Positions 1 to 64,000 of a DNA stretch of 64,000 nucleotides are shown here, piece after piece; within the stretch, counting starts at the first letter, position 1, and each line of letters begins with the position of its first letter. The notes below the pieces were generated by a model that searched no databases, had not been told where the DNA came from, and saw only the letters and a program-made list of their open reading frames with translations. This DNA comes from Fluviicola sp. GTDB taxonomy: Bacteria > Bacteroidota > Bacteroidia > Flavobacteriales_D > Crocinitomicaceae. Both the position numbers and the translations under genes were made by a program. Location of the stretch: assembly GCF_039596395.1 (NCBI RefSeq), contig NZ_JBCNJT010000002.1, forward strand, positions 1,364,001 through 1,428,000. Direction: 5' to 3'.

Positions 1-1991
1 ATGCCGAAACCGGCGAGGTGATCTTTCAAAATGACTGGATCGCTCATTGCTCAGTGGAGCATTGTTCCGGCGAAAATCATCGTGCTGCTCAATCCATGAT
101 GGTTCCGCCTCCTCCTCCGGGAGCAGATCAGTACCAGGTTTACGCATTACCGAATATCAGTCCGGCACACGGAGATCGCGTGCTCGTTACAAATCCTTCG
201 GACGGAGTTTATTCTCCTTTCGGATGGCACGATACGGATGGAATTGCTGGCGACGAATACACCATTACACGCGGAAATAACGTGTATGCTTCCGATGATA
301 TTGACGATGATGATGTTCCGGGTTACTCACCGGATGGAGGAAGTGCATTGGATTTTGTATTTCCGTATGATTCTGCCGTAGGTGTTCAGGGAAACCTGGA
401 TGCTGTTATTACGAACCTGTTCTACATGAACAATATGATGCACGACATCTGGGCACATTATGGTTTTGACGAAGAAAGCGGGAATTTCCAGGAAATGAAT
501 TACAGCGGTTCCGGTTTGGGGCAGGACCAGGTTATGGCCGATGCGCAGGATGGAAGCGGAACAAACAATGCGAATTTCGGAACACCGCCCGATGGAGGAA
601 ATCCGCGCATGCAGATGTACTTGTGGACGGATAGTAACGTTCCGGATTTATTGACAATCAATTCACCGGCAATTGTTGCAGGACCTTATTCCTGTTCTAC
701 AGCCGGGTTTGGCCCTCCCGTACCGACGACTCCGATTACGGAAGACATCGTTTTGGTTTTGGATGACGGAACTGATCAGACAGATGCCTGCGGAGTCATT
801 ACAAATGGTGCGGCCCTGGCCGGAAAAATTGCTTTGGTGCGACGAGGAAATTGTCCGTTTGCCGATAAAGTATTGGCTTGCCAAAACTTCGGTGCTCTGG
901 CTGTCATTATTATGAATAATGTAGGAACCAGCACTCAGGCAATGGGTGGTGGTACCGGTGCAGAAACAATACCGGCTATCATGGTTTCAAAACCGAACGG
1001 AGATGCATTCGTAAACCAGATCAATTCTGGGAGCACATTAAACGGAACGATCGTAAATCCGGGAGATCTGACCGCAACGGATTCTGATTTCGACAACATG
1101 ATCATTGCACACGAATACGGTCACGGAATTTCTACGCGTTTGGTTGGTGGAGCAGATAATGCGGACTGTTTGTGGAATGCCGAGCAAATGGGTGAGGGCT
1201 GGTCTGACTGGTTCGGACTGATGATTACACAAACCGCTTCCGATGCAGCTGCTGACGGAAGAGGAGTAGGAACTTACGTGATCAATGAACCGAATAACGG
1301 AACCGGAATTCGCCCGGCGCCTTATTCCACGGACTTTGCGATCAATGATTATACTTACGGAAATACGAATAGCAATACTTTGACAGAGCCACACGGAATC
1401 GGTTTCGTTTGGGCAACGATCCTGTGGGATCTGAACTGGGCTTTGATCGATGAATACGGGTTTGACCCGAATATAAAAACAGGTACGGGAGGAAACAATA
1501 AAGCTATGAGTTTAGTGATCGAAGGATTGAAAATGACCAACTGCGGACCTGGATTTGTAGACGGACGCGATGGAATCCTTGCGGCAGACCAGGTGCTTTA
1601 TGGCGGAGCAAACAAATGTTTGATCTGGAAAGTATTTGCCAGAAGAGGAGTAGGTTATTCGGCAGACCAGGGAGATCCGGGTGATCGTAACGACCAGGTG
1701 GAGGCATTCAATTTACCTTTCGAGTGTACACTGGGATTGGCCGAAAACAAGGCAGGAGTTCACGTGCAGGTTTATCCGAACCCAAGTAACGGAAAACTGA
1801 CGGTTAAGAACAATAACTCAGGTATTCAGCACATCGAGTTGGTTGATTTGAGCGGGAAACTGGTTTATTCAAGATCACTTGAAAACAAAACAGAAGCAGA
1901 TCTGGATATCAGCAGCCTGAAACAGGGATTGTACCTGATGAAAGTCTTAACACCGAACGGAACTGAAACCATTCGCGTGGAGAAATTCTAA
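1..1991 (+). CDS. Secreted M36 (fungalysin-type) zinc metallopeptidase with PA domain and T9SS sorting domain, 5' partial
   Basis: The reading frame is already open at the window edge (first full codon at 3), so the signal peptide and propeptide lie outside. The zinc site HEYGH is encoded at 1110-1124, and the downstream glutamate in GEGWSDW (about 1194) is the expected third ligand of M36 enzymes. A protease-associated (PA) domain, with the run LAGKIALVRRGNCPF, is inserted ahead of the zinc site at roughly 750-1060. The end, from VYPNPSNGKL (about 1770) to the stop, is a type A T9SS sorting domain, so the mature enzyme should be exported through the outer membrane and processed or anchored there. 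It probably degrades extracellular protein. The family is recognised from motifs; the substrate is unknown. A strong terminator follows. Confidence 0.9.
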   Translation, partial: AETGEVIFQNDWIAHCSVEHCSGENHRAAQSMMVPPPPPGADQYQVYALPNISPAHGDRVLVTNPSDGVYSPFGWHDTDGIAGDEYTITRGNNVYASDDIDDDDVPGYSPDGGSALDFVFPYDSAVGVQGNLDAVITNLFYMNNMMHDIWAHYGFDEESGNFQEMNYSGSGLGQDQVMADAQDGSGTNNANFGTPPDGGNPRMQMYLWTDSNVPDLLTINSPAIVAGPYSCSTAGFGPPVPTTPITEDIVLVLDDGTDQTDACGVITNGAALAGKIALVRRGNCPFADKVLACQNFGALAVIIMNNVGTSTQAMGGGTGAETIPAIMVSKPNGDAFVNQINSGSTLNGTIVNPGDLTATDSDFDNMIIAHEYGHGISTRLVGGADNADCLWNAEQMGEGWSDWFGLMITQTASDAAADGRGVGTYVINEPNNGTGIRPAPYSTDFAINDYTYGNTNSNTLTEPHGIGFVWATILWDLNWALIDEYGFDPNIKTGTGGNNKAMSLVIEGLKMTNCGPGFVDGRDGILAADQVLYGGANKCLIWKVFARRGVGYSADQGDPGDRNDQVEAFNLPFECTLGLAENKAGVHVQVYPNPSNGKLTVKNNNSGIQHIELVDLSGKLVYSRSLENKTEADLDISSLKQGLYLMKVLTPNGTETIRVEKF

Positions 1992-2011
1992 AAGAAAAAC
2001 TAAAAAACAAA

Positions 2012-2039
2012 GGCGCTCTCATTTCGGGAGCGCCTTTTT
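2012..2039 (+). terminator. Rho-independent terminator after the M36 peptidase
   Basis: The arms GGCGCTC (2012-2018) and GAGCGCC (2028-2034) pair perfectly around a 9-nt loop and are followed by TTTTTG. This ends the peptidase transcript and separates it from the convergent regulator gene. Confidence 0.85.
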
Positions 2040-2061
2040 GTTTGAATACGTTATCGGTTCT

Positions 2062-2817
2062 TTAGATTAAACCTGCAACCATTGCCTCTTTTACTGCCTG
2101 ACTTGTATTTTTGACATTCAGTTTGTTCAGGATGTTGCTCCGGTGCTTTTTGACTGTTTTCGGACTGATGAATAATTTTTCCCCGATCTGGGAGCTGTCC
2201 ATTCCTTCTCCGAGCAATTTCACGATTTCAATTTCGCGTTTACTCAGTTCCAGCGGCATGTTTTCCTTCAGGCTCATGTTCATGAAAGAAGGTTCGTTAT
2301 CCAGCCCGATCAGGGAAAACTTAAGATTATTGACCGCAGTGATGTGATCGATTCGCGTATGAATATTCAGGGATTTCCCGAATCCGCCATTGGTGTCGAG
2401 TGTCAGCAGGATAGCCTGGTGATTTAAAAGCGCATAATTCCCGTCGGCCATTTTACTGCGAAAAGAATAGTTCATCTTATACTTCAGTAATTGTTCCGGG
2501 CGAAGTCTGGAATAGTAAAACTCCGCAATAGCGCGTTCCGTATTCTGAACATAAGGAACATCTTCCGGATGAATGGTGCCCAGGATGTCCTGGAAAGTCG
2601 TTTCATCGGGGTTTAATCCGTGAATTTCCCGGATCTGTTCGCTGACGTGCGATACCGACATGTCGAAGAAATCAATGATGTAGTAGTAGAATGGTCCCAG
2701 ACTGATTATTTTGGAAGTAATATCCTCAAATTTCGGCAAGGGAAAATGCGTATTTTCAACAGCACGCTTTTGGGTACTGTCCCACACGTCCTGCAAATGT
2801 TTTAGTTCGTTTGACAA
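2062..2817 (-). CDS. LuxR-type helix-turn-helix transcriptional regulator with N-terminal PAS-like region
   Basis: The 251-aa product has a C-terminal LuxR/GerE DNA-binding domain (about residues 188-251), seen as LSKREIEIVKLLGEG followed by ISPKTVKKHRSNILNKL. The N-terminal half contains text typical of PAS sensor folds, such as HPEDVPYVQNTERAI and YSFRSKMADGNY. No receiver domain is present, so it is not a classical response regulator. This one-protein sensor/regulator layout is common in Bacteroidota; the ligand and targets are unknown. No ATG lies near the 5' end of the frame; TTG at 2817 is the best available start, so the start is uncertain. It converges on the M36 peptidase and lies 36 bp after polA on the same strand. 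Confidence 0.75.
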   Translation of the reverse strand: MSNELKHLQDVWDSTQKRAVENTHFPLPKFEDITSKIISLGPFYYYIIDFFDMSVSHVSEQIREIHGLNPDETTFQDILGTIHPEDVPYVQNTERAIAEFYYSRLRPEQLLKYKMNYSFRSKMADGNYALLNHQAILLTLDTNGGFGKSLNIHTRIDHITAVNNLKFSLIGLDNEPSFMNMSLKENMPLELSKREIEIVKLLGEGMDSSQIGEKLFISPKTVKKHRSNILNKLNVKNTSQAVKEAMVAGLI

Positions 2818-2853
2818 ATCCTTAATAATTATTCGCTGATGATTGATAATTCA

Positions 2854-5658
2854 TTAGTGTGCATCCAGCCAGTTATGAGCCAGTTCCATTTCAACCTCCA
2901 TCGGAACAGCCAATGAAACAGCCGTTTCCATGGCTTCCTTTACCAATGCTTTCATGATTTCCTGCTCGTCTTTGTGCACGTCGAAAACCAATTCATCATG
3001 TACCTGCAGGATCATTTTGGATTTTACATTTGCTTTCACCATCGCCCTGTCTACGGCAACCATGGCCAATTTCACGATATCTGCCGCAGAACCCTGGATC
3101 GGTGCATTGACCGCATTTCGCTCTGCAAAACCTCTTACAACTGCATTGGCCGAATTGATATCCGGTAAATACCGGCGGCGTTGCATAATGGTTTCCACAT
3201 ACCCGTTTTCACGTGCGTCTTTTACCGCTTTGTCCATATAGGTTTTGATGGTCGAATACTGCGCAAAATAGGAATCGATGATTTGTTTTGCTTCCGTTCT
3301 GCTGATTCCCAGGTTTTGGGAAAGACCGAATGCCGACTGTCCGTAAATGATTCCGAAGTTCACCGCTTTTGCAGCACTGCGCTGGTCTTTCGTTACTTCG
3401 TCCAGTTCTACATGGAATACTTTTGCTGCTGTTGCCCGGTGAATATCCACCTTGTCCCTGAAAGCCCGGATCATGTTATCATCGTTTGCCAAAGCAGCAA
3501 TGATCCGCAATTCAATCTGGGAATAATCCGCCGACATCAATTGATAATCTTCCGAACGGGCAATAAACGCCTTGCGGATTTCCTTTCCGCGTTCGCTGCG
3601 AATCGGGATGTTCTGCAAGTTCGGATTATTGGAACTCAAACGGCCCGTTGCGGTTACCGTTTGCATATAGCTGGTGTGAACTCTTCCGTCAACCGGATCT
3701 TTCATAGTCGGAAGCGGGTCCACATACGTCGATTTCAGCTTCTTCATTTGACGGTAATCCAGGATACACGGAATGATCTCGTGATCGTTTTTATGCTGTT
3801 GCAAAATATCTTCGGATGTTGCGTATTGACCGGTTTTGGTCTTTTTGGCTTTTGCAGAGATTTTCAAGTGTTCGAATAGTACATCTCCCAATTGTTTCGG
3901 AGAATCCACGTTGAAATCCATCCCTGCCAATTCCTTGATGCGGATTTCCAAAGCAGCGGTTTCGTTTGCCAATTGCTGGGAATATGCTTCCAGGTGCGGA
4001 ATGTCGATGGCAACTCCTTCTTCTTCCATTTTCGCAAGAACGGATACCAGCGGCATTTCCATTTCGTAGAACAGTTTGTGTAAATGCTCTTTTTCGATCT
4101 GCGGCCCGAACAATTGTTTCAGTTGGAAGGTAATATCGGCATCTTCGCAGGCATAATCACAAATGGCCTCCGGTGGAAGATCACCCATATTTCCCTGGCC
4201 TTTTCCTTTCTTCCCGATCAAAGTTTCGATGCTGATAGGCGTGTAGTTCAGGTAGTATTCCGCCAGAAAGTCCATTCCCTGTTTCGACTCCGGCTGAATT
4301 AAATAATGTGCGATCATGGTGTCGAACAAAGGTCCGGCAAATTCAACTCCGTAACGGTGCAGGACCTGCATGTCGTATTTCATGTTGTGAGCGATCTTTT
4401 CAATTGTTTCACTTTCAAAAAACGGTTTGAATTCGTCCACAATAGCCTGTGCTTCGGCTTTGTCTTTAGGAACTGCCACATAGTAGCCTTCACGTGCTTT
4501 GAACGAAAAGGACATACCTACCAGATCCGCATGCAATGCATTGACATCTGTTGTTTCCGTATCAAAACAAACGGATGTTTCGTTCAGTAATTTAGTTAGT
4601 AAAGCTTTACGTTCTTCCGGCAAAGTCACTAAATGGTAGGATGGTTTTTCCGTAGCAATCGTTTTTACGCCACTTGTCGGCTGAGCTTGCTGCACTTCCA
4701 CCAAACTCTGAGTTCCGAAAAGGTCCAGCTGGCCGTTTTCATCTACTCCGGCTGAAGTAACTACGATTTCTTCTCCCGTAACCCGTTTTGCGAGGTTGCG
4801 GAATTCCAGGTCTGTAAAAATATCGAGGACCAGGTCTTTGTCAGGTTCCTGGTACTTCAACTCTTCCGGATTGAATTCTACCGGTGAATCCAGGATGATT
4901 GTAGCAAGCAATTTGGAAATCCTTCCCTGTTCCATGAAATTGATAACGTTTTCCTTCATTTTTCCTTTCAGGGATTCTATATTTTCAAACACCCCTTCCA
5001 TGGAACCGTAATCGGCAATGAGTTTCTTGGCTGTTTTTTCACCTACTCCCGGTATTCCCGGAATATTATCGGCAGTATCACCCCATAGTCCCAGGATGTC
5101 GATCACCTGTAGCGGGTCATTCACTTCAAACTTTTCACACACTTCTTTCACTCCCATAACGGTTGCAGGATCTCCTCCGCGCCCCGGTTTGTAAATGAAA
5201 ATATTTTCGCTCACCAACTGTCCGAAATCCTTGTCGGGTGTCATCATGTATGTCAGGAATCCTTCTTTTTCCGCTTTTTTAGCCAATGTTCCGATCAGGT
5301 CATCCGCCTCATAGCCTTCTACCACGTACATCGGAATGCGAAATGCTTCGATAATGCGTTTGATCGGTTCGATCATACTTCGGATGTCTTCGGGCATTTC
5401 TTCCCGGTGCGCTTTGTAGTCAGCAAAGTCCACATTCCGGTTGGTAGCTCCTCCGGGCGGATCAAAAACAACCGCTATGTGTGAGGGCTTCTCTTTGTTG
5501 AGAATATCGATCAGCACATTGGTAAAACCAAATGCGGCAGAAGTGTTTTGTCCTTTGGAGTTGACCCTCGGATTTTTCGCAAAAGCAAAATAAGCCCGGT
5601 AAATCAAGGCAAAAGCATCTAAGAGGAATAATTTTTTATCTGATTCCGGAGTAAGCAT
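2854..5658 (-). CDS. polA: DNA polymerase I
   Basis: The 934-aa protein has the full three-domain layout. The N-terminal 5'-3' exonuclease (about residues 5-300) contains LFLLDAFALIYRAYFAF, VVFDPPGG and EGYEADDLIGTLA. An intact 3'-5' proofreading domain carries the DTETTD motif. The C-terminal family A polymerase has DYSQIELRIIA and the HDELVFDV metal/palm motif. It fills gaps after RNA-primer removal and in excision repair. The frame can be extended to a TTG at 5682, but the ATG at 5658 begins just before the conserved KKLFLLDAF and is preferred. Length and domain content are normal for the family. Confidence 0.96.
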   Translation of the reverse strand: MLTPESDKKLFLLDAFALIYRAYFAFAKNPRVNSKGQNTSAAFGFTNVLIDILNKEKPSHIAVVFDPPGGATNRNVDFADYKAHREEMPEDIRSMIEPIKRIIEAFRIPMYVVEGYEADDLIGTLAKKAEKEGFLTYMMTPDKDFGQLVSENIFIYKPGRGGDPATVMGVKEVCEKFEVNDPLQVIDILGLWGDTADNIPGIPGVGEKTAKKLIADYGSMEGVFENIESLKGKMKENVINFMEQGRISKLLATIILDSPVEFNPEELKYQEPDKDLVLDIFTDLEFRNLAKRVTGEEIVVTSAGVDENGQLDLFGTQSLVEVQQAQPTSGVKTIATEKPSYHLVTLPEERKALLTKLLNETSVCFDTETTDVNALHADLVGMSFSFKAREGYYVAVPKDKAEAQAIVDEFKPFFESETIEKIAHNMKYDMQVLHRYGVEFAGPLFDTMIAHYLIQPESKQGMDFLAEYYLNYTPISIETLIGKKGKGQGNMGDLPPEAICDYACEDADITFQLKQLFGPQIEKEHLHKLFYEMEMPLVSVLAKMEEEGVAIDIPHLEAYSQQLANETAALEIRIKELAGMDFNVDSPKQLGDVLFEHLKISAKAKKTKTGQYATSEDILQQHKNDHEIIPCILDYRQMKKLKSTYVDPLPTMKDPVDGRVHTSYMQTVTATGRLSSNNPNLQNIPIRSERGKEIRKAFIARSEDYQLMSADYSQIELRIIAALANDDNMIRAFRDKVDIHRATAAKVFHVELDEVTKDQRSAAKAVNFGIIYGQSAFGLSQNLGISRTEAKQIIDSYFAQYSTIKTYMDKAVKDARENGYVETIMQRRRYLPDINSANAVVRGFAERNAVNAPIQGSAADIVKLAMVAVDRAMVKANVKSKMILQVHDELVFDVHKDEQEIMKALVKEAMETAVSLAVPMEVEMELAHNWLDAH

Positions 5659-6121
5659 ATTTTTCGAGAATTTGAAGTACAAGTTTAAGGCAAATTCGGC
5701 AATTTTCAGGTTGTTCTTCGAATAATTTCCCCTTGGTGTTGGAATGGTTATTCAAACAGAGTTAAAGTTGAGACACAATATTTTAGGTGATTTAGATGGG
5801 AGTATTTGTGTAATAAATTTGCCAAAATAACCAAACATGTTATTTAATACACAATTAAAATAAAGAGATTATAGATGGGTAGTCTTCATTTTGTGGCGTG
5901 AAATCTATTGATTAGATGAAAAACATGCCAGGCATAACGCTTTCTTAAATGTTAAACTTTGAAGTAGTGAAAAGAAGTGGTTATAACATGCTGTATATTA
6001 GCTCTTTCACAAACAACTATTCACGCCATGGAAAAAATCCGCTTAGACTCGTCTTAAACATTTCGATGTTAAAAAAATAACTACTAACAGTTTAATTACA
6101 CACTATTTACTTATACATCTT
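5659..6121. other. Long AT-rich intergenic region between divergent polA and the cysteine-rich repeat protein
   Basis: No convincing gene is present in these 463 bp. One exact TAnnTTTG promoter-type box lies at 5814-5821 (+), about 300 bp before the next gene. A nine-codon frame at 6028-6057 is too short to call. The length suggests a regulated leader or upstream control for the secreted repeat protein, but no operator or riboswitch fold was recognised. Confidence 0.4.
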
Positions 6122-8968
6122 ATGAAACAATTTCTAAAATTAGTCTGTTTCGTGCTGCTTTATTGTGCAGGAAACAACTTACTAGCTCAAACCGGTGCTG
6201 GAGGACCTTGTCCTGATATCAATGTCAGTACTGGAATTGATGCTGCGGGAAATGCCATTGCGATCGGTGCGACCGATCCTTTCTGGACAATTAGTTCAGG
6301 CCCGGTTGGTCCGGTAGCAAAACGTGTACAAAGCTACCTTCCTTATTGGCAGGTAACACCTGTATCAGGAACAAATGCTTGCTGGATCAATGGTTCAGGT
6401 ACTATTTTTAACAATGCAGCGGGAAACTACACGTTCTCACGCACCTTTAACATTGTACCGGGAACCACTAGTTTTACCACAAATTTTGGTATCGCCTGGG
6501 ATGACGTTTTGGTTTCAATCCAACTGATTCCACCGGGTGGCGGACCTGGAATTCCGCTTACTGTTCCCCCGTCAGCGCCTTACACGGTAAGTCCACCGAT
6601 TGGTTATACGGTTTCATCACCGGCCGCAGGAGTTTGGACGATCGAATGTGTTGTCAATTTTATCGATAATGTCGGAGCTTTCATTCTTTCAGGTTCAATC
6701 GACGTAGATTGTAACGATAACCCTTGCACATGCGAAAACATTCATCCTGAATTTACTTACTCAACATCTACTGATTGTATTACTACATTCACGAGTATGG
6801 TTAACCCTAACTGTGTTAACACTACGACTCAGATTGAATGGATTATTGATGGAGTTTCAGCTGGATTCGGACCGACATTCAATTATGCATTCTTAACCAA
6901 CGGTCCGCATACTGTCTGCATGGTAGTTACTGTAACCTTAGCTGATGGAACCAAGTGTACGAAAGAATCCTGTCGCACCGTAAATATTGATTGCAACCCT
7001 TGTAGCTGTAATCTGGTCATACCTCATTTTACTTATACGGTCGATAAGTGCATTGCCCAATTCGTAGCAGATCCTTCGTTACCATGTTGTATTAAAGACA
7101 TCAATTATGAATGGTATGTAGACGGTTTACCTGCAGGAAGCGGACAAAACTTTAGTCACACTTTTACTTCGAATGGATTCTATAATGTCTGTTTATTCAT
7201 TACGGCTAATTTAAATGATGGAACAGTATGTTACAAAGAAATATGCCAGCTGGTTGAAGTAAAAGACTGTGACGAATGTAATTGTAATCAACTGGTACCG
7301 TCATTCAATTTCAACATCGTGAACTGTGAAGGTTATTTCGATGCCGTAGTTTCGGCACCACCTTGTATGAAAGAGTTTACTTACCAATGGACTGTCAATG
7401 GACTTCCTTCAGGAACAGGACCAAGTCTGAGTTATACGTTCCCTGCTAACGGACCTTATAATATTTGTCTGCAGGTAACTACCATTATGCCGGATGGAAG
7501 TTCTTGTACGAAGGAATACTGTAAAATCGTTAAGGTGAAAGACTGTGACCCTTGTAATTGTGATCAGCTTCAGATAGGTTTTGATCATTACATAGAAAAT
7601 TGCACGGGACATTTCACCGGTCTTGTAGGACTTCCTGCTTGTATGCAGATTACCGGATGGAATTGGTCGGTAAATGGTGTGTATGTTGGTTCGGGTCCTG
7701 TATTTGATTATACTTTCCCGGCAAATGGTTTCTACAATGTTTGCCTGACGGTTACTACAATTATGCCAAATGGACAAAAATGTTTCAAAGAAGTATGTCA
7801 ACTGGTTGAAGTGAAAGATTGTGACCAATGCAACTGTCAACAATTACAGTCCGATTTCGGATACCAGGTAAACAAGTGCGATGTGGAACTATTTGGAAAG
7901 GCTTTTGGTCCTAATTGTATGTCCAATTACCAATACGAATGGTATGTAAATGGTTCACCTGTAGGAAGCGGACAAAACTTTGTTTGGACTGCTCCGGCTA
8001 ATGGAACTTACACCATCTGTCTGTTTGTTACGGTAACTTTACCTGATGGAACGCTGTGTCACAAAGAAGTGTGCAAAGACATTGTAATAACTGATTGTGA
8101 TCAATGTAATTGCAGTGACATAGTAGCAGGATTTAATTGGCAGATTGTTCAGTGTACCGGTTACTTCAACGCATATTTTAACCAGACTCCATGTATACAA
8201 AGCTACTCGATTGATTGGTATGTGGATGGTTTATACGTTGGTTCCGGAACGCCATTCTCTATGCCAGCATCAGGAAATGGTAGTCACACAGTTTGTATGG
8301 TACTTACTACAGTTCTCACCAATGGACAAGTATGCCAGACCGAATCATGCAAAACGATTGATGTAGTTGGTTGTGGATGCCCTTGCAGTCTCTTGAACGG
8401 AACAATTAATTTCCAGGTTGACAACTGTAATATCCACCTCGTGGGACAACCTCAGATTCCGCAATGTATGCTAAATTCATCGATTCCACCAAGCTATAGT
8501 TGGACAGTTAATGGTTCATATGCAGGTTCAGGTCCTGTGATTAACTATACAGCTGCAGGAAACGGTACTTACCATGTTTGTGTACTGATTGTTGTTACGA
8601 AGCCGAACGGACAGAAGTGTGAAAAAATGGTTTGTAAGGATATTGTGGTAAGCAATTGTAATACAATTCCAAATCCACAAACGATTTATCAGCCAGGTCC
8701 AACAATGGAAGAGTCGTTAAAGCTTTACCCAAATCCGGCCAGTACGGAGCTCAATATCGATTTCACAACGAAAGATGCAGGAACCGTAAACATTACCTTC
8801 AAAACAATAGATGGTAAAGTGTTCCTTAATCAATCGATTGATGCCCAGGCGGGACCACAAAGGCTTAAAATGCCGATTTCGCCAATGGTTTCAAATGAAA
8901 TGATTTTGGTGGAGATCACTGTGGACGGTGAAACAACTACCCGTAAAGTAAGTGTTGTAAAGCACTGA
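6122..8968 (+). CDS. Large secreted protein of seven ~92-aa cysteine-rich PKD-like repeats with T9SS sorting domain
   Basis: 948 aa. An N-terminal signal peptide ends around LLAQ (residues 1-23). A non-repetitive domain (to about residue 200) is followed by seven tandem repeats that begin near 6722, 6998, 7273, 7550, 7826, 8102 and 8378, a period of about 276 nt. Each starts with a CxC motif preceded by a further cysteine, has a YxWxVNG core and a GSGxxFxYTFxANGxYxVC stretch, and ends with a CKxxCxxVxVxDC-like run. The pattern resembles Ig/PKD-like adhesive repeats stabilised by disulfides. The C-terminus (LKLYPNPASTELNIDF to the end) is a type A T9SS sorting domain. It is probably a cell-surface or released structural or adhesive protein; no enzyme motif was seen. 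A strong terminator follows. Confidence 0.8.
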   Translation: MKQFLKLVCFVLLYCAGNNLLAQTGAGGPCPDINVSTGIDAAGNAIAIGATDPFWTISSGPVGPVAKRVQSYLPYWQVTPVSGTNACWINGSGTIFNNAAGNYTFSRTFNIVPGTTSFTTNFGIAWDDVLVSIQLIPPGGGPGIPLTVPPSAPYTVSPPIGYTVSSPAAGVWTIECVVNFIDNVGAFILSGSIDVDCNDNPCTCENIHPEFTYSTSTDCITTFTSMVNPNCVNTTTQIEWIIDGVSAGFGPTFNYAFLTNGPHTVCMVVTVTLADGTKCTKESCRTVNIDCNPCSCNLVIPHFTYTVDKCIAQFVADPSLPCCIKDINYEWYVDGLPAGSGQNFSHTFTSNGFYNVCLFITANLNDGTVCYKEICQLVEVKDCDECNCNQLVPSFNFNIVNCEGYFDAVVSAPPCMKEFTYQWTVNGLPSGTGPSLSYTFPANGPYNICLQVTTIMPDGSSCTKEYCKIVKVKDCDPCNCDQLQIGFDHYIENCTGHFTGLVGLPACMQITGWNWSVNGVYVGSGPVFDYTFPANGFYNVCLTVTTIMPNGQKCFKEVCQLVEVKDCDQCNCQQLQSDFGYQVNKCDVELFGKAFGPNCMSNYQYEWYVNGSPVGSGQNFVWTAPANGTYTICLFVTVTLPDGTLCHKEVCKDIVITDCDQCNCSDIVAGFNWQIVQCTGYFNAYFNQTPCIQSYSIDWYVDGLYVGSGTPFSMPASGNGSHTVCMVLTTVLTNGQVCQTESCKTIDVVGCGCPCSLLNGTINFQVDNCNIHLVGQPQIPQCMLNSSIPPSYSWTVNGSYAGSGPVINYTAAGNGTYHVCVLIVVTKPNGQKCEKMVCKDIVVSNCNTIPNPQTIYQPGPTMEESLKLYPNPASTELNIDFTTKDAGTVNITFKTIDGKVFLNQSIDAQAGPQRLKMPISPMVSNEMILVEITVDGETTTRKVSVVKH

Positions 8969-8998
8969 TTTTAAATTATAGCTAATAACCTGTTTGAA

Positions 8999-9036
8999 AA
9001 GCCGTCCCTCTCTTCGGAGTGGGATGGCTTTTTTAC
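8999..9036 (+). terminator. Rho-independent terminator after the repeat protein
   Basis: AAGCCGTCCC pairs with GGGATGGCTT (one G-T pair), with an inner CTC/GAG pairing and a TTCG loop, followed by a run of T. This is a textbook intrinsic terminator. Confidence 0.85.
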
Positions 9037-9100
9037 TTTCCAATGATCCGTGATTCTGTTGCGAATTAACAGCCGAAACTTTATAACTATTCCAATTTCC

Positions 9101-9108
9101 TACATTTG
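9101..9108 (+). promoter_or_regulatory. TAnnTTTG (-7) promoter box upstream of the beta-propeller gene
   Basis: TACATTTG matches the Bacteroidota -7 consensus exactly. It lies 29 nt before the GTG start at 9138. A clear -33 TTTG is not visible. Confidence 0.5.
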
Positions 9109-9137
9109 CAGTTCCCGATTTCCCCGAAATTTGTGAG

Positions 9138-10751
9138 GTGGTCAGAGCCTTTAAATTATTCGTTGCCTACGGGATTGTCTTTTTGGTCGGTTACCTGGGA
9201 ACTGGGATAACACTTCATTATGTAAAACCGGAAATGCGCATATTGCCGCAATTCGTGGAAAACATCCTGGATGGCGGAGCAATCTGGAAGGTTCAGTACC
9301 CGGAAGAATCGGATGTTTCGATGTTTGATCAACGGACTTACAACCCGGAAGGCCACGATCCGGAAGAAGAAATCCTGTTTACTGACGATTACAATTCCGA
9401 AAACGGAATTTTTTGTTTTCGCGGAAATGCACAGCGCAATGCGCCCACGCGAGGCATTCTAAAAGGAAAACCGAAAGACATTCGACTGGATTGGGAATTT
9501 ATTACCGGTTATGACGGCAGAACGACCGAATATGGTTCCTGGGGTGGCGGTTCGGGCTGGACGGGCCAACCATTGGTAATCAAATGGCCAAAGAAAATCG
9601 CGAAAAGGCTTCACGGAATAGAAGAAACCTATGTAAATCAGGCCAATTTCAGGGAAGTCATCGTGGGGAGTTTGTGCGGAGATATTTACTTCATTGACTG
9701 GAAAACCGGGAAGGCGACACGCCCGCATGTAACCATTGGAAACCCGATCAAGGGAACGGTTTCGGTGGATCCGAGAATGAATGGCCTGTTGTATGTTGGT
9801 CAAGGTATCAAAAACGGGGATCGGTTCGGTTCGTACATCTTCAATCTGTTTACCGGCGAAGAGATTTTCTTTCGCAATGGCCTGGATCCGAAAGCCAGAA
9901 GAGCCTGGGGAGCATTTGACAGCAATTCCCTGGTTGATGCCGAAACAGGATATTGGTTTCACCCGGCTGAAAACGGACAGATCTATAAAACAAAAATTGC
10001 AAGCGGGAAAGCAATCCCGGAACCTTTTATTTTCAATTACCGGATTTCAAAACACCCGGATCTCGGAATCGAGTCGAGTTTTGGTGCCTGGAATAACCTG
10101 GGCTGGTTCGGAGATAACGGCGGAAATGTATTCTGTATGAACCTGATGACCATGAAACCGGTTTGGTACCTGGATAATTACGACGACACGGATGCATCGA
10201 TGGTGATTGATTTGCAGGAAGAGAATCATCCGTATTTGTATACCGGGAACGAAGTTGACAAACAAGGTGAAACCGGAACAGCTCATATTCGCAAGATTGA
10301 CGGGCTTACCGGGAAAGAAATCTGGGATGTATCCCGGAAATCCACCAATACCAAACTGAACGGGCGGGTGAATTCCGGGGGTGTTTTGGCTTCCGTTTTA
10401 CCCGGAAAGAAAAAAGCAAATAAGCTGGTTTATGGAATTTTTTCGAGGATAAACGGAACATTGGCCGGTGAATTCGTCGCTATCGACAAGGTCACAGGAA
10501 AAGAAAAATTTTCCATCCCGATGGACTATTACAGCTGGGCTTCTCCGATCGATCTTTACGACAAAGCTGGAAATTGCTACATTTTCTTCACCGATGTCTA
10601 CGGAACCATTTACCTCATTGACGGACTAAACGGAGAAATCATTGTGAAGCGCAAAACGGATTGTGTTTGGGAATCTTCACCGGTTGCCTGGGGAAATCGC
10701 ATTGTGGTTGGAAGCCGCGGAAAAAAGATTGTGAGCTTTGTAATTAATTAA
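9138..10751 (+). CDS. Membrane-anchored PQQ/WD40-like beta-propeller protein
   Basis: 537 aa, beginning at a GTG; no ATG fits the N-terminus better. A hydrophobic segment (residues about 7-28, LFVAYGIVFLVGYLGTGITL) is a signal anchor. The rest shows repeated blades of PQQ-like propellers, such as GDIYFIDWKTGKATRP, GTIYLIDGLNGEIIVKR and DGLTGKEIWDVSRK. No cytochrome or dehydrogenase motif is fused to it and quinone-binding residues could not be confirmed, so it may be a scaffold or binding protein rather than an enzyme. A promoter box lies upstream, and the stop codon runs directly into a 7-bp tandem repeat. Confidence 0.65.
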   Translation: MVRAFKLFVAYGIVFLVGYLGTGITLHYVKPEMRILPQFVENILDGGAIWKVQYPEESDVSMFDQRTYNPEGHDPEEEILFTDDYNSENGIFCFRGNAQRNAPTRGILKGKPKDIRLDWEFITGYDGRTTEYGSWGGGSGWTGQPLVIKWPKKIAKRLHGIEETYVNQANFREVIVGSLCGDIYFIDWKTGKATRPHVTIGNPIKGTVSVDPRMNGLLYVGQGIKNGDRFGSYIFNLFTGEEIFFRNGLDPKARRAWGAFDSNSLVDAETGYWFHPAENGQIYKTKIASGKAIPEPFIFNYRISKHPDLGIESSFGAWNNLGWFGDNGGNVFCMNLMTMKPVWYLDNYDDTDASMVIDLQEENHPYLYTGNEVDKQGETGTAHIRKIDGLTGKEIWDVSRKSTNTKLNGRVNSGGVLASVLPGKKKANKLVYGIFSRINGTLAGEFVAIDKVTGKEKFSIPMDYYSWASPIDLYDKAGNCYIFFTDVYGTIYLIDGLNGEIIVKRKTDCVWESSPVAWGNRIVVGSRGKKIVSFVIN

Positions 10752-10804
10752 AAATGCAAAATGCAAAATGCAAAATGCAAAATGCAAAATGCAAAATGCA
10801 AAAT
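10751..10804. repeat. 7-bp tandem repeat (AAAATGC), seven copies
   Basis: Seven exact head-to-tail copies of AAAATGC occupy 10751-10799, followed by a partial copy. The array begins on the last base of the propeller gene's TAA. It lies in the intergenic space before surE and is followed by further TTTTGAAT/ATTCAAAA-like sequence. Copy number probably varies between strains. Confidence 0.95.
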
Positions 10805-10919
10805 ATTGATAATTAAATCCTGTTTCCCATTTTTTGAATTTTGAATTCATCATTTTGAATTGAATGTTACTTTTCAAAACTTTCACATTCTCTCCTCAAC
10901 GAGTCAGGAACTAAAAATG

Positions 10920-10927
10920 TATCTTTG
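10920..10927 (+). promoter_or_regulatory. TAnnTTTG (-7) box directly before surE
   Basis: TATCTTTG ends 6 nt before the ATG at 10934. If transcription starts about 4 nt after the box, the surE leader is only about 3 nt. It also overlaps an alternative in-frame TTG at 10925, which argues for the ATG as start. Confidence 0.5.
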
Positions 10928-10933
10928 TTTTCA

Positions 10934-11707
10934 ATGAAAAATTCGAATCGCCCGCTCATTTTCGTAACCAACGACGACAGCCTTCACGCAAAAGGAATTG
11001 CTTCCTTAGTTGCTGTTGCACAGGAGTTTGGAGATGTGGTGGTCATAGCACCTGACAAACCGCAATCGGGAATGGGCCACGCCATCACTATTTCACATCC
11101 TCTGAGATTGTACCGTTCAGATATTTTTGAAGGAATTGAAGCCTATTCGTGCAGCGGCACACCGGTAGATTGCGTGAAACTGGGAGTTTATGAAGTCCTG
11201 CACCGCAAACCTGACCTGATCCTGTCGGGAGTAAACCACGGATTGAATTCTTCCACGAACGTGTTGTATTCCGGGACCATGTCTGCAGCGGTGGAAGGTG
11301 CCATGGAGCACGTTCCGAGCATCGGTTTTTCTTACGGTGATTTTGATCCGGATGCTGATTTCTCGGCTGCCATGCATGTTGCGAACCAAGTTATTCCGCA
11401 GATATTGGAACACGGCTTGCCGCAAGGAGTTTGCCTGAACGTCAACATTCCGAAAGGACCGCTTGAGGCACTGAAAGGAATTGAAGTTTGCAGACAGGCT
11501 TACGCGTTTTGGGAAGACCGGTTCGATAAACGCATGGACCAGTTCGGAAGGCCTTACTATTGGTTGACCGGAACATTTGATTCGCGCGAAGATGCAACAG
11601 ATACAGACTTACATTTTTTAGATCAGGGTTATGCGACTATCGTACCGACTCAATTTGATCTGACAGCTCATAAAACCATTGCTGATTTAAAAAAGATTTT
11701 GGTATGA
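10934..11707 (+). CDS. surE: 5'/3'-nucleotidase SurE
   Basis: 257 aa. It carries the SurE hallmarks: the metal-binding VTNDDS near the N-terminus, APDKPQSGMGHAIT, the SGTPVDCV motif and SGVNHGLN. SurE is a metal-dependent phosphatase that removes phosphate from nucleoside monophosphates, linked to stationary-phase survival. A TTG three codons upstream (10925) is in frame, but it sits inside the promoter box. The gene overlaps the next one by 4 nt (ATGA), forming an operon with a small membrane protein and lpxB. Confidence 0.93.
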   Translation: MKNSNRPLIFVTNDDSLHAKGIASLVAVAQEFGDVVVIAPDKPQSGMGHAITISHPLRLYRSDIFEGIEAYSCSGTPVDCVKLGVYEVLHRKPDLILSGVNHGLNSSTNVLYSGTMSAAVEGAMEHVPSIGFSYGDFDPDADFSAAMHVANQVIPQILEHGLPQGVCLNVNIPKGPLEALKGIEVCRQAYAFWEDRFDKRMDQFGRPYYWLTGTFDSREDATDTDLHFLDQGYATIVPTQFDLTAHKTIADLKKILV

Positions 11708-12015
11708 AAAGAAGATTTAACTGGAATACACGGACAACTGCCGGAATGATTATCGGCATGCTTTCTCCGTTTATTTGTGTTCCACTAACGATATTGATTA
11801 TTTCCTGGGCACAGCATTACCCGTTTTCCTTGTTTTGGGACCGCTTTTTTATGGATTTGAATGTGATGAGCAAATTCCTGTCGCTTTCCATCATCCCGAA
11901 TCTGGTTTGGTTCTATGTGTTCCTGAATAGAGAACGCTATGACCTGGCGCGTGGAATTATTGTCGGATCAGCCTTGTTCCTTCCGTTTATTATTTACGTC
12001 AACCTGATTCGCTGA
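11704..12015 (+). CDS. Small multi-pass membrane protein in the surE-lpxB operon
   Basis: 103 aa with about three hydrophobic helices (residues about 14-36, 55-72 and 83-102) and a basic N-terminus. I do not recognise a named family. It is translationally coupled on both sides: its ATG overlaps the surE stop (ATGA) and its TGA shares one base with the lpxB ATG. This tight packing implies co-expression and perhaps a role at the inner membrane near lipid A synthesis, but that is only inferred from position. Confidence 0.75.
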   Translation: MKRRFNWNTRTTAGMIIGMLSPFICVPLTILIISWAQHYPFSLFWDRFFMDLNVMSKFLSLSIIPNLVWFYVFLNRERYDLARGIIVGSALFLPFIIYVNLIR

Positions 12016-13124
12016 TGAGTAAGAAACTGTATATCATTTCGGGAGAAGCGTCGGGGGATTTGCATGGAGCAAACGTGATGAAGGAGTTGTATGCAGAACA
12101 GCCCGATCTGGATATCCGTTTCTGGGGAGGAGATAAAATGCAGGCTGTCGGAGGAACGATGGCCAAACACATTCGCGACCTGGCTTTTATGGGCTTTGTG
12201 GAGGTGTTGATGAATATTCGAACTATCTTTAAAAATATCCGGTTCTGTAAAGAAGACATTCTCAAATTCCAACCGGATGCTTTGTTGCTGATCGATTATC
12301 CGGGCTTCAACATGCGAATCGCAGAATGGGCGAAGAAAAACAACATCAAAGTCTATTATTACATTTCTCCGACCGTTTGGGCCTGGAAGGAAAACCGTGT
12401 GCACAAGATCAAAAGAGATGTCTTCCGGTTGTTTTGCATTCTTCCGTTTGAAGCGGATTTTTACAAGAAATACAATTACGAAGTAGAATACGTGGGACAT
12501 CCGCTGTTGGATGAAATTGAACAATACCAGGAACTTCCGAAACAGGAACTGAAAATCACTCCGACGGGCAAACCCATCATTGCGATGCTTCCGGGCTCGA
12601 GAAAGCAGGAATTGCGTACCAAGTTGCCGGTAATGCTTCCGTTGGTTGATCTTTTTCCGCAATATCAGTTCGTGATTGCCGGAGCACCCAATATGGATAT
12701 TGCTATTTACAAGGAATTGATCGGCGACAAACAAGTTGACGTAGTTTACGGTCAGACTTATCCTTTATTGCAGCAGTCGGAAGCCGCTGTGGTAACTTCC
12801 GGAACGGCGACTCTGGAAACCGGGTTGTTTGAAATTCCGGAAGTGGTTTGCTACATCGGGAATGCGATTTCTTACCAGATTGCGAAAAGATTGGTGAACG
12901 TGAAATACATCTCATTGGTCAACCTGATCCTGGACAAAGAATCGGTTACGGAACTCATTCAAAACGATTGTACCACAGAACGTTTGGCGAAAGAATTGTC
13001 TTTGGTGATCAAAGGCGGAAGCAAGCGTGAACAGGTACTGGAGGATTATTCCAAATTAAAAGCATTGTTAGGAAAAGGCGGCGCTTCGAAAAAAGTTGCA
13101 CAGTCCTTGTTGAAAACTATTTGA
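12015..13124 (+). CDS. lpxB: Lipid-A-disaccharide synthase
   Basis: 369 aa, normal length. It starts with the diagnostic SGEASGDLHGANVMKEL and contains GFVEVL, SPTVWAWKENRV, MLPGSRKQEL and SGTATLETGLFEIP, all typical of LpxB (GT19). It condenses UDP-2,3-diacylglucosamine with lipid X to make the lipid A disaccharide at the inner-membrane surface. It is the last gene of the surE operon, and its start overlaps the preceding stop by one base. Its presence confirms a Gram-negative envelope with lipid A. Confidence 0.95.
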   Translation: MSKKLYIISGEASGDLHGANVMKELYAEQPDLDIRFWGGDKMQAVGGTMAKHIRDLAFMGFVEVLMNIRTIFKNIRFCKEDILKFQPDALLLIDYPGFNMRIAEWAKKNNIKVYYYISPTVWAWKENRVHKIKRDVFRLFCILPFEADFYKKYNYEVEYVGHPLLDEIEQYQELPKQELKITPTGKPIIAMLPGSRKQELRTKLPVMLPLVDLFPQYQFVIAGAPNMDIAIYKELIGDKQVDVVYGQTYPLLQQSEAAVVTSGTATLETGLFEIPEVVCYIGNAISYQIAKRLVNVKYISLVNLILDKESVTELIQNDCTTERLAKELSLVIKGGSKREQVLEDYSKLKALLGKGGASKKVAQSLLKTI

Positions 13125-13154
13125 GTCCGAGCCCATTTCAGTTTGGTACGGAAC

Positions 13155-13162
13155 TAATTTTG
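13155..13162 (+). promoter_or_regulatory. TAnnTTTG (-7) box directly before the SpoIID-like gene
   Basis: TAATTTTG ends 4 nt before the ATG at 13167, so the predicted transcript has about 1 nt of leader. No -33 TTTG stands out at the usual spacing. Confidence 0.5.
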
Positions 13163-13166
13163 TAGG

Positions 13167-14348
13167 ATGTTGCGCTTATTCGTGCTCATAGGGTTTATTT
13201 TTCCGTTTTTCGTATTTTCTCAGCAAATGCGAATCGGTGTTTTGCGCGATTATTCCGTTCAACGGATCGTCTTTGCCTATTCCGAAGGAAGTTACAATGT
13301 ATTCGGTGATACAACCTTGTTCGCAACATTGCTTCCGAGCGAATTCGTCGATCTTTCGGTTACAGGAAATAACATGATCTCCCTGAAAGTCGGTGTCAAC
13401 GAAGTGGCTGTTGTTTCCAAAGTAGTTTTAGTGGCTACGAAACTCAACAATTCATTGGTCTATTCAACCAAAACTCCGGTAGTTAAAGAACGGAAATACA
13501 AGGACGATGTTGAAATAACAGCTTTGAACGGCGCATTGACTATTGTGAACCTGGTAGACATCAATAATTACCTGAGCGGAGTGGTGGAATCCGAAGGCGG
13601 TGGCGGAAAGGAAATTGAATATTACAAAGTCCAGGCATTGATGAGCCGTACTTATGCGCTGAAATACAAAACAAGACACCAGAAAGAAGGATTTGAGTTG
13701 TGCGACAGAACGCACTGTCAGGCTTACCACAATCAATTGAGACTGAATCCCCTGATCGATTCCGCAGTGCTGAAAACAGAAGGAATGGTGATGGTGGACC
13801 AGCAAAACCATTTGGTAGATGCCTATTTCCATGCCAATTGTGGCGGGCAAACTTCCGAACCGGATTATGTGTGGAACAACAAAATTCCTTATCTGAGTAC
13901 GTTTAAAGATACCTTCTGTATTTATACCAAACAGGCAACCTGGGAAAAGCGTATTCCGCAGACAGACTGGATGGAATACTTGGTTACTGCTTTCCACTAC
14001 CCGGTAAACGATTCCGTTCTGGGACCTATGATCTATACGTTTAACCAGGCAGACAGATGCGCTTTTTATCAATATCCGTGGCTGGGAATCCCGTTGCGGG
14101 ATATCCGGGAGCATTTTAAATTGAAATCTACGTTCTTCAATTGTTACCCGGAAGGAACGGAAGTTGTTTTAAGAGGGCGCGGTTATGGACATGGTGTTGG
14201 GTTATGCCAGGAAGGCGCGATGAAAATGGCCAAATACGGATTCAGTTACATTCAGATTGCTTTGTATTACTTTCCGGGTGTTAAAGTGATCAATTACCAG
14301 GAACAACAGTATTTCAATCAGCAGCCCAGGATTGTGGAATTGGATTAA
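13167..14348 (+). CDS. SpoIID/LytB-domain protein (probable peptidoglycan lytic transglycosylase), secreted
   Basis: 393 aa with an N-terminal signal peptide ending near FVFSQ (residue 19). SpoIID/LytB signatures are present in order: YLSGVVESE (catalytic glutamate region), QALMSRTYALKY, THCQAYH, FHANCGGQTSEP and GRGYGHGVGLCQEGA. In sporulating bacteria SpoIID cleaves glycan strands. Homologues in non-sporulating Bacteroidota are presumed cell-wall remodelling enzymes in the periplasm. An 8-bp tandem array begins immediately after the stop codon, and the next gene converges. Confidence 0.85.
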   Translation: MLRLFVLIGFIFPFFVFSQQMRIGVLRDYSVQRIVFAYSEGSYNVFGDTTLFATLLPSEFVDLSVTGNNMISLKVGVNEVAVVSKVVLVATKLNNSLVYSTKTPVVKERKYKDDVEITALNGALTIVNLVDINNYLSGVVESEGGGGKEIEYYKVQALMSRTYALKYKTRHQKEGFELCDRTHCQAYHNQLRLNPLIDSAVLKTEGMVMVDQQNHLVDAYFHANCGGQTSEPDYVWNNKIPYLSTFKDTFCIYTKQATWEKRIPQTDWMEYLVTAFHYPVNDSVLGPMIYTFNQADRCAFYQYPWLGIPLRDIREHFKLKSTFFNCYPEGTEVVLRGRGYGHGVGLCQEGAMKMAKYGFSYIQIALYYFPGVKVINYQEQQYFNQQPRIVELD

Positions 14349-14428
14349 AAATGTTCAAATGTTCAAATGTTCAAATGTTCAAATGTTCAAATGTTCAAAT
14401 GTTCAAATGTTCAAATGTTCAAATGTTC
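14349..14428. repeat. 8-bp tandem repeat (AAATGTTC), ten copies
   Basis: Ten exact copies of AAATGTTC start on the base after the upstream TAA. They are followed by AAATTGAAC, CTTTTGAAC and CTTTGAAC, i.e. reverse-complement versions of the GTTCAAA motif. The whole 14349-14465 interval separates two convergent genes and could fold back on itself. Confidence 0.95.
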
Positions 14429-14465
14429 AAATTGAACTTTTAAACCTTTTGAACTCCTTTGAACA

Positions 14466-14750
14466 TTATTTATACGTGATCACAAAAATATCCTCGTTGT
14501 CTTTCTTGAACAATTTATCTTCCCGGGCCAGTTTTTCCAGGTAAGAAGGATCTTTGATCTGTGAAAGGATGTATTTGGTGTCTTTGAGCTTTAAATTCAT
14601 TTCTGATTGAGCAGAACGCAATTCGGAGAGCTTTTTATTCTGGTTGATGATGGTGAAGATATCTACTTCGTCCAAAAACAAATTGTACACCGTAAAAAGA
14701 CACAAGGCAAGGATGTATTTGTTTCTGAAAGGTGCAAGATACTTCTTCAT
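14466..14750 (-). CDS. FtsB/DivIC-family septum formation initiator
   Basis: 94 aa: a basic N-terminus, one transmembrane helix (about residues 12-28), then a coiled coil (about 33-65), ending with the KLAREDKLFKKDNEDIFVI segment typical of FtsB/DivIC. These bitopic proteins bridge the FtsL/FtsQ division complex. The Bacteroidota-style ending (FKKDNEDIFVITYK) supports the call. It probably has its own promoter 4 nt before the start codon. Confidence 0.85.
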   Translation of the reverse strand: MKKYLAPFRNKYILALCLFTVYNLFLDEVDIFTIINQNKKLSELRSAQSEMNLKLKDTKYILSQIKDPSYLEKLAREDKLFKKDNEDIFVITYK

Positions 14751-14754
14751 AGTC

Positions 14755-14762
14755 CAAAGTTA
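14755..14762 (-). promoter_or_regulatory. TAnnTTTG (-7) box directly before the FtsB/DivIC gene
   Basis: TAACTTTG on the minus strand ends 4 nt before the ATG at 14750, giving a predicted leader of about 1 nt. Confidence 0.5.
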
Positions 14763-14838
14763 AGGTTTATTGCGTGGTTTCCTTCCGGGTAAGTTTGCGA
14801 GATATCCTCCGGCAGATGTTAATAGCATTGGTGCAAAG

Positions 14839-14920
14839 GTTCAATTATTTAATTGTTCAAAGAGTTCAAAGAGTTCAAAGAGTTCAATATTGCCGTTTAA
14901 ACCTTTGAACCTGTTTGAAC
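14839..14920. repeat. GTTCAAA/TTTGAAC mini-array
   Basis: GTTCAAAGA repeats of 9 bp (about four copies, 14854-14887) are followed by CTTTGAAC and GTTTGAAC in the opposite orientation around a TTTAAA centre. This gives an imperfect inverted arrangement between two minus-strand genes. Confidence 0.75.
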
Positions 14921-14921
14921 G

Positions 14922-14960
14922 AAAAAGCCCTGATCTCGTATTTACGGAATCAGGGCTTTT
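14922..14960 (-). terminator. Rho-independent terminator for the 14978-15700 gene
   Basis: AAAAGCCCTGAT (14923-14934) pairs perfectly with ATCAGGGCTTTT (14949-14960). On the minus strand the stem is followed by TTTTTC. It lies 17 bp past the stop of the minus-strand gene. Confidence 0.85.
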
Positions 14961-14977
14961 CTTATTTGTAACTTGAA

Positions 14978-15700
14978 TTAGTTTACGATCTGATCGTATT
15001 TTGCTTTGAAATCTTCGTTGGTTTCGTACCATTGAGCAACTTTCCCCATAACAGCTTTCGCTTTGTCGGTTTGTTTGGCGCTCAGGTAGCATTCTGCTGT
15101 TTGGATCACTCCCATCATCAGCAAATCTTTTTCGGCCTGGTCCCAGCTTGAAATATCCGAAACGGATTTCAACATGGTTTCAGCTTCTTTCCACATGGTA
15201 TTTGCACCTCCCTTATCTGCGTTGCGGTATTTACACACACCATCCAGGTATTTTGCCCCGATACTGCTGATATTGATCTTGTAATATTTCATGATCCAGG
15301 TGGCAGCTTTTTTGTAATCAGGAGCTTCTACTTCATTCCGGATCGTTTCTACCAAACTGTTTTTAAACTGATCGTAAAACTCGGCATATTCTGCCTGAAC
15401 ACTTCCGTCTTTATCGTATTTGATACTTTTTCCTACTTCTCCGATAGCTTCCTTGTAAGCATTTTTGTACTTCTCATCATCAGAACCACTCAAGGAAACT
15501 TTGTAAAGACCTCTTCCCATCCACATGTGCGGCAGGGCGTCGCTCTTTGTTTTGTCATTCATGGTATATTTTTCAGACGCACGAACCAGTTTTTCATAAT
15601 CGCCGTCAGCATAAAGGATACGCAAATCGTTATATTCCGGTGCTTGTGCAACCAGTAATTTGGTAGTAAGAAGGGCACCAATCAGAACAAGCTTTTTCAT
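14978..15700 (-). CDS. Exported helical-repeat (TPR-like) protein of unknown function
   Basis: 240 aa. A signal peptide is clear (MKKLVLIGALL to LLVAQA, residues 1-19). The mature part is helical, with spaced AWY-type patterns such as YADGDYEKLVRASEKY and TAECYLSAKQTDKAKAVMGKVAQWYE, which resemble tetratricopeptide repeats. No catalytic motif was seen. It is a monocistronic gene with its own terminator. A periplasmic scaffold role is plausible but unproven. Confidence 0.7.
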   Translation of the reverse strand: MKKLVLIGALLTTKLLVAQAPEYNDLRILYADGDYEKLVRASEKYTMNDKTKSDALPHMWMGRGLYKVSLSGSDDEKYKNAYKEAIGEVGKSIKYDKDGSVQAEYAEFYDQFKNSLVETIRNEVEAPDYKKAATWIMKYYKINISSIGAKYLDGVCKYRNADKGGANTMWKEAETMLKSVSDISSWDQAEKDLLMMGVIQTAECYLSAKQTDKAKAVMGKVAQWYETNEDFKAKYDQIVN

Positions 15701-15876
15701 AATATTTAATTTCGTTGATGGATAAAACCAATAACTATGCCGAATGTACGAAAACTTTAAATAAAAGTTTCGTTGACGTTATGGAAAATGAATCTTTCCC
15801 GGAGATACTTCTCTATTTGGCTGTAATTCATTAATAATTAATCCGATTGAAAATGTGCCATGGATAATTATTTTCC

Positions 15877-15908
15877 CGGTAGGGGCGAAGGATTTTTCGC
15901 CCCTACCG
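15877..15908. repeat. Perfect 13-bp-arm palindrome of the GGGGCGAA family
   Basis: Arms 15877-15889 and 15896-15908 are exact complements around a 6-nt loop, with core AGGGGCGAA / TTCGCCCCT. It lies 3 bp beyond the stop codon of the minus-strand mutB. It shares its core with the palindromes at 42035 and 60621. No T-tract follows on either strand. Confidence 0.9.
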
Positions 15909-15911
15909 TAA

Positions 15912-18044
15912 TTATTCAGCACTTTGAATCAGCAATTCCAGGATTTTCTGAGCGGCTTTTGAAATCTTTGTTCCCGGGCCAAAAACCCCGAAAACCCCGG
16001 CATCGTACAGGAAGTCATAATCTTGTGCAGGAATAACTCCTCCCGCAACTACCATGATATCCGGGCGTCCCAGTTTCTTCAACTCTTCAATCACTTGCGG
16101 AACAAGTGTTTTGTGTCCGGCAGCCAGGGATGAAACTCCCAACACGTGCACATCGTTTTCAATGGCTTGTTTGGCAGCTTCTCCGGGCGTCTGGAAAAGC
16201 GGTCCTATGTCTACATCAAAACCGATGTCCGCAAAGGAAGTAGCGATGACCTTTGCTCCGCGGTCGTGTCCGTCCTGACCCATTTTCGCAATCATGATGC
16301 GCGGCCTTCTTCCTTCGAGTTTTGCGAAGGTTTCGACCATTTCCTTTGCTTTTTCAAAATCGGTATCACTCATACTTTCCGCCGAATAAACTCCGCTGAT
16401 CGAGCGGATGGTTGCCTGGTGTCTTCCAAAAGTATCCTCCATTGCCTGTGAAATTTCTCCCAGCGACGCGCGTTCGCGGGCGCATTCTACGGCAATTTCC
16501 AATAAATTTCCTGTTCCTGTTCGTGCAGCTTCGGCCAGTTTTTTCAAAGCAGCTTTTACACGTTCGGTATTTCTTGTTTCGCGCAATACTTTTAAGCGTT
16601 CCAATTGCGATTCGCGCACTTTGGTATTGTCTACTTCCAGGATATCGATTGCGTCTTCTTTTTCCAATTGGTAGCGGTTCACTCCAACGATGATGTCCTT
16701 TCCGGCGTCAATGCGTGCCTGTTTGCGGGCAGCTGCTTCTTCGATGCGCATTTTCGGAACTCCGGTTTCAATGGCTTTTGCCATTCCTCCCAGTTCTTCC
16801 ACTTCCTGGATCAGTTTCCAGGCTTCATCCACCAATTCCTGGGTCAGTTTTTCTACGTAATAACTTCCGCCCCACGGATCGATGATATCCGTCATGCCGG
16901 TTTCCTGCTGCAGGTAAATTTGTGTGTTGCGGGCAATGCGCGCGGAGAAATCTGTCGGTAAAGCGATGGCTTCATCCAATGCATTCGTATGCAGCGATTG
17001 CGTCCCTCCAAAACCTGCCGCCATGGCTTCGATACAAGTACGGGCAACGTTATTGAACGGATCCTGCTCGGTTAAACTCCATCCGGAGGTTTGGCAATGG
17101 GTACGAAGTGCCAGCGATTTCTCACTTTTCGGGTTGAACTGTGAAACCAGTTTCGCCCAAAGCAATCTTCCCGCTCTCATTTTTGCAATTTCCATGAAAT
17201 GGTTCATCCCGATTGCCCAGAAGAAACTCAAACGCGGTGCAAAGCTGTCTACGTCCATTCCTGCGTTAATTCCTGCTCTCAGGTATTCCAGTCCGTCTGC
17301 TAGCGTATAGGCCAATTCAATACTTGCGGTTGCACCCGCTTCCTGCATGTGGTAACCCGAAATGGAAATGGAATTGAAACGTGGCATTTTTTCAGCGGTG
17401 TACGCGAAAATATCCGCGATGATGCGCATGGAAGGAGCCGGTGGATAAATGTAGGTATTCCGAACCATGAATTCTTTCAGGATATCATTCTGAATGGTTC
17501 CGGAAAGTTCTTCCTGTTTCACGCCCTGTTCTTCCGCTGCAACGATGTAAAATGCCATAATCGGGATCACTGCACCGTTCATGGTCATGGAAACCGACAT
17601 TTCATTCAGGGGAATTTGGTCGAACAAAATCTTCATGTCCAGGATGGAATCGATAGCCACCCCGGCTTTTCCTACATCTCCGACTACGCGTTCGTGATCC
17701 GAGTCGTAACCGCGGTGCGTTGCCAGGTCAAATGCCACGGAAAGTCCTTTCTGTCCTGCCGCCAAATTCCGGCGGTAAAAGGCATTCGATTCTTCCGCAG
17801 TGGAAAATCCGGCATATTGCCGAATGGTCCACGGACGAATAGCGTACATGGAGCCGTAGGGACCTCTCAGGAACGGAGCCAATCCGCTCACGAATCCCAA
17901 ATGTCCGACCTGTTCAAGATCTTCTTTGTTATAGTAACTTGCCAGTTCTATTTTCTCTGGGGTAGAAAAAACGCTTTTCTCAGCCTTTCCTGACAGTGCA
18001 TCTTTATTTAAAGATACGTTTTCAAATGATTGACGGATACTCAT
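15912..18044 (-). CDS. mutB: Methylmalonyl-CoA mutase, large (catalytic) subunit
   Basis: 710 aa from the ATG at 18044, which overlaps the mutA stop by 4 nt (ATGA); an in-frame extension to 18086 lies inside mutA and is not needed. The N-terminal TIM-barrel carries [25 protein letters not shown] and the [11 protein letters not shown] region. The C-terminal cobalamin-binding domain has the DxHxxG motif in [13 protein letters not shown]. It interconverts (R)-methylmalonyl-CoA and succinyl-CoA using adenosylcobalamin, in propionate, odd-chain or branched-chain metabolism. A perfect palindrome follows the stop. Confidence 0.96.
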
Positions 18045-19369
18045 AGGGCCTGTTCTAAAATTAAAGGTTTCAGGTTGTTCCAGCATGCAGGAAGTGCTTT
18101 CCAGCTGTTCTCCACCTGTTCCGGGTTCGGGAAGATGTTGATCCCGATGCGTTTTTCTGTTTTGTCTTTGATCTCCGCTACACGCATGGCTGCTTTTTCT
18201 TCGATTTCCGAAGCGAGTGCCTGGCGCACTTCTTCTTGGGAGATGCTCCCGTTTCGTTCAATCCACTGGAATGAACTCCATGCGCGCTCGGCAATGGTTT
18301 CTGTCAATGCATCCAAAGCATAGGAACCACCCGCGGGATCCAAGACGATCTGCAGGTAAGATTCTTCTTTCAGTAATAAGGAAATATTGGTTGCCATGCG
18401 GCGCGTAAATGCAGTATTGGGATTGGTCGAGTACCAGTCATAAGGCTGAATGTTCAGGTGCTGGATTCCTCCGAGAACCACGGACATTGCTTCGGTAGTC
18501 TGACGCAATAAATTCGTATAGGGATCTTTCAAACTCGTATTCAAAAAACCGGTTCGGGCAGTAATGGTAGCCGCCAGCGAACACGTGTGTTGGGGAGAGT
18601 AAGCCGAAACAATTTGTGCCCAGCAGGTTCTGAATGCGCGGATCTTTGCCAGTTCGAAGAAATATTTACTTCCGATCCCGAAGGTAAAATGAATGGTTGC
18701 AGCAGCTGTATCAATGTCAATTCCTTTTTCCAGCAATTTGATCAGTAATTCATGGCCTTCCGCCAATGCGATACTCAATTCCTGCCAGGTTGTTCCTCCG
18801 GCTTGTTGAACCAGTGATGCATCCACGTGGTAAAGCTTCAGGTTCGGATTTTTATCCAGGTAATCCGGAAGATGCGCTTTTAATAATTCGTCGTTGTCAG
18901 CATATTCGATCAATACCGGAGCTTCTTTTGCAAACACCAGGAACTGATTCACCTGTTGGTTGGTTTTTGCCCGGAACGTAGTGTGAATAAAAGACAAACC
19001 CACTTCGTTCAGAAGAACATGGAAATCAATCGCATCTGCGTTTGTTGCTTCCAGAACCAAATGATCCGTTCCGGCCATTAGTGCCGCAACAATTTCCCGG
19101 TTGGTTTCTTTCAGGTCCGTAATGCGAAAGGTCGTAGCTATGGTCCAATCGTTGTTTTTGGACTGGATACCGCGCGTATACGGAGCTAAACCCGGATCGG
19201 AGAAATTGGTTTGCTGATCTTCGCGGTGGAAATAAGCCGGAAAAGCAATTTCTTCCACGCGATTGATCTTGTTCAATGTATCGATCGATTCACCCTTCAA
19301 TTCCTTTTTCAGGATGGCGATCCATTCTTCTTTAGAACTTGCCTGGAAGGATGAGAATAAGTCATTCAT
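18041..19369 (-). CDS. mutA: Methylmalonyl-CoA mutase, small subunit (no B12-binding domain)
   Basis: 442 aa. It resembles the TIM-barrel part of MutB ([46 protein letters not shown] split across the text) but stops before any cobalamin-binding domain, and no DxHxxG is present. This fits the non-catalytic partner of heterodimeric mutases, here in a short form. It is the upstream gene of the mutA-mutB pair, coupled by a 4-nt overlap, and starts 11 bp after the EI24 gene's stop, so the three may be one transcript. Confidence 0.9.
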
Positions 19370-19380
19370 GTGTTATTCTT

Positions 19381-20145
19381 TTAGGTATCTAATAGATCTT
19401 GATCTTGAATAGTGGGAGCAGGTGCCGGTTGTTCTTTTTTATTCATCAGGATGTAAACGGCGGTTGAAAGCATGGCTGTTAAAACCGGCGCCACGATAAT
19501 CCCGATCATCGGAATTTTGATCATCAAGGTGAAAATTGCTCCTGTAATCAGCATATAGCTCATTTTGGAGAAACCCATTCCCCAGCTTTTGAAGAAATTC
19601 AATCCGTAGCGCTCCATGCTGTAATCGTAGAAAGAGAACCCCACGAAGAACGAAGCGATCAAAAAGAAAATGGTTTCCCCGATAAAATCAGGCATGAACC
19701 AGGAGAAAATCCACCAGATTCCCAGGAAGATGTATTCCAGTAATAAGGCGCTGATAACAATCAGGATCATTCTCAGGAAATCATTGAATAAGCGAATGAA
19801 ATCGAATTTGTATTCATTCCCGGTCAGGTAACTATCAAACTTTTCAGAAAGAATGCAATTTACAGGCGAAAGAACCACCAGAATGACAAATTTATAGAAT
19901 TCGGAAACGATCAGATCGAAAATACTGAAAACGCTGTCGGCTACCCAACCGATCGCTGAACCTACCAGGGGAACACCGTCTGCTACATGCGCAATTGCGA
20001 GCACTTTCTCTGCCTGCCATTTGTAGTAGAGGTAAATCGATCCGACGATCAGTCCGGGAACAAAGAACCACAAAAACTTCCCTTTCAGCAATGTTTTTGC
20101 GACCTGTTCTATTCCTGTCCAGTGATTTTTAAAGGCTTGAACCAT
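19381..20145 (-). CDS. EI24/CysZ-family integral membrane protein
   Basis: 254 aa with several strong hydrophobic segments (about residues 24-45, 75-100, 125-150, 158-180, 205-235). The FYDYSMERYGLNFFKSW segment is typical of the EI24/CysZ-like family. Some members transport sulfate; there are no cysteine-biosynthesis genes nearby, so transport activity is not implied. It lies just upstream of mutAB on the same strand with an 11-bp gap. The tail (residues 235-254) is proline/acid-rich and soluble. Confidence 0.75.
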   Translation of the reverse strand: MVQAFKNHWTGIEQVAKTLLKGKFLWFFVPGLIVGSIYLYYKWQAEKVLAIAHVADGVPLVGSAIGWVADSVFSIFDLIVSEFYKFVILVVLSPVNCILSEKFDSYLTGNEYKFDFIRLFNDFLRMILIVISALLLEYIFLGIWWIFSWFMPDFIGETIFFLIASFFVGFSFYDYSMERYGLNFFKSWGMGFSKMSYMLITGAIFTLMIKIPMIGIIVAPVLTAMLSTAVYILMNKKEQPAPAPTIQDQDLLDT

Positions 20146-20164
20146 GTCTTTGTTGTTTCGCTTT

Positions 20165-20172
20165 CAAATATA
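20165..20172 (-). promoter_or_regulatory. TAnnTTTG (-7) box for the EI24-mutAB transcript
   Basis: TATATTTG on the minus strand ends 19 nt before the ATG at 20145. It borders a GTTCAAA/TTTGAAC mini-array. Confidence 0.5.
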
Positions 20173-20178
20173 GCGAAA

Positions 20179-20258
20179 GTTCAAACGTTTAAACTGTTCA
20201 AATCTTTGAACGATCAAACTTTTTGAACTTTTCAACCCTTTGAACTCATTTGAACTTT
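20179..20258. repeat. GTTCAAA/TTTGAAC mini-array
   Basis: GTTCAAAC and GTTCAAAT are followed by CTTTGAAC, TTTTTGAAC, CTTTGAAC and ATTTGAAC over 80 bp, between divergently transcribed genes. It has the same motif pair and orientation order as the arrays at 14.8 and 43.7 kb. Confidence 0.75.
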
Positions 20259-20307
20259 CCGTATATTGGCATGTAAATTGTAAAATCCCGAAATAAAATA
20301 ATAAGCT

Positions 20308-20481
20308 ATGAAAAATGTATCATTGATAGTAATCGCATTATTGGGACTTTCACTGAGCACTTACGCACAGGATGGAACCAAACAGGAGAACCCGAATAAA
20401 GTGGTTGCAAAGAAACCGGTTAAAAAGGTAAGACCGGCTGTTGGCAAGAAGAAGGATGTTCCTGTAGAAAAAGCGAAGTAA
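20308..20481 (+). CDS. Small secreted lysine-rich peptide (57 aa)
   Basis: The frame starts at ATG 20308 and encodes a clear signal peptide (MKNVSLIVIALLGLSLSTYAQ). It is followed by about 36 residues very rich in Lys, Val and Pro (KKPVKKVRPAVGKKKDVPVEKAK). A strong terminator starts 3 bp after the stop, which supports a real, separately transcribed gene. I do not recognise a family. The mature peptide would be highly basic and probably unstructured; it might bind polyanions, but no function can be assigned. Confidence 0.7.
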   Translation: MKNVSLIVIALLGLSLSTYAQDGTKQENPNKVVAKKPVKKVRPAVGKKKDVPVEKAK

Positions 20482-20483
20482 TC

Positions 20484-20516
20484 AAAAAGCCCCGACGATA
20501 AATGCCGGGGCTTTTT
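20484..20516 (+). terminator. Rho-independent terminator after the small basic peptide
   Basis: AAAAAGCCCCG (20484-20494) pairs with CGGGGCTTTTT (20506-20516), with a loop of 11 nt. Confidence 0.9.
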
Positions 20517-20544
20517 AATTTATGGTTCTGTACGAAAATATAGG

Positions 20545-20648
20545 TGACAAAAAAATTCTCGCAGATTTCGCAGACTCCGATCCGCCGAGGCGGAGAGTAC
20601 AGAGTTTAATTGTTAATTATCTGCGTAAATCCGTGGAATCAGCGTGCT
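20545..20648. repeat. Degenerate inverted CGCAGATT-type repeat relic
   Basis: CTCGCAGATTTCGCAGA near 20555 is loosely mirrored by TCTGCGTAAATCCGTGGA near 20622. Between them is TCCGCC-GA-GGCGGA. It resembles a decayed inverted-repeat unit with nothing coding inside, and may be related in kind to the GxxExxY unit at 59 kb. Confidence 0.35.
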
Positions 20649-20687
20649 TTTATGAGAAATCACCTTAATTCTCGGACAAGAGATGAT

Positions 20688-21143
20688 TTATAGTATTTCG
20701 AATTGTGTAAAATGATGGGTCAGGTGCTTTCTGTTCAACAGGTCCCATTGTTCGTAATTCAACGGCCCGTAATAAGCATGCACTGTTTTCAGTTCCGGGT
20801 TTTGAGCAAATAATTCCTGGAAATCCAGGTAAACTTCCACAAATTCATCGATAGCCAGTTCCAGTTCTTCATTGCGAAGCGGTGTGCCTTCTTTTGCAAA
20901 CGGAACGACCATATCACGGGCCATAGGCTTATCGGTATATAAAAAAGCGACCATGCGTTCCAATTTATCTTCCGGAATCAGTAATTCCTGCGGGTTTTCT
21001 CCTGTTGCGATGCGCAGCATATCTGTTAAATGCTCCACCATTCGCTGAGCCGACATTTTCCCCCAGGCCGGTTTTTTATCTGCCGTCAGTTTATTCAAAT
21101 GTGACAGTACGCTTTCCAAATCAGTTTCAATAAACATGTTCAT
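20688..21143 (-). CDS. DinB-like / DUF1569-type protein
   Basis: 151 aa. The spacing of histidines (HLTDML near the N-terminal third and HLTHHFTQFEIL at the end) and the KMSAQRMVEHLTDML opening match the four-helix DinB/YfiT-like fold used by thiol-dependent, metal-binding proteins. The exact subfamily is inferred. It is the last gene of a three-gene minus-strand operon and overlaps the upstream lipid-kinase gene by 17 nt. Confidence 0.6.
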   Translation of the reverse strand: MNMFIETDLESVLSHLNKLTADKKPAWGKMSAQRMVEHLTDMLRIATGENPQELLIPEDKLERMVAFLYTDKPMARDMVVPFAKEGTPLRNEELELAIDEFVEVYLDFQELFAQNPELKTVHAYYGPLNYEQWDLLNRKHLTHHFTQFEIL

Positions 21144-22053
21144 CTGTTTTAAGTTTCAAATTGACGATATCCATATATCCTTTTCCGCACAGAACAGAAA
21201 GGCTTGCCGGAACGATTTCCAAATTAATTTCCTTGCGCACTTCAAAAGGTTCCCCGTCGTAATGGGCTAAAGGAACTTCCAGGATAATCCGCGCTTTTTG
21301 GAACGGAACAATGCGGATATACCTCGAACCTTCGATTTTCTTAAAGAAAAAACGGCTGATTACTCCCATGGTGCGCCACCAGGAGAATTTACTCAAAAGT
21401 ACCAGTTCCATCTGCCCGTCAATCACATTGGATTTGGGAGAAATGCAGAACCCGTTCCCGAATTCGGAAGAATTGGCAATGGAGCACAACAGGAAATTCC
21501 CCTTGATCTGTTCATCCGGCAGGATAATTTTCATTCTTGGTGGTTTGTAGGAAAAATATTCCTCGTAAACCAATTGGGTATAACCCCAAAATCCGCGAAT
21601 GTGATATTCATCGAAGCGCTTGGCAATAAATGCGTCGAAGCCATAGCCTCCAACGCCTAAAAATGGTTTGTCATTCGCCAACCCGGTATCCATGCGAATA
21701 CTGTTGAGCTCATTGATATTCTGAATGGCCTGTGGCGTTTTTAGCGGAATCTTCAAATGCCTGGCCAGGCCGTTGCCGGAACCGGTAGGAATAATTGCCA
21801 GGTGACATTTGGTCCCGATCAATGCCGTTCCGACTTCGTGTACGGAACCATCGCCGCCAACCGCACAAACGATGTCAATTCCTTCCTGCGCTGATTCTTC
21901 CGCAATGGATTTGGCGTGTTGTTTATATTGAGTAATCGCGATATCATAATCAAACAGGTCATGGTTCAGGTGTTCCTCTATCATCTGAGGAACCCTGGCC
22001 TTTTTGACCCCGCCCGAAATGGGATTGATTATGAACCGAATTCTCTTTTTCAT
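21127..22053 (-). CDS. Diacylglycerol kinase-family lipid kinase
   Basis: 308 aa. It begins RIRFIINPISGG, followed by the nucleotide-binding CAVGGDGSVHEVG and PTGSGNGLARHL motifs of the DagK/LCB5 superfamily. It should phosphorylate a lipid such as diacylglycerol at the inner membrane; the substrate is not determined by sequence. It overlaps the LTA-synthase-like gene by 4 nt and the DinB-like gene by 17 nt. LTA-synthase-type enzymes release diacylglycerol, so this kinase could recycle it; that link is inference. Confidence 0.88.
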   Translation of the reverse strand: MKKRIRFIINPISGGVKKARVPQMIEEHLNHDLFDYDIAITQYKQHAKSIAEESAQEGIDIVCAVGGDGSVHEVGTALIGTKCHLAIIPTGSGNGLARHLKIPLKTPQAIQNINELNSIRMDTGLANDKPFLGVGGYGFDAFIAKRFDEYHIRGFWGYTQLVYEEYFSYKPPRMKIILPDEQIKGNFLLCSIANSSEFGNGFCISPKSNVIDGQMELVLLSKFSWWRTMGVISRFFFKKIEGSRYIRIVPFQKARIILEVPLAHYDGEPFEVRKEINLEIVPASLSVLCGKGYMDIVNLKLKTDEHVY

Positions 22054-23948
22054 CGGACAACCGTCTGATTATGGATTAAATCGTGATTATATCTTTGAAT
22101 GATCGCCTTCAAACGTCTTGCCATCTTTTCCGCTTCGGATTTTTTGGCAGGCAAGAGATCCTTCGGGTTTTTGGTACGGATCGTGAAATCGAATAATCCG
22201 ACCATTTTGTCATTGGAATAAACCAGCAACAAATTATCGCGGAAGTAATAATAGGAACCTTCCAGGTAAGTGACCGCTTCGCGTGGTTCTTTGGAGAAGT
22301 AACTGTTCCCGAAACTGTAATAATCGGTTTTGATGTTCACCAAATCCAGTACGGTAGGCATGATATCGATTTGCTGGAAGATCGCTTTTTCGCGTTTGCG
22401 GGGCAATTTTCCGCTCGGATCGTAGAACGCGATCGGGATGCGGTACATTTCCGTGCGCTGATTGTAAATCTCGCTGTTGCTGGAAGGTGTGTGATCCGCT
22501 ACAATCACAAAAAGCGTTTTCTGAAACCACGGTTCTTTGGCGGCTTGTTCGAAGAATTTGCGCAAGCTGATATCTCCGTAATGAATGCTTTTACAAATCG
22601 GATGCGGACCTTTCTTAACCACCGAACGCCATTCTTCCGGCACAAAATAGGGGTGATGGGAAGAAAGGGTAAAGAGATTCGCCATGAAAGGCGCTTTCAT
22701 CCCGGTTAGCTGTCTGGCAGTCCACGGATTGAAGTATTCATCCAGGATACCCCAGGTTTTATCAAAGTGCTTGTCGTTGTTATACTCGAAACGTCCTACG
22801 TATTCCTGGTAGCCCAATTGGGATGCAAAACTGTTGAAGCGCATGGAACCGTTGGTTGCACCGTGGTAAAATGCGGTACTGTAGCCGTGTTTGGTAAGGA
22901 TATTCGGCAAGCTTTGGACCTGGTTGTTGCAATAGGCGGAAGAAATATATGGATTGTCCATCAGAGTTGGCATGGACGCCGAAATGGTCGGAACGGCTTC
23001 AATGGATTTCTTCCCGTTGGAAATTCCGTATTCGAAATACCAGGACTGGGTCAGGAGCGAATCCAGGAAAGGCGTGTAGGAAACACTGTTATTGAATTGT
23101 CCCACCCATTCGTTTCCGAAGCTTTCGAGCATAATGATCATGACATTCGTTCCATCCGGAAGGATGTGTTGCGGATGACTGGTACGTCTCGGATTGAAAA
23201 GTTTGTCGAGTTCTTTCTCCGTATAGTAATGCTGTTCCGTCAAATCGTCTTTCCCAATGGATTTCAACAGGGTAAAAGCGGAATTCAGCACCAGGGCCGA
23301 GTTTTCGGGCTGAGTGTATAAAGTCGCATCGATGGAAGAGATCGGGCGCAAACCGAAACCACCTCTTCCCGCCAGGAAGAACAGAGGAACCACGATGAAG
23401 AAAACGATGAGTTCTTTTCGCAGCGTGCTTTGCCCGGTCCGTTTTAATTTACGGATGCTTGTTCTTTTATAAAAGCGAATCAGGAGCCAGGTCCCAATGA
23501 TGAAGATCAGGATAAGCATCCAGTAATCGGAAATAAAACTTCCCAATAACTGGCCCACATCATTTCCGGCGGATACGATTACGAACAGGTCGGCAGTGGA
23601 ACGTTTCAGGGTAAAATTGTAGTACGCGGTGTCCATCAGGTTCAGCGCAACTATCAGCAATGTGGGGATGAAAAAGGTTAAAGCCTGCAAAGCCCGGACG
23701 ATCCAGTTCTGCTGCCATTTTTCGGGCAATAAACTGAAGACGATGAAAGGCATGAGCACCAAACCTACGGTCGACAAGTCGAACCAGATTCCGGCCAGCC
23801 AATCCGTGAAACGCACATGTGCAAAGGAATCCAGGTTGAAGAAGTAAAAGACAATGCGCGTGACGGTCATCAATAACAAGAGGATTGCAATCCGCAGCAA
23901 TAAACTTTTTAGTGTTATCGGAAGAGCATGACGCAGTCTTTTCAACAT
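22050..23948 (-). CDS. LTA-synthase-family membrane sulfatase/phosphotransferase
   Basis: 632 aa from the ATG at 23948; a TTG extension to 23966 is in frame but overlaps a promoter box. About five N-terminal transmembrane helices (to residue about 200) are followed by an extracytoplasmic alkaline-phosphatase-fold domain: MIIMLESFGNEW (metal), GKKSIEAVPTISASMP (nucleophile region), LSSHHPYFVPEEW and FVIVADHTPSS (metal histidine). The family transfers phosphoglycerol or phosphoethanolamine-type groups from phospholipids to glycans or lipids. The predicted nucleophile is Ser rather than Thr. It heads an operon with a lipid kinase and a DinB-like gene. Confidence 0.85.
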   Translation of the reverse strand: MLKRLRHALPITLKSLLLRIAILLLLMTVTRIVFYFFNLDSFAHVRFTDWLAGIWFDLSTVGLVLMPFIVFSLLPEKWQQNWIVRALQALTFFIPTLLIVALNLMDTAYYNFTLKRSTADLFVIVSAGNDVGQLLGSFISDYWMLILIFIIGTWLLIRFYKRTSIRKLKRTGQSTLRKELIVFFIVVPLFFLAGRGGFGLRPISSIDATLYTQPENSALVLNSAFTLLKSIGKDDLTEQHYYTEKELDKLFNPRRTSHPQHILPDGTNVMIIMLESFGNEWVGQFNNSVSYTPFLDSLLTQSWYFEYGISNGKKSIEAVPTISASMPTLMDNPYISSAYCNNQVQSLPNILTKHGYSTAFYHGATNGSMRFNSFASQLGYQEYVGRFEYNNDKHFDKTWGILDEYFNPWTARQLTGMKAPFMANLFTLSSHHPYFVPEEWRSVVKKGPHPICKSIHYGDISLRKFFEQAAKEPWFQKTLFVIVADHTPSSNSEIYNQRTEMYRIPIAFYDPSGKLPRKREKAIFQQIDIMPTVLDLVNIKTDYYSFGNSYFSKEPREAVTYLEGSYYYFRDNLLLVYSNDKMVGLFDFTIRTKNPKDLLPAKKSEAEKMARRLKAIIQRYNHDLIHNQTVVR

Positions 23949-23953
23949 AAGTA

Positions 23954-23961
23954 CAAAAATA
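23954..23961 (-). promoter_or_regulatory. TAnnTTTG (-7) box directly before the LTA-synthase-like operon
   Basis: TATTTTTG on the minus strand ends 5 nt before the ATG at 23948. The predicted leader is about 2 nt, which supports the ATG start over the TTG at 23966. Confidence 0.5.
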
Positions 23962-23994
23962 AGCAACCTTTTTGAGGTAGGTGTTGTGTTTGTA

Positions 23995-24192
23995 TTACTT
24001 AAAAATAGTCAGAATTTCGGTTACGAACTGTATAGCTGTTGTGCCGGCATGATTTTCATTCCAGACGGACCGGATTTTATCGTTGGAATTTCTGCTGGTA
24101 TGAAAAACGGCAAATACAACGATTGTAGTATCAAATACTTCGTAAATAACAACAAATGGAAATTTCCTGACAGCTATTTGCCTTCTATTGAA
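23995..24192 (-). pseudogene. C-terminal fragment of a ParE/RelE-family toxin
   Basis: The minus-strand frame encodes QIAVRKFPFVVIYEV followed by IVVFAVFHTSRN and an ordinary stop. This is the diagnostic end of ParE/RelE-type toxins. A TGA stands directly upstream of the fragment and there is no start codon, so the N-terminal part (roughly half, judged from family length) is missing. It lies 5 bp after the antitoxin stop, as expected for an antitoxin-toxin operon with an internal deletion. It should be inactive. Confidence 0.75.
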
Positions 24193-24197
24193 TCAGG

Positions 24198-24414
24198 CTA
24201 TTCTTTTTTACCTAAAGCATTTATCACCTCGTCCCAGGAATAAGATTTACTTTCACCCGAGAGGTGTTTTTTTCTTCGTTCATCCAGAATTTGAACGTGC
24301 TCCTCCGTCAACAGAAACTCATCTTGATCTACTTCCACGAAATCAAGTGTCAAAATGTATTCGAGCAAAGCTTTTCCTTTGCTGCTTGAATCATCTATGC
24401 GAACTGTTACCCAT
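24198..24414 (-). pseudogene. Antitoxin gene with frameshift at the start codon (partner of the ParE fragment)
   Basis: The frame reads VTVRIDDSSSKGKALLEYIL, continues to HLSGESKSYSWDEVINAL and ends in TAG. The SYSWDEV ending and upstream charged helix are typical of small antitoxins paired with ParE/RelE toxins. No ATG, GTG or TTG opens this frame before the conserved part, but ATG at 24412-24414 is exactly one base out of frame because of a GGG run (24409-24411); with GG it would read M-V-T-V-R-I. Either a real +1 insertion or a sequencing error. Confidence 0.7.
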
Positions 24415-24539
24415 AACTCCTGGTATTTGAATACCTTTCAAAGGTGCGAAAAACAACCGGATTTTCGTCACTACTCTCTAAAGGGTAGTTTTGAAACAGC
24501 TTACTTCAAAACAGGTAGCACCGAAATTTTCAAAGTTCT

Positions 24540-24547
24540 TATTTTTG
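24540..24547 (+). promoter_or_regulatory. TAnnTTTG (-7) box directly before the ChaN-like gene
   Basis: TATTTTTG ends 4 nt before the ATG at 24552. The predicted leader is about 1 nt. Confidence 0.5.
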
Positions 24548-24551
24548 GCGC

Positions 24552-25409
24552 ATGAAATATCTTGTATTCTGCTTGTTGATGTGTTCGGGGGCCTATGCCC
24601 AGGAACTGGAAGCCTTCCGCATTTTTGATTCCAAAGGAAAGGAAGTATCGTTCGAAAAAATGATGGATAAGGTTTCGCAGAACCAGGTGGTTTTGTTCGG
24701 GGAATTTCACGACAACCCGATTTCGCATTGGCTGGAACTGCATGTATTGCTGGCACTCAATAAGCAGGTAACAGGTTCAAAACTGGCCGTTGGTTTCGAA
24801 ATGTTTGAACTGCACCAGGTAAAAGCGTTGAATGATTATATTTCGAATAAATCTTACAAAGCCTTGAAAGATTCTACGGAGTTGTGGACGAATTTCAAAA
24901 CGGATTACAAACCGGTACTGGATTCTGCCATTGCCCGGGGAAATATTCCTTTTGCTGCGAATGTGACCCGCAAATATGCCAGTTTGGTTTTCAAAAAAGG
25001 ACTGGCTGCTTTGGATACGCTTCCCGAAAACCAGAAAAAATTGATGGCACCGCTGCCGTTTCCATTTGATTCTACCCTGACGCAGTATGTGGAACTGATC
25101 GAGATGGGCAAAGAAATGCATGCTTCGGGAATTAATTTTGCGTATGCGCAGGCAATCAAAGATGCTACGATGGGGCACTCGATTGTGCAGCACGTGAAGA
25201 ACGGCGAGAAAGTATATTTCCTGAACGGTGCGTTCCATTCGGATTTTCACCAGGGAATTATGTGGTATGTGCAGCAATACCTTCCGGGAACAAAAGTCGG
25301 GACAATTACCACCGTTTCACAGAAAGACGTTCGAAAACTGCAGAAAGAACATTTGAACCGCGCCGATTTTATCGTGGTAGTGAATGAGACAATGACCTCG
25401 ACGCATTAG
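24552..25409 (+). CDS. ChaN-like (Tiki/EreA superfamily) exported protein, possible haem-binding
   Basis: 285 aa with a signal peptide ending near GAYAQ (residue 16). The LFGEFHDNPISHWLELHVL and AVGFEMFELHQ motifs, with the downstream YAQAIKDATMGHSI and LNGAFHSDFHQG histidines, are characteristic of the ChaN domain. Studied ChaN proteins bind haem and are linked to iron uptake; Tiki relatives are metalloproteases, so the activity here is not fixed by sequence. It is a single gene with its own putative promoter. Confidence 0.8.
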   Translation: MKYLVFCLLMCSGAYAQELEAFRIFDSKGKEVSFEKMMDKVSQNQVVLFGEFHDNPISHWLELHVLLALNKQVTGSKLAVGFEMFELHQVKALNDYISNKSYKALKDSTELWTNFKTDYKPVLDSAIARGNIPFAANVTRKYASLVFKKGLAALDTLPENQKKLMAPLPFPFDSTLTQYVELIEMGKEMHASGINFAYAQAIKDATMGHSIVQHVKNGEKVYFLNGAFHSDFHQGIMWYVQQYLPGTKVGTITTVSQKDVRKLQKEHLNRADFIVVVNETMTSTH

Positions 25410-25430
25410 TAGTGAGAATTGATCGTGTAG

Positions 25431-25505
25431 AATTGAAAAGGAAAATCCTCAAACAGGAAATGAAGAACTTTTCAATCCGCCGCGGCGGATTCTCCATTTT
25501 CAATT
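25431..25505. repeat. Nested inverted repeats between convergent genes
   Basis: AATTGAAAAGGAAAATCC (25431-25448) is mirrored with a few changes by 25487-25505. Inside it, AATCCGCCG/CGGCGGATT (25474-25491) is a perfect 18-bp palindrome. It may serve as a bidirectional terminator or be the remnant of a small inverted-repeat element. Confidence 0.6.
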
Positions 25506-25509
25506 GATT

Positions 25510-25839
25510 TTACTTCTCGTTCGTGCGCTTCAACAATTCGTTGTAGTCTTCCAATAATTTCAGATACTTGTTTTTCCAGTATTCCTTAGTCTGGTTGTTG
25601 TAAGGATTTTCAGGATCTTCAAAAGAGTGGTTGTTGATGGAGCCCAATTCTTTGATCTCGTCGGAGAAATCGTGGTGGATGATATTACCGATGGCCATGA
25701 CTGTTTCCAGATCTATCTGCGTGTTGTCAAACATCAGGTACATCCATCTCCGGCTCCTTCCTAATTTCTTAGCAATAGCACTAATGGGATATCCGCTCTG
25801 ACGGATTGCTCTTTCTACTATTTCACCACGGTGTTGCAT
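25510..25839 (-). CDS. Small helix-turn-helix regulator, copy 1
   Basis: 109 aa from the ATG of MQHRGEIVERAIRQSG. An N-terminal helix-turn-helix (GYPISAIAKKLGRSRRWMY) is followed by a segment with HHDFSDEIKEL and a C-terminal helical/coiled stretch (YWKNKYLKLLEDYNELLKR). It resembles the small XRE-like Bacteroidota regulators that bind DNA as dimers. Upstream in-frame codons (FVT) are also shared by copy 2, so a slightly earlier start cannot be excluded. Copy 2 lies 168 bp upstream in the same orientation, with the same length. Confidence 0.75.
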   Translation of the reverse strand: MQHRGEIVERAIRQSGYPISAIAKKLGRSRRWMYLMFDNTQIDLETVMAIGNIIHHDFSDEIKELGSINNHSFEDPENPYNNQTKEYWKNKYLKLLEDYNELLKRTNEK

Positions 25840-26006
25840 AGTGACAAAAATCTTCACTTCACCGAGTATAATGTTAAACACAAAATACTCGTTTGCGGGA
25901 ATTTGTAGTCAGATATGGGAATGGGTGGTAAAAATAGTGTAATTGCGCAGATCTGAGCTATAAGTGAGCACGAAATTTTTCCGTTTTTTCCGTCTTTTTT
26001 GGCGGT

Positions 26007-26336
26007 TTATTCCGGGTTGGTTTTCTTCAGCAAGGCGTTGTAGCTTTCTAAAAGCTTCAGGTACTTATTCTTCCAGTAATCTTTATTCTGTTTGTTGTAT
26101 TTGGATTCGGGTTCGGAAAAAGACTCCGGGTTGATAACACTCAATTCCTTGATTTCATCGGAAAAGTCATGGTGTATGATCCTTCCGATCTGAATGATGG
26201 ATTCGAGATCCACCTGGGAATTGTCAAACATCAGGTACATCCACCTCCTGCTTCTCCCCAATTTTCTTGCAATCTGGGTAATGGGATACCCGCTTTTCCG
26301 GATTGCTCTCTCTACGATTTCGCCACGATGCTGCAT
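26007..26336 (-). CDS. Small helix-turn-helix regulator, copy 2
   Basis: 109 aa and a close paralogue of the preceding gene: most of the HTH (MQHRGEIVERAIRKSGYP, LGRSRRWMYLMFDN) is identical, and both end in a YWKNKYLKLLE coiled stretch. The bases just before both start codons (TTTGTCACT) are the same, so the duplication includes the translation or promoter region. No adjacent toxin was recognised. Targets are unknown; such regulators often act on neighbouring accessory genes. Confidence 0.75.
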   Translation of the reverse strand: MQHRGEIVERAIRKSGYPITQIARKLGRSRRWMYLMFDNSQVDLESIIQIGRIIHHDFSDEIKELSVINPESFSEPESKYNKQNKDYWKNKYLKLLESYNALLKKTNPE

Positions 26337-26520
26337 AGTGACAAAGTTGTTCACTTATTTGAGTAAATAAATTACCACTAAATATACATAAATGAGAAAT
26401 TGTTTTAATTTCGTGATAATCTATTAAGAAGAGGCTAAATGCGTGAGCTTCTTCTATAAAGATCAAATGATATTATTGTATATTATCACGCTTAATATAA
26501 ACATTGTTTACCTATTTTTT

Positions 26521-27267
26521 ATGAACCTAAATTCATTTTGCATACTATTTATCTTTTGTTTTTCATTCATTACTAATCTGAATTCTCAGCAAATAATGGA
26601 AACGAAGCGGATTGATTCAATTCCTGTATTTTTTAAGTCAGGAAGTGCTGATATTGACAATCCGCAAAAACTAATCAGTCGTTTGGGTGCCATAAAAGCT
26701 CAAAATGGAAAGGTGATCATGATTTCGTACACCGACACCGTAGGAAGTTTGCCTACAAACCAAAAATTGGCTACTAAAAGGTTGAAGACGGTTTCAAAAC
26801 TTGTGAGGTCCAGTAATGTGAAACATTTTGCTATAGATAGTATTAACAGAAATGAGCTTAGAGCAGGAAGAAAATTAATAGACAGCATTTTCCGAAGAGT
26901 AGATGTAGTGGTATACAGCATAGAAAACAAATTTGCACTGAATATTCCTATCAATCTAAATATCCAGTTCGAATCTGCCACAGACATTATTCTTCCGGAA
27001 TCTACAGAAAACCTGGAAAACTTATTGTCTATTCTGCAAAAAGACAGCACCCTGAGCATTCAGCTAAATGGCCATGTGTGTTGTCGCCCTTCGCATGAAT
27101 TGTCTGTCAATAGAGCAGAGCGTGTGAAAAAGTATTTGGTTTCAAAAGGAATTAAGGCTTCGCGGATTACTTGCAAAGGATTTAGCAATACCATGCCGGT
27201 GGTTTCCAATAAAAACATAGAAGAACAACGCAAAAATATGCGGGTAGAGGTTGTTTTTCGAAGATAA
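26521..27267 (+). CDS. Exported OmpA-like protein with two OmpA-type domains, the first degenerate
   Basis: 248 aa from the ATG at 26521, which opens a good signal peptide (residues 1-23, ending TNLNSQQ); an upstream extension to 26443 is less likely. Residues about 33-95 (PVFFKSGSADID, SYTDTVGSLPTNQKLATKRL) and about 145-248 (IQFESATDIILPES, LNGHVCCRPSHELSVNRAERV, RKNMRVEVVFRR) both follow the OmpA peptidoglycan-binding pattern. The second is better preserved. No beta-barrel or lipobox is present. It may tether something to peptidoglycan in the periplasm. Base composition is visibly more AT-rich than the core genes. Confidence 0.65.
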   Translation: MNLNSFCILFIFCFSFITNLNSQQIMETKRIDSIPVFFKSGSADIDNPQKLISRLGAIKAQNGKVIMISYTDTVGSLPTNQKLATKRLKTVSKLVRSSNVKHFAIDSINRNELRAGRKLIDSIFRRVDVVVYSIENKFALNIPINLNIQFESATDIILPESTENLENLLSILQKDSTLSIQLNGHVCCRPSHELSVNRAERVKKYLVSKGIKASRITCKGFSNTMPVVSNKNIEEQRKNMRVEVVFRR

Positions 27268-27317
27268 TATAACCTGACATCGTTAATTTAACCTGTATGG
27301 TTATTTCATAATTATTT

Positions 27318-27325
27318 TATTTTTG
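27318..27325 (+). promoter_or_regulatory. TAnnTTTG (-7) box abutting the 27326 gene
   Basis: TATTTTTG ends on the base before the ATG at 27326. If it is a true -7 element the transcript starts inside that codon region, and the next in-frame ATG (27350) would be the real start. Confidence 0.45.
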
Positions 27326-28243
27326 ATGAATGCTCATTCGCTGATAGAAATGGATACCATCCCTACATTAACAGACCTTCAAAGGATGCATGAAGACGGA
27401 ACAAAGGTCCCGTTCAGAATCGTAGGCATTAATGAAAAAGGATTCTTCGGGAAAGTTTACGAGCATAATGCATTTGTACCTTTTTACAGGATGCCATTTG
27501 AATATTCTTCAGAAGAAGTTTATGCGCTCTTTCTCAAATCATTCGCAAAAGTGATTTTTCAAGCCAACATTTTCATGATCCAAATGGAGAAGGAGTTTTG
27601 TATCCTGGATTTGAAGGACCTGAAGTTTGAACCCATTCGCCTGAAGCAAGGAAGAACTTACAATGGGACCATTATTTATAAAAACAGAGCTTATTTAATT
27701 ATCGAAATGGGTGCATTGTTTGCCTGGAAATATGGTTCCGTAACGGGTTTCCTGCCTAAATCACTAAGAGACCGGATTATACCTTACGACCAGTTAGAAG
27801 TTGGTGATACGCTTCCAGTTTGTGTTCACCAGGTGGACCAAACTACTAAAACCAAATACTTACTCCAAGGAGCGATCAGTTCGAAGGATTGGACCAGTGA
27901 TACTATCCTTGAATTGTCTAAGCGAATAGTTCCCGCAAAAGTAACTTACAGGGTAGGGAGACTGACCTTAATTGTTGACGGAAAACACCAGGGACAGTTC
28001 TCTTCTTCCAGCAAATGGTATAAGCGCACAAAATTCCGTTATATCATGACGCAAATGATCGACAACCTGCAGGAGGGAGAAGATATCTTTGTTAAAGTAG
28101 TGGGATTTAATAAAGCCATTCAAAACCTCGAAGTAGAATGGGTCGTAGACAAAGCAAGAGAAGTATTTTATTTGGGTGACCCCAAAAACACCATCGCAGA
28201 TCTCCTAAAATCGCCTGTAAATTTTCCTTCCTTTGAAGATTGA
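27326..28243 (+). CDS. Unknown protein with possible S1/OB-like RNA-binding domains
   Basis: 305 aa, no signal peptide or membrane segment. Two stretches look like S1/OB folds: VGINEKGFFGKVYEHNAFVPF (near the N-terminus, read as two pieces) and GRTYNGTIIYKNRAYLIIEMG through GSVTGFLPKS, then GDTLPVCVHQVD. A C-terminal third (KVTYRVGRLTLIVDG) may be another beta domain. This is fold-level resemblance only. ATG 27350 is an alternative start. It lies in the accessory region, upstream of the unexplained cassette. Confidence 0.5.
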   Translation: MNAHSLIEMDTIPTLTDLQRMHEDGTKVPFRIVGINEKGFFGKVYEHNAFVPFYRMPFEYSSEEVYALFLKSFAKVIFQANIFMIQMEKEFCILDLKDLKFEPIRLKQGRTYNGTIIYKNRAYLIIEMGALFAWKYGSVTGFLPKSLRDRIIPYDQLEVGDTLPVCVHQVDQTTKTKYLLQGAISSKDWTSDTILELSKRIVPAKVTYRVGRLTLIVDGKHQGQFSSSSKWYKRTKFRYIMTQMIDNLQEGEDIFVKVVGFNKAIQNLEVEWVVDKAREVFYLGDPKNTIADLLKSPVNFPSFED

Positions 28244-28592
28244 GAATAAACTAACAGAATGTTAAAACCTTAATGGTTTAATACTATACCCGTACTTGAC
28301 CCATACTTGACCCGTACTTGAAACTGGGTTGTTCTTCGTCCTAAAATAACTATACAGGCTAGTCTCATATTGGGTAAAAATGCATCCCTTTTAAAAATTT
28401 CTATTACCATATGCCAGCAATGGCCAACGTTCGACCCAAACTGGTCGAAAAAATCACCCAACTCAGGTGTGTCTTGGGAAAAAAGGATTTTTGATCTCCT
28501 GAAATTTGTTTCAATCAATTACTGATTCGCGGTAAGTAATTGAAGACGGGGGAAAGACCTTCAGTCATTTAACAAATTAATACTTAGAAATC
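28244..28592. other. Non-coding leader of the 28.6-30 kb cassette
   Basis: 349 bp with no convincing gene. It carries the three 11-bp direct repeats at 28288-28320. A 27-codon frame (28411-28494) and a minus-strand frame are too weak to call. The last 100 bp before the ATG at 28593 show no TAnnTTTG box. Confidence 0.45.
28288..28320 (+). repeat. Three 11-bp direct repeats (ACCCGTACTTG)
   Basis: ACCCGTACTTG, ACCCATACTTG and ACCCGTACTTG lie head to tail, 272 bp before the first cassette gene. The 11-bp period is one helical turn, so a protein could bind all three on one face. This fits an operator or iteron-like site. Confidence 0.85.
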
Positions 28593-29342
28593 ATGGCTAA
28601 ACAAACTGGTCTGATTAAGGTGAGAGGGACATTGGACAATGTCAATTTCTACCAAACGCAAGACGGGACTCTTGCACGTATGCGCACTTCGGTTGATGCA
28701 AAACGTATTGCCACTGATCCGGCTTATATTCGAACACGTGAAAACGGGGCAGAATTCGGAGCCTCTGCGAAAGCAGGTAAGATCGTTCGTGATACTTTGC
28801 GCCCACTATTGTTGATGGCATCTGATAACCGGATAACTGCCCGAATGACGAAAGTCATGACGGACGTTAAAAACCTGGATACCACCAGTAGCAGAGGTGG
28901 GCGAAATGTTGCCGGGGGAATTAACCATCCGAGTGCGAAAGAACTTTTGAAGGGGTTCAACTTTAATGAACGCTCGAATTTAGGAAGTGTTTTGGCTAAA
29001 CCATTCGCTGTTTCGACAAGTAGTGGTGAGGTGACCATTGCTGATATTATTCCATTGAATGATATTGCCTCTCCTGTAGGAGCGACCCATTTTTCCCTTC
29101 AATGCGGGTGGGCAAAGATTGATTTTAACTCGGGTGTGAGCGATTTTCAATTGTCTGCACTTACCAAGTTACCAATTGATGAAACGCAGCAAACTATTTC
29201 ATTGACACCTAACACTGCGCCAGCTGGCACGGGGATCGATGTGTTTGTTCTTTGCATTGCTTTTTACCAGGAGGTGAATAACATCCAGTACCCGTTGAGA
29301 AACGGAGCCTTCAATGCTTTAAGTATTGTTGAAATCCAGTAA
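28593..29342 (+). CDS. Cassette gene 1: Bacteroidota-type protein of unknown function (MAKQTG family)
   Basis: 249 aa. The N-terminal part has the pattern GTLDNVNFYQTQDG, RMRTSVDAKRI and DPAYIRTRENGAEFG followed by KAGKIVRDTLRPLL. This is strongly reminiscent of abundant uncharacterised Bacteroidota proteins with the plan 'G-x-hydrophobic-x-FY-x-T-x-DG ... DP-x-x-x-RTREN'. The C-terminal half is beta-rich. No signal peptide, membrane helix or catalytic motif is present. It heads a run of four same-strand genes of decreasing size ending in a holin-like membrane peptide and a terminator. Function unknown; virion- or fibre-like structural roles are only speculation. Confidence 0.8.
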   Translation: MAKQTGLIKVRGTLDNVNFYQTQDGTLARMRTSVDAKRIATDPAYIRTRENGAEFGASAKAGKIVRDTLRPLLLMASDNRITARMTKVMTDVKNLDTTSSRGGRNVAGGINHPSAKELLKGFNFNERSNLGSVLAKPFAVSTSSGEVTIADIIPLNDIASPVGATHFSLQCGWAKIDFNSGVSDFQLSALTKLPIDETQQTISLTPNTAPAGTGIDVFVLCIAFYQEVNNIQYPLRNGAFNALSIVEIQ

Positions 29343-29352
29343 TTGTTTCATA

Positions 29353-29382
29353 ACCGTAGCAGCCCTTCCGGGAGGCTACGGT
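29353..29382 (+). terminator. Strong hairpin between cassette genes 1 and 2 (attenuator-like)
   Basis: ACCGTAGC (29353-29360) pairs with GCTACGGT (29375-29382), with an inner CCC/GGG pair and TTCC loop. Only CTTAAAATCTTT follows, so it may attenuate or protect the mRNA rather than end transcription fully. Confidence 0.6.
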
Positions 29383-29397
29383 CTTAAAATCTTTATT

Positions 29398-29610
29398 ATG
29401 AACATCAAAAAAAGATATCAGTCAACTACTCCAAGGTTTTTCAGGGTAGTTCGCAACATCGGGTTATGCCTGATTGCGATAGGAGGGGTGCTTGTTGCCT
29501 CACCTGTTGCAATCCCTGCGGGATTAGTCTCCTTCGGAGGATATCTCATCGTGGCAGGATCGGTTGCGACGGCTGTTTCACAGGCTACATCTGTGGACGA
29601 GGGAAAGTAG
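29398..29610 (+). CDS. Cassette gene 2: small basic, Gly/Ala-rich membrane protein
   Basis: 70 aa from ATG 29398. A basic N-terminus (MNIKKRYQSTTPRFFRVVRN) precedes a long hydrophobic Gly/Ala-rich stretch (residues about 22-60, GLCLIAIGGVLVASPVAIPAG and onward) that can form two close helices. I do not recognise the family. The start is chosen because the hydrophobic domain follows it directly; the longer frame from 29326 runs through the hairpin. Confidence 0.65.
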   Translation: MNIKKRYQSTTPRFFRVVRNIGLCLIAIGGVLVASPVAIPAGLVSFGGYLIVAGSVATAVSQATSVDEGK

Positions 29611-29633
29611 AAACATCATTTAAAACATGTATT

Positions 29634-29837
29634 ATGAATCATTTAAATAAGGCAGGACAGGTGAAGATCCTGGTGAATGTCAAGAAGCCAAAACGATTTA
29701 AGGCGGGTGCTGAATTAAGCGGCGCTGTAAATCTTCAAGTTGAAGAAGGTATAAGCAATGGGATGGAAAATTTGCAGATCCAACTGACCATTGATCCATC
29801 TTCTTATCCCGATGACGACTGCGGGAATGAAGCATAA
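29634..29837 (+). CDS. Cassette gene 3: small soluble protein of unknown function
   Basis: 67 aa from ATG 29634. A basic first half (KILVNVKKPKRFKAGAELSG) is followed by an acidic C-terminus (DPSSYPDDDCGNEA). No signal or membrane segment. The gene sits between two small membrane-protein genes, 23 bp after gene 2 and 30 bp before gene 4, which suggests one transcript. The short upstream motif ATTATGAA is shared with gene 2. Confidence 0.6.
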   Translation: MNHLNKAGQVKILVNVKKPKRFKAGAELSGAVNLQVEEGISNGMENLQIQLTIDPSSYPDDDCGNEA

Positions 29838-29867
29838 CCAGCAGTAGTTCAATTAAACAACCTGGTT

Positions 29868-30050
29868 ATGCAGCACAGTAGCGATCATACGACCAGTGTC
29901 GGTACAACGGCCGGAACAGTGCTTACTGTTCTTGCGAATATTGGTTCGCAGGATTATATAAAAACAATTGTACTCGCAGTTATTGGTGCGGTGGTCAGTT
30001 TTTGTGTATCCTGGTTGTTGAAATGGTTGACACGAAGAAGGAATAAATAA
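29868..30050 (+). CDS. Cassette gene 4: holin-like small membrane protein
   Basis: 60 aa: a polar N-terminus (MQHSSDHTTSVGTT), a hydrophobic region (residues about 14-27 and 33-52, YIKTIVLAVIGAVVSFCVSW) and a very basic tail (KWLTRRRNK). Size and topology resemble phage holins or other one-to-two-helix pore peptides. A strong terminator follows within 5 bp. No endolysin gene is adjacent, so lysis is not established. Confidence 0.65.
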   Translation: MQHSSDHTTSVGTTAGTVLTVLANIGSQDYIKTIVLAVIGAVVSFCVSWLLKWLTRRRNK

Positions 30051-30054
30051 GTGT

Positions 30055-30082
30055 AACGGCTCTCACAAGGAGCCGTTTTTTT
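30055..30082 (+). terminator. Rho-independent terminator of the four-gene cassette
   Basis: AACGGCTC (30055-30062) pairs with GAGCCGTT (30070-30077), followed by TTTTT. Confidence 0.9.
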
Positions 30083-30124
30083 ATTGCAAATTTTTCTTTT
30101 CCACAGATCCCGAAGTGTCGGGAC

Positions 30125-30158
30125 AGGTGAACATAGATTCTTGAACTATGTTCCACCT
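30125..30158. repeat. Inverted repeat between the cassette and rteC-like gene
   Basis: AGGTGAACATAG (30125-30136) is mirrored by CTATGTTCCACCT (30146-30158) with one extra base. A CCCGA/TCGGG hairpin lies just to the left. It sits between convergent genes. Confidence 0.65.
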
Positions 30159-30201
30159 GCGGTGGCTTCTTTGATGGCACGCAGATTTTAAGAGTGAGGG
30201 T

Positions 30202-31056
30202 TTATTCATCGTCAGATTCCATGCGACGGGTTAGCGTTTCGATGAGGTTGTTGAGGAATTTAGTTCTATCGATTTTGCGTGATTTTAAATCATGGTAGGT
30301 CCTGTAATGATCCCCTAATTCTACCTGGAACACATCTGCAAGTACTTCGGTGATGGTTTTGAGATCAATTTGACCATTGTTTAATACGCCAACGGAGTGA
30401 AGTGCATAAATCAATTCAACCAGTGAAGTTTTGGAATCTGTCCATTTCAGTACCTTTTTCGAGTTGTTTGATACGGAATTAAGATCTAAGAGTACCTGGT
30501 CAGAATTGGTGATTCTAAATAATTCGATTTTTATCCTATTTTCCAATTTCTCAAATGCTATGCTTTTTGCTAATACTAAATCATATCCAGTATTCCAACT
30601 GAAATCAACAGCTGAAAAATCCACTTCATAATCTTTATGCATTGCCATAGCATTTTCACGTATAAAAAATTGGTGATCCAGGTCTGTGGACTCAGAACGG
30701 CTGTAGCGAATGAATTCCCTGTTTTCTTCGAAAAACAGGTGAAACCTATTTAAGTACTCATTCAGGTAACCTATTTTTTTCTCATCTGAACCCAGTGGGA
30801 AGTCTTGCTGGGCTATTAATATTCCCCTATAATAAATCAATTCTGCCTGCAATTTAGGCTTTGTAAGCTTGAAGCAGGTTATTTCATCCTGGTGATTTTG
30901 GAATCCCCTGCTCATAATTTCGTTTTTCAGATCAACCAGGTATTTCCGGCTTAATTCAAGAGCAGGCCGAAGGTTGTTTTCTTTTGTTCCTGTGTCTAAT
31001 ATTGTTTGCAGCTCGTTGTAAAAATTGTATTCGAGCTTTTCTAAAAAAGCTTTCAT
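30202..31056 (-). CDS. RteC-family protein
   Basis: 284 aa matching the RteC family along its whole length: FKLTKPKLQAELIYYRG, FIRYSRSESTDLDHQFFIRE, KWTDSKTSLVELIYALHSVGV and the C-terminal DHYRTYHDLKSRKIDRTKFL. In the conjugative transposon CTnDOT, RteC is the DNA-binding activator of the excision operon. Here no integrase, excisionase, mobilisation or tetracycline-resistance gene is in the window, so this looks like an orphan or domesticated copy, or one end of a larger element. It converges on the unexplained cassette. Confidence 0.85.
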   Translation of the reverse strand: MKAFLEKLEYNFYNELQTILDTGTKENNLRPALELSRKYLVDLKNEIMSRGFQNHQDEITCFKLTKPKLQAELIYYRGILIAQQDFPLGSDEKKIGYLNEYLNRFHLFFEENREFIRYSRSESTDLDHQFFIRENAMAMHKDYEVDFSAVDFSWNTGYDLVLAKSIAFEKLENRIKIELFRITNSDQVLLDLNSVSNNSKKVLKWTDSKTSLVELIYALHSVGVLNNGQIDLKTITEVLADVFQVELGDHYRTYHDLKSRKIDRTKFLNNLIETLTRRMESDDE

Positions 31057-31269
31057 GTGACGTGGTTTTAACTTGTGTGGTGCTAATGGGTATTAACAGA
31101 CTTTTTAAACGATTGTTACCCGGTTATCAAAAGTTAACAGATTTAAGTTAGCTTCAATTATATTTTTTACGCTTCAAGATACTTTAATACTCATTAGTGT
31201 AAAATAATTTAAAGCATTTATCCAACTTTTTTGTTTAGGATGCATCAGTGTATCGTATTAACTTTTGCA

Positions 31270-32478
31270 ATGCGATTAAGTAAGACCTTTATTCTATTCT
31301 CTATTCTTTCTTTCAGGATGTTTTTGTTGAACGGGCAACAAAATCTTGTGCCGAATCCTTCTTTTGAGTTGATTGATTCATGTCCGGTCGGTCATTATAT
31401 AGGGTTAACAGATCCCTGGATTGTTCAAAACTGGCATGTACCACCAGGAAGTATAACAACGCCGGATTTATTTTCAACATGTAATAATGGATATATTGTC
31501 AATCCTCCTCATTTGTTTGTGGGAGTTCCTAACAATTTTGCTGGAATTTGTTATCCGAATACAGGAGATAACTATATGGGGTTTATGATGAAATATGGAA
31601 AATTTAGAGAATATATTCAAGTTCAACTAAGCTCACCATTAATTGCTTCCCAATATTACTTATGTGGTTTTCATACTCAAAAATCCGACTCTTGTATTTA
31701 TGCTACTTCCGATATTGGAATGCACATTTCCAGTAACTCTGAATTTCAATTTGGTAATAATCAGCCTATGGAGTATTTAACTCCCCAGATAACTAATAAT
31801 ACAGGTGTTATTTGGAATATACAGGACTGGACAAAAATTGAAAATGTGTACCTTGCATCTGGAGGAGAGGCATTTATTACAATTGGTAATTTTGTGAGTA
31901 ATCAAACAACGATGCTAGATAGTTTACATCAAAATATTGGAGTAAACTGGCCTGCGCCTTGGGCTGCATATTATTATTTCGATGATGTATATGTTATTCC
32001 TTATAACGAGAACCTGACCATTGAAATACCTGATACTATTTGTTGGGGAGAAGCATTCACTTTAACTGCACATGGTTCGGCAAAATATGATTGGTATATA
32101 AATGAGCAATGGTATTCAAACGATTCAACAATTACTTTGGAACTTAATGATAAACTAGTAATCAAAGTCGTAGGATATATAGACACTCTTGAATTTGAAG
32201 CAGGGATTAAAAACTGTCACATTGATTGTAGCAAAGTTGTAAATCCTTCAAATATTTTCACCCCAAACGGTGATGGTATTAATGACTTTTTTGAATTCAA
32301 TACTTTAATTCATTCACTTGAAATCTTTAACCGATGGGGAAATAGTGTGTTTAAAGGCGGTCCTGATTCGAAGTGGGATGGAGGTGAAGCAACTGATGGG
32401 GTTTACTTCTACCAGGTTTTCTATGATTGCGAAAATGAGACTCATCTTAAAACGGGTTTTATAGAGTTGATAAGATAG
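31270..32478 (+). CDS. Secreted protein with type B T9SS (CHU_C/gliding-associated) C-terminal domain, copy A
   Basis: 402 aa from ATG 31270; earlier in-frame starts (31231) add an unlikely N-terminus. After a signal peptide (to about LNGQQ) comes NLVPNPSFELIDSCP, the opening of a carbohydrate-binding-like beta domain. A small Ig-like segment follows, then the type B sorting domain: NIFTPNGDGINDFFEF, EIFNRWGNSVF, WDGGEATDGVYFY. It should be exported by T9SS and attached to or released from the surface. The 320-aa gene downstream is a homologue. The coding sequence is notably AT-rich, hinting at transfer. Confidence 0.8.
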   Translation: MRLSKTFILFSILSFRMFLLNGQQNLVPNPSFELIDSCPVGHYIGLTDPWIVQNWHVPPGSITTPDLFSTCNNGYIVNPPHLFVGVPNNFAGICYPNTGDNYMGFMMKYGKFREYIQVQLSSPLIASQYYLCGFHTQKSDSCIYATSDIGMHISSNSEFQFGNNQPMEYLTPQITNNTGVIWNIQDWTKIENVYLASGGEAFITIGNFVSNQTTMLDSLHQNIGVNWPAPWAAYYYFDDVYVIPYNENLTIEIPDTICWGEAFTLTAHGSAKYDWYINEQWYSNDSTITLELNDKLVIKVVGYIDTLEFEAGIKNCHIDCSKVVNPSNIFTPNGDGINDFFEFNTLIHSLEIFNRWGNSVFKGGPDSKWDGGEATDGVYFYQVFYDCENETHLKTGFIELIR

Positions 32479-32806
32479 GCTAGTGTGTATTTTATTTTAC
32501 TTATTCTTTATTTTTTACTCATTTATGTGTAAATAGTGCGTATATTTGAATTGAGCTTCAAAACTTGACAGTATGATCATATTCACGTAAATCCTTTACG
32601 AACTCAAACCCGAACTTTGCATGTCTTTTCGAATTTAAGTATTGAAAGGAGGAATGATCACTATTTATTAATCCTATAAACTGAATGCGTATGAAGAAAT
32701 AATCCAACCTTTTTGCAGGTAACACATCTACGAAATGTAGTAAGTTTCCTTGCCCGAACTTGTTTCGGGTAAAAACAAACTATTACTTTTAAAACAAACT
32801 TATTGA
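32479..32806. other. AT-rich intergenic region between the two type B T9SS genes
   Basis: 328 bp without a gene. TATATTTG at 32541-32548 is an exact TAnnTTTG box, though 258 bp before the next start. A small hairpin CCCGAA/TTCGGG (32753-32769) lies close to the downstream gene. Confidence 0.4.
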
Positions 32807-33769
32807 TTGAGTAAATTCGTTTTACATATTGTTTTCTTATTCACACTATTCTTTGCTATTGGCCAACAGAATCTAGTTCCTAATGGAAGTTTTGAAGAGT
32901 ATAACTGGTGTCCGAGTACATCCAGCGGATACTATCTCAATGCTTGTAAATATTGGAATTCACCAACATTAGGCAGTCCAGATTACTTTAACGCCTGTAG
33001 TACCGAATTTGATATTGTACTTCAACGGTTTTTGTACAGCGTTCCTCAGAATTATGCAGGAGATCAACCAGCACATAGTGGAAATGCGTGTGGTTTTTTT
33101 GGCTTTGGTCAAAATGAAGTTGGATCAACCCCTTATGCGGAATATCTTCAAATTAAACTTACACAAACTCTGCAATCAGGAAGATTTTATACAGTTCGAT
33201 TTTTTATCAATAATGCGGGACATTCCTGTATAAACTCAGTTAGTGCATTATTTACTTCGCAAGAATTAAATCTGAACACAGACTCTCTTATTCCTCTGTC
33301 TCCGCAAATAACAAGCGACTCAACAATCTTCTTTTGCGATACAATTAATTGGCAAGAGGTCACAGGTGTTTTTCAAGCCGTTGGGAATGAAAATTATCTT
33401 ACTATCGGTGTTTTTAAAAAGACACCACAATTGTTAGTTTCAGATTTGCAAGGCAACTCAACTCCTAGTTTCTATTCAGCTTACCTGTATATTGATGATG
33501 TATCTGTAACCGAAAAGGAATTTGAAATACCAAATATATTCACACCAAATGGTGATGGAGTAAATGATCACTACATTATTGATTTAGAAGCACTAGGAGC
33601 AACGGGGGCTGAAATTTACAATCGGTGGGGTAATTGTGTTGCTAGAGGAGAAAAATTCTTATACTGGGATGGGAAATTTGATGGAAAGGAATGTAACAAC
33701 GGTGTTTATTACCTTCGTCTTCAATTAGAAAACAATATTGTAAACGGATTTATTCATTTGATGAAATAA
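32807..33769 (+). CDS. Secreted protein with type B T9SS C-terminal domain, copy B
   Basis: 320 aa. It shares the start NLVPNGSFEEYNWCP and the C-terminal NIFTPNGDGVNDHYIID, EIYNRWGN, WDGKFDGKECNNGVYYLRL with the upstream gene. Between them is one beta-sandwich-like domain with YAEYLQIKLTQTL and YLYIDDVSV. No ATG precedes the signal peptide; TTG at 32807 gives a good one (MSKFVLHIVFLFTLFFAIGQQ in two parts). It lacks the extra Ig-like segment of copy A. It ends 14 bp before the S74-domain gene, so they may be cotranscribed. Confidence 0.78.
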   Translation: MSKFVLHIVFLFTLFFAIGQQNLVPNGSFEEYNWCPSTSSGYYLNACKYWNSPTLGSPDYFNACSTEFDIVLQRFLYSVPQNYAGDQPAHSGNACGFFGFGQNEVGSTPYAEYLQIKLTQTLQSGRFYTVRFFINNAGHSCINSVSALFTSQELNLNTDSLIPLSPQITSDSTIFFCDTINWQEVTGVFQAVGNENYLTIGVFKKTPQLLVSDLQGNSTPSFYSAYLYIDDVSVTEKEFEIPNIFTPNGDGVNDHYIIDLEALGATGAEIYNRWGNCVARGEKFLYWDGKFDGKECNNGVYYLRLQLENNIVNGFIHLMK

Positions 33770-33783
33770 ATTCTTTTACAAAA

Positions 33784-36700
33784 ATGAACAATAAATTACT
33801 GCAAATAATTTTTGTCAGCTTGCTTCTTTTTAATCAGGAAGCTAATTCGCAATCATCTTCTGCCACAAATGCCTTTGTAGGCGGTCGGTATTTGGGATGG
33901 GATAATTTCAGTGGTGTGAATCCACTATTATTCAGGACCGCTGGTGCAACCAGAATGCGACTGAATGGGGATGAAATCCTCAATTACCTCGGCACAAACT
34001 TTATGGTAGATGTTAGGGGTCACTTTGGGATTGGCGTCAATAACTATTTCGCTACAGAAACCCCCTTAACGATGCTTCACCTGGAAGGACCGAACAATAC
34101 CATATTTAACGGGGGGCAGTTCCGCGGTTGGATGAAAACGGGGGTGCTATCCCGCGAGAATTCAGATGCGATGTATGTGGGTATGAAACCGCAAGGCACA
34201 AACCGAAGCGATGCTGTAGTTTACTGGAGCGACGATGCTGGTGGTACCGACGGTCCAGATAACCTTCGCTTCCTGTTCGGAACCACACAAAACACCCTTC
34301 CAGGGGCGGTGCAACCACTTCTTGGGAATTCCCAGGATGGTTACGAAATGATGCGTATGACGGCATCAGGGCCGTTAAATGAACTCAATTTCCCGGCAGG
34401 ATATATCGGCGTGGGGCCACTTTTTACCGATGTAAACAGGCCACAGAACCGTTTTCATATCAATGCGGAAAGCGGTTTGGCTACTTTTATGCAAATTTCG
34501 AATATTGGGGGTGGTGGTCTCCCTGGTACTGGACAGACCGGAACAGATGGTTTAAAACTGGGATTGCAGAATTTACTGGCACCTACGGGCAACCGGCAGT
34601 ACGGATACCTGCAATGGCAGGAACACACGCCTTTCATCATTCAGACCGCGTGGTCTGGAAGTGGCGGATCAACTGCGACGGGAGAACGGATGCGCATCAC
34701 CAGCCGCGGTGCACTGATCAATACAGAAGGATTCGCTCATGCGTCAAGTATCAGCTCTCCTAACGTTACACGTGTTGCAATCAGCTATCTCGGTTCGACA
34801 GCCTTAACGCAGCCAAGAAGCTTGCTCCACTTAGGATTTAATGGACCAAACAGCTGGCGTTCCTGGATGGATATGGGAACATACGCCTCTGCTCCGGAAG
34901 CACATACGTACCTGGGAATTTTCGATGGAACTAACACTGGAACTTTGGCCTGGGGTAGCATAGGGAATTCTGATATGCGCTATATTTTTACTACAACGGA
35001 TGGTACCGCAGGTGAAGCTGGAACAGCGGACGGTTTGGAGGCTATGAGAATGACGCCTACCGCAACTAATGGTGTGTACACTGGGATTGGAGGTGATCCA
35101 AATGCTAACCTTTATGGACCTGCTGCAAACAGCCAAACACCAACGGCAACTTTGGAAGTAAACTCCTGGGGTGCAACCAACGTTCCAGGCGGTAGTTCAG
35201 GTCTTCGTTTTTCAAACCTGAACACTTCTTCTCCTATAACGACAAACCCGGGAGCTGGTGTATTGGCCGTTAATGCTGATGGCGATGTGATCTATGTTGA
35301 TAAAACTTCGGATGGATTGGATTGCTGGGACCAGAACGGCAATGGGATCGGTGATGGAAATGAAGATTTGAACGGGGACGGACAATATAACTATTTAGAT
35401 TGTGTGAGTTTGCCGTGTTGGGACCTAAACCAAAATGGCGTATTTGATGTGGCGACGGAAGACTTTGATGGTGATTTACAAGCAAGCCCGGGAGATTGTC
35501 GAGGGCCTCAAGGGAATACAGGCGCAACAGGACCTGTAGGCCCACAAGGTCCGCAAGGCCCTCAGGGTGTTCCTGGGAATGCGATTTTCTTTGCTGATAA
35601 CGGTGTGTCCCGAAACCCGGGAAGCATCATCCGGTTGGGAGATGAATATATTGGAACTCCAGGCACGAATACTCCTTTGACCAGCAATCGACAAGTTCAA
35701 TTGGGTGGTAACAACCTGATCTTTTCAGGTGCCGGGGATATTGCTATAGGGCTGACTTATCCTAACCAGCCTACGCAAAGGTTGGATGTCAACGGGAATG
35801 CCCGTTTCCGTAATGTATCAACTACGGGAGGTCAATACCTGATGCTTGGACAAATCAACGCAAATGTGAACGATCTTACCTTATCCAAGCTTGGTTTCTC
35901 GGGCAACACCAATCAGTACCTTGCCGGAAACGGAACCTGGCAGTTTCTGCCGACTGTGGGTGCAATATGCGGAGCTCCAGCAACTGAGGGTGCACTGTTT
36001 GCCAATACACGGTTAAACCTGAACGGACAGAACTTCTATTTTAGCAATCTTACTCCGACCGGGAATACTAGCGTCAACAAGGTTGCCGTTGGTTATAACT
36101 GCTCTACACCACTTCCTGCTAAATTTAACGTTTATCAGAAAGAACTCACTTCTCTTTCCATTTCAACGATTGCTTCGCACGCTGATAACCGCGATATAGG
36201 AACTGTTCAGGGAACAGAATATATAGGTGCATTTGGCATTGCCCAGGGGAACCAATTCATCCAGAGGATAAGCAATACAGGCGGATCGTTCGAAGGTCGC
36301 AATGCGGCGCTGAATTTCGGTGTCAAAGGATATGCCTGGAGAGGCGGATACGCCAACGTATCTACCAGCTATGGAGGTTACTTTAAAGCAAATGATGCTT
36401 TTGGGTCCTATGGTGTAGTAGGTCACGCAGACAATAATTCAACAGTGGGTGTAGCCTATGGTGTCTATGGGTCCGCTAACGGTGGACAATTTGCACGAGC
36501 GGGCTATTTTGATGGACTCATTCAAACAACAGCATCTTATGTCCAAACTTCTGATTCAATGTTCAAGAATAATGTCAATAGGTTGAACAGCACCCTTAAA
36601 TTGATCCAGTTGTTGAAACCAGTAAGTTACACGATGGATACTATCCATTACCCACAGATGAATTTTGACAATCATTTGCAGTACGGATACATTGCACAGG

Positions 36701-37647
36701 ATGTTGCCAATGTTTTCCCTAGTTTGGTATACGACAGCTATCATCCGTCATCTATTGATTCCCTGGGAAATCCGATTGATTCCGCAGTAACCTACAAAGC
36801 ACTGAACTATAACGGATTCATTTCGATCAACACTGCTGCAATTATTGAACTAAACAAAAAGGTTGATGCGATCTCACTTTCTGACGAATCCATTAAAACC
36901 AATGTACAGGACTTGACTGGTTCGTTGGATAAAGTTCTTGCGATGCGAGGTGTTTCCTATGATTGGGACCATACGGTTCATCCTGAACTTGGTTTGGACA
37001 GTTTAAACCAAGTAGGATTTATTGCACAAGAAATCCAAGCTATAGACCCTCGTTTAACCTTCGTAGCCGATGATAGTCTATTGCACGTGAAGTACGAAAA
37101 AGTAGTTCCTGTTTTGGCAGAGGCAATAGAAGAACTGAACGGTGAAGTTGAAAGCAAAGATTCGCTTATCCATGTTCTGGTTACGGAGAACGCTGAGCAA
37201 GATTCAACGATCAGCGCACAACAGACAACGATTGACGATCTGAACAACCGTTTGACACAACTGGAAAACTGCCTTTCAGGTATTTTACCTTTACTGTGCC
37301 AGTTGAACCAAAGCGCTATACAGGCGAATACACCAGCAGCACAGGAAGAGGTGCGCAAGAACCTGAACGTGACGTTGAGCAACCGCAATGCGATCGTGCT
37401 TGACCAGAATGTACCGAACCCGTTTGCAGAGCAGACAACCATCAATTTCTCCATTCCTGAAACGGTGAAGAAAGCACAGATCCATTTTTATGATGGAAAC
37501 GGACGCTTTATGAACTCTGTTGAAGTAACTGAAAGAGGATTGGGAAGTGTTACGGTATTTGGTTCTGATTTGAGTACGGGAGTGTATACTTACACGCTGG
37601 TTGCTGACGGACAAGTTGTAGCGACTAAGAAAATGATGAAACAATAG
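33784..37647 (+). CDS. Giant secreted fibre-like protein: two S74 chaperone domains plus T9SS sorting domain
   Basis: 1287 aa. A signal peptide (to about residue 22, ANSQ) precedes long repetitive beta-rich modules (GERMRITSRG, GLEAMRMTPT). Around residues 516-570 are Asp/Asn-rich calcium-type loops (DQNGNGIGDGNEDLNGDG), then a short collagen-like Gly-x-y run (about 574-600). Two tandem peptidase-S74 (endosialidase-type intramolecular chaperone) domains follow: Ser-Asp at residues 923-924 with GYIAQDVANVFPSLV, and Ser-Asp at 1033-1034 with GFIAQEIQAIDPRL. A coiled coil and a type A T9SS domain (QNVPNPFAEQTTINFSIPE) end the protein. It is probably a trimeric surface fibre or adhesin. Confidence 0.85.
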   Translation: MNNKLLQIIFVSLLLFNQEANSQSSSATNAFVGGRYLGWDNFSGVNPLLFRTAGATRMRLNGDEILNYLGTNFMVDVRGHFGIGVNNYFATETPLTMLHLEGPNNTIFNGGQFRGWMKTGVLSRENSDAMYVGMKPQGTNRSDAVVYWSDDAGGTDGPDNLRFLFGTTQNTLPGAVQPLLGNSQDGYEMMRMTASGPLNELNFPAGYIGVGPLFTDVNRPQNRFHINAESGLATFMQISNIGGGGLPGTGQTGTDGLKLGLQNLLAPTGNRQYGYLQWQEHTPFIIQTAWSGSGGSTATGERMRITSRGALINTEGFAHASSISSPNVTRVAISYLGSTALTQPRSLLHLGFNGPNSWRSWMDMGTYASAPEAHTYLGIFDGTNTGTLAWGSIGNSDMRYIFTTTDGTAGEAGTADGLEAMRMTPTATNGVYTGIGGDPNANLYGPAANSQTPTATLEVNSWGATNVPGGSSGLRFSNLNTSSPITTNPGAGVLAVNADGDVIYVDKTSDGLDCWDQNGNGIGDGNEDLNGDGQYNYLDCVSLPCWDLNQNGVFDVATEDFDGDLQASPGDCRGPQGNTGATGPVGPQGPQGPQGVPGNAIFFADNGVSRNPGSIIRLGDEYIGTPGTNTPLTSNRQVQLGGNNLIFSGAGDIAIGLTYPNQPTQRLDVNGNARFRNVSTTGGQYLMLGQINANVNDLTLSKLGFSGNTNQYLAGNGTWQFLPTVGAICGAPATEGALFANTRLNLNGQNFYFSNLTPTGNTSVNKVAVGYNCSTPLPAKFNVYQKELTSLSISTIASHADNRDIGTVQGTEYIGAFGIAQGNQFIQRISNTGGSFEGRNAALNFGVKGYAWRGGYANVSTSYGGYFKANDAFGSYGVVGHADNNSTVGVAYGVYGSANGGQFARAGYFDGLIQTTASYVQTSDSMFKNNVNRLNSTLKLIQLLKPVSYTMDTIHYPQMNFDNHLQYGYIAQDVANVFPSLVYDSYHPSSIDSLGNPIDSAVTYKALNYNGFISINTAAIIELNKKVDAISLSDESIKTNVQDLTGSLDKVLAMRGVSYDWDHTVHPELGLDSLNQVGFIAQEIQAIDPRLTFVADDSLLHVKYEKVVPVLAEAIEELNGEVESKDSLIHVLVTENAEQDSTISAQQTTIDDLNNRLTQLENCLSGILPLLCQLNQSAIQANTPAAQEEVRKNLNVTLSNRNAIVLDQNVPNPFAEQTTINFSIPETVKKAQIHFYDGNGRFMNSVEVTERGLGSVTVFGSDLSTGVYTYTLVADGQVVATKKMMKQ

Positions 37648-37727
37648 ATCTATTTTAAGTCCTGAGGCAAGGTTTTAATCTAATATGTAGAATATTGTAA
37701 TCACTTTGATCACTAATGGAATGATTC

Positions 37728-37765
37728 GAACCATAAGGGCGTAAAATTTTACGCCCTTACGGTTC
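37728..37765. repeat. 19-bp-arm palindrome (one mismatch)
   Basis: Arms 37728-37746 and 37747-37765 pair with a single mismatch, centred on AAAA/TTTT, with core AAGGGCGTAAAA. It lies between two plus-strand genes. Its design resembles the perfect palindromes at 38.1 and 42.1 kb. Confidence 0.85.
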
Positions 37766-37792
37766 TACAAAATACATAACCGATTCAAAATT

Positions 37793-38140
37793 ATGCATAC
37801 TAACAATTCACTGAATGTTTCTTTCGAGGACCTCTTTAAATTACTGATAGGACTCATTGCAGACGATCTGAAAGTACAAAAGCATTTGTACCATTTGAGC
37901 CTTAGCGGGCTGGACACTACTCCTTTGCAGCTGGAACTTCACCGAAGCATCTTTGTTTTGGCGGGACTGAAGGAATCCGATATTTCCGAAGAACTGGAGG
38001 ATTGGTACTTCGCCCAAACACAACGAGTCAACAACATTGATCTGAAGCATGACGAACAGGCGCTTTCCGGCTTGTCAGCAGAAATTTTGGAGGGTTTGCT
38101 GAAGTTGCGGAATGAGATATACGGGAGGAAGATGGGTTGA
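37793..38140 (+). CDS. Small soluble protein of unknown function
   Basis: 115 aa, helical and acidic (LEDWYFAQTQRV, LKESDISEELED), no signal peptide or membrane segment. I do not recognise a family. It is flanked by palindromes on both sides (37728-37765 and 38149-38194) and is therefore an isolated transcription unit after the S74-domain gene. Confidence 0.55.
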   Translation: MHTNNSLNVSFEDLFKLLIGLIADDLKVQKHLYHLSLSGLDTTPLQLELHRSIFVLAGLKESDISEELEDWYFAQTQRVNNIDLKHDEQALSGLSAEILEGLLKLRNEIYGRKMG

Positions 38141-38148
38141 TAACCGGC

Positions 38149-38194
38149 TAAAACACAGTGGGCGCGCGATTAATCGCGCGCCCACTGTGTTTTA
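38149..38194. repeat. Perfect 46-bp palindrome (23-bp arms)
   Basis: Arms 38149-38171 and 38172-38194 are exact complements with no loop, centred on GATT/AATC, with core GGGCGCGCG. It lies between convergent genes and ends in TTTT on the plus side and AAAA-complement on the other, so it could terminate in both directions. Confidence 0.95.
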
Positions 38195-38206
38195 TGAAAA
38201 ATGGAT

Positions 38207-39055
38207 TTACCACTCAAATACTTTCTTCGCATTCGGGTCTTTGACCTTTTTGGTGCGTGTTTTTGTAGACTCGGGGAAATGGAATGCCATACCGAAGCGG
38301 ATATTCAGGGCATCCAACCATTCCTTGTGCGGTTCCTGTTTGGAGTAAATATTCGTTAATCCCTTTGAATAAGCCGGGATGACGTAAGCAGAAACATATT
38401 TGGAGAAGCGGTACTGGACACCTGCTGAAAATAAGAGGTTAATTCCGGCACTGTTCAGGCCTTCAATGGTTTTTGAAGGATCATCCGGACTGATATCCGA
38501 TCCCTGTGAATTCACGATGGTGTATTTGGTGCTCATGCCCATTGGAATGTAAGGCTGGAAACCTGCTCCGACCAACAACTGAACGCGTTTTCCGTAAGTG
38601 AAGTACAACTGGATCGGAAGAGCAAGCATGTTGTATTTGCGGTCGTAGGAATAAGCGCTGTCATTGTCAGTCGATTTATATTCGTACGATTCTCCGTAAC
38701 GGTCAATGGATAATCCTGCTTCAAAGCTTAAAAAGCGGTTGATGCGGTTTCTCACACCTGCCTGGTAGGTCCAGCGGTTTACCATCTTTTCGTCTGCCCG
38801 GATCCCGATAGGCCTGCCGAACAAATCGCCGTTCTCTGCCAGCCTGTGAGATCCGATACTGTATCCGGCCCCGATAAATACGGTGAAATCCATCATTCCT
38901 TTTTCCGGATCGTATTTCGCGGAAGGGTCTTTTGCCTGTTTCTCAGATTCGGCAGTAGTTTTCTTTTTAGTGTCTCCAACCTTCCCGGTAGAAATTTGTG
39001 CCTGGTTCACAAAAGGACTAAAAATTAATAACGTTAGGACTGCTAATTGTTTCAT
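38207..39055 (-). CDS. Outer-membrane beta-barrel (porin-family) protein
   Basis: 282 aa from the ATG at 39055, which opens a clear signal peptide (MKQLAVLTLLIFSPFVNQAQ). The longer frame to 39418 runs into the divergent gene and is rejected. The mature protein alternates aromatic and polar residues typical of strands (FTVFIGAGYSIGSH, LPIQLYFTYGKRVQLLVGAGFQPYIP), matching the OMP_b-brl class. It ends FHFPES followed by a charged tail with KKVFEW. Pore size and ligand are unknown. It is divergent from the AsmA-like gene. Confidence 0.75.
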   Translation of the reverse strand: MKQLAVLTLLIFSPFVNQAQISTGKVGDTKKKTTAESEKQAKDPSAKYDPEKGMMDFTVFIGAGYSIGSHRLAENGDLFGRPIGIRADEKMVNRWTYQAGVRNRINRFLSFEAGLSIDRYGESYEYKSTDNDSAYSYDRKYNMLALPIQLYFTYGKRVQLLVGAGFQPYIPMGMSTKYTIVNSQGSDISPDDPSKTIEGLNSAGINLLFSAGVQYRFSKYVSAYVIPAYSKGLTNIYSKQEPHKEWLDALNIRFGMAFHFPESTKTRTKKVKDPNAKKVFEW

Positions 39056-39063
39056 GAAAAGCT

Positions 39064-39071
39064 TATTTTTG
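39064..39071 (+). promoter_or_regulatory. TAnnTTTG (-7) box upstream of the AsmA-like gene
   Basis: TATTTTTG lies 48 nt before the ATG at 39120, in the 64-bp gap between two divergent genes. Confidence 0.4.
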
Positions 39072-39119
39072 GTAGAATTGTAAAGATACAATCTTTGGTT
39101 AATACTTAAAAATCCTATC

Positions 39120-42023
39120 ATGTCGAGAAAAGAAAAATTGCCTAAAAAGAAGAAAAGTTTCATTCGCAGACTTTTCAAATGGACAGGACTTACCCTGTTA
39201 TTCTTATTAATCGCAATCATCCTGATCCCTATAATTTTCAAGGATGAAATCAAGGAAATGGTATTGAAGGAAGTGAGTAAATCCCTGAAGGCTGATGTAA
39301 CTATCAAAGACTTTGACCTGACCTTTCTTTCCACGTTCCCGAATGTCACTATCCAATTATATGACACGAAGGTAACAGGTAGAACGGAATTTAAGGGCGT
39401 AGAGTTGGCAAGTGTCAAAACTATTGAGGCACATGTAGGTTTATGGGATGTAATCGGTGGAGATGAAATCGAAATTGACGAGGTGCATATCTCGGATGCA
39501 AAGTTCGATATACGCGTGGATCCGGAAGGAAAAGCGAACTACGATATCGTGATCCCAACGGAAGAAAGACCGGTTGAAGACCAGGAGCCCTCCAAGTTCA
39601 AAATGTCTTTGAAAGAATATTCCCTGAATAATATTCAGATCGTTTATGATGACCAGGCTTCGGATATGTATGCCAACATCAAAAACCTGAACCACACCGG
39701 CGAAGGAGATTTAACAGCAGACGTGATCGATTTCGAAACAAGTACACAGATGGATGAGCTAACCTTTGAAATGGAAGGCCTGAGCTATTTGTCGAAAGTA
39801 AAAACAGATGCGGATGTGAACCTGCTGATGGAATTCAAGGAAGATGATTCCAAATTCACCCTGAAGGAAAACAGTTTTGCTTTGAATAATTTCAAGATGT
39901 CACTGGATGGTTTCTACCAGATGCTGAAGGACCATGACCAGATGGACCTGAAATTGAATACCAAAGAGATCAGCTTCAAAGATTTGCTGTCATTGGTCCC
40001 AAGTTTCTACCAAAGCGGTTACGAAAGCATGATTGCCAAAGGAGATTTAAAAATGAACGGAGAAGTAAAAGGCCGTTTGGATGAGAAAAATCTTCCGGGA
40101 TGGGATTTCGGGTTGAATGTAAACCGGGCAAGCATCAAGTACGCAGGATTGGGTTCTATCAATAACATCACGGTGGATGCAGGTTCTAAATTTGCCGGCG
40201 GTTCCAACCTGGATAAAATGACTTTGGATGTTACGAAATTCCACTCTGAGTTCGTGGGGAACCTGATCGACGCAAACCTGAAGCTGAGAAACCCGATAAC
40301 GGACCCGTTGATCAACTCCAAACTGAAGGCAAAAGTAAACCTGGCTACGATCGGGAAGGTGATGCCCCTGGCAGAAGGAGAATCCTACAAAGGTAAACTC
40401 AATGCAGATGTGGCATTGAACGGTCGCATGAGTTCGATTGAAAAAGAACAATACGAAAAATTTGACGCGAAAGGATTGATTGAATTATTCGACTTCCTGT
40501 ATAAGTCCAAAGACTTGAACGAAGATGTGAACGTGAAGGATTTGACTTTCCGTTTCAGTCCGCAAAACCTGACTTTGGAGAAAATGCATGCGAACATGGG
40601 TAAATCCGATTTCGCGATGGATGGGAAGATTGATAATTACTTAGGATATTTATTCGGAAACAACAAAGAAGACCAGTTGCTGAAAGGTGCGTTCAACTTC
40701 AATAGTAATAACCTGGATCTGGATCAGTTGATGGGTGTATCGAATGCTCCGGCAGCTTCAACGGCTTCTGCAGAACCTGCTCCGGCAGATCCGAATGCCG
40801 AGCCATTGTTGATTCCTGAAAACGTGGATTTCAACCTGAACACGAACGTTCAGAAATTGCATTACAACGGAATTGATGTCAACAACCTCAATGGAAATGT
40901 AAACGTGAAGGAAGAAGTGGCTTCTTTGAACGGATTGACTATGAATACCATGGGCGGAACAGTTGGCCTTCGCGGAAGTTACAGCTCGAAAGATCACAAC
41001 AAGCCTGCAATCGATTTGGGTTATAACCTGAAAGAAATCGATATCCAGGAAATTGCTTCACACTTCCTGACAATCGGGAAACTGGCGCCGGTAGCGAAGT
41101 ATGCAAAAGGAAAGTTCAGTTCTACTTTGAACCTGAAGGGCGATTTGACCAAGGCGTTGGAGCCGGTTTACAATACATTGGCCGGTGACGGGGATTTCTT
41201 TACGAATACCGTTACGATAAGTGGTTTTGAGCCGTTGAAAAAACTGGGAGATGCATTGAGCATGGATAAGATTTCCAACCAGACATTCAAAGATGTGAAA
41301 GCATTCTTCAGCTTCAAAGACGGAAAGATGAGCCTGAAGAAACCACTGAAGATTAAAATGAGCGGAATCGATACGGAGATTACCGGATCTACTGCCTTTA
41401 CGCAGGAAATCGACTACAAAATGCTTTTGCAGGTACCGAAAGCAATGATCCCGGGCGGAATTGTTAAAGCGGCCGAACAGGGAATTGCCAAGGTAAACGG
41501 TATTGCTCCGAAATTGAATCTGGGATCTATCCCGGATATCATCCCGGTAAATGCATTGGTTGGCGGAACCGTGACCAAGCCGGTGATCAAAACGGACTTC
41601 AAGGAAGCTTTACTGAAAGCAACGGGCAACCTGAAAGACAACCTGAAGGCGCAAGGAAAAGAAATGCTGGATAAAGCGAAGGATTCCGTGAAAATCATTG
41701 TGAAAGATAAGGTGGATGAAGTGAAAAAGGATTTGATCGCGGAGAAAAACAAGATTATGGCGGACGCACAAAAAGAAGCCGACAAAGTGAAAGCCGAAGC
41801 GAAGAAAGCCGGTGACCAGATCCGTGCGGAAGCAGACAAGCAATGTACCGCAGCAATGGATGAAGCCGGAGGAAATATCGTGAAGAAGAAAATTGCGGAA
41901 GGAACTTGTAAGGAACTCAAGAAGAAAGCCGACAACAGCGCAAACAAACTCGAAGCGGAAGCACAAACCAAGGCCGATAATATCATGAACAAGGCCCGGG
42001 AGAAAGCGGATGCTGTGAAGTAA
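39120..42023 (+). CDS. AsmA-family envelope protein
   Basis: 967 aa. A basic N-terminus and one transmembrane helix (residues about 22-42, LTLLFLLIAIILIPIIF) anchor it in the inner membrane. The large periplasmic part has AsmA/TamB-type repeats, e.g. DVTIKDFDLTFLSTFPNVTI near the start and GTVGLRGSYSSKDHNKP later. The conserved AsmA_2-like end (VGGTVTKPVIKTDFKEALLKA) is at residues about 810-840. The last ~130 residues are a Lys/Ala/Glu-rich helix. AsmA-like proteins are implicated in moving phospholipids to the outer membrane. It stands alone, followed by two perfect palindromes. Confidence 0.85.
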   Translation: MSRKEKLPKKKKSFIRRLFKWTGLTLLFLLIAIILIPIIFKDEIKEMVLKEVSKSLKADVTIKDFDLTFLSTFPNVTIQLYDTKVTGRTEFKGVELASVKTIEAHVGLWDVIGGDEIEIDEVHISDAKFDIRVDPEGKANYDIVIPTEERPVEDQEPSKFKMSLKEYSLNNIQIVYDDQASDMYANIKNLNHTGEGDLTADVIDFETSTQMDELTFEMEGLSYLSKVKTDADVNLLMEFKEDDSKFTLKENSFALNNFKMSLDGFYQMLKDHDQMDLKLNTKEISFKDLLSLVPSFYQSGYESMIAKGDLKMNGEVKGRLDEKNLPGWDFGLNVNRASIKYAGLGSINNITVDAGSKFAGGSNLDKMTLDVTKFHSEFVGNLIDANLKLRNPITDPLINSKLKAKVNLATIGKVMPLAEGESYKGKLNADVALNGRMSSIEKEQYEKFDAKGLIELFDFLYKSKDLNEDVNVKDLTFRFSPQNLTLEKMHANMGKSDFAMDGKIDNYLGYLFGNNKEDQLLKGAFNFNSNNLDLDQLMGVSNAPAASTASAEPAPADPNAEPLLIPENVDFNLNTNVQKLHYNGIDVNNLNGNVNVKEEVASLNGLTMNTMGGTVGLRGSYSSKDHNKPAIDLGYNLKEIDIQEIASHFLTIGKLAPVAKYAKGKFSSTLNLKGDLTKALEPVYNTLAGDGDFFTNTVTISGFEPLKKLGDALSMDKISNQTFKDVKAFFSFKDGKMSLKKPLKIKMSGIDTEITGSTAFTQEIDYKMLLQVPKAMIPGGIVKAAEQGIAKVNGIAPKLNLGSIPDIIPVNALVGGTVTKPVIKTDFKEALLKATGNLKDNLKAQGKEMLDKAKDSVKIIVKDKVDEVKKDLIAEKNKIMADAQKEADKVKAEAKKAGDQIRAEADKQCTAAMDEAGGNIVKKKIAEGTCKELKKKADNSANKLEAEAQTKADNIMNKAREKADAVK

Positions 42024-42034
42024 ATTCAGAAATA

Positions 42035-42070
42035 ACCAGTAGGGGCGAATAATTATTCGCCCCTACTGGT
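42035..42070. repeat. Perfect 36-bp palindrome of the GGGGCGAATAA family
   Basis: Arms 42035-42052 and 42053-42070 are exact complements with no loop. The 26-bp centre is identical to that of the palindrome at 60621-60650. It is the first of two palindromes between convergent genes. Confidence 0.97.
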
Positions 42071-42090
42071 AAAACCAACCGGATGTTCAA

Positions 42091-42130
42091 AAACACGTAG
42101 GGCCGCGATTAATCGCGGCCCTACGTGTTT
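42091..42130. repeat. Perfect 40-bp palindrome
   Basis: Arms 42091-42110 and 42111-42130 are exact complements centred on GATT/AATC, with core GTAGGGCCGCGATT. It sits 20 bp after the preceding palindrome and 16 bp before the end of the convergent DUF4956 gene. Confidence 0.97.
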
Positions 42131-42146
42131 TATATGTCATATTGAT

Positions 42147-42812
42147 TTATTCCGAATCACTCGGTCCTGCTCCGGTGCCGAATGATTGAATGTCTCCGTC
42201 GTAGAAGATCATGATTTGAGCAACATCGCGCAGGAAATCAATTTTACCGATCTCAATGCGGTTGATCTTCAAACCGGTTCTTTGCTGAACGTCAACCATC
42301 ATTTCGTTGTATTTCTCCGGCTGGATCAAATCGATGCGGTCGTAGACAATGATCTTGCGCGTTTCGTGCTTTAAAAGCCACAAATATTCCAAACCTGCTG
42401 TTAAAAGGATCAAACAACCGTTCATTAAGCCCATTTCGGCCAGGGAAATTTTGTTCGAAGCCAGGGCATTAATAACCGAAAGACCAATTACCAGGAACAG
42501 GTAGGTCATTTCCTTGATCTCGATTCCTTCCGTCCGGTACCTTAAAATCCCGAAGATGGCAAAAAGCCCGAGTCCCATACCGGTGTCGATATCGAGTTTC
42601 TTTAGTCCGAAACACAGGAAGAAGGTAATCATACCGATCAGGAAGTACGTGAAAAGGTAATCTTTACGTCTTGCCTTGGTATAATACATGAAGCGGATCA
42701 GTATGATAAGAACTACCAGGTTCACGGTCATTCTGAACAGAAGCGCATACAAGTCTTCGTTGAAAAAGGAAATACCGAACAACTTAAAGTCCGGCTGATG
42801 GGAGAGAAGCAT
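42147..42812 (-). CDS. DUF4956 membrane protein
   Basis: 221 aa with about four transmembrane helices (residues about 25-42, 52-68, 80-115, 128-148) and a soluble C-terminal domain. The segment GLGLFAIFGILRYRTEGIEIKEMTYLF, quoted here in part as FGILRYRTEGI and KEMTYLF, is the family signature. It overlaps the VTC-domain gene by 29 nt, a pairing often seen. It may form an inner-membrane complex with it; biochemical function is unknown. Confidence 0.85.
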   Translation of the reverse strand: MLLSHQPDFKLFGISFFNEDLYALLFRMTVNLVVLIILIRFMYYTKARRKDYLFTYFLIGMITFFLCFGLKKLDIDTGMGLGLFAIFGILRYRTEGIEIKEMTYLFLVIGLSVINALASNKISLAEMGLMNGCLILLTAGLEYLWLLKHETRKIIVYDRIDLIQPEKYNEMMVDVQQRTGLKINRIEIGKIDFLRDVAQIMIFYDGDIQSFGTGAGPSDSE

Positions 42813-43584
42813 GTGATGAATTGTTTATTAGTTTTTGTATAAGTAGCTTTTTTGCCTTGAACCTGTTTGCCTTTAAACGATCATCTTCGTAAAGGTCAAT
42901 CATACCGAAGCAAAATTTGGATATACGGAACGGGCGTACCAGTTCGCGTTTCATTAATTGATAGAAGGGAGAAGTTCTATCGAGTTTGGGCTGTTTTAAT
43001 TCCGCGATCACAATGGCCGAAAGCGTTTGGTTCTTGCAATTCGGATCATCGAGTGTGCCGTTGATGATGTCAAAATCGATCGTTAAGCGCTCTTCCACCA
43101 ATTTATTCACCAAAGTGATGCGGCGGTAGCTGTTTACCATGACCGGTTTCAAATCGATTTGCTTTTGCAGTTTATCCAGCAGGAATGTGCGCTGATCGTC
43201 TGAAAAATCCGACGTAAAACCATCGATGTTGATGCGGTTCTTATCTGTTCGTCCTTTGATCTTTTCCTTTACTTCCAGGTAAGACTTATTACTGTCCAGA
43301 TAAGTCCGGATGCGCACTTTAAAGCGGTGCGGAAGGGACTTATGATGATCGTAAAAGAACGAATAGTTGGAATTGTCGAAGTATTGGCTGGTGTAATCAA
43401 AGATCACTTTCCCGTCAATGTTCAGCACATCGTAATAGGGGCGCATTTCCTCTAGGAAGGCTTCCAGTTTACTGATGGGAAAGGCAAATTTCTCATCTAC
43501 GCGGTTCATCAAGGGAGCACGTGACAATTCCTCCAATGAAATGCCATGGTAAGTGTGCAACAAATCAGTTAATTTTCCCTTCAT
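42784..43584 (-). CDS. VTC-domain protein (polyphosphate polymerase-like)
   Basis: 266 aa. VTC/CYTH-type tunnel residues are visible: RVDEKFAFP, RFKVRIRTYLDS, YLEVKEKIKGRTDKNR, TIDFDI and AIVIAELKQ. Yeast Vtc4 homologues make polyphosphate from ATP; bacterial copies are presumed phosphate polymerases or binding proteins, often paired with DUF4956 membrane proteins as here. The first gene of a two-gene unit with a promoter box 8 nt upstream. Confidence 0.85.
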   Translation of the reverse strand: MKGKLTDLLHTYHGISLEELSRAPLMNRVDEKFAFPISKLEAFLEEMRPYYDVLNIDGKVIFDYTSQYFDNSNYSFFYDHHKSLPHRFKVRIRTYLDSNKSYLEVKEKIKGRTDKNRINIDGFTSDFSDDQRTFLLDKLQKQIDLKPVMVNSYRRITLVNKLVEERLTIDFDIINGTLDDPNCKNQTLSAIVIAELKQPKLDRTSPFYQLMKRELVRPFRISKFCFGMIDLYEDDRLKANRFKAKKLLIQKLINNSSHASLPSAGL

Positions 43585-43592
43585 GATAAATT

Positions 43593-43600
43593 CAAATATA
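43593..43600 (-). promoter_or_regulatory. TAnnTTTG (-7) box directly before the VTC gene
   Basis: TATATTTG on the minus strand ends 8 nt before the ATG at 43584. The predicted leader is about 5 nt. Confidence 0.5.
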
Positions 43601-43702
43601 GTTAATAATCTATATGACGTAATTTTTCCTATTGAAGTTATTTAATTTTTGCTGTAAATAGTTAAAAAAATAAAGTGTAAGGTGGTTTCTATTTAGCGAA
43701 AG

Positions 43703-43766
43703 GTTCAAAAGTTGAACAGATTAAAAGTTCAAAATCAATGAAACCCGATTGAACTTTTTGAACTCT
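43703..43766. repeat. GTTCAAA/TTTGAAC mini-array
   Basis: GTTCAAAAGTTGAAC and AGTTCAAAA are followed by GATTGAAC and TTTTTGAAC across 64 bp, between the divergent VTC and purT genes. Confidence 0.7.
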
Positions 43767-43772
43767 TTATAC

Positions 43773-43780
43773 TACTTTTG
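43773..43780 (+). promoter_or_regulatory. TAnnTTTG (-7) box directly before purT
   Basis: TACTTTTG ends 3 nt before the ATG at 43784. With a start about 4 nt after the box the mRNA would begin exactly on the ATG. ATTG at 43748-43751, 21 nt upstream, could be a weak -33. Confidence 0.55.
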
Positions 43781-43783
43781 GAC

Positions 43784-44950
43784 ATGCAAAAGAAAATTTT
43801 ACTCCTGGGTTCCGGGGAACTTGGAAAAGAACTGGTAATCGCTTTACAGCGTTTGGGACAAACAGTTATTGCGGTAGACAGCTATGAAAATGCACCTGCG
43901 ATGCAAGTAGCGGATTCTTTCGAAGTCATCAATATGCTGGATGCTGTTTCCCTGGATGCAATTGTTGCGAAACATAACCCGGATTTGATCGTTCCGGAAA
44001 TTGAAGCAATCCGCACGGAGCGTTTCTACGAATACGAGAAAATGGGAATCCAGGTGATTCCTTCAGCGAAGGCGGCTAATTTCACCATGAACCGGAAGGC
44101 AATCCGTGATTTGGCGGCGAAAGACCTGGGAGTGAAAACAGCCAACTACCTCTATGCAAAAACAGGTGAAGAATTTGAACGGGCAGTGCTGGAAATCGGT
44201 ATTCCATGTGTGGTGAAACCATTGATGTCGAGTTCCGGAAAAGGCCAGTCGGTTATCCGTTCGAAAGAAGAAATTTCCAAAGCCTGGACGTACGCCATCG
44301 AAGGTTCGCGCGGTGACTTGAAAGAAGTGATCGTGGAAGAATTCATCCCGTTCGATTATGAGATCACTTTATTGACCGTTACCCAAAACAGCGGTGAAAC
44401 TTTATTCTGCGCGCCGATCGGTCACAGACAGGAGCGCGGAGATTACCAGGAAAGCTGGCAGCCGATGCCGATGAACCCGGATCATTTGAAAGAAGCGCAG
44501 GAAATGGCCGCGAAAGTGACCAAAGCGCTTGGAGGGTCCGGTTTGTGGGGAGTAGAATTCTTTATTACGAAAGACGGGGCTTATTTCTCGGAATTATCGC
44601 CGCGTCCGCATGATACGGGAATGGTAACACTTGCGGGAACCCAGAATTTCAGTGAATTCGAACTGCATGCACGCGCAATCCTCGGTTTGCCGATCCCATC
44701 AATCATTTCTTTGAAAAACGGAGCAAGCGCCGTGGTTCTGGCAGATAGAGAATCGGATAATATCCCAACTTTTTCCGGGTTGGAAGAAGTGCTCCAGGTC
44801 GAAGGTTCGGATGTGCGCATTTTCGGGAAACCAACCACGCGTCCTTACAGAAGAATGGCGGTTGTGTTGTATTCCGGGGACCAGGAAGTGACTCAGGTTA
44901 CAGATCGGGCAAAAGAACTGGCGAAGAAGATCACGATCAACTATAAATAA
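43784..44950 (+). CDS. purT: Formate-dependent phosphoribosylglycinamide formyltransferase
   Basis: 388 aa. It opens with the PurT N-terminal motif [18 protein letters not shown] and contains [10 protein letters not shown], the ATP-grasp segment [40 protein letters not shown] and [12 protein letters not shown]. PurT uses formate and ATP to formylate GAR in purine synthesis, independent of folate. ATG 43784 is chosen; an in-frame TTG at 43778 lies inside the promoter box. It is followed after 40 bp by a flavoprotein gene on the same strand. Confidence 0.95.
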
Positions 44951-44990
44951 TCAGTGTGAGTGTGAGGGTGAGTTTGAGGAAAAAGAGTGT

Positions 44991-46184
44991 ATGTTGAAAC
45001 GTGTAGTAATCGTTGGCGGCGGGCCTGCCGGATTAATGGCAGCTACGCAGTTGCTGAAAAGTGACTGTGAAATCCTGGTGCTGGACCAAAAGGCAAGTGT
45101 AGGACGCAAGTTCCTGGTTGCCGGTGATGGCGGATTCAATCTCACACATTCTGAAACACCGGGTGAATTCCGGGAGAAGTATGATTCGGACTGGATCAAA
45201 CAGGCTGTAAGGCAGTTCTCGAATAAGGACTGGATTAAATTCCTGAAACAAATCGGTATTGAGACGAAAGTGGGTTCTTCCGGGAAGATTTTTCCGGAGG
45301 ATACTATTAAACCGATCCAGGTGCTGAATGCCTGGAAGCAGTTTTTGGAGCCGAAAGTGCAGTTTGTACTAAACACGCGCTTTCTGGACTTCGATGAAAA
45401 ACAACTAATCGTGGACAAGGGCATTTCTACGCCGCTCGGCAATCCCGGAGAAACAGAAACAATTCCATTTGATTACCTGGTTCTGGCCCTGGGTGGAAAA
45501 TCCTGGCCGGTTACGGGTTCGGACGGAGCATGGACTTCTGTTTTTGAGCAGAAAGGAATTGCCTTAAATCCTTTTCAACCCAGTAATTCGGGACTCGTTT
45601 TGTATGAGAACTGGCTGGGAGATTTGGAGGGAAAAATCCTGAAAAACATCCGGGTTTCCTGCGGTGATCAAAGTTGTTCGGGAGACATCGTATGTACCAG
45701 CTATGGTTTGGAAGGGAAACCGGTTTATGCGATCAACAGGGCTTTACGGGAAATGGAAAAACCGGTTTTCAAAGTAGATCTAAAGCCTCAAATGACCCGT
45801 GAAAAGGTGTTTGAAGTATTAAAAAAAGCAAAGAATCCATCACAGGGATTAAAAGAACTAAAGCTGGGTGAAGTAGCGGTGTTCTGGATCAAAAATTTCG
45901 TTTCCAAACAGCGGTTTTTAGATCCGAAAGAATTGGCTAAAGCCATCAAGGAATTTTCGATCGGCATCAAAGGTTTCCGGCCGATTGAAGAGGTGATTTC
46001 CTGCGCGGGCGGGGTGGCAGACTCCGAACTGTCGGAATCGGGAGAATTGAACCGTTTTCCGAACGTATTCGTTGCCGGAGAAATGATCGACTGGGATGCG
46101 CCTACCGGAGGTTATTTGATACAGGGATGTGTTTCGAGTGGATACGTTTCGGGCAAAGCCATAAAATTATCAATTATGAATTAA
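44991..46184 (+). CDS. FAD-dependent oxidoreductase of the HI0933/TIGR03862 type
   Basis: 397 aa. The N-terminal dinucleotide fold VVIVGGGPAGLMAATQLL binds FAD, followed by GRKFLVAGDGGFNLTHSE, which marks this flavoprotein family. SSGKIFPEDTIKP and the C-terminal AGEMIDWDAPTGGYLIQGC are also typical. The physiological substrate is unknown. Nothing in the neighbourhood (purT upstream, SPOR gene converging) suggests one. Confidence 0.88.
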   Translation: MLKRVVIVGGGPAGLMAATQLLKSDCEILVLDQKASVGRKFLVAGDGGFNLTHSETPGEFREKYDSDWIKQAVRQFSNKDWIKFLKQIGIETKVGSSGKIFPEDTIKPIQVLNAWKQFLEPKVQFVLNTRFLDFDEKQLIVDKGISTPLGNPGETETIPFDYLVLALGGKSWPVTGSDGAWTSVFEQKGIALNPFQPSNSGLVLYENWLGDLEGKILKNIRVSCGDQSCSGDIVCTSYGLEGKPVYAINRALREMEKPVFKVDLKPQMTREKVFEVLKKAKNPSQGLKELKLGEVAVFWIKNFVSKQRFLDPKELAKAIKEFSIGIKGFRPIEEVISCAGGVADSELSESGELNRFPNVFVAGEMIDWDAPTGGYLIQGCVSSGYVSGKAIKLSIMN

Positions 46185-46186
46185 GT

Positions 46187-46212
46187 AATTATCAAGAATG
46201 CTCTTGATAATT
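46187..46212. terminator. Hairpin between convergent flavoprotein and SPOR genes
   Basis: AATTATCAAGA (46187-46197) pairs with TCTTGATAATT (46202-46212) around a 4-nt loop. It is AT-rich and without a long T-tract, so its strength is uncertain. Confidence 0.5.
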
Positions 46213-46243
46213 GATACTTGAAGAATTGATAATTAATTACTAA

Positions 46244-46636
46244 TTACTGATCGATCCGCGGCAAATTAATCTTCTCTTTTACAATAAAACCCGTCGGGAA
46301 TTGCGCTGCAGTAGCTGCTTTGACCTTTTCTGCTTCCAATTGTGTTCTGAAATCACCGACCTTCAAAAAATAATGAGGCGCAACGAATTCCACGTAGGTG
46401 TCTACTTTCGGAAATTGTGCTGAAAAACGCGAACGGGAATCGTCAATCACCGATTTATTGGAGTCAAAAGCCAATTGAAGGCGGTAACCATTGATTTCGG
46501 GTGCCGTTGTGGCCGTTGAACCCTGACCCTGAGCACGCACCAAATCATCGATTCTACTATCTTTAACAATAGTAACCTGAGCATTTCCTGCATAGGAAAT
46601 AATCAATAGCGCTGTCATCAAAATCACCTTTCTCAT
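46244..46636 (-). CDS. Exported SPOR-domain protein
   Basis: 130 aa with a signal peptide (MRKVILMTALLIISYAGNAQ). The mature part carries a SPOR-like domain: GYRLQLAFDSNKSVIDDSRSRF in outline, then FLKVGDFRTQLEAEKVKAAT. SPOR domains bind glycan strands lacking stem peptides and so often localise to division sites. No membrane anchor remains after cleavage, so it should be periplasmic. Its promoter box lies 16 nt upstream. Confidence 0.8.
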   Translation of the reverse strand: MRKVILMTALLIISYAGNAQVTIVKDSRIDDLVRAQGQGSTATTAPEINGYRLQLAFDSNKSVIDDSRSRFSAQFPKVDTYVEFVAPHYFLKVGDFRTQLEAEKVKAATAAQFPTGFIVKEKINLPRIDQ

Positions 46637-46652
46637 ATCAAATAGCTTTTGG

Positions 46653-46660
46653 CAAAGTTA
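46653..46660 (-). promoter_or_regulatory. TAnnTTTG (-7) box for the SPOR-domain gene
   Basis: TAACTTTG on the minus strand, ending 16 nt before the ATG at 46636. Confidence 0.5.
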
Positions 46661-46882
46661 AGCGATTTTTTTTAGGCGCTCCATTCATGGTGTATTTGCT
46701 GGTTTCATTGAAAAAAAACCGGCCGAAAATTTACCTGTAAACCGGCCGAATCAGACGTAAGTGTTAGCAAATTAGGGGATTGTTAAGAAATGTGAAAGAA
46801 GGGAGTTATTTAGAATCATTTTAAATTAAAAAATCGGGTGCAGAAATTGTCATAAAACTGTCACAGAAACCCCTTATTCTTC

Positions 46883-46890
46883 TAAATTTG
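46883..46890 (+). promoter_or_regulatory. TAnnTTTG (-7) box for the act-cox operon
   Basis: TAAATTTG, 69 nt before the actA ATG. Unlike most boxes in this window it leaves a real 5' leader (about 65 nt). Confidence 0.5.
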
Positions 46891-46959
46891 CCATCGTTAA
46901 TTGCTGTGTTAACATAGTGTTGACAACATATTGTAGAAACAAAAATATCTAATAATCAG

Positions 46960-48300
46960 ATGTTTAGAAGTATAAAACAATGGTGTATCGGTGCGCTTTC
47001 AACAGTTTTTGTTGTTGGTGCATTTGATAGTTTCGCTCAGGTTGATGGCGGAGCGTTATTTAAAGCGAAGTGTGCTACATGTCACTCCCCGCACAAAGAT
47101 GGTACAGGTCCGAAACTGTTCGGAGTTCGTCAGAAATGGGCTGACGGCGGAGCAAAGGAAGGATCTATTTACCAGTGGGTAGCTAACTGGAGTGTTGCTG
47201 CTGCTTCAGATCCTTACGCTGCTAAAGTGAAGGATACCAAGCCAACGGCGATGAACACATTCCCGGATTTGGCTGGAAAGACAAAAGAAATCGATGCAAT
47301 TTTTGATTGGGTTGATTCTCAGCCTGATCCTGCTGCTGCGGCTGAAGGTGGTGATGCTGCAGGTGCTGCTGCTACAACAACAGGTGAAGTAGAAGAAGAA
47401 GGCCTTTCCTGGGTTTGGATCCTGATGGGTGTTGTGTTCGTTGTAATTATTATGGCTGTTGGTGGTGTACGCCGTCAGTTGAGAAACGCAACGAAAGAGC
47501 ACGACGGACAAACTGTGAATGATGATCTTTCATTCGGACAGGAATTCAAAGCGTGGGCCTGGAAATACAAGCGTTACGTTGGAATCGGTGGATTGGTGAT
47601 TACACTTTCATTAATCGTTTCTTTATTCCTTTCCCTGTATTCAATCGGGGTGTTGGAAGATTACCAGCCGTCTCAGCCGATCGAATTCCCGCATGACATT
47701 CACGCAGGAAAAAACCAAATCGATTGTAAATACTGTCACAACTCTGCAATTGACGGAAAAACGGCAGGTATCCCAACTGTGAACGTTTGTATGAACTGTC
47801 ACAAGCAGATCAACGGAAATACTCCTGAGCAACAAGAGAAAATCGCTAAGATTTACGCGGCAGCCGGTTACGATCCTGCAACTCAGAAATACTCCGGAAA
47901 AACAAAAGAAATTATCTGGAACAAGGTTCACGTTTTACCTGATCACGTTTACTTCAATCACCAACAACACGTAGTTGCCGGGCAAGTTGATTGTAAGCAG
48001 TGTCACGGTGATATGACAAAAATGAACGAAACTGCTAAAGTACAGCCGGTTTCCGAATTGAACAAGGTAGAAGGTAACATTCCGTTGACGAAAGCAACAT
48101 TGACAATGGGATGGTGTATCGAATGTCACGCTGAGAAAGAAATCTCTGCGGGGTCATTGGATTCTAAAGGAAGCAATTATTACAATGAAATACATAACCG
48201 TTTGTTAAAAGACAGAAAATTATACAACAAGTTCCTTGAGGACAAGAAAATAACGGTTAAAGAATTAGGTGGTTGGGAGTGTGCTAAATGTCACTATTAA
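46960..48300 (+). CDS. actA: Alternative complex III subunit ActA, multihaem cytochrome c with an extra N-terminal monohaem domain
   Basis: 446 aa with a signal peptide (to FDSFAQ, about residue 26). Six CxxCH haem sites are visible: CATCH near residue 38, then, after an Ala-rich linker and two transmembrane segments (about 149-166 and 205-228), CKYCH, CMNCH, CKQCH, CIECH and CAKCH. The pentahaem part is the ActA core that receives electrons in alternative complex III; the monohaem N-terminal domain is a fused cytochrome c. It heads actABCDEF-coxBA, all on one strand with short gaps. Confidence 0.93.
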   Translation: MFRSIKQWCIGALSTVFVVGAFDSFAQVDGGALFKAKCATCHSPHKDGTGPKLFGVRQKWADGGAKEGSIYQWVANWSVAAASDPYAAKVKDTKPTAMNTFPDLAGKTKEIDAIFDWVDSQPDPAAAAEGGDAAGAAATTTGEVEEEGLSWVWILMGVVFVVIIMAVGGVRRQLRNATKEHDGQTVNDDLSFGQEFKAWAWKYKRYVGIGGLVITLSLIVSLFLSLYSIGVLEDYQPSQPIEFPHDIHAGKNQIDCKYCHNSAIDGKTAGIPTVNVCMNCHKQINGNTPEQQEKIAKIYAAAGYDPATQKYSGKTKEIIWNKVHVLPDHVYFNHQQHVVAGQVDCKQCHGDMTKMNETAKVQPVSELNKVEGNIPLTKATLTMGWCIECHAEKEISAGSLDSKGSNYYNEIHNRLLKDRKLYNKFLEDKKITVKELGGWECAKCHY

Positions 48301-48327
48301 TCAATCTCGAACAGTAGAACAAAGATT

Positions 48328-51300
48328 ATGGCTATGTCAAAAAAATATTGGAAAGGTCTTGATGAATTGCATGAAACACCTGCATTCATTGAGTCAAGAG
48401 ACCAGGAGTTTTCTCCGTCTGTTTCTGTTGACGAATTCTTAGGTGATGATCAACTTGCTGAGACATCAACGGCACGTCGTGACTTCTTGAAATTCTTAGG
48501 ATTCAGTGTTGCAGCTGCTACAGTTGCGGCATGTGAGGCTCCGGTTACAAAAGCTATTCCTTACGTTGTTAAACCGGAAAACGTAACACCTGGTGTTGCT
48601 ACCTGGTATGCGTCCACTTATTACGATGGAAACGCATATGCAAGTATTGTTGTTAAAACACGTGAAGGTCGACCTATTTATATTAAAGGAAACCGTGATT
48701 TCGGATTTACGCAGGGAGCTTTAACTCCTCAGATCGTATCATCCGTTCTTTCTCTTTACGATAACGCTCGTTTGAAAACGGCTCAGGCTAAAGGAGGGAA
48801 AGATATTTCATGGGATAAATTAGACGGTGCTGTTCAGGCAGAATTGGCTAATATCAAGAAATCAAACGGTAAAGTTGCTTTCGTTGCAAACTCGGTAATT
48901 TCTCCATCTATGCAAGGTGCTATCGTGGACTTGTCTACAAGTATCTTCGGAGAAGTGAAAGATGCAAACGGAATGGCAACGGTTCACCCGAATTTCAACT
49001 TCATCCAGTACGATGCGATCTCCTACGCAGGAATGCGTGAGGCAAACATGGAATCATTCGGAATGCGTGCAATTCCTGATTACGATTTCACACAAGCTAA
49101 AACGATCGTAAGTATCGGTGCGGATTTCTTAAGTACGTGGTTGCTTGGAAATGCATTCTCTGCTGATTACGGAAAACGCCGTAACCCGGACGGAGAGTGG
49201 ATGAACAAACACTTCCAGTTCGAATCAACAATGTCTATCACAGGTTCAAACGCAGATTACCGCGGAATGATCAAGCCTAGTGAGCAGGCAAATGTATTGG
49301 CTTATATCCTTGGTAAATTCGGAGTGAATGCTGGAGTTTCTTCTGCTTTGCCGAAAGAAGCGCAGTCTGTTGCAGACGCTGCTGTAAAAGCATTGAAAGC
49401 TTCCAAAGGAATGTCAGTAGTTGTTTGCGGTTCCAATAACAAAGCCCTTCAGATCCTGACAAACAAATTGAACAGCGTATTGGGAGCTTACGGAAAAACA
49501 ATCCGTTTCGACAAGCAATTGCAACTATTCCAGTCCGAAGATGCGAAAATGCAGAAACTGGTTTCTGATGTGATCGCCGGAAAAGGACCGGATGCAGTAT
49601 TCTTCCTGGGAACAAACCCTGTTTACAACTTACCGAACGGTAAAGCGTTTGCAGAGGCACTTGAAAAAGTTAAGATCAGCGTTTCATTGTCCGGTTACGG
49701 AGACGAGACAGCTACAAAATGTACATACATTGCTCCTGACCACCATGCATTGGAATCCTGGATGGATTACAATCCGAAAGCGGGTCATTATGCAATTGCT
49801 CAGCCAACTATCCGTCCGTTATTCGATACAGCTTCCGCAATGGAGTCGCTATTGGTTTGGGCCGGAAAGAAACACCGTGGAGGAAAAGATTCACGTGTAG
49901 CTTATGAGTACATTCAAAAGAATTGGGAAATGTATGGTTTCCCGATGCAGACAAAATACACGGATTTCAATACGTACTGGGAGATGGCTATTCACAATAG
50001 CTGTAACGATGATTTCGTAATGCCGGGTGCTCCTGTAGTGTTCAACGACGCTGCAATGGGTAAAGTAGCAGGTAAATTACCGAAATCCGGAGCTCTTGAA
50101 GTAGTATTGTACCAAAAAGCAGGTATTGGAAACGGAGATATGGCGGGTAACCCATGGTTGCAGGAGATGCCGGATCCGATTTCTAAAGTGACTTGGGATA
50201 ACTACATTACCATGTCGCCTGAGACCATGAGAAAAGAAGGTTACGCAACAACTTTCGACCAGGAGAATGGATTGAACACGGCAACTGTAAAAGTTGGCGG
50301 AGAATCCATCACACTTCCGGTTTACCCGTCACCGGGACAAGCAGCAGGTACTATCGGTATCGCTCTTGGATACGGACGCGGAGAAGGAAACGAGAACATC
50401 GGTAACGCGGCATTCGTAACAAAACAATACGGAGGTTTCGAAACAGATGCAAAAGGTAACCGCGTATCCGTTGGTAAAAACGCATACCGCTTCCTTACAT
50501 GGGAAAACGGAACATACCAAAGTGATGTGATCGGATCTTTGACAAAAGCAGGATCAGATCTATATCCAATCGCAGCAACACAAATTCACCATACGGTAAT
50601 GTCCCGTAACTCTATCGTTAGAGAAACAACTTTGGACATTTACCAAAACGAAGAGCCGGGAGCTTACAACCACAAGCACGTGTTACATACACATGAAGGT
50701 GAAGTTCCGATCTCAGAATTCGATTTGTGGGATGCACACCCGGTAGAAAATATTGGTCACCGTTGGGGAATGACCATCGACTTGAACCAGTGTTTCGGTT
50801 GTGGTGTTTGTATCATTGCTTGTCAGGCTGAGAATAACATCCCGGTAGTTGGTAAAGACGAAGTACGCAGAGGTCGTGAGATGCACTGGTTGCGAATCGA
50901 CCGTTACTTTGCTTCCAGCGAAGAAGCTGCTGTAGGTACACGTAAAGATCCTGTTTTAGGACATTTGGATTACGTAGAATCAGAAATCCCTACTGCAAAC
51001 CCGGCTGTAGTTCACATGCCGATGATGTGTCAGCAGTGTAACCACGCTCCGTGTGAAACGGTTTGTCCGGTTGCTGCAACAACGCACTCAAACGAAGGAT
51101 TAAACCAAATGACTTATAACCGTTGTATCGGTACACGTTACTGTGCTAACAACTGTCCTTACAAGGTTCGTCGTTTCAACTGGTTTAACTACCCATCTTA
51201 TAAGAAATTTACAGAAATCAACCCTGCTCAGGACGATTTAGGACGTATGGTATTGAACCCTGACGTTACTGTTCGTACTCGCGGTGTGATGGAGAAATGT

Positions 51301-51672
51301 TCATTCTGTGTTCAGAAAATCCAGTCTGTGAAATTAGAGGCTAAAGTTCAAAACCGTACGGTTCAGGATAGTGACTTCGAATCTGCTTGTTCAGATGCTT
51401 GTCCTGCCGGAGCTATCGTATTCGGTGACTGGAACGATGTAAACTCTAAGATCCGTAAAGTATCTGCAGATAAGCGTTCATACCAGGCTTTGGAAGAAGT
51501 AGGAGTGAAGCCAAATGTTTGGTACCAGGTGAAAGTTCGTAACAACGACAATGCTGAATTGGATAAAGTTGTTGCAGATGCCAAGAAAGCTGAGCACGCT
51601 GCTCATGCCGGACATGGTGAGCATGCTGCAAAGCATGAGCAACCGGGACATGGAAATAAAGTAAATCATTAA
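48328..51672 (+). CDS. actB: Alternative complex III subunit ActB, molybdopterin-oxidoreductase-like with Fe-S domain
   Basis: 1114 aa. An RR motif and lipobox-like cysteine (ARRDFLKFLGFS ... VAACE, residues about 51-72) suggest Tat-type export and lipid anchoring. A long molybdopterin-oxidoreductase-like body (to about residue 790) is followed by a ferredoxin-type domain with four cysteine groups: CFGCGVCIIACQ, CQQCNHAPCETVCP, CIGTRYCANNCP and CSFCVQKIQ. In characterised complexes the body has lost the molybdenum cofactor. The C-terminus is His/Lys-rich. A second ATG at 48334 is an equally possible start. Confidence 0.93.
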   Translation: MAMSKKYWKGLDELHETPAFIESRDQEFSPSVSVDEFLGDDQLAETSTARRDFLKFLGFSVAAATVAACEAPVTKAIPYVVKPENVTPGVATWYASTYYDGNAYASIVVKTREGRPIYIKGNRDFGFTQGALTPQIVSSVLSLYDNARLKTAQAKGGKDISWDKLDGAVQAELANIKKSNGKVAFVANSVISPSMQGAIVDLSTSIFGEVKDANGMATVHPNFNFIQYDAISYAGMREANMESFGMRAIPDYDFTQAKTIVSIGADFLSTWLLGNAFSADYGKRRNPDGEWMNKHFQFESTMSITGSNADYRGMIKPSEQANVLAYILGKFGVNAGVSSALPKEAQSVADAAVKALKASKGMSVVVCGSNNKALQILTNKLNSVLGAYGKTIRFDKQLQLFQSEDAKMQKLVSDVIAGKGPDAVFFLGTNPVYNLPNGKAFAEALEKVKISVSLSGYGDETATKCTYIAPDHHALESWMDYNPKAGHYAIAQPTIRPLFDTASAMESLLVWAGKKHRGGKDSRVAYEYIQKNWEMYGFPMQTKYTDFNTYWEMAIHNSCNDDFVMPGAPVVFNDAAMGKVAGKLPKSGALEVVLYQKAGIGNGDMAGNPWLQEMPDPISKVTWDNYITMSPETMRKEGYATTFDQENGLNTATVKVGGESITLPVYPSPGQAAGTIGIALGYGRGEGNENIGNAAFVTKQYGGFETDAKGNRVSVGKNAYRFLTWENGTYQSDVIGSLTKAGSDLYPIAATQIHHTVMSRNSIVRETTLDIYQNEEPGAYNHKHVLHTHEGEVPISEFDLWDAHPVENIGHRWGMTIDLNQCFGCGVCIIACQAENNIPVVGKDEVRRGREMHWLRIDRYFASSEEAAVGTRKDPVLGHLDYVESEIPTANPAVVHMPMMCQQCNHAPCETVCPVAATTHSNEGLNQMTYNRCIGTRYCANNCPYKVRRFNWFNYPSYKKFTEINPAQDDLGRMVLNPDVTVRTRGVMEKCSFCVQKIQSVKLEAKVQNRTVQDSDFESACSDACPAGAIVFGDWNDVNSKIRKVSADKRSYQALEEVGVKPNVWYQVKVRNNDNAELDKVVADAKKAEHAAHAGHGEHAAKHEQPGHGNKVNH

Positions 51673-51692
51673 TTGCTAAAAATTAAAGTCTA

Positions 51693-53186
51693 ATGCATAA
51701 GGAAGCTGCAATTCGTGAACCCCTCATATTAGGTCACAAGACGTATCACGAGATTACCGAGGACGTATGTAAACCGATTGAGGATAAAGCACCGCGCATG
51801 TGGTACATTTTATTCGGTATCGCTTTAGTTATCGGATTATACGGAGTAGGATGTATCTTTTACTTGTTAGGAACAGGTATTGGAGTTTGGGGTCTTAACA
51901 AAACCGTTGGTTGGGCTTGGGATATCACCAACTTCGTATGGTGGGTAGGTATCGGTCACGCCGGAACCCTGATCTCAGCAGTATTGTTATTGTTCCGTCA
52001 AAAATGGAGAATGGCGATTAACCGTTCTGCTGAGGCGATGACAATCTTCGCTGTATTCATGGCAGGTTTGTTCCCGTTGATTCACATGGGTCGTTTATGG
52101 GTAGGTTACTGGACACTTCCATTGCCAAACCACTTCGGTTCATTATGGGTTAACTTCAACTCACCGCTACTATGGGACGTATTCGCGATCTCCACGTATC
52201 TTTCCGTATCACTGGTATTCTGGTACATCGGTTTGATTCCTGATTTCGCAACGATCCGTGACCGTGTGAAGAAGCCGATTCCAAAGAAAATGTATTCCAT
52301 CCTTTCTTTCGGATGGTCCGGACGCGCGAAGCACTGGAACCGTTTCGAATTGGTTTCATTGGTATTGGCAGGTGTTGCTACACCGTTGGTATTCTCGGTT
52401 CACTCCATTGTATCCTTTGACTTTGCCACGTCGGTAATCCCGGGATGGCATACAACGATCTTCCCTCCGTACTTCGTAGCGGGAGCGGTATTCTCCGGGT
52501 TCGCGATGGTACAAACACTTTTATTGGTGATGCGTAAGGCCATGAAACTGGAGGCTTACATCCACACCAAGCACGTGGAGTACATGAACATCGTAATCAT
52601 GGTAACAGGATCTATCGTAGGTACTGCATATATCACCGAGTTATTTATTTCCTGGTACTCAGGTGTTGAATACGAAGCATACGCTTTCTTCAACAGAGCA
52701 ACCGGACCATACTGGTGGGCTTACTGGTCCATGATGACTTGTAACGTGGTTTCACCGCAGTTGATGTGGTTCAAGAAATTAAGAAGAAGCTTGTTGTTTA
52801 CATTCATCATTTCCATTGTAGTAAACATCGGTATGTGGTTCGAGCGTTACGTAATTATCGTAACATCTATTCACCGCGATTACTTACCGTCTTCCTGGTC
52901 TATGCACTACCCAAGTCACATCGACTTAGGTGTATATGTAGGAACGATCGGATTGTTCTTCGTGTTCTTCTTGTTGTTTGCCCGTTTCTTCCCGGTATTG
53001 GCGTTGAACGAATTGAAAACAATCCTGAAGTCATCCGGAGAATCTTATAAAAACGACACTGCTCCTGTTCACCCTTATTTTGCTAAAAACGGTCATGGTA
53101 GTCACGGACACGATCACGGACCGGATTCAGGTACAGGACACGCTGACCCTAACGCGGAAGGCACAAACGATATTAACAATCATTAA
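51693..53186 (+). CDS. actC: Alternative complex III subunit ActC, NrfD-like quinol-binding membrane protein
   Basis: 497 aa with about ten transmembrane helices, e.g. MWYILFGIALVIGLYGVG and GTLISAVLLLFRQKWR. The NrfD/PsrC-type features HMGRLWVGYW and WHTTIFPPYFVAGAVFSGFAM place it as the quinol-oxidising membrane subunit adjoining ActB. The C-terminal tail is His/Gly-rich. 20 bp separate it from actB and 9 bp from actD. Confidence 0.93.
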   Translation: MHKEAAIREPLILGHKTYHEITEDVCKPIEDKAPRMWYILFGIALVIGLYGVGCIFYLLGTGIGVWGLNKTVGWAWDITNFVWWVGIGHAGTLISAVLLLFRQKWRMAINRSAEAMTIFAVFMAGLFPLIHMGRLWVGYWTLPLPNHFGSLWVNFNSPLLWDVFAISTYLSVSLVFWYIGLIPDFATIRDRVKKPIPKKMYSILSFGWSGRAKHWNRFELVSLVLAGVATPLVFSVHSIVSFDFATSVIPGWHTTIFPPYFVAGAVFSGFAMVQTLLLVMRKAMKLEAYIHTKHVEYMNIVIMVTGSIVGTAYITELFISWYSGVEYEAYAFFNRATGPYWWAYWSMMTCNVVSPQLMWFKKLRRSLLFTFIISIVVNIGMWFERYVIIVTSIHRDYLPSSWSMHYPSHIDLGVYVGTIGLFFVFFLLFARFFPVLALNELKTILKSSGESYKNDTAPVHPYFAKNGHGSHGHDHGPDSGTGHADPNAEGTNDINNH

Positions 53187-53195
53187 TAGAGAAAC

Positions 53196-53732
53196 ATGGC
53201 AGAGAAAGTAATTTATGCAATGTATGACGACGACGATGTGCTAAAAGACGGCGCAAAGAAGTTAGTCGCTAAAGGAGTTAAAGTAGCTGACGTGTTTTCT
53301 CCGTTCCCGATTCACGGTATTGATCCGATCATCGGTGTAAAACACACACGTTTGGGTATCATGGCATTCTTGTATGGTTTGACAGGTACTACTTTGGCAA
53401 CACTTGGAATGAACTATTTCATGATCCACGACTGGCCGATGAACATCGGTGGTAAGCCGAACGATACATATTTGGATAACGTTTTGGCTTTCATTCCGAT
53501 TACGTTTGAGTTCACCGTATTATGTGCTGCTCACGGAATGGCGATCACTTATTTATTATTGAATAAGACTTTGCCTGGAATGCCGGCAACAAACCCTGAT
53601 CCTCGTACAACAGATGATAAATTCGTAATGGAATTGCGTTTATCAGACAACGGTCAGTTTTCCGAAGGAGAATTGATGGCGATGTTGAATGAGACGGGAG
53701 TGATAGAAATAGATCAAAAAGATATTCATTAA
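53196..53732 (+). CDS. actD: Alternative complex III subunit ActD (DUF3341)
   Basis: 178 aa. The opening with YAMYDDDDVLKDGAKKLV, the segment VADVFSPFPIHGIDP and two transmembrane helices (residues about 53-75 and 96-122) match the DUF3341 membrane subunit that sits beside ActC. It has no cofactor motif. Confidence 0.92.
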   Translation: MAEKVIYAMYDDDDVLKDGAKKLVAKGVKVADVFSPFPIHGIDPIIGVKHTRLGIMAFLYGLTGTTLATLGMNYFMIHDWPMNIGGKPNDTYLDNVLAFIPITFEFTVLCAAHGMAITYLLLNKTLPGMPATNPDPRTTDDKFVMELRLSDNGQFSEGELMAMLNETGVIEIDQKDIH

Positions 53733-53777
53733 TTAACTGTAGATCTTAAGTCTTACAGAGTTTAAAGACCAATACAG

Positions 53778-54527
53778 ATGAAAGTAAAATTCAAGGCATT
53801 TGCACAGTTTTCAGTGGTAGCGTTGCTGGCAGCAGCGTGTTCTTCTGATCCTGATAGTGCAGGTTTAGAATACATGCCTGATATGTATCGTTCTCCTGCG
53901 GTTGAGCCGTATGTTGATTATGGTGAAGTTCGCGGACAGATCAATGATGAAATGAAAATGCGCCGTTCCGCAATGGTTCCGCCGCGTTATGCAATTCCTT
54001 ATTGGGGTACTGATTCGGCAACTGTTCATACCTTACTTCCATACCACCGTATGCCAGGTAGATTGTTTGCAGAAACACATGGTTTGTACCAGTATGATTT
54101 GTCTTCAAACGAAGATGCGGATTATGAATACAAAATGGCTGCTGCTGACGTGAACCCGATCAAGTTGACTTCCAAAGAAGTTGCTGATAAAGTGTTCGCT
54201 GACGGAAAAGCATTGTACCAGGTAAACTGTAATCACTGTCATGGTGAGAAAGGTGACGGAGAAGGACCGATGGTTAAATCCGGAGCTTATACCGGTGCGG
54301 CTGTATTGAGTGGTTTAGCGATCCAGGAAGGACAAATGTTCTATTCTATTTACTACGGTAAAGGAATGATGGGATCCCACGCATCTTTGTTGAATAAAAA
54401 AGAGATCTGGACTTTGGTACACTACGTAAGAAAGTTCCAGGATGCGAAGTACGGAACGTTTGACGCAAACGGTGCTCCGGCATGGGGAGCGAATGCGGCG
54501 GTAGCTGATACAACGGCAAAGAAGTAA
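53778..54527 (+). CDS. actE: Alternative complex III subunit ActE, monohaem cytochrome c lipoprotein
   Basis: 249 aa. The signal peptide ends in a lipobox (LLAAACSSD, Cys at about residue 21), so it should be lipid-anchored. One haem site, CNHCH, occurs at about residue 151, with MMGSHASLLNKKEIW supplying the methionine region. It passes electrons from ActA toward the oxidase. Confidence 0.92.
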   Translation: MKVKFKAFAQFSVVALLAAACSSDPDSAGLEYMPDMYRSPAVEPYVDYGEVRGQINDEMKMRRSAMVPPRYAIPYWGTDSATVHTLLPYHRMPGRLFAETHGLYQYDLSSNEDADYEYKMAAADVNPIKLTSKEVADKVFADGKALYQVNCNHCHGEKGDGEGPMVKSGAYTGAAVLSGLAIQEGQMFYSIYYGKGMMGSHASLLNKKEIWTLVHYVRKFQDAKYGTFDANGAPAWGANAAVADTTAKK

Positions 54528-54555
54528 TATTTACTAAGACAGAAAACAAATAGAA

Positions 54556-55752
54556 ATGGAATTCAAGATTTCATCAAAAGCAAAATCCCTTACGGTAGTC
54601 CTGATGTTGTTAGGAGTTATCGGCCTTTGTTTGGGTATTTGGGTAGAATTTAGTTGCCATGGAGGTGAGCATTTTAAAACACGTTTCTTAGGAAACTTGC
54701 TGGTAGATAGCTTCTTCTTCTTCGCGATCGGTTTAGGAGCATTGTACTTCCTGGCTTTACAGTACGCAACTGAAACAGGTTGGTATGCTTCTGTTAAGCG
54801 TATCATTGAAGGAGTAGCGGGTTACCTGCCTTACGGTATCGGATTGATGTTGATCACTCTATTGACACTTTCTTTGATGAAAGGTGGAGGTATCTACGTT
54901 TGGATGGATAGCGAGCATGTACAGCACGACCCGATCTTAGTAAAGAAATCGGCTTATTTGAACCAGGTATTCTTCTGGATCAGAACATTGGCTTACATGG
55001 GAGTTTACTTCATCTTCTGGAGAGGTTTCAAAATGCGTTCATTGGAAGAGGATCGTGTTGGCGGATCAGCAATTCACTTCACGAACTATAAAAAAGGAGC
55101 GTTGTTCTTAGTATTCTTCGCAGTGTTCTCTTCAACTTCCGCATGGGACTGGATCATGTCTATTGATGCGCACTGGTTCTCTACCTTGTTCGGATGGTAC
55201 GTATTCGCAGGAATGTGGTGTTCTACAATGGTTGTTTTGGTAACATTGACATTGTATTTGAAAAAACAAGGATACCTGAGTAAAGTAAATGAAAACCACA
55301 TCCACGATTTAGGAAAATGGACATTTGCAACATCTTTCCTATGGTCATACTTGTGGTTCTCTCAGTTCATGTTGATCTGGTACGCAAACATCCCTGAAGA
55401 GGTGACATACCATTTGACACGTATTGAAGATTTCAAAATGTTGTACTTCGGTATGTTCTTCATCAACTTCGCATTCCCGATGTTGCTGTTGATGTCCCGT
55501 GATGCAAAAAGACACGCTGGTGTATTGACTGCAGTAGGAGTAATCATTTTCGCAGGTCACTGGGTAGATGCATACTTGATGGTAATGGGAGGTTCGATGG
55601 GTAAACATGCTTACATCGGAGCGATGGAAATCGGAATGGCGCTATTGTTCTTAGGATTCTTTATCAGAGTGATCTTAACGAACCTGACAAAAGCTCCATT
55701 GATGCCGGTAAATCACCCGTTCCTGGACGAAAGTATTCACCACGAAATTTAA
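54556..55752 (+). CDS. actF: Alternative complex III subunit ActF, second NrfD-like membrane subunit
   Basis: 398 aa with about ten transmembrane helices. AWDWIMSIDAHWFSTLFGWY and LGKWTFATSFLWSYLWFSQF are typical of ActF, the smaller NrfD-like partner of ActC. A likely second membrane core; it may not bind quinone itself. It ends 33 bp before coxB, linking complex III and oxidase in one operon. Confidence 0.92.
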   Translation: MEFKISSKAKSLTVVLMLLGVIGLCLGIWVEFSCHGGEHFKTRFLGNLLVDSFFFFAIGLGALYFLALQYATETGWYASVKRIIEGVAGYLPYGIGLMLITLLTLSLMKGGGIYVWMDSEHVQHDPILVKKSAYLNQVFFWIRTLAYMGVYFIFWRGFKMRSLEEDRVGGSAIHFTNYKKGALFLVFFAVFSSTSAWDWIMSIDAHWFSTLFGWYVFAGMWCSTMVVLVTLTLYLKKQGYLSKVNENHIHDLGKWTFATSFLWSYLWFSQFMLIWYANIPEEVTYHLTRIEDFKMLYFGMFFINFAFPMLLLMSRDAKRHAGVLTAVGVIIFAGHWVDAYLMVMGGSMGKHAYIGAMEIGMALLFLGFFIRVILTNLTKAPLMPVNHPFLDESIHHEI

Positions 55753-55785
55753 TAAGGCACTTGTTGTTACGATAAAATAAAAAAC

Positions 55786-57069
55786 ATGACAAAGCTAATC
55801 GTATTAATAGTTATCATTTTAGGAGTTATTGCCGTCGCACAGCTGGTGCGTATGTATGAGCTTTCTTCTAAACTAAGAAATCGTCGTGAGGAAGACATAC
55901 CGAATCGCGATAACCGTTTAAACGCAACCTTATTATTGGTGTTTATGCTGGCATTTTTCGCATCGGTATTGTACTTGTTTGCTGAGTACGGGTTTACCGG
56001 TCGCGGGGAAGCTGCTTCGGTTCACGGAAAAGGAACTGACTGGTTGATGGATTTGAACTTGTGGATCATTATTGCAGTATTCTTCTTAACGAATGCTTTA
56101 TTGTTCGGATTCGCTTTCAAATATGTTCGCAAACCGGGAGTAAGAGCATATTGGTTCCCGCATGACAACCGTTTGGAGTTGGTTTGGACAGTAGTTCCGG
56201 CTATCGTTTTGGCCGTGATCATCATCCTTGGATTGAGATCCTGGAATGAGCAAACAGATCACGCTTCCAAAGAGGCTATCCGAATTGAGTTATTCTCCAA
56301 GCAGTTTGACTGGACGGTTCGTATGTCAGGTGACGATAACACATTGGGGTATTTCGACTACAAATTGACAAACGACAATAACCCGATGGCTTTGTTGACG
56401 ACAAAAACAATCCAGGATGCGATCGACAGTATGGAAAACAGTTCAACTGGTATTCGTGCGTTGGAAGCTAAATTGAACAACCCGAAATTGATTTTTGTTC
56501 CTGAAGACCATGATTTAATGGTGAAGGATTTGGCTAGAAAAGAGCGCATGATCCGTATGTTGTACCAATTGAAAGCGCGTCACAACAGCGCATTGGATGC
56601 ACGTGCAATGGATGATATCGTATTCAATGCGAATGATACCTTATTCTTGTGTAAAGGACAGGATTACGAATTCAACTTCCGTTCGAAAGACGTTATTCAC
56701 TCTGCTTACTTCCCTCATTTCCGTGCTCAGATGAACACGGTACCGGGACAAACTACACGCTTTAAGTTTACTCCTTCCATTACAACTAAGGAGATGCGTG
56801 AGAAAATGCACAACCCGATGTTCAACTACGTATTGATGTGTAACAAGATCTGTGGATCTTCCCACTACAAAATGAAGTTGATAGTTGTTGTATTGGATAG
56901 ACCGGCTTACAACAAGTGGTATAAGAGAGTTTCTAAGTTTGATCCGAAAGCGGCTGACGCTTGCAAGACATTCAGAAACATCTATGCAGTAGGTAAACCA
57001 AAGGCAGCAGCACCGGCTGATTCAACTGCAGTGGCAGCAAAAGATTCTGCTGTCGTAGCAGCAATGTAA
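55786..57069 (+). CDS. coxB: Cytochrome c oxidase subunit II
   Basis: 427 aa. An N-terminal helix plus two further helices (about residues 44-66 and 83-108, then 130-150) precede the cupredoxin domain. The CuA site is visible as MCNKICGSSHYKM (ligands Cys, Cys, His, Met), and the earlier histidine is in DVIHSAYFPHFRAQM. It is longer than the usual 230-350 aa, with an insert around residues 190-280 and an Ala-rich tail. It takes electrons from cytochrome c or directly from ActE. Confidence 0.93.
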   Translation: MTKLIVLIVIILGVIAVAQLVRMYELSSKLRNRREEDIPNRDNRLNATLLLVFMLAFFASVLYLFAEYGFTGRGEAASVHGKGTDWLMDLNLWIIIAVFFLTNALLFGFAFKYVRKPGVRAYWFPHDNRLELVWTVVPAIVLAVIIILGLRSWNEQTDHASKEAIRIELFSKQFDWTVRMSGDDNTLGYFDYKLTNDNNPMALLTTKTIQDAIDSMENSSTGIRALEAKLNNPKLIFVPEDHDLMVKDLARKERMIRMLYQLKARHNSALDARAMDDIVFNANDTLFLCKGQDYEFNFRSKDVIHSAYFPHFRAQMNTVPGQTTRFKFTPSITTKEMREKMHNPMFNYVLMCNKICGSSHYKMKLIVVVLDRPAYNKWYKRVSKFDPKAADACKTFRNIYAVGKPKAAAPADSTAVAAKDSAVVAAM

Positions 57070-57116
57070 TCACGCAATAATTAATTAAGTAAACAATAAA
57101 GTAAAAAAATAAAATC

Positions 57117-58925
57117 ATGGCAGCTCACGAAGCACACGCACATCACGACGCTCATGGACATCACCACCATGAAGAAGGTTTTATTTCTAAATATATTTTT
57201 AGTCAAGACCATAAAATGATTGGAAAGCAGTTCCTGATGACTGCTGTATTTATGGGGGTAGTGGCAATGTTACTATCTATCTTGTTCCGTATCCAATTGG
57301 CTTGGCCGGGTGAGGAATCGGATTTCCTGTCATTTTTCCTGGGTGAAACCTGGGCTCCGGGAGGAGTAATGAAAGAAAGCATGTACCTGGGATTGGTTAC
57401 GATCCACGGTACGATCATGGTATTCTTCCTGTTGACAGGTGGTTTGTCTGGTACGTTCTCAAACTTACTTATTCCGTTGCAAATCGGTGCGCGTGATATG
57501 GCTTCAGGTTTCCTGAACATGTTGTCATACTGGATGTTCCTGATCTCTTCTTTGATCATGTTGGCGTCTTTGTTTATCGAAACAGGACCTGCGTCTTCCG
57601 GTTGGACAATCTACCCTCCGTTATCTGCATTGCCACAAGCAATTGAAGGTTCCGGTTTGGGTATGACTATGTGGTTGGTTTCCATGACAATCTTTATCGC
57701 TTCGTCTTTGTTGGGTTCATTGAACTATATCGTGACTATTTTCAACTTGCGTACAAAAGGAATGAAAATGACTCGTTTGCCATTGACAATCTGGGCATTC
57801 TTCATTACTGCGATCTTAGGGGTATTATCCTTCCCGGTTCTATTGTCTGCTGCATTGTTGTTGATGATGGACCGTTTGGCAGGAACTTCTTTCTACCTTT
57901 CTGATATCATTGTTGGATCTGAAATGTTGGAAAACCACGGTGGATCACCATTATTGTACCAGCACTTATTCTGGTTCTTAGGTCACCCGGAAGTATACAT
58001 CGTATTATTACCGGCATTGGGTCTGACGTCGGAGATTATTTCTACCAACTCACGTAAACCGATCTTCGGTTACCGTGCCATGATCGGTTCAATCCTTGCG
58101 ATTGGTTTCTTATCGTTCATTGTATGGGGTCACCACATGTTCATTACAGGTATGAACCCGTTCATCGGATCGGTATTCGTATTTACAACCTTGTTGATTG
58201 CGATTCCTTCTGCTGTAAAAGTGTTTAACTACATCACAACAATCTGGAGAGGATCCAACATCTACACTCCTGCTATGTTGTTCTCAGTAGGATTGGTTTC
58301 TACATTCATTACAGGTGGTGTTACAGGTATTATCCTTGCTGACTCTGCTTTGGATATCGCAGTTCACGATACTTACTTCGTTGTGGCTCACTTCCACATT
58401 GTAATGGGTATGTCGGCAGTATTCGGAATGTTTGCGGGTGTTTACCACTGGTTCCCTAAAATGTACGGACGTATGTTGAACACACGTTTGGGATACGCTC
58501 ACTTCTGGGTAACTATCGTTGGAGCTTACGGAGTATTCTTCCCGATGCACTTCGTTGGATTGGCAGGAGCACCACGTCGTTACTACGATTACTCCGTTTA
58601 CGGTGATTTCGACAAACCGACACAAGAGATGATTATGGACTTGAATGTGATTATCACGGTGTTTGCGATCATCGCGGCATTTGGTCAGTTGATTTTCTTG
58701 TTCAACTTCTTCTACAGTATTTACAGAGGTCCTAGAGCGGTTCAAAACCCTTGGAGATCGAACACATTGGAATGGACAACTCCTGTTGTTCACGTACACG
58801 GAAACTGGCCGGGAGCAATTCCGGAGGTTCACCGTTGGCCTTACGATTACTCGAAGCCAGGAGCAGAAGAGGATTTCATTCCTCAGATTGTTCCTTTAGC
58901 TGAAGGTGAAGAAGGAGATCATTAG
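57117..58925 (+). CDS. coxA: Cytochrome c oxidase subunit I
   Basis: 602 aa, twelve-helix haem-copper oxidase. The GHPEVYI loop (CuB histidine and cross-linked tyrosine), WGHHMFITGMNP (CuB histidines) and VVAHFHIVMG (haem ligands) are present, as in A-type oxidases. The N-terminus is strikingly His-rich (HAHHDAHGHHHHEE). It reduces oxygen to water and pumps protons. The operon ends here; subunit III is not in the window. Confidence 0.95.
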   Translation: MAAHEAHAHHDAHGHHHHEEGFISKYIFSQDHKMIGKQFLMTAVFMGVVAMLLSILFRIQLAWPGEESDFLSFFLGETWAPGGVMKESMYLGLVTIHGTIMVFFLLTGGLSGTFSNLLIPLQIGARDMASGFLNMLSYWMFLISSLIMLASLFIETGPASSGWTIYPPLSALPQAIEGSGLGMTMWLVSMTIFIASSLLGSLNYIVTIFNLRTKGMKMTRLPLTIWAFFITAILGVLSFPVLLSAALLLMMDRLAGTSFYLSDIIVGSEMLENHGGSPLLYQHLFWFLGHPEVYIVLLPALGLTSEIISTNSRKPIFGYRAMIGSILAIGFLSFIVWGHHMFITGMNPFIGSVFVFTTLLIAIPSAVKVFNYITTIWRGSNIYTPAMLFSVGLVSTFITGGVTGIILADSALDIAVHDTYFVVAHFHIVMGMSAVFGMFAGVYHWFPKMYGRMLNTRLGYAHFWVTIVGAYGVFFPMHFVGLAGAPRRYYDYSVYGDFDKPTQEMIMDLNVIITVFAIIAAFGQLIFLFNFFYSIYRGPRAVQNPWRSNTLEWTTPVVHVHGNWPGAIPEVHRWPYDYSKPGAEEDFIPQIVPLAEGEEGDH

Positions 58926-58941
58926 AAATTGATAGATATTC

Positions 58942-58975
58942 AAAGGCGGTTCGAAAGAGTCGCCTTTCTTTTTTT
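58942..58975 (+). terminator. Rho-independent terminator of the act-cox operon
   Basis: AAAGGCG (58942-58948) pairs with CGCCTTT (58961-58967), followed by CTTTTTTT. Confidence 0.88.
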
Positions 58976-58978
58976 GCT

Positions 58979-59504
58979 AACCACATAGTTCACATAGAAC
59001 ACATAGTTAGGATGTCGTTGATTTTTATTATATTAAATATATAATCCATTATTCACAGTAATATGACAAAATCTTATTTAGACGAACTGACTTATGAAAT
59101 TATTGGAGCTGCTATTAGGTCCATACTCAATTAGGCCCAGGGTTATTAGAAAGCATCTATCATGAATGCATGAAAATTGAACTGACAAATAGAAATATTC
59201 CCTTCAGAACCGAAATGTCTGTTCCAATATCCTATAATGGCCAAATATTAGAAACTATATTGCGTTGTGATTTGTATGTTGCAGATTGTGTAGTAGTCGA
59301 GTTAAAAGCGGTCAAAGCTTTTGAACCAATATTCGAAGCGCAGGTACTAACTTATATGAGGCTTTTGGATTCCCCTAAGGGAATACTTATTAACTTCAAT
59401 TGTATGAGTATTTTTCATGGAGGTCAAAAAACACTTGTAGGTGACAAATATCGAATACTTACGGAATAAATAATAACTATGTGTTCTATGTGAACTATGT
59501 GGTT
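58979..59504. mobile_element. Putative GxxExxY mobile unit bounded by perfect 31-bp inverted repeats
   Basis: The left arm (58979-59009) and right arm (59474-59504) are exact reverse complements. Each is built from three ACATAG (or CTATGT) units about 9-10 bp apart. The only gene inside is the GxxExxY nuclease-like pseudogene. The unit is 526 bp long and is wedged between the coxA terminator and the ruvB promoter. No target-site duplication is evident. That it moves is inference. Confidence 0.65.
59063..59469 (+). pseudogene. GxxExxY protein (PDDEXK_3 nuclease-like), one-base frameshift
   Basis: The frame from ATG 59063 reads MTKSYLDELTYEIIGAAI and then breaks after 59116. Restoring one G gives IEVHTQLGPGLLESIYHECM, which contains the family motif G-x-x-E-x-x-Y, and the second frame continues to the stop at 59469. 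Catalytic-type residues of the PD-(D/E)xK fold are present: Asp in LRCDLYV and VELK. Full length would be about 135 aa, normal for the family. The role of these proteins is not established. The deletion is either real decay or a sequencing error. Confidence 0.8.
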
Positions 59505-59524
59505 TAAAGATGATTCTGATTTCG

Positions 59525-59532
59525 TATTTTTG
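59525..59532 (+). promoter_or_regulatory. TAnnTTTG (-7) box before ruvB
   Basis: TATTTTTG ends 9 nt before the ruvB ATG (59542). It lies 20 nt outside the right inverted repeat, so any -33 element would overlap the edge of the mobile unit. Confidence 0.5.
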
Positions 59533-59541
59533 TAACCGTAC

Positions 59542-60561
59542 ATGGAAGAATCATTCGACTACAGATCTGAAGCATCGAATCCTGAGAAGGAATACGACAA
59601 AGTATTGCGCCCGAAATTATTGAACGATTTTGCGGGGCAACCTCAGGTCGTGGAGAATCTCGAGATCTTTGTGAAAGCTGCTGTAAAGCGTGACGAACCA
59701 TTGGACCACGTCTTGTTGCACGGTCCTCCGGGACTTGGAAAAACGACTTTGGCCAATATTATTGCGAATGAATTGAATGTGGGATTTAAAGTCACCAGCG
59801 GGCCTGTTTTGGATAAACCGGGTGATCTGGCAGGGCTTTTGACCAATCTCGGTAAGGGCGATGTTCTTTTTATTGATGAGATCCATCGGTTGAGCCCGGT
59901 CGTAGAAGAATATCTTTATTCGGCAATGGAAGATTACTGCATCGATATCCTCATTGATTCAGGAGCGAATGCACGGACTGTACAGATCAGTTTGAACCCT
60001 TTTACACTTATCGGTGCTACAACTCGCTCAGGATTGCTTACAGCGCCTTTAAGAGCACGTTTCGGGATCAACTCGCGTTTGGAGTATTACAACGTGGAAA
60101 CACTCGCTTCTATCGTTGAACGTTCGGCAGAATTGCTCGACATTCCGATCCAGGAGCAGGCAGCTTTTGAAATATCCCGGAGAAGCCGCGGAACACCACG
60201 TATCGCCAATGCCATTTTACGTCGCGTGCGTGACTTTGCACAGGTAAAAGGAGACGGAACAATCACCTTGGCGATTACACAGCATGCTTTGGATGCATTG
60301 AACGTGGATAAATACGGTTTGGATGAAATGGATAACCGCATTTTGAAAACACTGATTGATAAATTCAAAGGTGGGCCTGTAGGATTGACGACCATTGCCA
60401 CAGCGATCGGGGAAAATGCCGGAACGCTGGAAGAAGTTTACGAACCGTTTTTGATCCAGGAAGGATTTTTAATGCGAACACCACGTGGTAGAAAAGCAAC
60501 CGAAAAAGCATTTAAGCACCTGGGCTTTGATATGGGCTGGCTGCAGGGAGGATTGTTTTAA
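59542..60561 (+). CDS. ruvB: Holliday junction branch migration ATPase RuvB
   Basis: 339 aa, normal length. Walker [13 protein letters not shown], Walker [11 protein letters not shown], sensor [18 protein letters not shown] and the C-terminal winged-helix end ([20 protein letters not shown]) are all intact. RuvB drives branch migration with RuvA during recombination and repair. ruvA and ruvC are not adjacent. A perfect palindrome lies downstream, before the convergent gene. Confidence 0.96.
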
Positions 60562-60620
60562 ATTCTTCGTTATATAACGATATCATGAAAACATGTTATC
60601 GTATTTTCCGAATCGAATTT

Positions 60621-60650
60621 TGTAGGGGCGAATAATTATTCGCCCCTACA
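60621..60650. repeat. Perfect 30-bp palindrome of the GGGGCGAATAA family
   Basis: Arms 60621-60635 and 60636-60650 are exact complements with no loop. The central 26 bp match the palindrome at 42035-42070. It lies between convergent genes. Confidence 0.97.
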
Positions 60651-60675
60651 CATTTTCAATGATTTGAATGTTTGC

Positions 60676-61467
60676 CTACAAATATTGATTAGCCACCAGC
60701 CATTTTACAATTCGTTCCAGTACCAGCTGATTGCGATCAATTGCAGATGCGCTGAACGTTACATTTTCTGCCGAAGCAATCGGAACTACGCGCTTCAAAT
60801 TGTCTTTCATCGTTTGCATTTCGCAATTCTTCGCATTGTTCCCTCCCGTAAATGTTGCTTTTGCAATAGTCACTCCGGAAGGCAACTTGAATTCGTAGGT
60901 ATCATTTCCGGTACTTTTCACACTGATGTCTTTAAAGCTTCCGATCGTTTTGGAATCCTGCTCGATGGTTTTATCCTCTTTCAAGTTCAGGGGCCAGCTT
61001 TTGTTGCGGCTCACCAGCGTATAATCCATAGCGATCTTCGGTGCTTTTCCTTTTTTGGCGATGAATTCCTGTACTTTTTGTTCGTCCAGTTTTCCACCCG
61101 TGAAAATGCCACTTTTTCCCAATAGCTTGGCGAAAGACTTCTCAGTTCCCATTTTAGCTACCGTAAAAATCCCGATTTGATTAGCAGTTAAAAACGTCAA
61201 ACGGTAAAAATGGTCCATGTTGTTATTGGGATCCTGCTCAAATTCTCCTGCGTAAGCTGCAATGATCAGTTTTTCTCCATCCATCGAATTCACTTCAAAT
61301 GTACTGGTAAGTCCCATGTTTTCGGAATCTTTGATTTTGGTGATCTTAGCCACTTCCACACCGTCAATGGTTAAAAGGCCGTCCACATACGTGTATTCGG
61401 ATTTTTGGGCTAGTAAAGAGAATGCTCCGAACAAAGGAAGCATTAGTAAAAAGAGTTTTTTCATCAT
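60676..61467 (-). CDS. Exported protein of unknown function
   Basis: 263 aa with a signal peptide (MMKKLFLLMLPLFGAFSLLAQ). The mature part is mixed alpha/beta with no recognised motif; segments such as YVDGLLTIDGVEVAKITK and LKEDKTIEQDSKTIGSFKDI look like beta-rich repeats. Either of the first two Met codons could be the start. It is monocistronic, with a promoter box at 61514-61521. Confidence 0.7.
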   Translation of the reverse strand: MMKKLFLLMLPLFGAFSLLAQKSEYTYVDGLLTIDGVEVAKITKIKDSENMGLTSTFEVNSMDGEKLIIAAYAGEFEQDPNNNMDHFYRLTFLTANQIGIFTVAKMGTEKSFAKLLGKSGIFTGGKLDEQKVQEFIAKKGKAPKIAMDYTLVSRNKSWPLNLKEDKTIEQDSKTIGSFKDISVKSTGNDTYEFKLPSGVTIAKATFTGGNNAKNCEMQTMKDNLKRVVPIASAENVTFSASAIDRNQLVLERIVKWLVANQYL

Positions 61468-61513
61468 TATTTTTTGTTTTGACTGCTTACACCTAAGCCG
61501 TTAAAGTGTTCAA

Positions 61514-61521
61514 CAAAGATA
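61514..61521 (-). promoter_or_regulatory. TAnnTTTG (-7) box for the 60676-61467 gene
   Basis: TATCTTTG on the minus strand, 46 nt before the start codon. GTTGG 17 nt upstream could supply a weak -33. Confidence 0.5.
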
Positions 61522-61644
61522 CGGAAACAATTTAGCACCAACGATTTAAATAGTTGAGCAGGGTTTGTAGCCCGTCCACCGGTTTTCATAACTCGATGAG
61601 TATTGCTAATTTTATAAGCGGCAGCAATTGCCGGAACATGGGGT

Positions 61645-62592
61645 ATGCAGCAAGATCAACTAAAAAAAGAGATTCGGAGAAAAGCGGAAGAAATAGGCTT
61701 CCTGCATGTGGGTTTCTCCAGGGCTGATTTCCTGGCTTCCGAGGAACCGCGATTGGTGAATTGGCTGAAAGCGGAAAAACATGGAAAGATGGGGTATATG
61801 GAAAACCATTTCGACATGCGATTGGACCCGAGATTACTGGTTCCCGGTGCGAAAACCGTTATTTCTCTTGCCTACAATTACTTTCCTGCAACCACACAAC
61901 GGGAAGATACCTTTCAAATTTCCAAATACGCCTATGGCAAAGATTACCACGATGTAGTCCGTGCGAAATTGAAACAACTGGTTTCCGAACTACAGGAAGA
62001 AATAGGTGAAATAGAAGGACGCGTTTTTGTGGACAGTGCACCGATCCTGGAAAAAGCCTGGGCCGAAAAAAGCGGAGTGGGTTGGGTAGGAAAGAACGGA
62101 AACCTGATCCAACCCAAAGCGGGTTCATTTTTCTTCCTCGCGGAAATAATTTGTGATTTGGAAATCGAGCCCGACGGACCGATCCGGGATTACTGCGGAA
62201 CGTGCACCAAATGTATCGATGCATGTCCGACAGATGCAATCGAAGCACCTTATATCGTAAATGGCTCCAAATGTATTTCCTATGCAACTATTGAGTTGAA
62301 AGATGCGGATTTACCTGAATTGTTCCGTGGAAATATGGAGAATTGGGTTTATGGCTGTGACATTTGCCAGGATGTTTGCCCGTGGAACCGTTTTTCAAAG
62401 CCGCATACAGAACCGGAATTCCTGCCCAAAGAAGAAATTCTGTCCTTTTCAAAAGAAGACTGGAAAGCCCTGGATGAATTAACCTTCCAGGCAGTTTTTA
62501 AAGGAAGTGCAGTTAAAAGAACCAAGTTTTCCGGGTTGAAAAGAAACATTTCTTTTGTCAGTTCCTTTCACACTTTCCGTGATAAAGAATAA
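61645..62592 (+). CDS. queG: Epoxyqueuosine reductase
   Basis: 315 aa. It has GFSRADFLASEEPRL near the N-terminus, YGKDYHDVVRAKL and VFVDSAPILEKAWAEKSG (cobalamin-domain region). Two 4Fe-4S clusters follow: CGTCTKCIDACPTDAI and CDICQDVCPWN. QueG reduces epoxyqueuosine to queuosine in tRNA anticodons, using cobalamin and iron-sulfur clusters. No other queuosine gene is nearby. Confidence 0.94.
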   Translation: MQQDQLKKEIRRKAEEIGFLHVGFSRADFLASEEPRLVNWLKAEKHGKMGYMENHFDMRLDPRLLVPGAKTVISLAYNYFPATTQREDTFQISKYAYGKDYHDVVRAKLKQLVSELQEEIGEIEGRVFVDSAPILEKAWAEKSGVGWVGKNGNLIQPKAGSFFFLAEIICDLEIEPDGPIRDYCGTCTKCIDACPTDAIEAPYIVNGSKCISYATIELKDADLPELFRGNMENWVYGCDICQDVCPWNRFSKPHTEPEFLPKEEILSFSKEDWKALDELTFQAVFKGSAVKRTKFSGLKRNISFVSSFHTFRDKE

Positions 62593-62662
62593 GTTTGTTC
62601 ATTTTATTTTAATCGTGATTTAAACCTTTGATAATAAATAGCATCATAGGGAAAACTACAAC

Positions 62663-64000
62663 ATGAAACAAACTATCTTATTGTGCATGCTTGCATGTAC
62701 TTTCGCCACATTTTCCCATGCTCAGGGATTTTATGACCGCTCAACGGTACAGAAAATAGAACTCTTTTTCGGCTTTTCGGATTGGGACGCACAACTGGAC
62801 GCGCTTGCAACAACCACGGAGGATTACCTGCTGGCAGATTCTGTCCGGATTAATGGGATCGTCTTCGATAGCGTTGGAGTGAAATACAAGGGAAATAGTT
62901 CCTACAATCAGAATAACAACAAAAACCCGATTCACATTGAACTGGATTATGTGCATGGAAGCTACGACTACCAGGGATACACCGATATCAAACTACAAAA
63001 TGGGTATCAGGATCCTTCCATGATCCGTGAAGTGTTGTCCTACGCCATCCTGGAACAATACATGGATTGCCCCAAAGCAAATTTCGCAAATGTATACATC
63101 AACGGAACATTGCGGGGAGTATATTCCAATGCCGAGTCCATCAATTCCAAGTTCAACGGCGATCATTATTACACCTCTGACGGAAGCTTTTTCAAATGTA
63201 ACCCGATAGGTGGTGCCGGTCCGGGAGCCGGAGTAAGCCCTGATTTGAAATACCTCGGAGCGGACAGTTCCCTGTATGCAACCGGTTATGAACTGAAATC
63301 AGATTACGGGTGGAACAACCTGGTTGACCTGACGAATACCTTAAATAATAATTTTTCGGCGATTGAGTCTAAATTAGACATGGACCGCGCTTTGTGGATG
63401 CTGGCATTTAATAATGTGCTGGTAAACCTCGATTCTTATTCCGGAGCATTCCGCCAGAATTATTACCTGTATAAAGACCTGAACCAACGATTCGTTCCTA
63501 CGGTTTGGGATTTGAACATGAGTTTTGCCGGTTTTCCCGGTGGACCGACACAAGGGCAATCCTATACAGCAACCACACTTGATCCGTTTTCAAACAGTAC
63601 CTCTGCAAATCACCCTTTGATCATGAAGGTGATGGCAAACCCGATGTACAAACGGATGTATATGGCGCATTTGAGAACCATTGTACAGGAAATTTTTGCT
63701 TCGGGAGATTACCTGACAACGGCGAATACCATACGTACGACCATTGATGCATCGGTTCAGGCAGATCCTTATAAATTCTATACATATACGCAGTTCCAGA
63801 ATGGAATGACCACTTCTGTGTCGGGTGGCGGAGGCCCCGGCGGAGGAGCATCCATCCCTGGAATTCAGCAATTAATGAGTGCACGCGTTTCATTTTTTCA
63901 GTCGAATACCGACTATTTGCTTTCAGCACCATCCATTACTGCTTATGCAGCAAGCAATAACGCACCGAACTATGGAGAAACGGTAACCATTACGGCAACT
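62663..64000 (+). CDS. Secreted CotH kinase-family protein, 3' partial
   Basis: 446 codons are present and the frame is still open at the window end. A signal peptide (MKQTILLCMLACTFATFSHAQ) is followed by a CotH-type domain: GVKYKGNSSYNQ, IKLQNGYQDPSMIREVLSYAI, YINGTLRGVYSNAESIN and the catalytic-type VWDLNMSFAGF. CotH proteins phosphorylate other proteins in Bacillus spores; Bacteroidota members are secreted and of unknown target. A Gly-rich loop (SGGGGPGGG) occurs near 63821-63849. A T9SS sorting domain is likely downstream, outside the window. Confidence 0.85.
   Translation, partial: MKQTILLCMLACTFATFSHAQGFYDRSTVQKIELFFGFSDWDAQLDALATTTEDYLLADSVRINGIVFDSVGVKYKGNSSYNQNNNKNPIHIELDYVHGSYDYQGYTDIKLQNGYQDPSMIREVLSYAILEQYMDCPKANFANVYINGTLRGVYSNAESINSKFNGDHYYTSDGSFFKCNPIGGAGPGAGVSPDLKYLGADSSLYATGYELKSDYGWNNLVDLTNTLNNNFSAIESKLDMDRALWMLAFNNVLVNLDSYSGAFRQNYYLYKDLNQRFVPTVWDLNMSFAGFPGGPTQGQSYTATTLDPFSNSTSANHPLIMKVMANPMYKRMYMAHLRTIVQEIFASGDYLTTANTIRTTIDASVQADPYKFYTYTQFQNGMTTSVSGGGGPGGGASIPGIQQLMSARVSFFQSNTDYLLSAPSITAYAASNNAPNYGETVTITAT

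Follow-up and report, generated by a model that had tools for sequence, protein, structure and literature searches.

A decayed GxxExxY nuclease gene between inverted CACATAG arrays and the wider occurrence of this gene-plus-array architecture in bacteria and archaea

A decayed unit at the coxA-ruvB junction

The window, i.e., the whole 64,000-nt stretch of Fluviicola sp. DNA that was analyzed, contains a compact unit at the junction of coxA and ruvB. Two arms of 31 nt each, 100% complementary and separated by 464 nt, enclose a single gene. The features of the locus are as follows (positions in the window).

57117..58925, + strand: coxA, cytochrome oxidase subunit I, the upstream host gene (ORF and sequence; empty or decayed junctions in relatives)
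58942..58967, + strand: intrinsic terminator of the coxA operon, directly outside the unit
58979..59009, + strand: left arm, an inverted array of three CACATAG units (repeat comparison; CACATAG arrays elsewhere in the genome)
59018..59045, + strand: possible internal promoter, TTGATT-16-TATAAT (consensus match only, not above chance)
59064..59469, + strand: GxxExxY (TIGR04256/PDDEXK_3) gene, frameshifted near 59116-59119, with an open C-terminal frame at 59170-59469 (profiles and ORFs; intact homologue L118)
59474..59504, - strand: right arm, a perfect inverted copy of the left arm (repeat comparison)
59542..60561, + strand: ruvB, the downstream host gene, on the same strand as the gene of the unit (ORF and sequence; junctions of relatives)

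Each arm is built as CACATAG-NN-CACATAG-NN-CACATAG, i.e., three words spaced 9 bp apart. By simple arithmetic, the chance of a perfect 31-bp inverted pair within a kilobase is about 1e-13. Both the perfect 31-bp inverted repeats described in an earlier note on this DNA and its placement of the unit behind an operon terminator are confirmed: the coxA terminator is separate from the unit and lies just 5' of the left arm, with ruvB following downstream. The arms pair as a long stem in the RNA fold (z -4.4). No transposase gene is present in the unit, the nuclease gene being the sole ORF between the arms. Rfam gave no match in 58800-59650, and the site is a junction of protein genes, not the inside of a 23S rRNA gene.

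The enclosed gene matched TIGR04256 (GxxExxY; E = 1.1e-24, 87.1 bits, cut-off 35) and PF13366 (PDDEXK_3; E = 1.2e-23, 84.2 bits, cut-off 22), where a profile match over the curated cut-off defined family membership. These profiles uphold the earlier note on the PDDEXK_3-type GxxExxY identity of the gene between the arms, but a frameshift had been overlooked and the reading frame is broken. The frame opening at ATG 59064 stops at 59136, a one-base frameshift lies near 59116-59119, and the GxxExxY motif and the remainder of the gene read on in another frame. As read from its sequence, the window copy is a pseudogene whose protein can no longer be made. Homologues of the same clade are mixed in this respect, since two in relatives are open (L118, L119) and three others are broken (L043, L115, L116).

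The predicted fold of GxxExxY proteins

To our knowledge, no function has been assigned to GxxExxY proteins. Their structure is predicted with confidence (mean pLDDT 94), and the top structural match was PDB 4ic1, SSO0001, a Cas4 nuclease (VIA-align Z 9.9 over 99 residues; Foldseek probability 1.0, E about 2e-3). Invariant residues among 38 homologues include E24, Y27, D64, E74, K76, Q88, and Y92. The pattern D...ExK...QxxxY is that of RecB/Cas4 nucleases, and the conserved D64, E74-x-K76, and Q88xxxY92 fit it. Weak matches to the Pfam Cas4 profile were found in 28 of the 38 homologues, and a search of defense families returned weak Cas4, type IIG, and DRT-type matches only.

The predicted fold is therefore nearest to that of Cas4, and the PD-(D/E)xK nuclease fold that the earlier note had given for the family is borne out in the model. 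While GxxExxY proteins resemble Cas4/RecB nucleases in fold and in the D...ExK...QxxxY residues, they differ in being about 120 residues long and in being encoded alone between repeats. They also lack the four-cysteine Fe-S cluster, which is absent from the consensus of the 38 homologues, where one cysteine is largely conserved.

Inverted word arrays flank most GxxExxY genes

We aligned the upstream flank of each GxxExxY gene to the reverse-complemented downstream flank and scored arms at a threshold of at least 14. Among 93 loci of the window's phylum (set 1), 66% reached this score compared with 4.5% of mismatched flanks. Set 2 comprised 77 loci across GTDB phyla, including Planctomycetota, Cyanobacteria, Chloroflexi, Proteobacteria, Verrucomicrobiota, and methanogenic archaea; here 70% reached it, against 7.6% of mismatched flanks and 2.9% of 137 neighboring ORFs of the same loci. 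About two thirds of GxxExxY genes thus lie between inverted arms of short tandem units, compared with 3-8% of controls, and about a third of the loci are without clear arms. The check for inverted repeats at many GxxExxY genes, which had been proposed from the window alone, was positive in both sets.

The arms hold two to four words each, the commonest being CACAGAG, CGCAAAG, CGCAGAG, CACAAAG, CACGGAG, and CACGAAG. Their consensus is C-R-C-N-R-A-G with a start-to-start distance of 8-11 bp, and of 100 arms that could be oriented, 95 pointed inward. In set 2, 48% of loci had inward-facing two-unit arrays on either side of the gene, versus 0.7% of neighboring ORFs, and 6.5% had outward-facing ones. 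In set 1, such two-sided arrays were observed at 42% of loci versus 27% of mismatched flank pairs; this motif control is high because the words are common to many loci, and the alignment test is the sharper of the two as it also uses the spacers.

A GxxExxY match is present in about half of the sampled genomes of the window's phylum, at 0 to 12 copies per genome. In a comparison of 244 genomes, an exact three-word array occurred in 31 of the 120 gene-bearing genomes and in 9 of the 124 that lack the gene (p = 1e-4). The total numbers of such arrays were 204 and 19, respectively, and several of the cases in gene-less genomes resemble coding repeats. That the gene-plus-inverted-arrays architecture is general across bacteria and archaea is well supported by these observations.

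At seven loci (L134, L181, L143, L135, L089, L157, L103), the GxxExxY gene is embedded in a longer palindromic array that is itself repeated in tandem, and both direct and inverted repeats flank it.

Genes of another family, S23/four-helix-bundle (TIGR02436), also lie between inverted arrays of short words at 30 loci of the window's phylum (L267-L296). The words are of TTAGCTATTAGC, AAGTATCAAGAT, and CTGGCTACTGGC types, and 57% of loci scored at least 14 versus 3.8% of mismatched flanks. The CRCNRAG word was not found around the S23 genes at these 30 loci.

Arm copies elsewhere in the genome

A search with the window unit gave 37 matches in the 4.64-Mb genome, and the three-word pattern with up to three mismatches was found at 17 places compared with none for the reversed control. 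The matches include solo arms, tandem arms, and gene-less inverted pairs of about 80-160 bp (C3:77461, C2:346197, C1:1576029, and C3:483334), as well as a longer pair, also gene-less, at C1:1047512. Both the solo arms and the pairs are intergenic and often have T runs after them. Repeats without the gene, an observation that the earlier note had counted against its own reading, do therefore occur; yet at least some of them appear to be short derivatives of the unit rather than ordinary terminators, as described below for C3:483334.

The genome contains five GxxExxY genes and two fragments. A second full unit (L043) has perfect 30-bp arms around a broken gene, and L038 is a deleted unit. Three other GxxExxY genes of this genome use words different from CACATAG: L046 has a perfect 20-bp pair of CACGAATT words, while L044 and L045 have repeats of CGCAAAG and CGCAGAT type.

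At two further places in the genome (L033, G000 C1:277380-278380; L037, G000 C3:200040-200640), CACATAG arms occur within longer tandem repeats of about 150 and 215 bp, which also contain a GCGAAGCGAAAC-type stretch.

Presence, absence, and decay at orthologous sites

Empty coxA-ruvB junctions in relatives, for which the earlier note had suggested a search, were found in six outgroup genomes (G005, G009, G010, G011, G014, and G022), where the junction is without arms. Among closer genomes, the junction of G007 holds an arm pair of 112 bp and that of G002 a remnant of 95 bp; G008 has a short scar of one word there, G013 a single arm, and G006 a decayed gene. This distribution fits one old insertion followed by decay, of which the window would hold the longest copy, and may also have come about by multiple losses. 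A second comparison concerns the 86-bp arm pair of the window's genome (G000 C3:483334-483419), whose orthologue in G008 is a full unit in which the gene is open. The pair is probably a short, gene-less derivative of the full unit. Gene-less pairs and solo arms occupy the place of full units at some loci.

We also followed two loci through one genus (g31). At the first, a full unit is common to species at 72-88% DNA identity, and others carry either short inverted arrays built of different words or a scar with one arm. Of the species read at the second locus, three carry a full unit and three have clean empty sites (21-35 bp); arm pairs or single arms with the same word are present in others, and a few species have arm pairs of unrelated words. 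Different array families therefore occupy the same intergenic slots. At both the coxA-ruvB junction and the second g31 locus, the flanks of the empty sites are too diverged for any target-site duplication to be read.

The L155 and L174 loci of genus g31 (L297-L345, L375-L424) each present one slot with different word families in different species, such that some slots seem to attract these elements repeatedly.

Arm words follow protein clades

We tested coupling between word and protein on a tree of 106 proteins, with word labels shuffled 2000 times. The second base of the word (CAC/CGC) required 17 changes on the tree compared with a shuffled mean of 31.9 (minimum 21), and the word end required 25 compared with 39.8 (minimum 32). 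The nearest protein carried the same label in 83% (CAC/CGC) and 77% (word end) of cases, whereas 52% and 41% are expected by chance. When nearest neighbors were restricted to other families, agreement was 84 of 103 and 68 of 100, with the two naming systems left unmatched. The window's clade uses rare TAG-type words, and these occur again with the nearest relatives of the window's protein in two other taxonomic families (L164, L174). Word and protein clade are thus coupled, which would fit a protein that recognizes its word, or a gene and arms that are passed on together; such joint inheritance could produce the coupling without recognition.

Selection, tempo, and mobility

The 11 aligned orthologues of the first g31 locus gave a median dN/dS of 0.077 at a median dS of 0.93, a ratio indicating that, across many species, GxxExxY genes are kept vertically at a fixed locus by purifying selection. 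For 10 of these orthologues, average identity was 94% in the arms, 73-74% in the 100 bp next to the arm on its inner side, and 74-92% over the gene. Changes in the arms are mostly one-sided, and pairing is therefore not strictly enforced. Concerted change of the two arms was considered and set aside: the same two-base change occurs in both arms of one species, and this one shared double change supports neither strict pairing nor gene conversion.

Within each of five genomes that have 8-12 copies, DNA identity between separate copies was never above 75%. Recent transposition was rejected on this basis, as the only near-identical sequences were overlapping pieces of one tandem locus. Carriage as plasmid or phage cargo was likewise dismissed: the gene occurred in 8 of 72,556 plasmid records and in none of the phage records, and a scan of IMG/VR gave three contigs with the gene, one of them with word arms.

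One plasmid record, a 25-kb sequence of Bacteroides finegoldii (NZ_OY725952.1; L265), holds a GxxExxY gene in sense between radA and a gene for a FAD-dependent protein; the record also bears chromosomal-type genes.

Relation to known systems and interpretation

REPtrons, in which a TnpA_REP/RAYT gene is associated with REP/REPIN sequences, consist of a long-lived gene, for the most part vertically inherited, and its cognate repeats, with short palindromic derivatives in scattered positions, and few are on plasmids (PMC8266576, PMC3116915). The GxxExxY units share the mostly vertical gene, the cognate repeats that both flank the gene and are scattered in the genome, and the scarcity on plasmids. 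They differ in their enzyme, a Cas4/RecB-type PD-(D/E)xK nuclease instead of a HUH (Y1) transposase, in arms that are arrays of a 7-bp word instead of single hairpins, and in having several paralogous units with different words in one genome. Because the defining HUH transposase is absent, the comparison is one of analogy, not membership. The gene-less arm pairs recall MITEs in size and structure, and one stands where a relative holds a full unit, but MITEs derive from a parent transposase whereas the candidate parent here encodes only a nuclease. Similarly, the window unit differs from a classical transposon or insertion sequence in having no transposase gene. The TAACTGA heptamer repeats of Beggiatoaceae, Cyanobacteria, and Bacteroidetes are short tandem direct repeats in intergenic DNA, with a word of 7 bp and a patchy distribution (PMC4679880); our arrays are alike in word length, intergenic tandem arrangement, and patchiness, but they consist of another word and form inverted arms around a nuclease gene.

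The main rival to a REPtron-like reading is an RNA-level role like that of intervening sequences (IVS) of 23S rRNA, since the gene lies in sense within operons, the arms form a long stem in RNA, and S23 genes too are flanked by arrays. The arms would pair in read-through transcripts, the hairpin would be excised (e.g., by RNase III), and the gene would be expressed from the host operon. The IVS of Coxiella, a selfish element of 428 nt, has an ORF and a terminal stem of 28 bp at which RNase III cuts, and S23 is the protein of 23S rRNA intervening sequences (PMC4990558). The resemblance extends to small size, one short ORF in the sense of host transcription, and long terminal inverted repeats. 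The GxxExxY gene is in sense with both neighbors at 108 of 142 loci and antisense to both at 11, but this bias is about that of ordinary genes (45:8 for control small ORFs). Moreover, pairing needs neither a sequence-specific word nor its coupling to protein clades, the unit sits outside rRNA and has no Rfam match, its protein is unrelated to S23, and its arms are made of a shared tandem word; we consider this role unlikely. A host function, in which an ordinary chromosomal nuclease gene has its own operators or terminators and the scattered arrays are regulatory, would agree with the low dN/dS at the g31 locus, with arms conserved above neighboring non-coding DNA, and with the rarity on plasmids and absence from phage records. 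It accounts poorly for the patchy presence with clean empty sites and decayed copies, the variable copy number with frequent pseudogenes, the inverted symmetry around the gene itself, and the similar arm pairs in unrelated slots, and we hold it to be slightly less likely still.

The earlier note had proposed a transposase-less mobile or homing unit. The unit is real and recurs across phyla, with empty sites and no transposase, and its arms, arm-pair derivatives, and many copies per genome would suit an element that jumps by means of its own nuclease. The lack of near-identical separate copies in the five multi-copy genomes, the near-absence from plasmids and phages, the broken gene of the window copy, and the purifying selection on the family speak against present-day movement; no target duplication could be read at the empty sites, whose flanks are strongly diverged. 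Nothing indicates that the window copy moves now, and we regard current activity of such elements as improbable. Action of the nuclease on the repeats, which the earlier note had suggested, would fit the coupling of word and clade. An origin of the arms as ordinary bidirectional terminators, or as repeats that surround an unrelated gene by chance, would agree with the intergenic solo arms and pairs and the T runs behind them. All flank and ORF controls, the separate true terminator of coxA, the inward orientation, and the coupling of word and clade oppose this origin, which was rejected as very improbable.

The reading that we favor, and to which we give an even chance, is that the window unit is a decayed member of a REPtron-like gene-plus-cognate-repeat system that has a Cas4/RecB-type nuclease and non-autonomous derivatives. 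In this model, the small GxxExxY nuclease would recognize the tandem words of the inverted arrays around its own gene, possibly by binding the words, with their spacing near one DNA turn, or the hairpin that they form. It may then nick or cut at the words, and repair could copy arms or whole units into intergenic slots. Internal deletion would leave short MITE-like arm pairs, perhaps moved in trans. By analogy, GxxExxY genes would behave like domesticated REPtron transposases, being long-lived and vertical with scattered non-autonomous repeats. The wider proposal, that GxxExxY proteins are the enzymes of a pan-prokaryotic system of this kind, in which a minimal Cas4-type nuclease recognizes CRCNRAG-type words, each clade its own, and drives the copying of arrays, is one that we hold tentatively, at a little under even chances.

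We found no description of GxxExxY genes with word arrays in the open-access literature, which does not imply its absence elsewhere. The broader pattern is of more interest than the window copy. If the nuclease acts on the arrays, dispersed bacterial repeats would have a second class of enzyme behind them, unrelated to the first, and the units might offer a view of stand-alone Cas4-like nucleases outside CRISPR. The word arrays and their coupling to clades supply a substrate that can be tested directly, along with a naturally occurring set of enzyme-site pairs.

A rearrangement was observed at one locus. Compared with its counterparts in G001 (C12; L116) and G002 (C73; L117), the unit in G008 (C56; L115) is inverted relative to the left flank. 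On its right, other sequence takes the place of the flank over at least 5 kb, as if recombination had made use of the arms.
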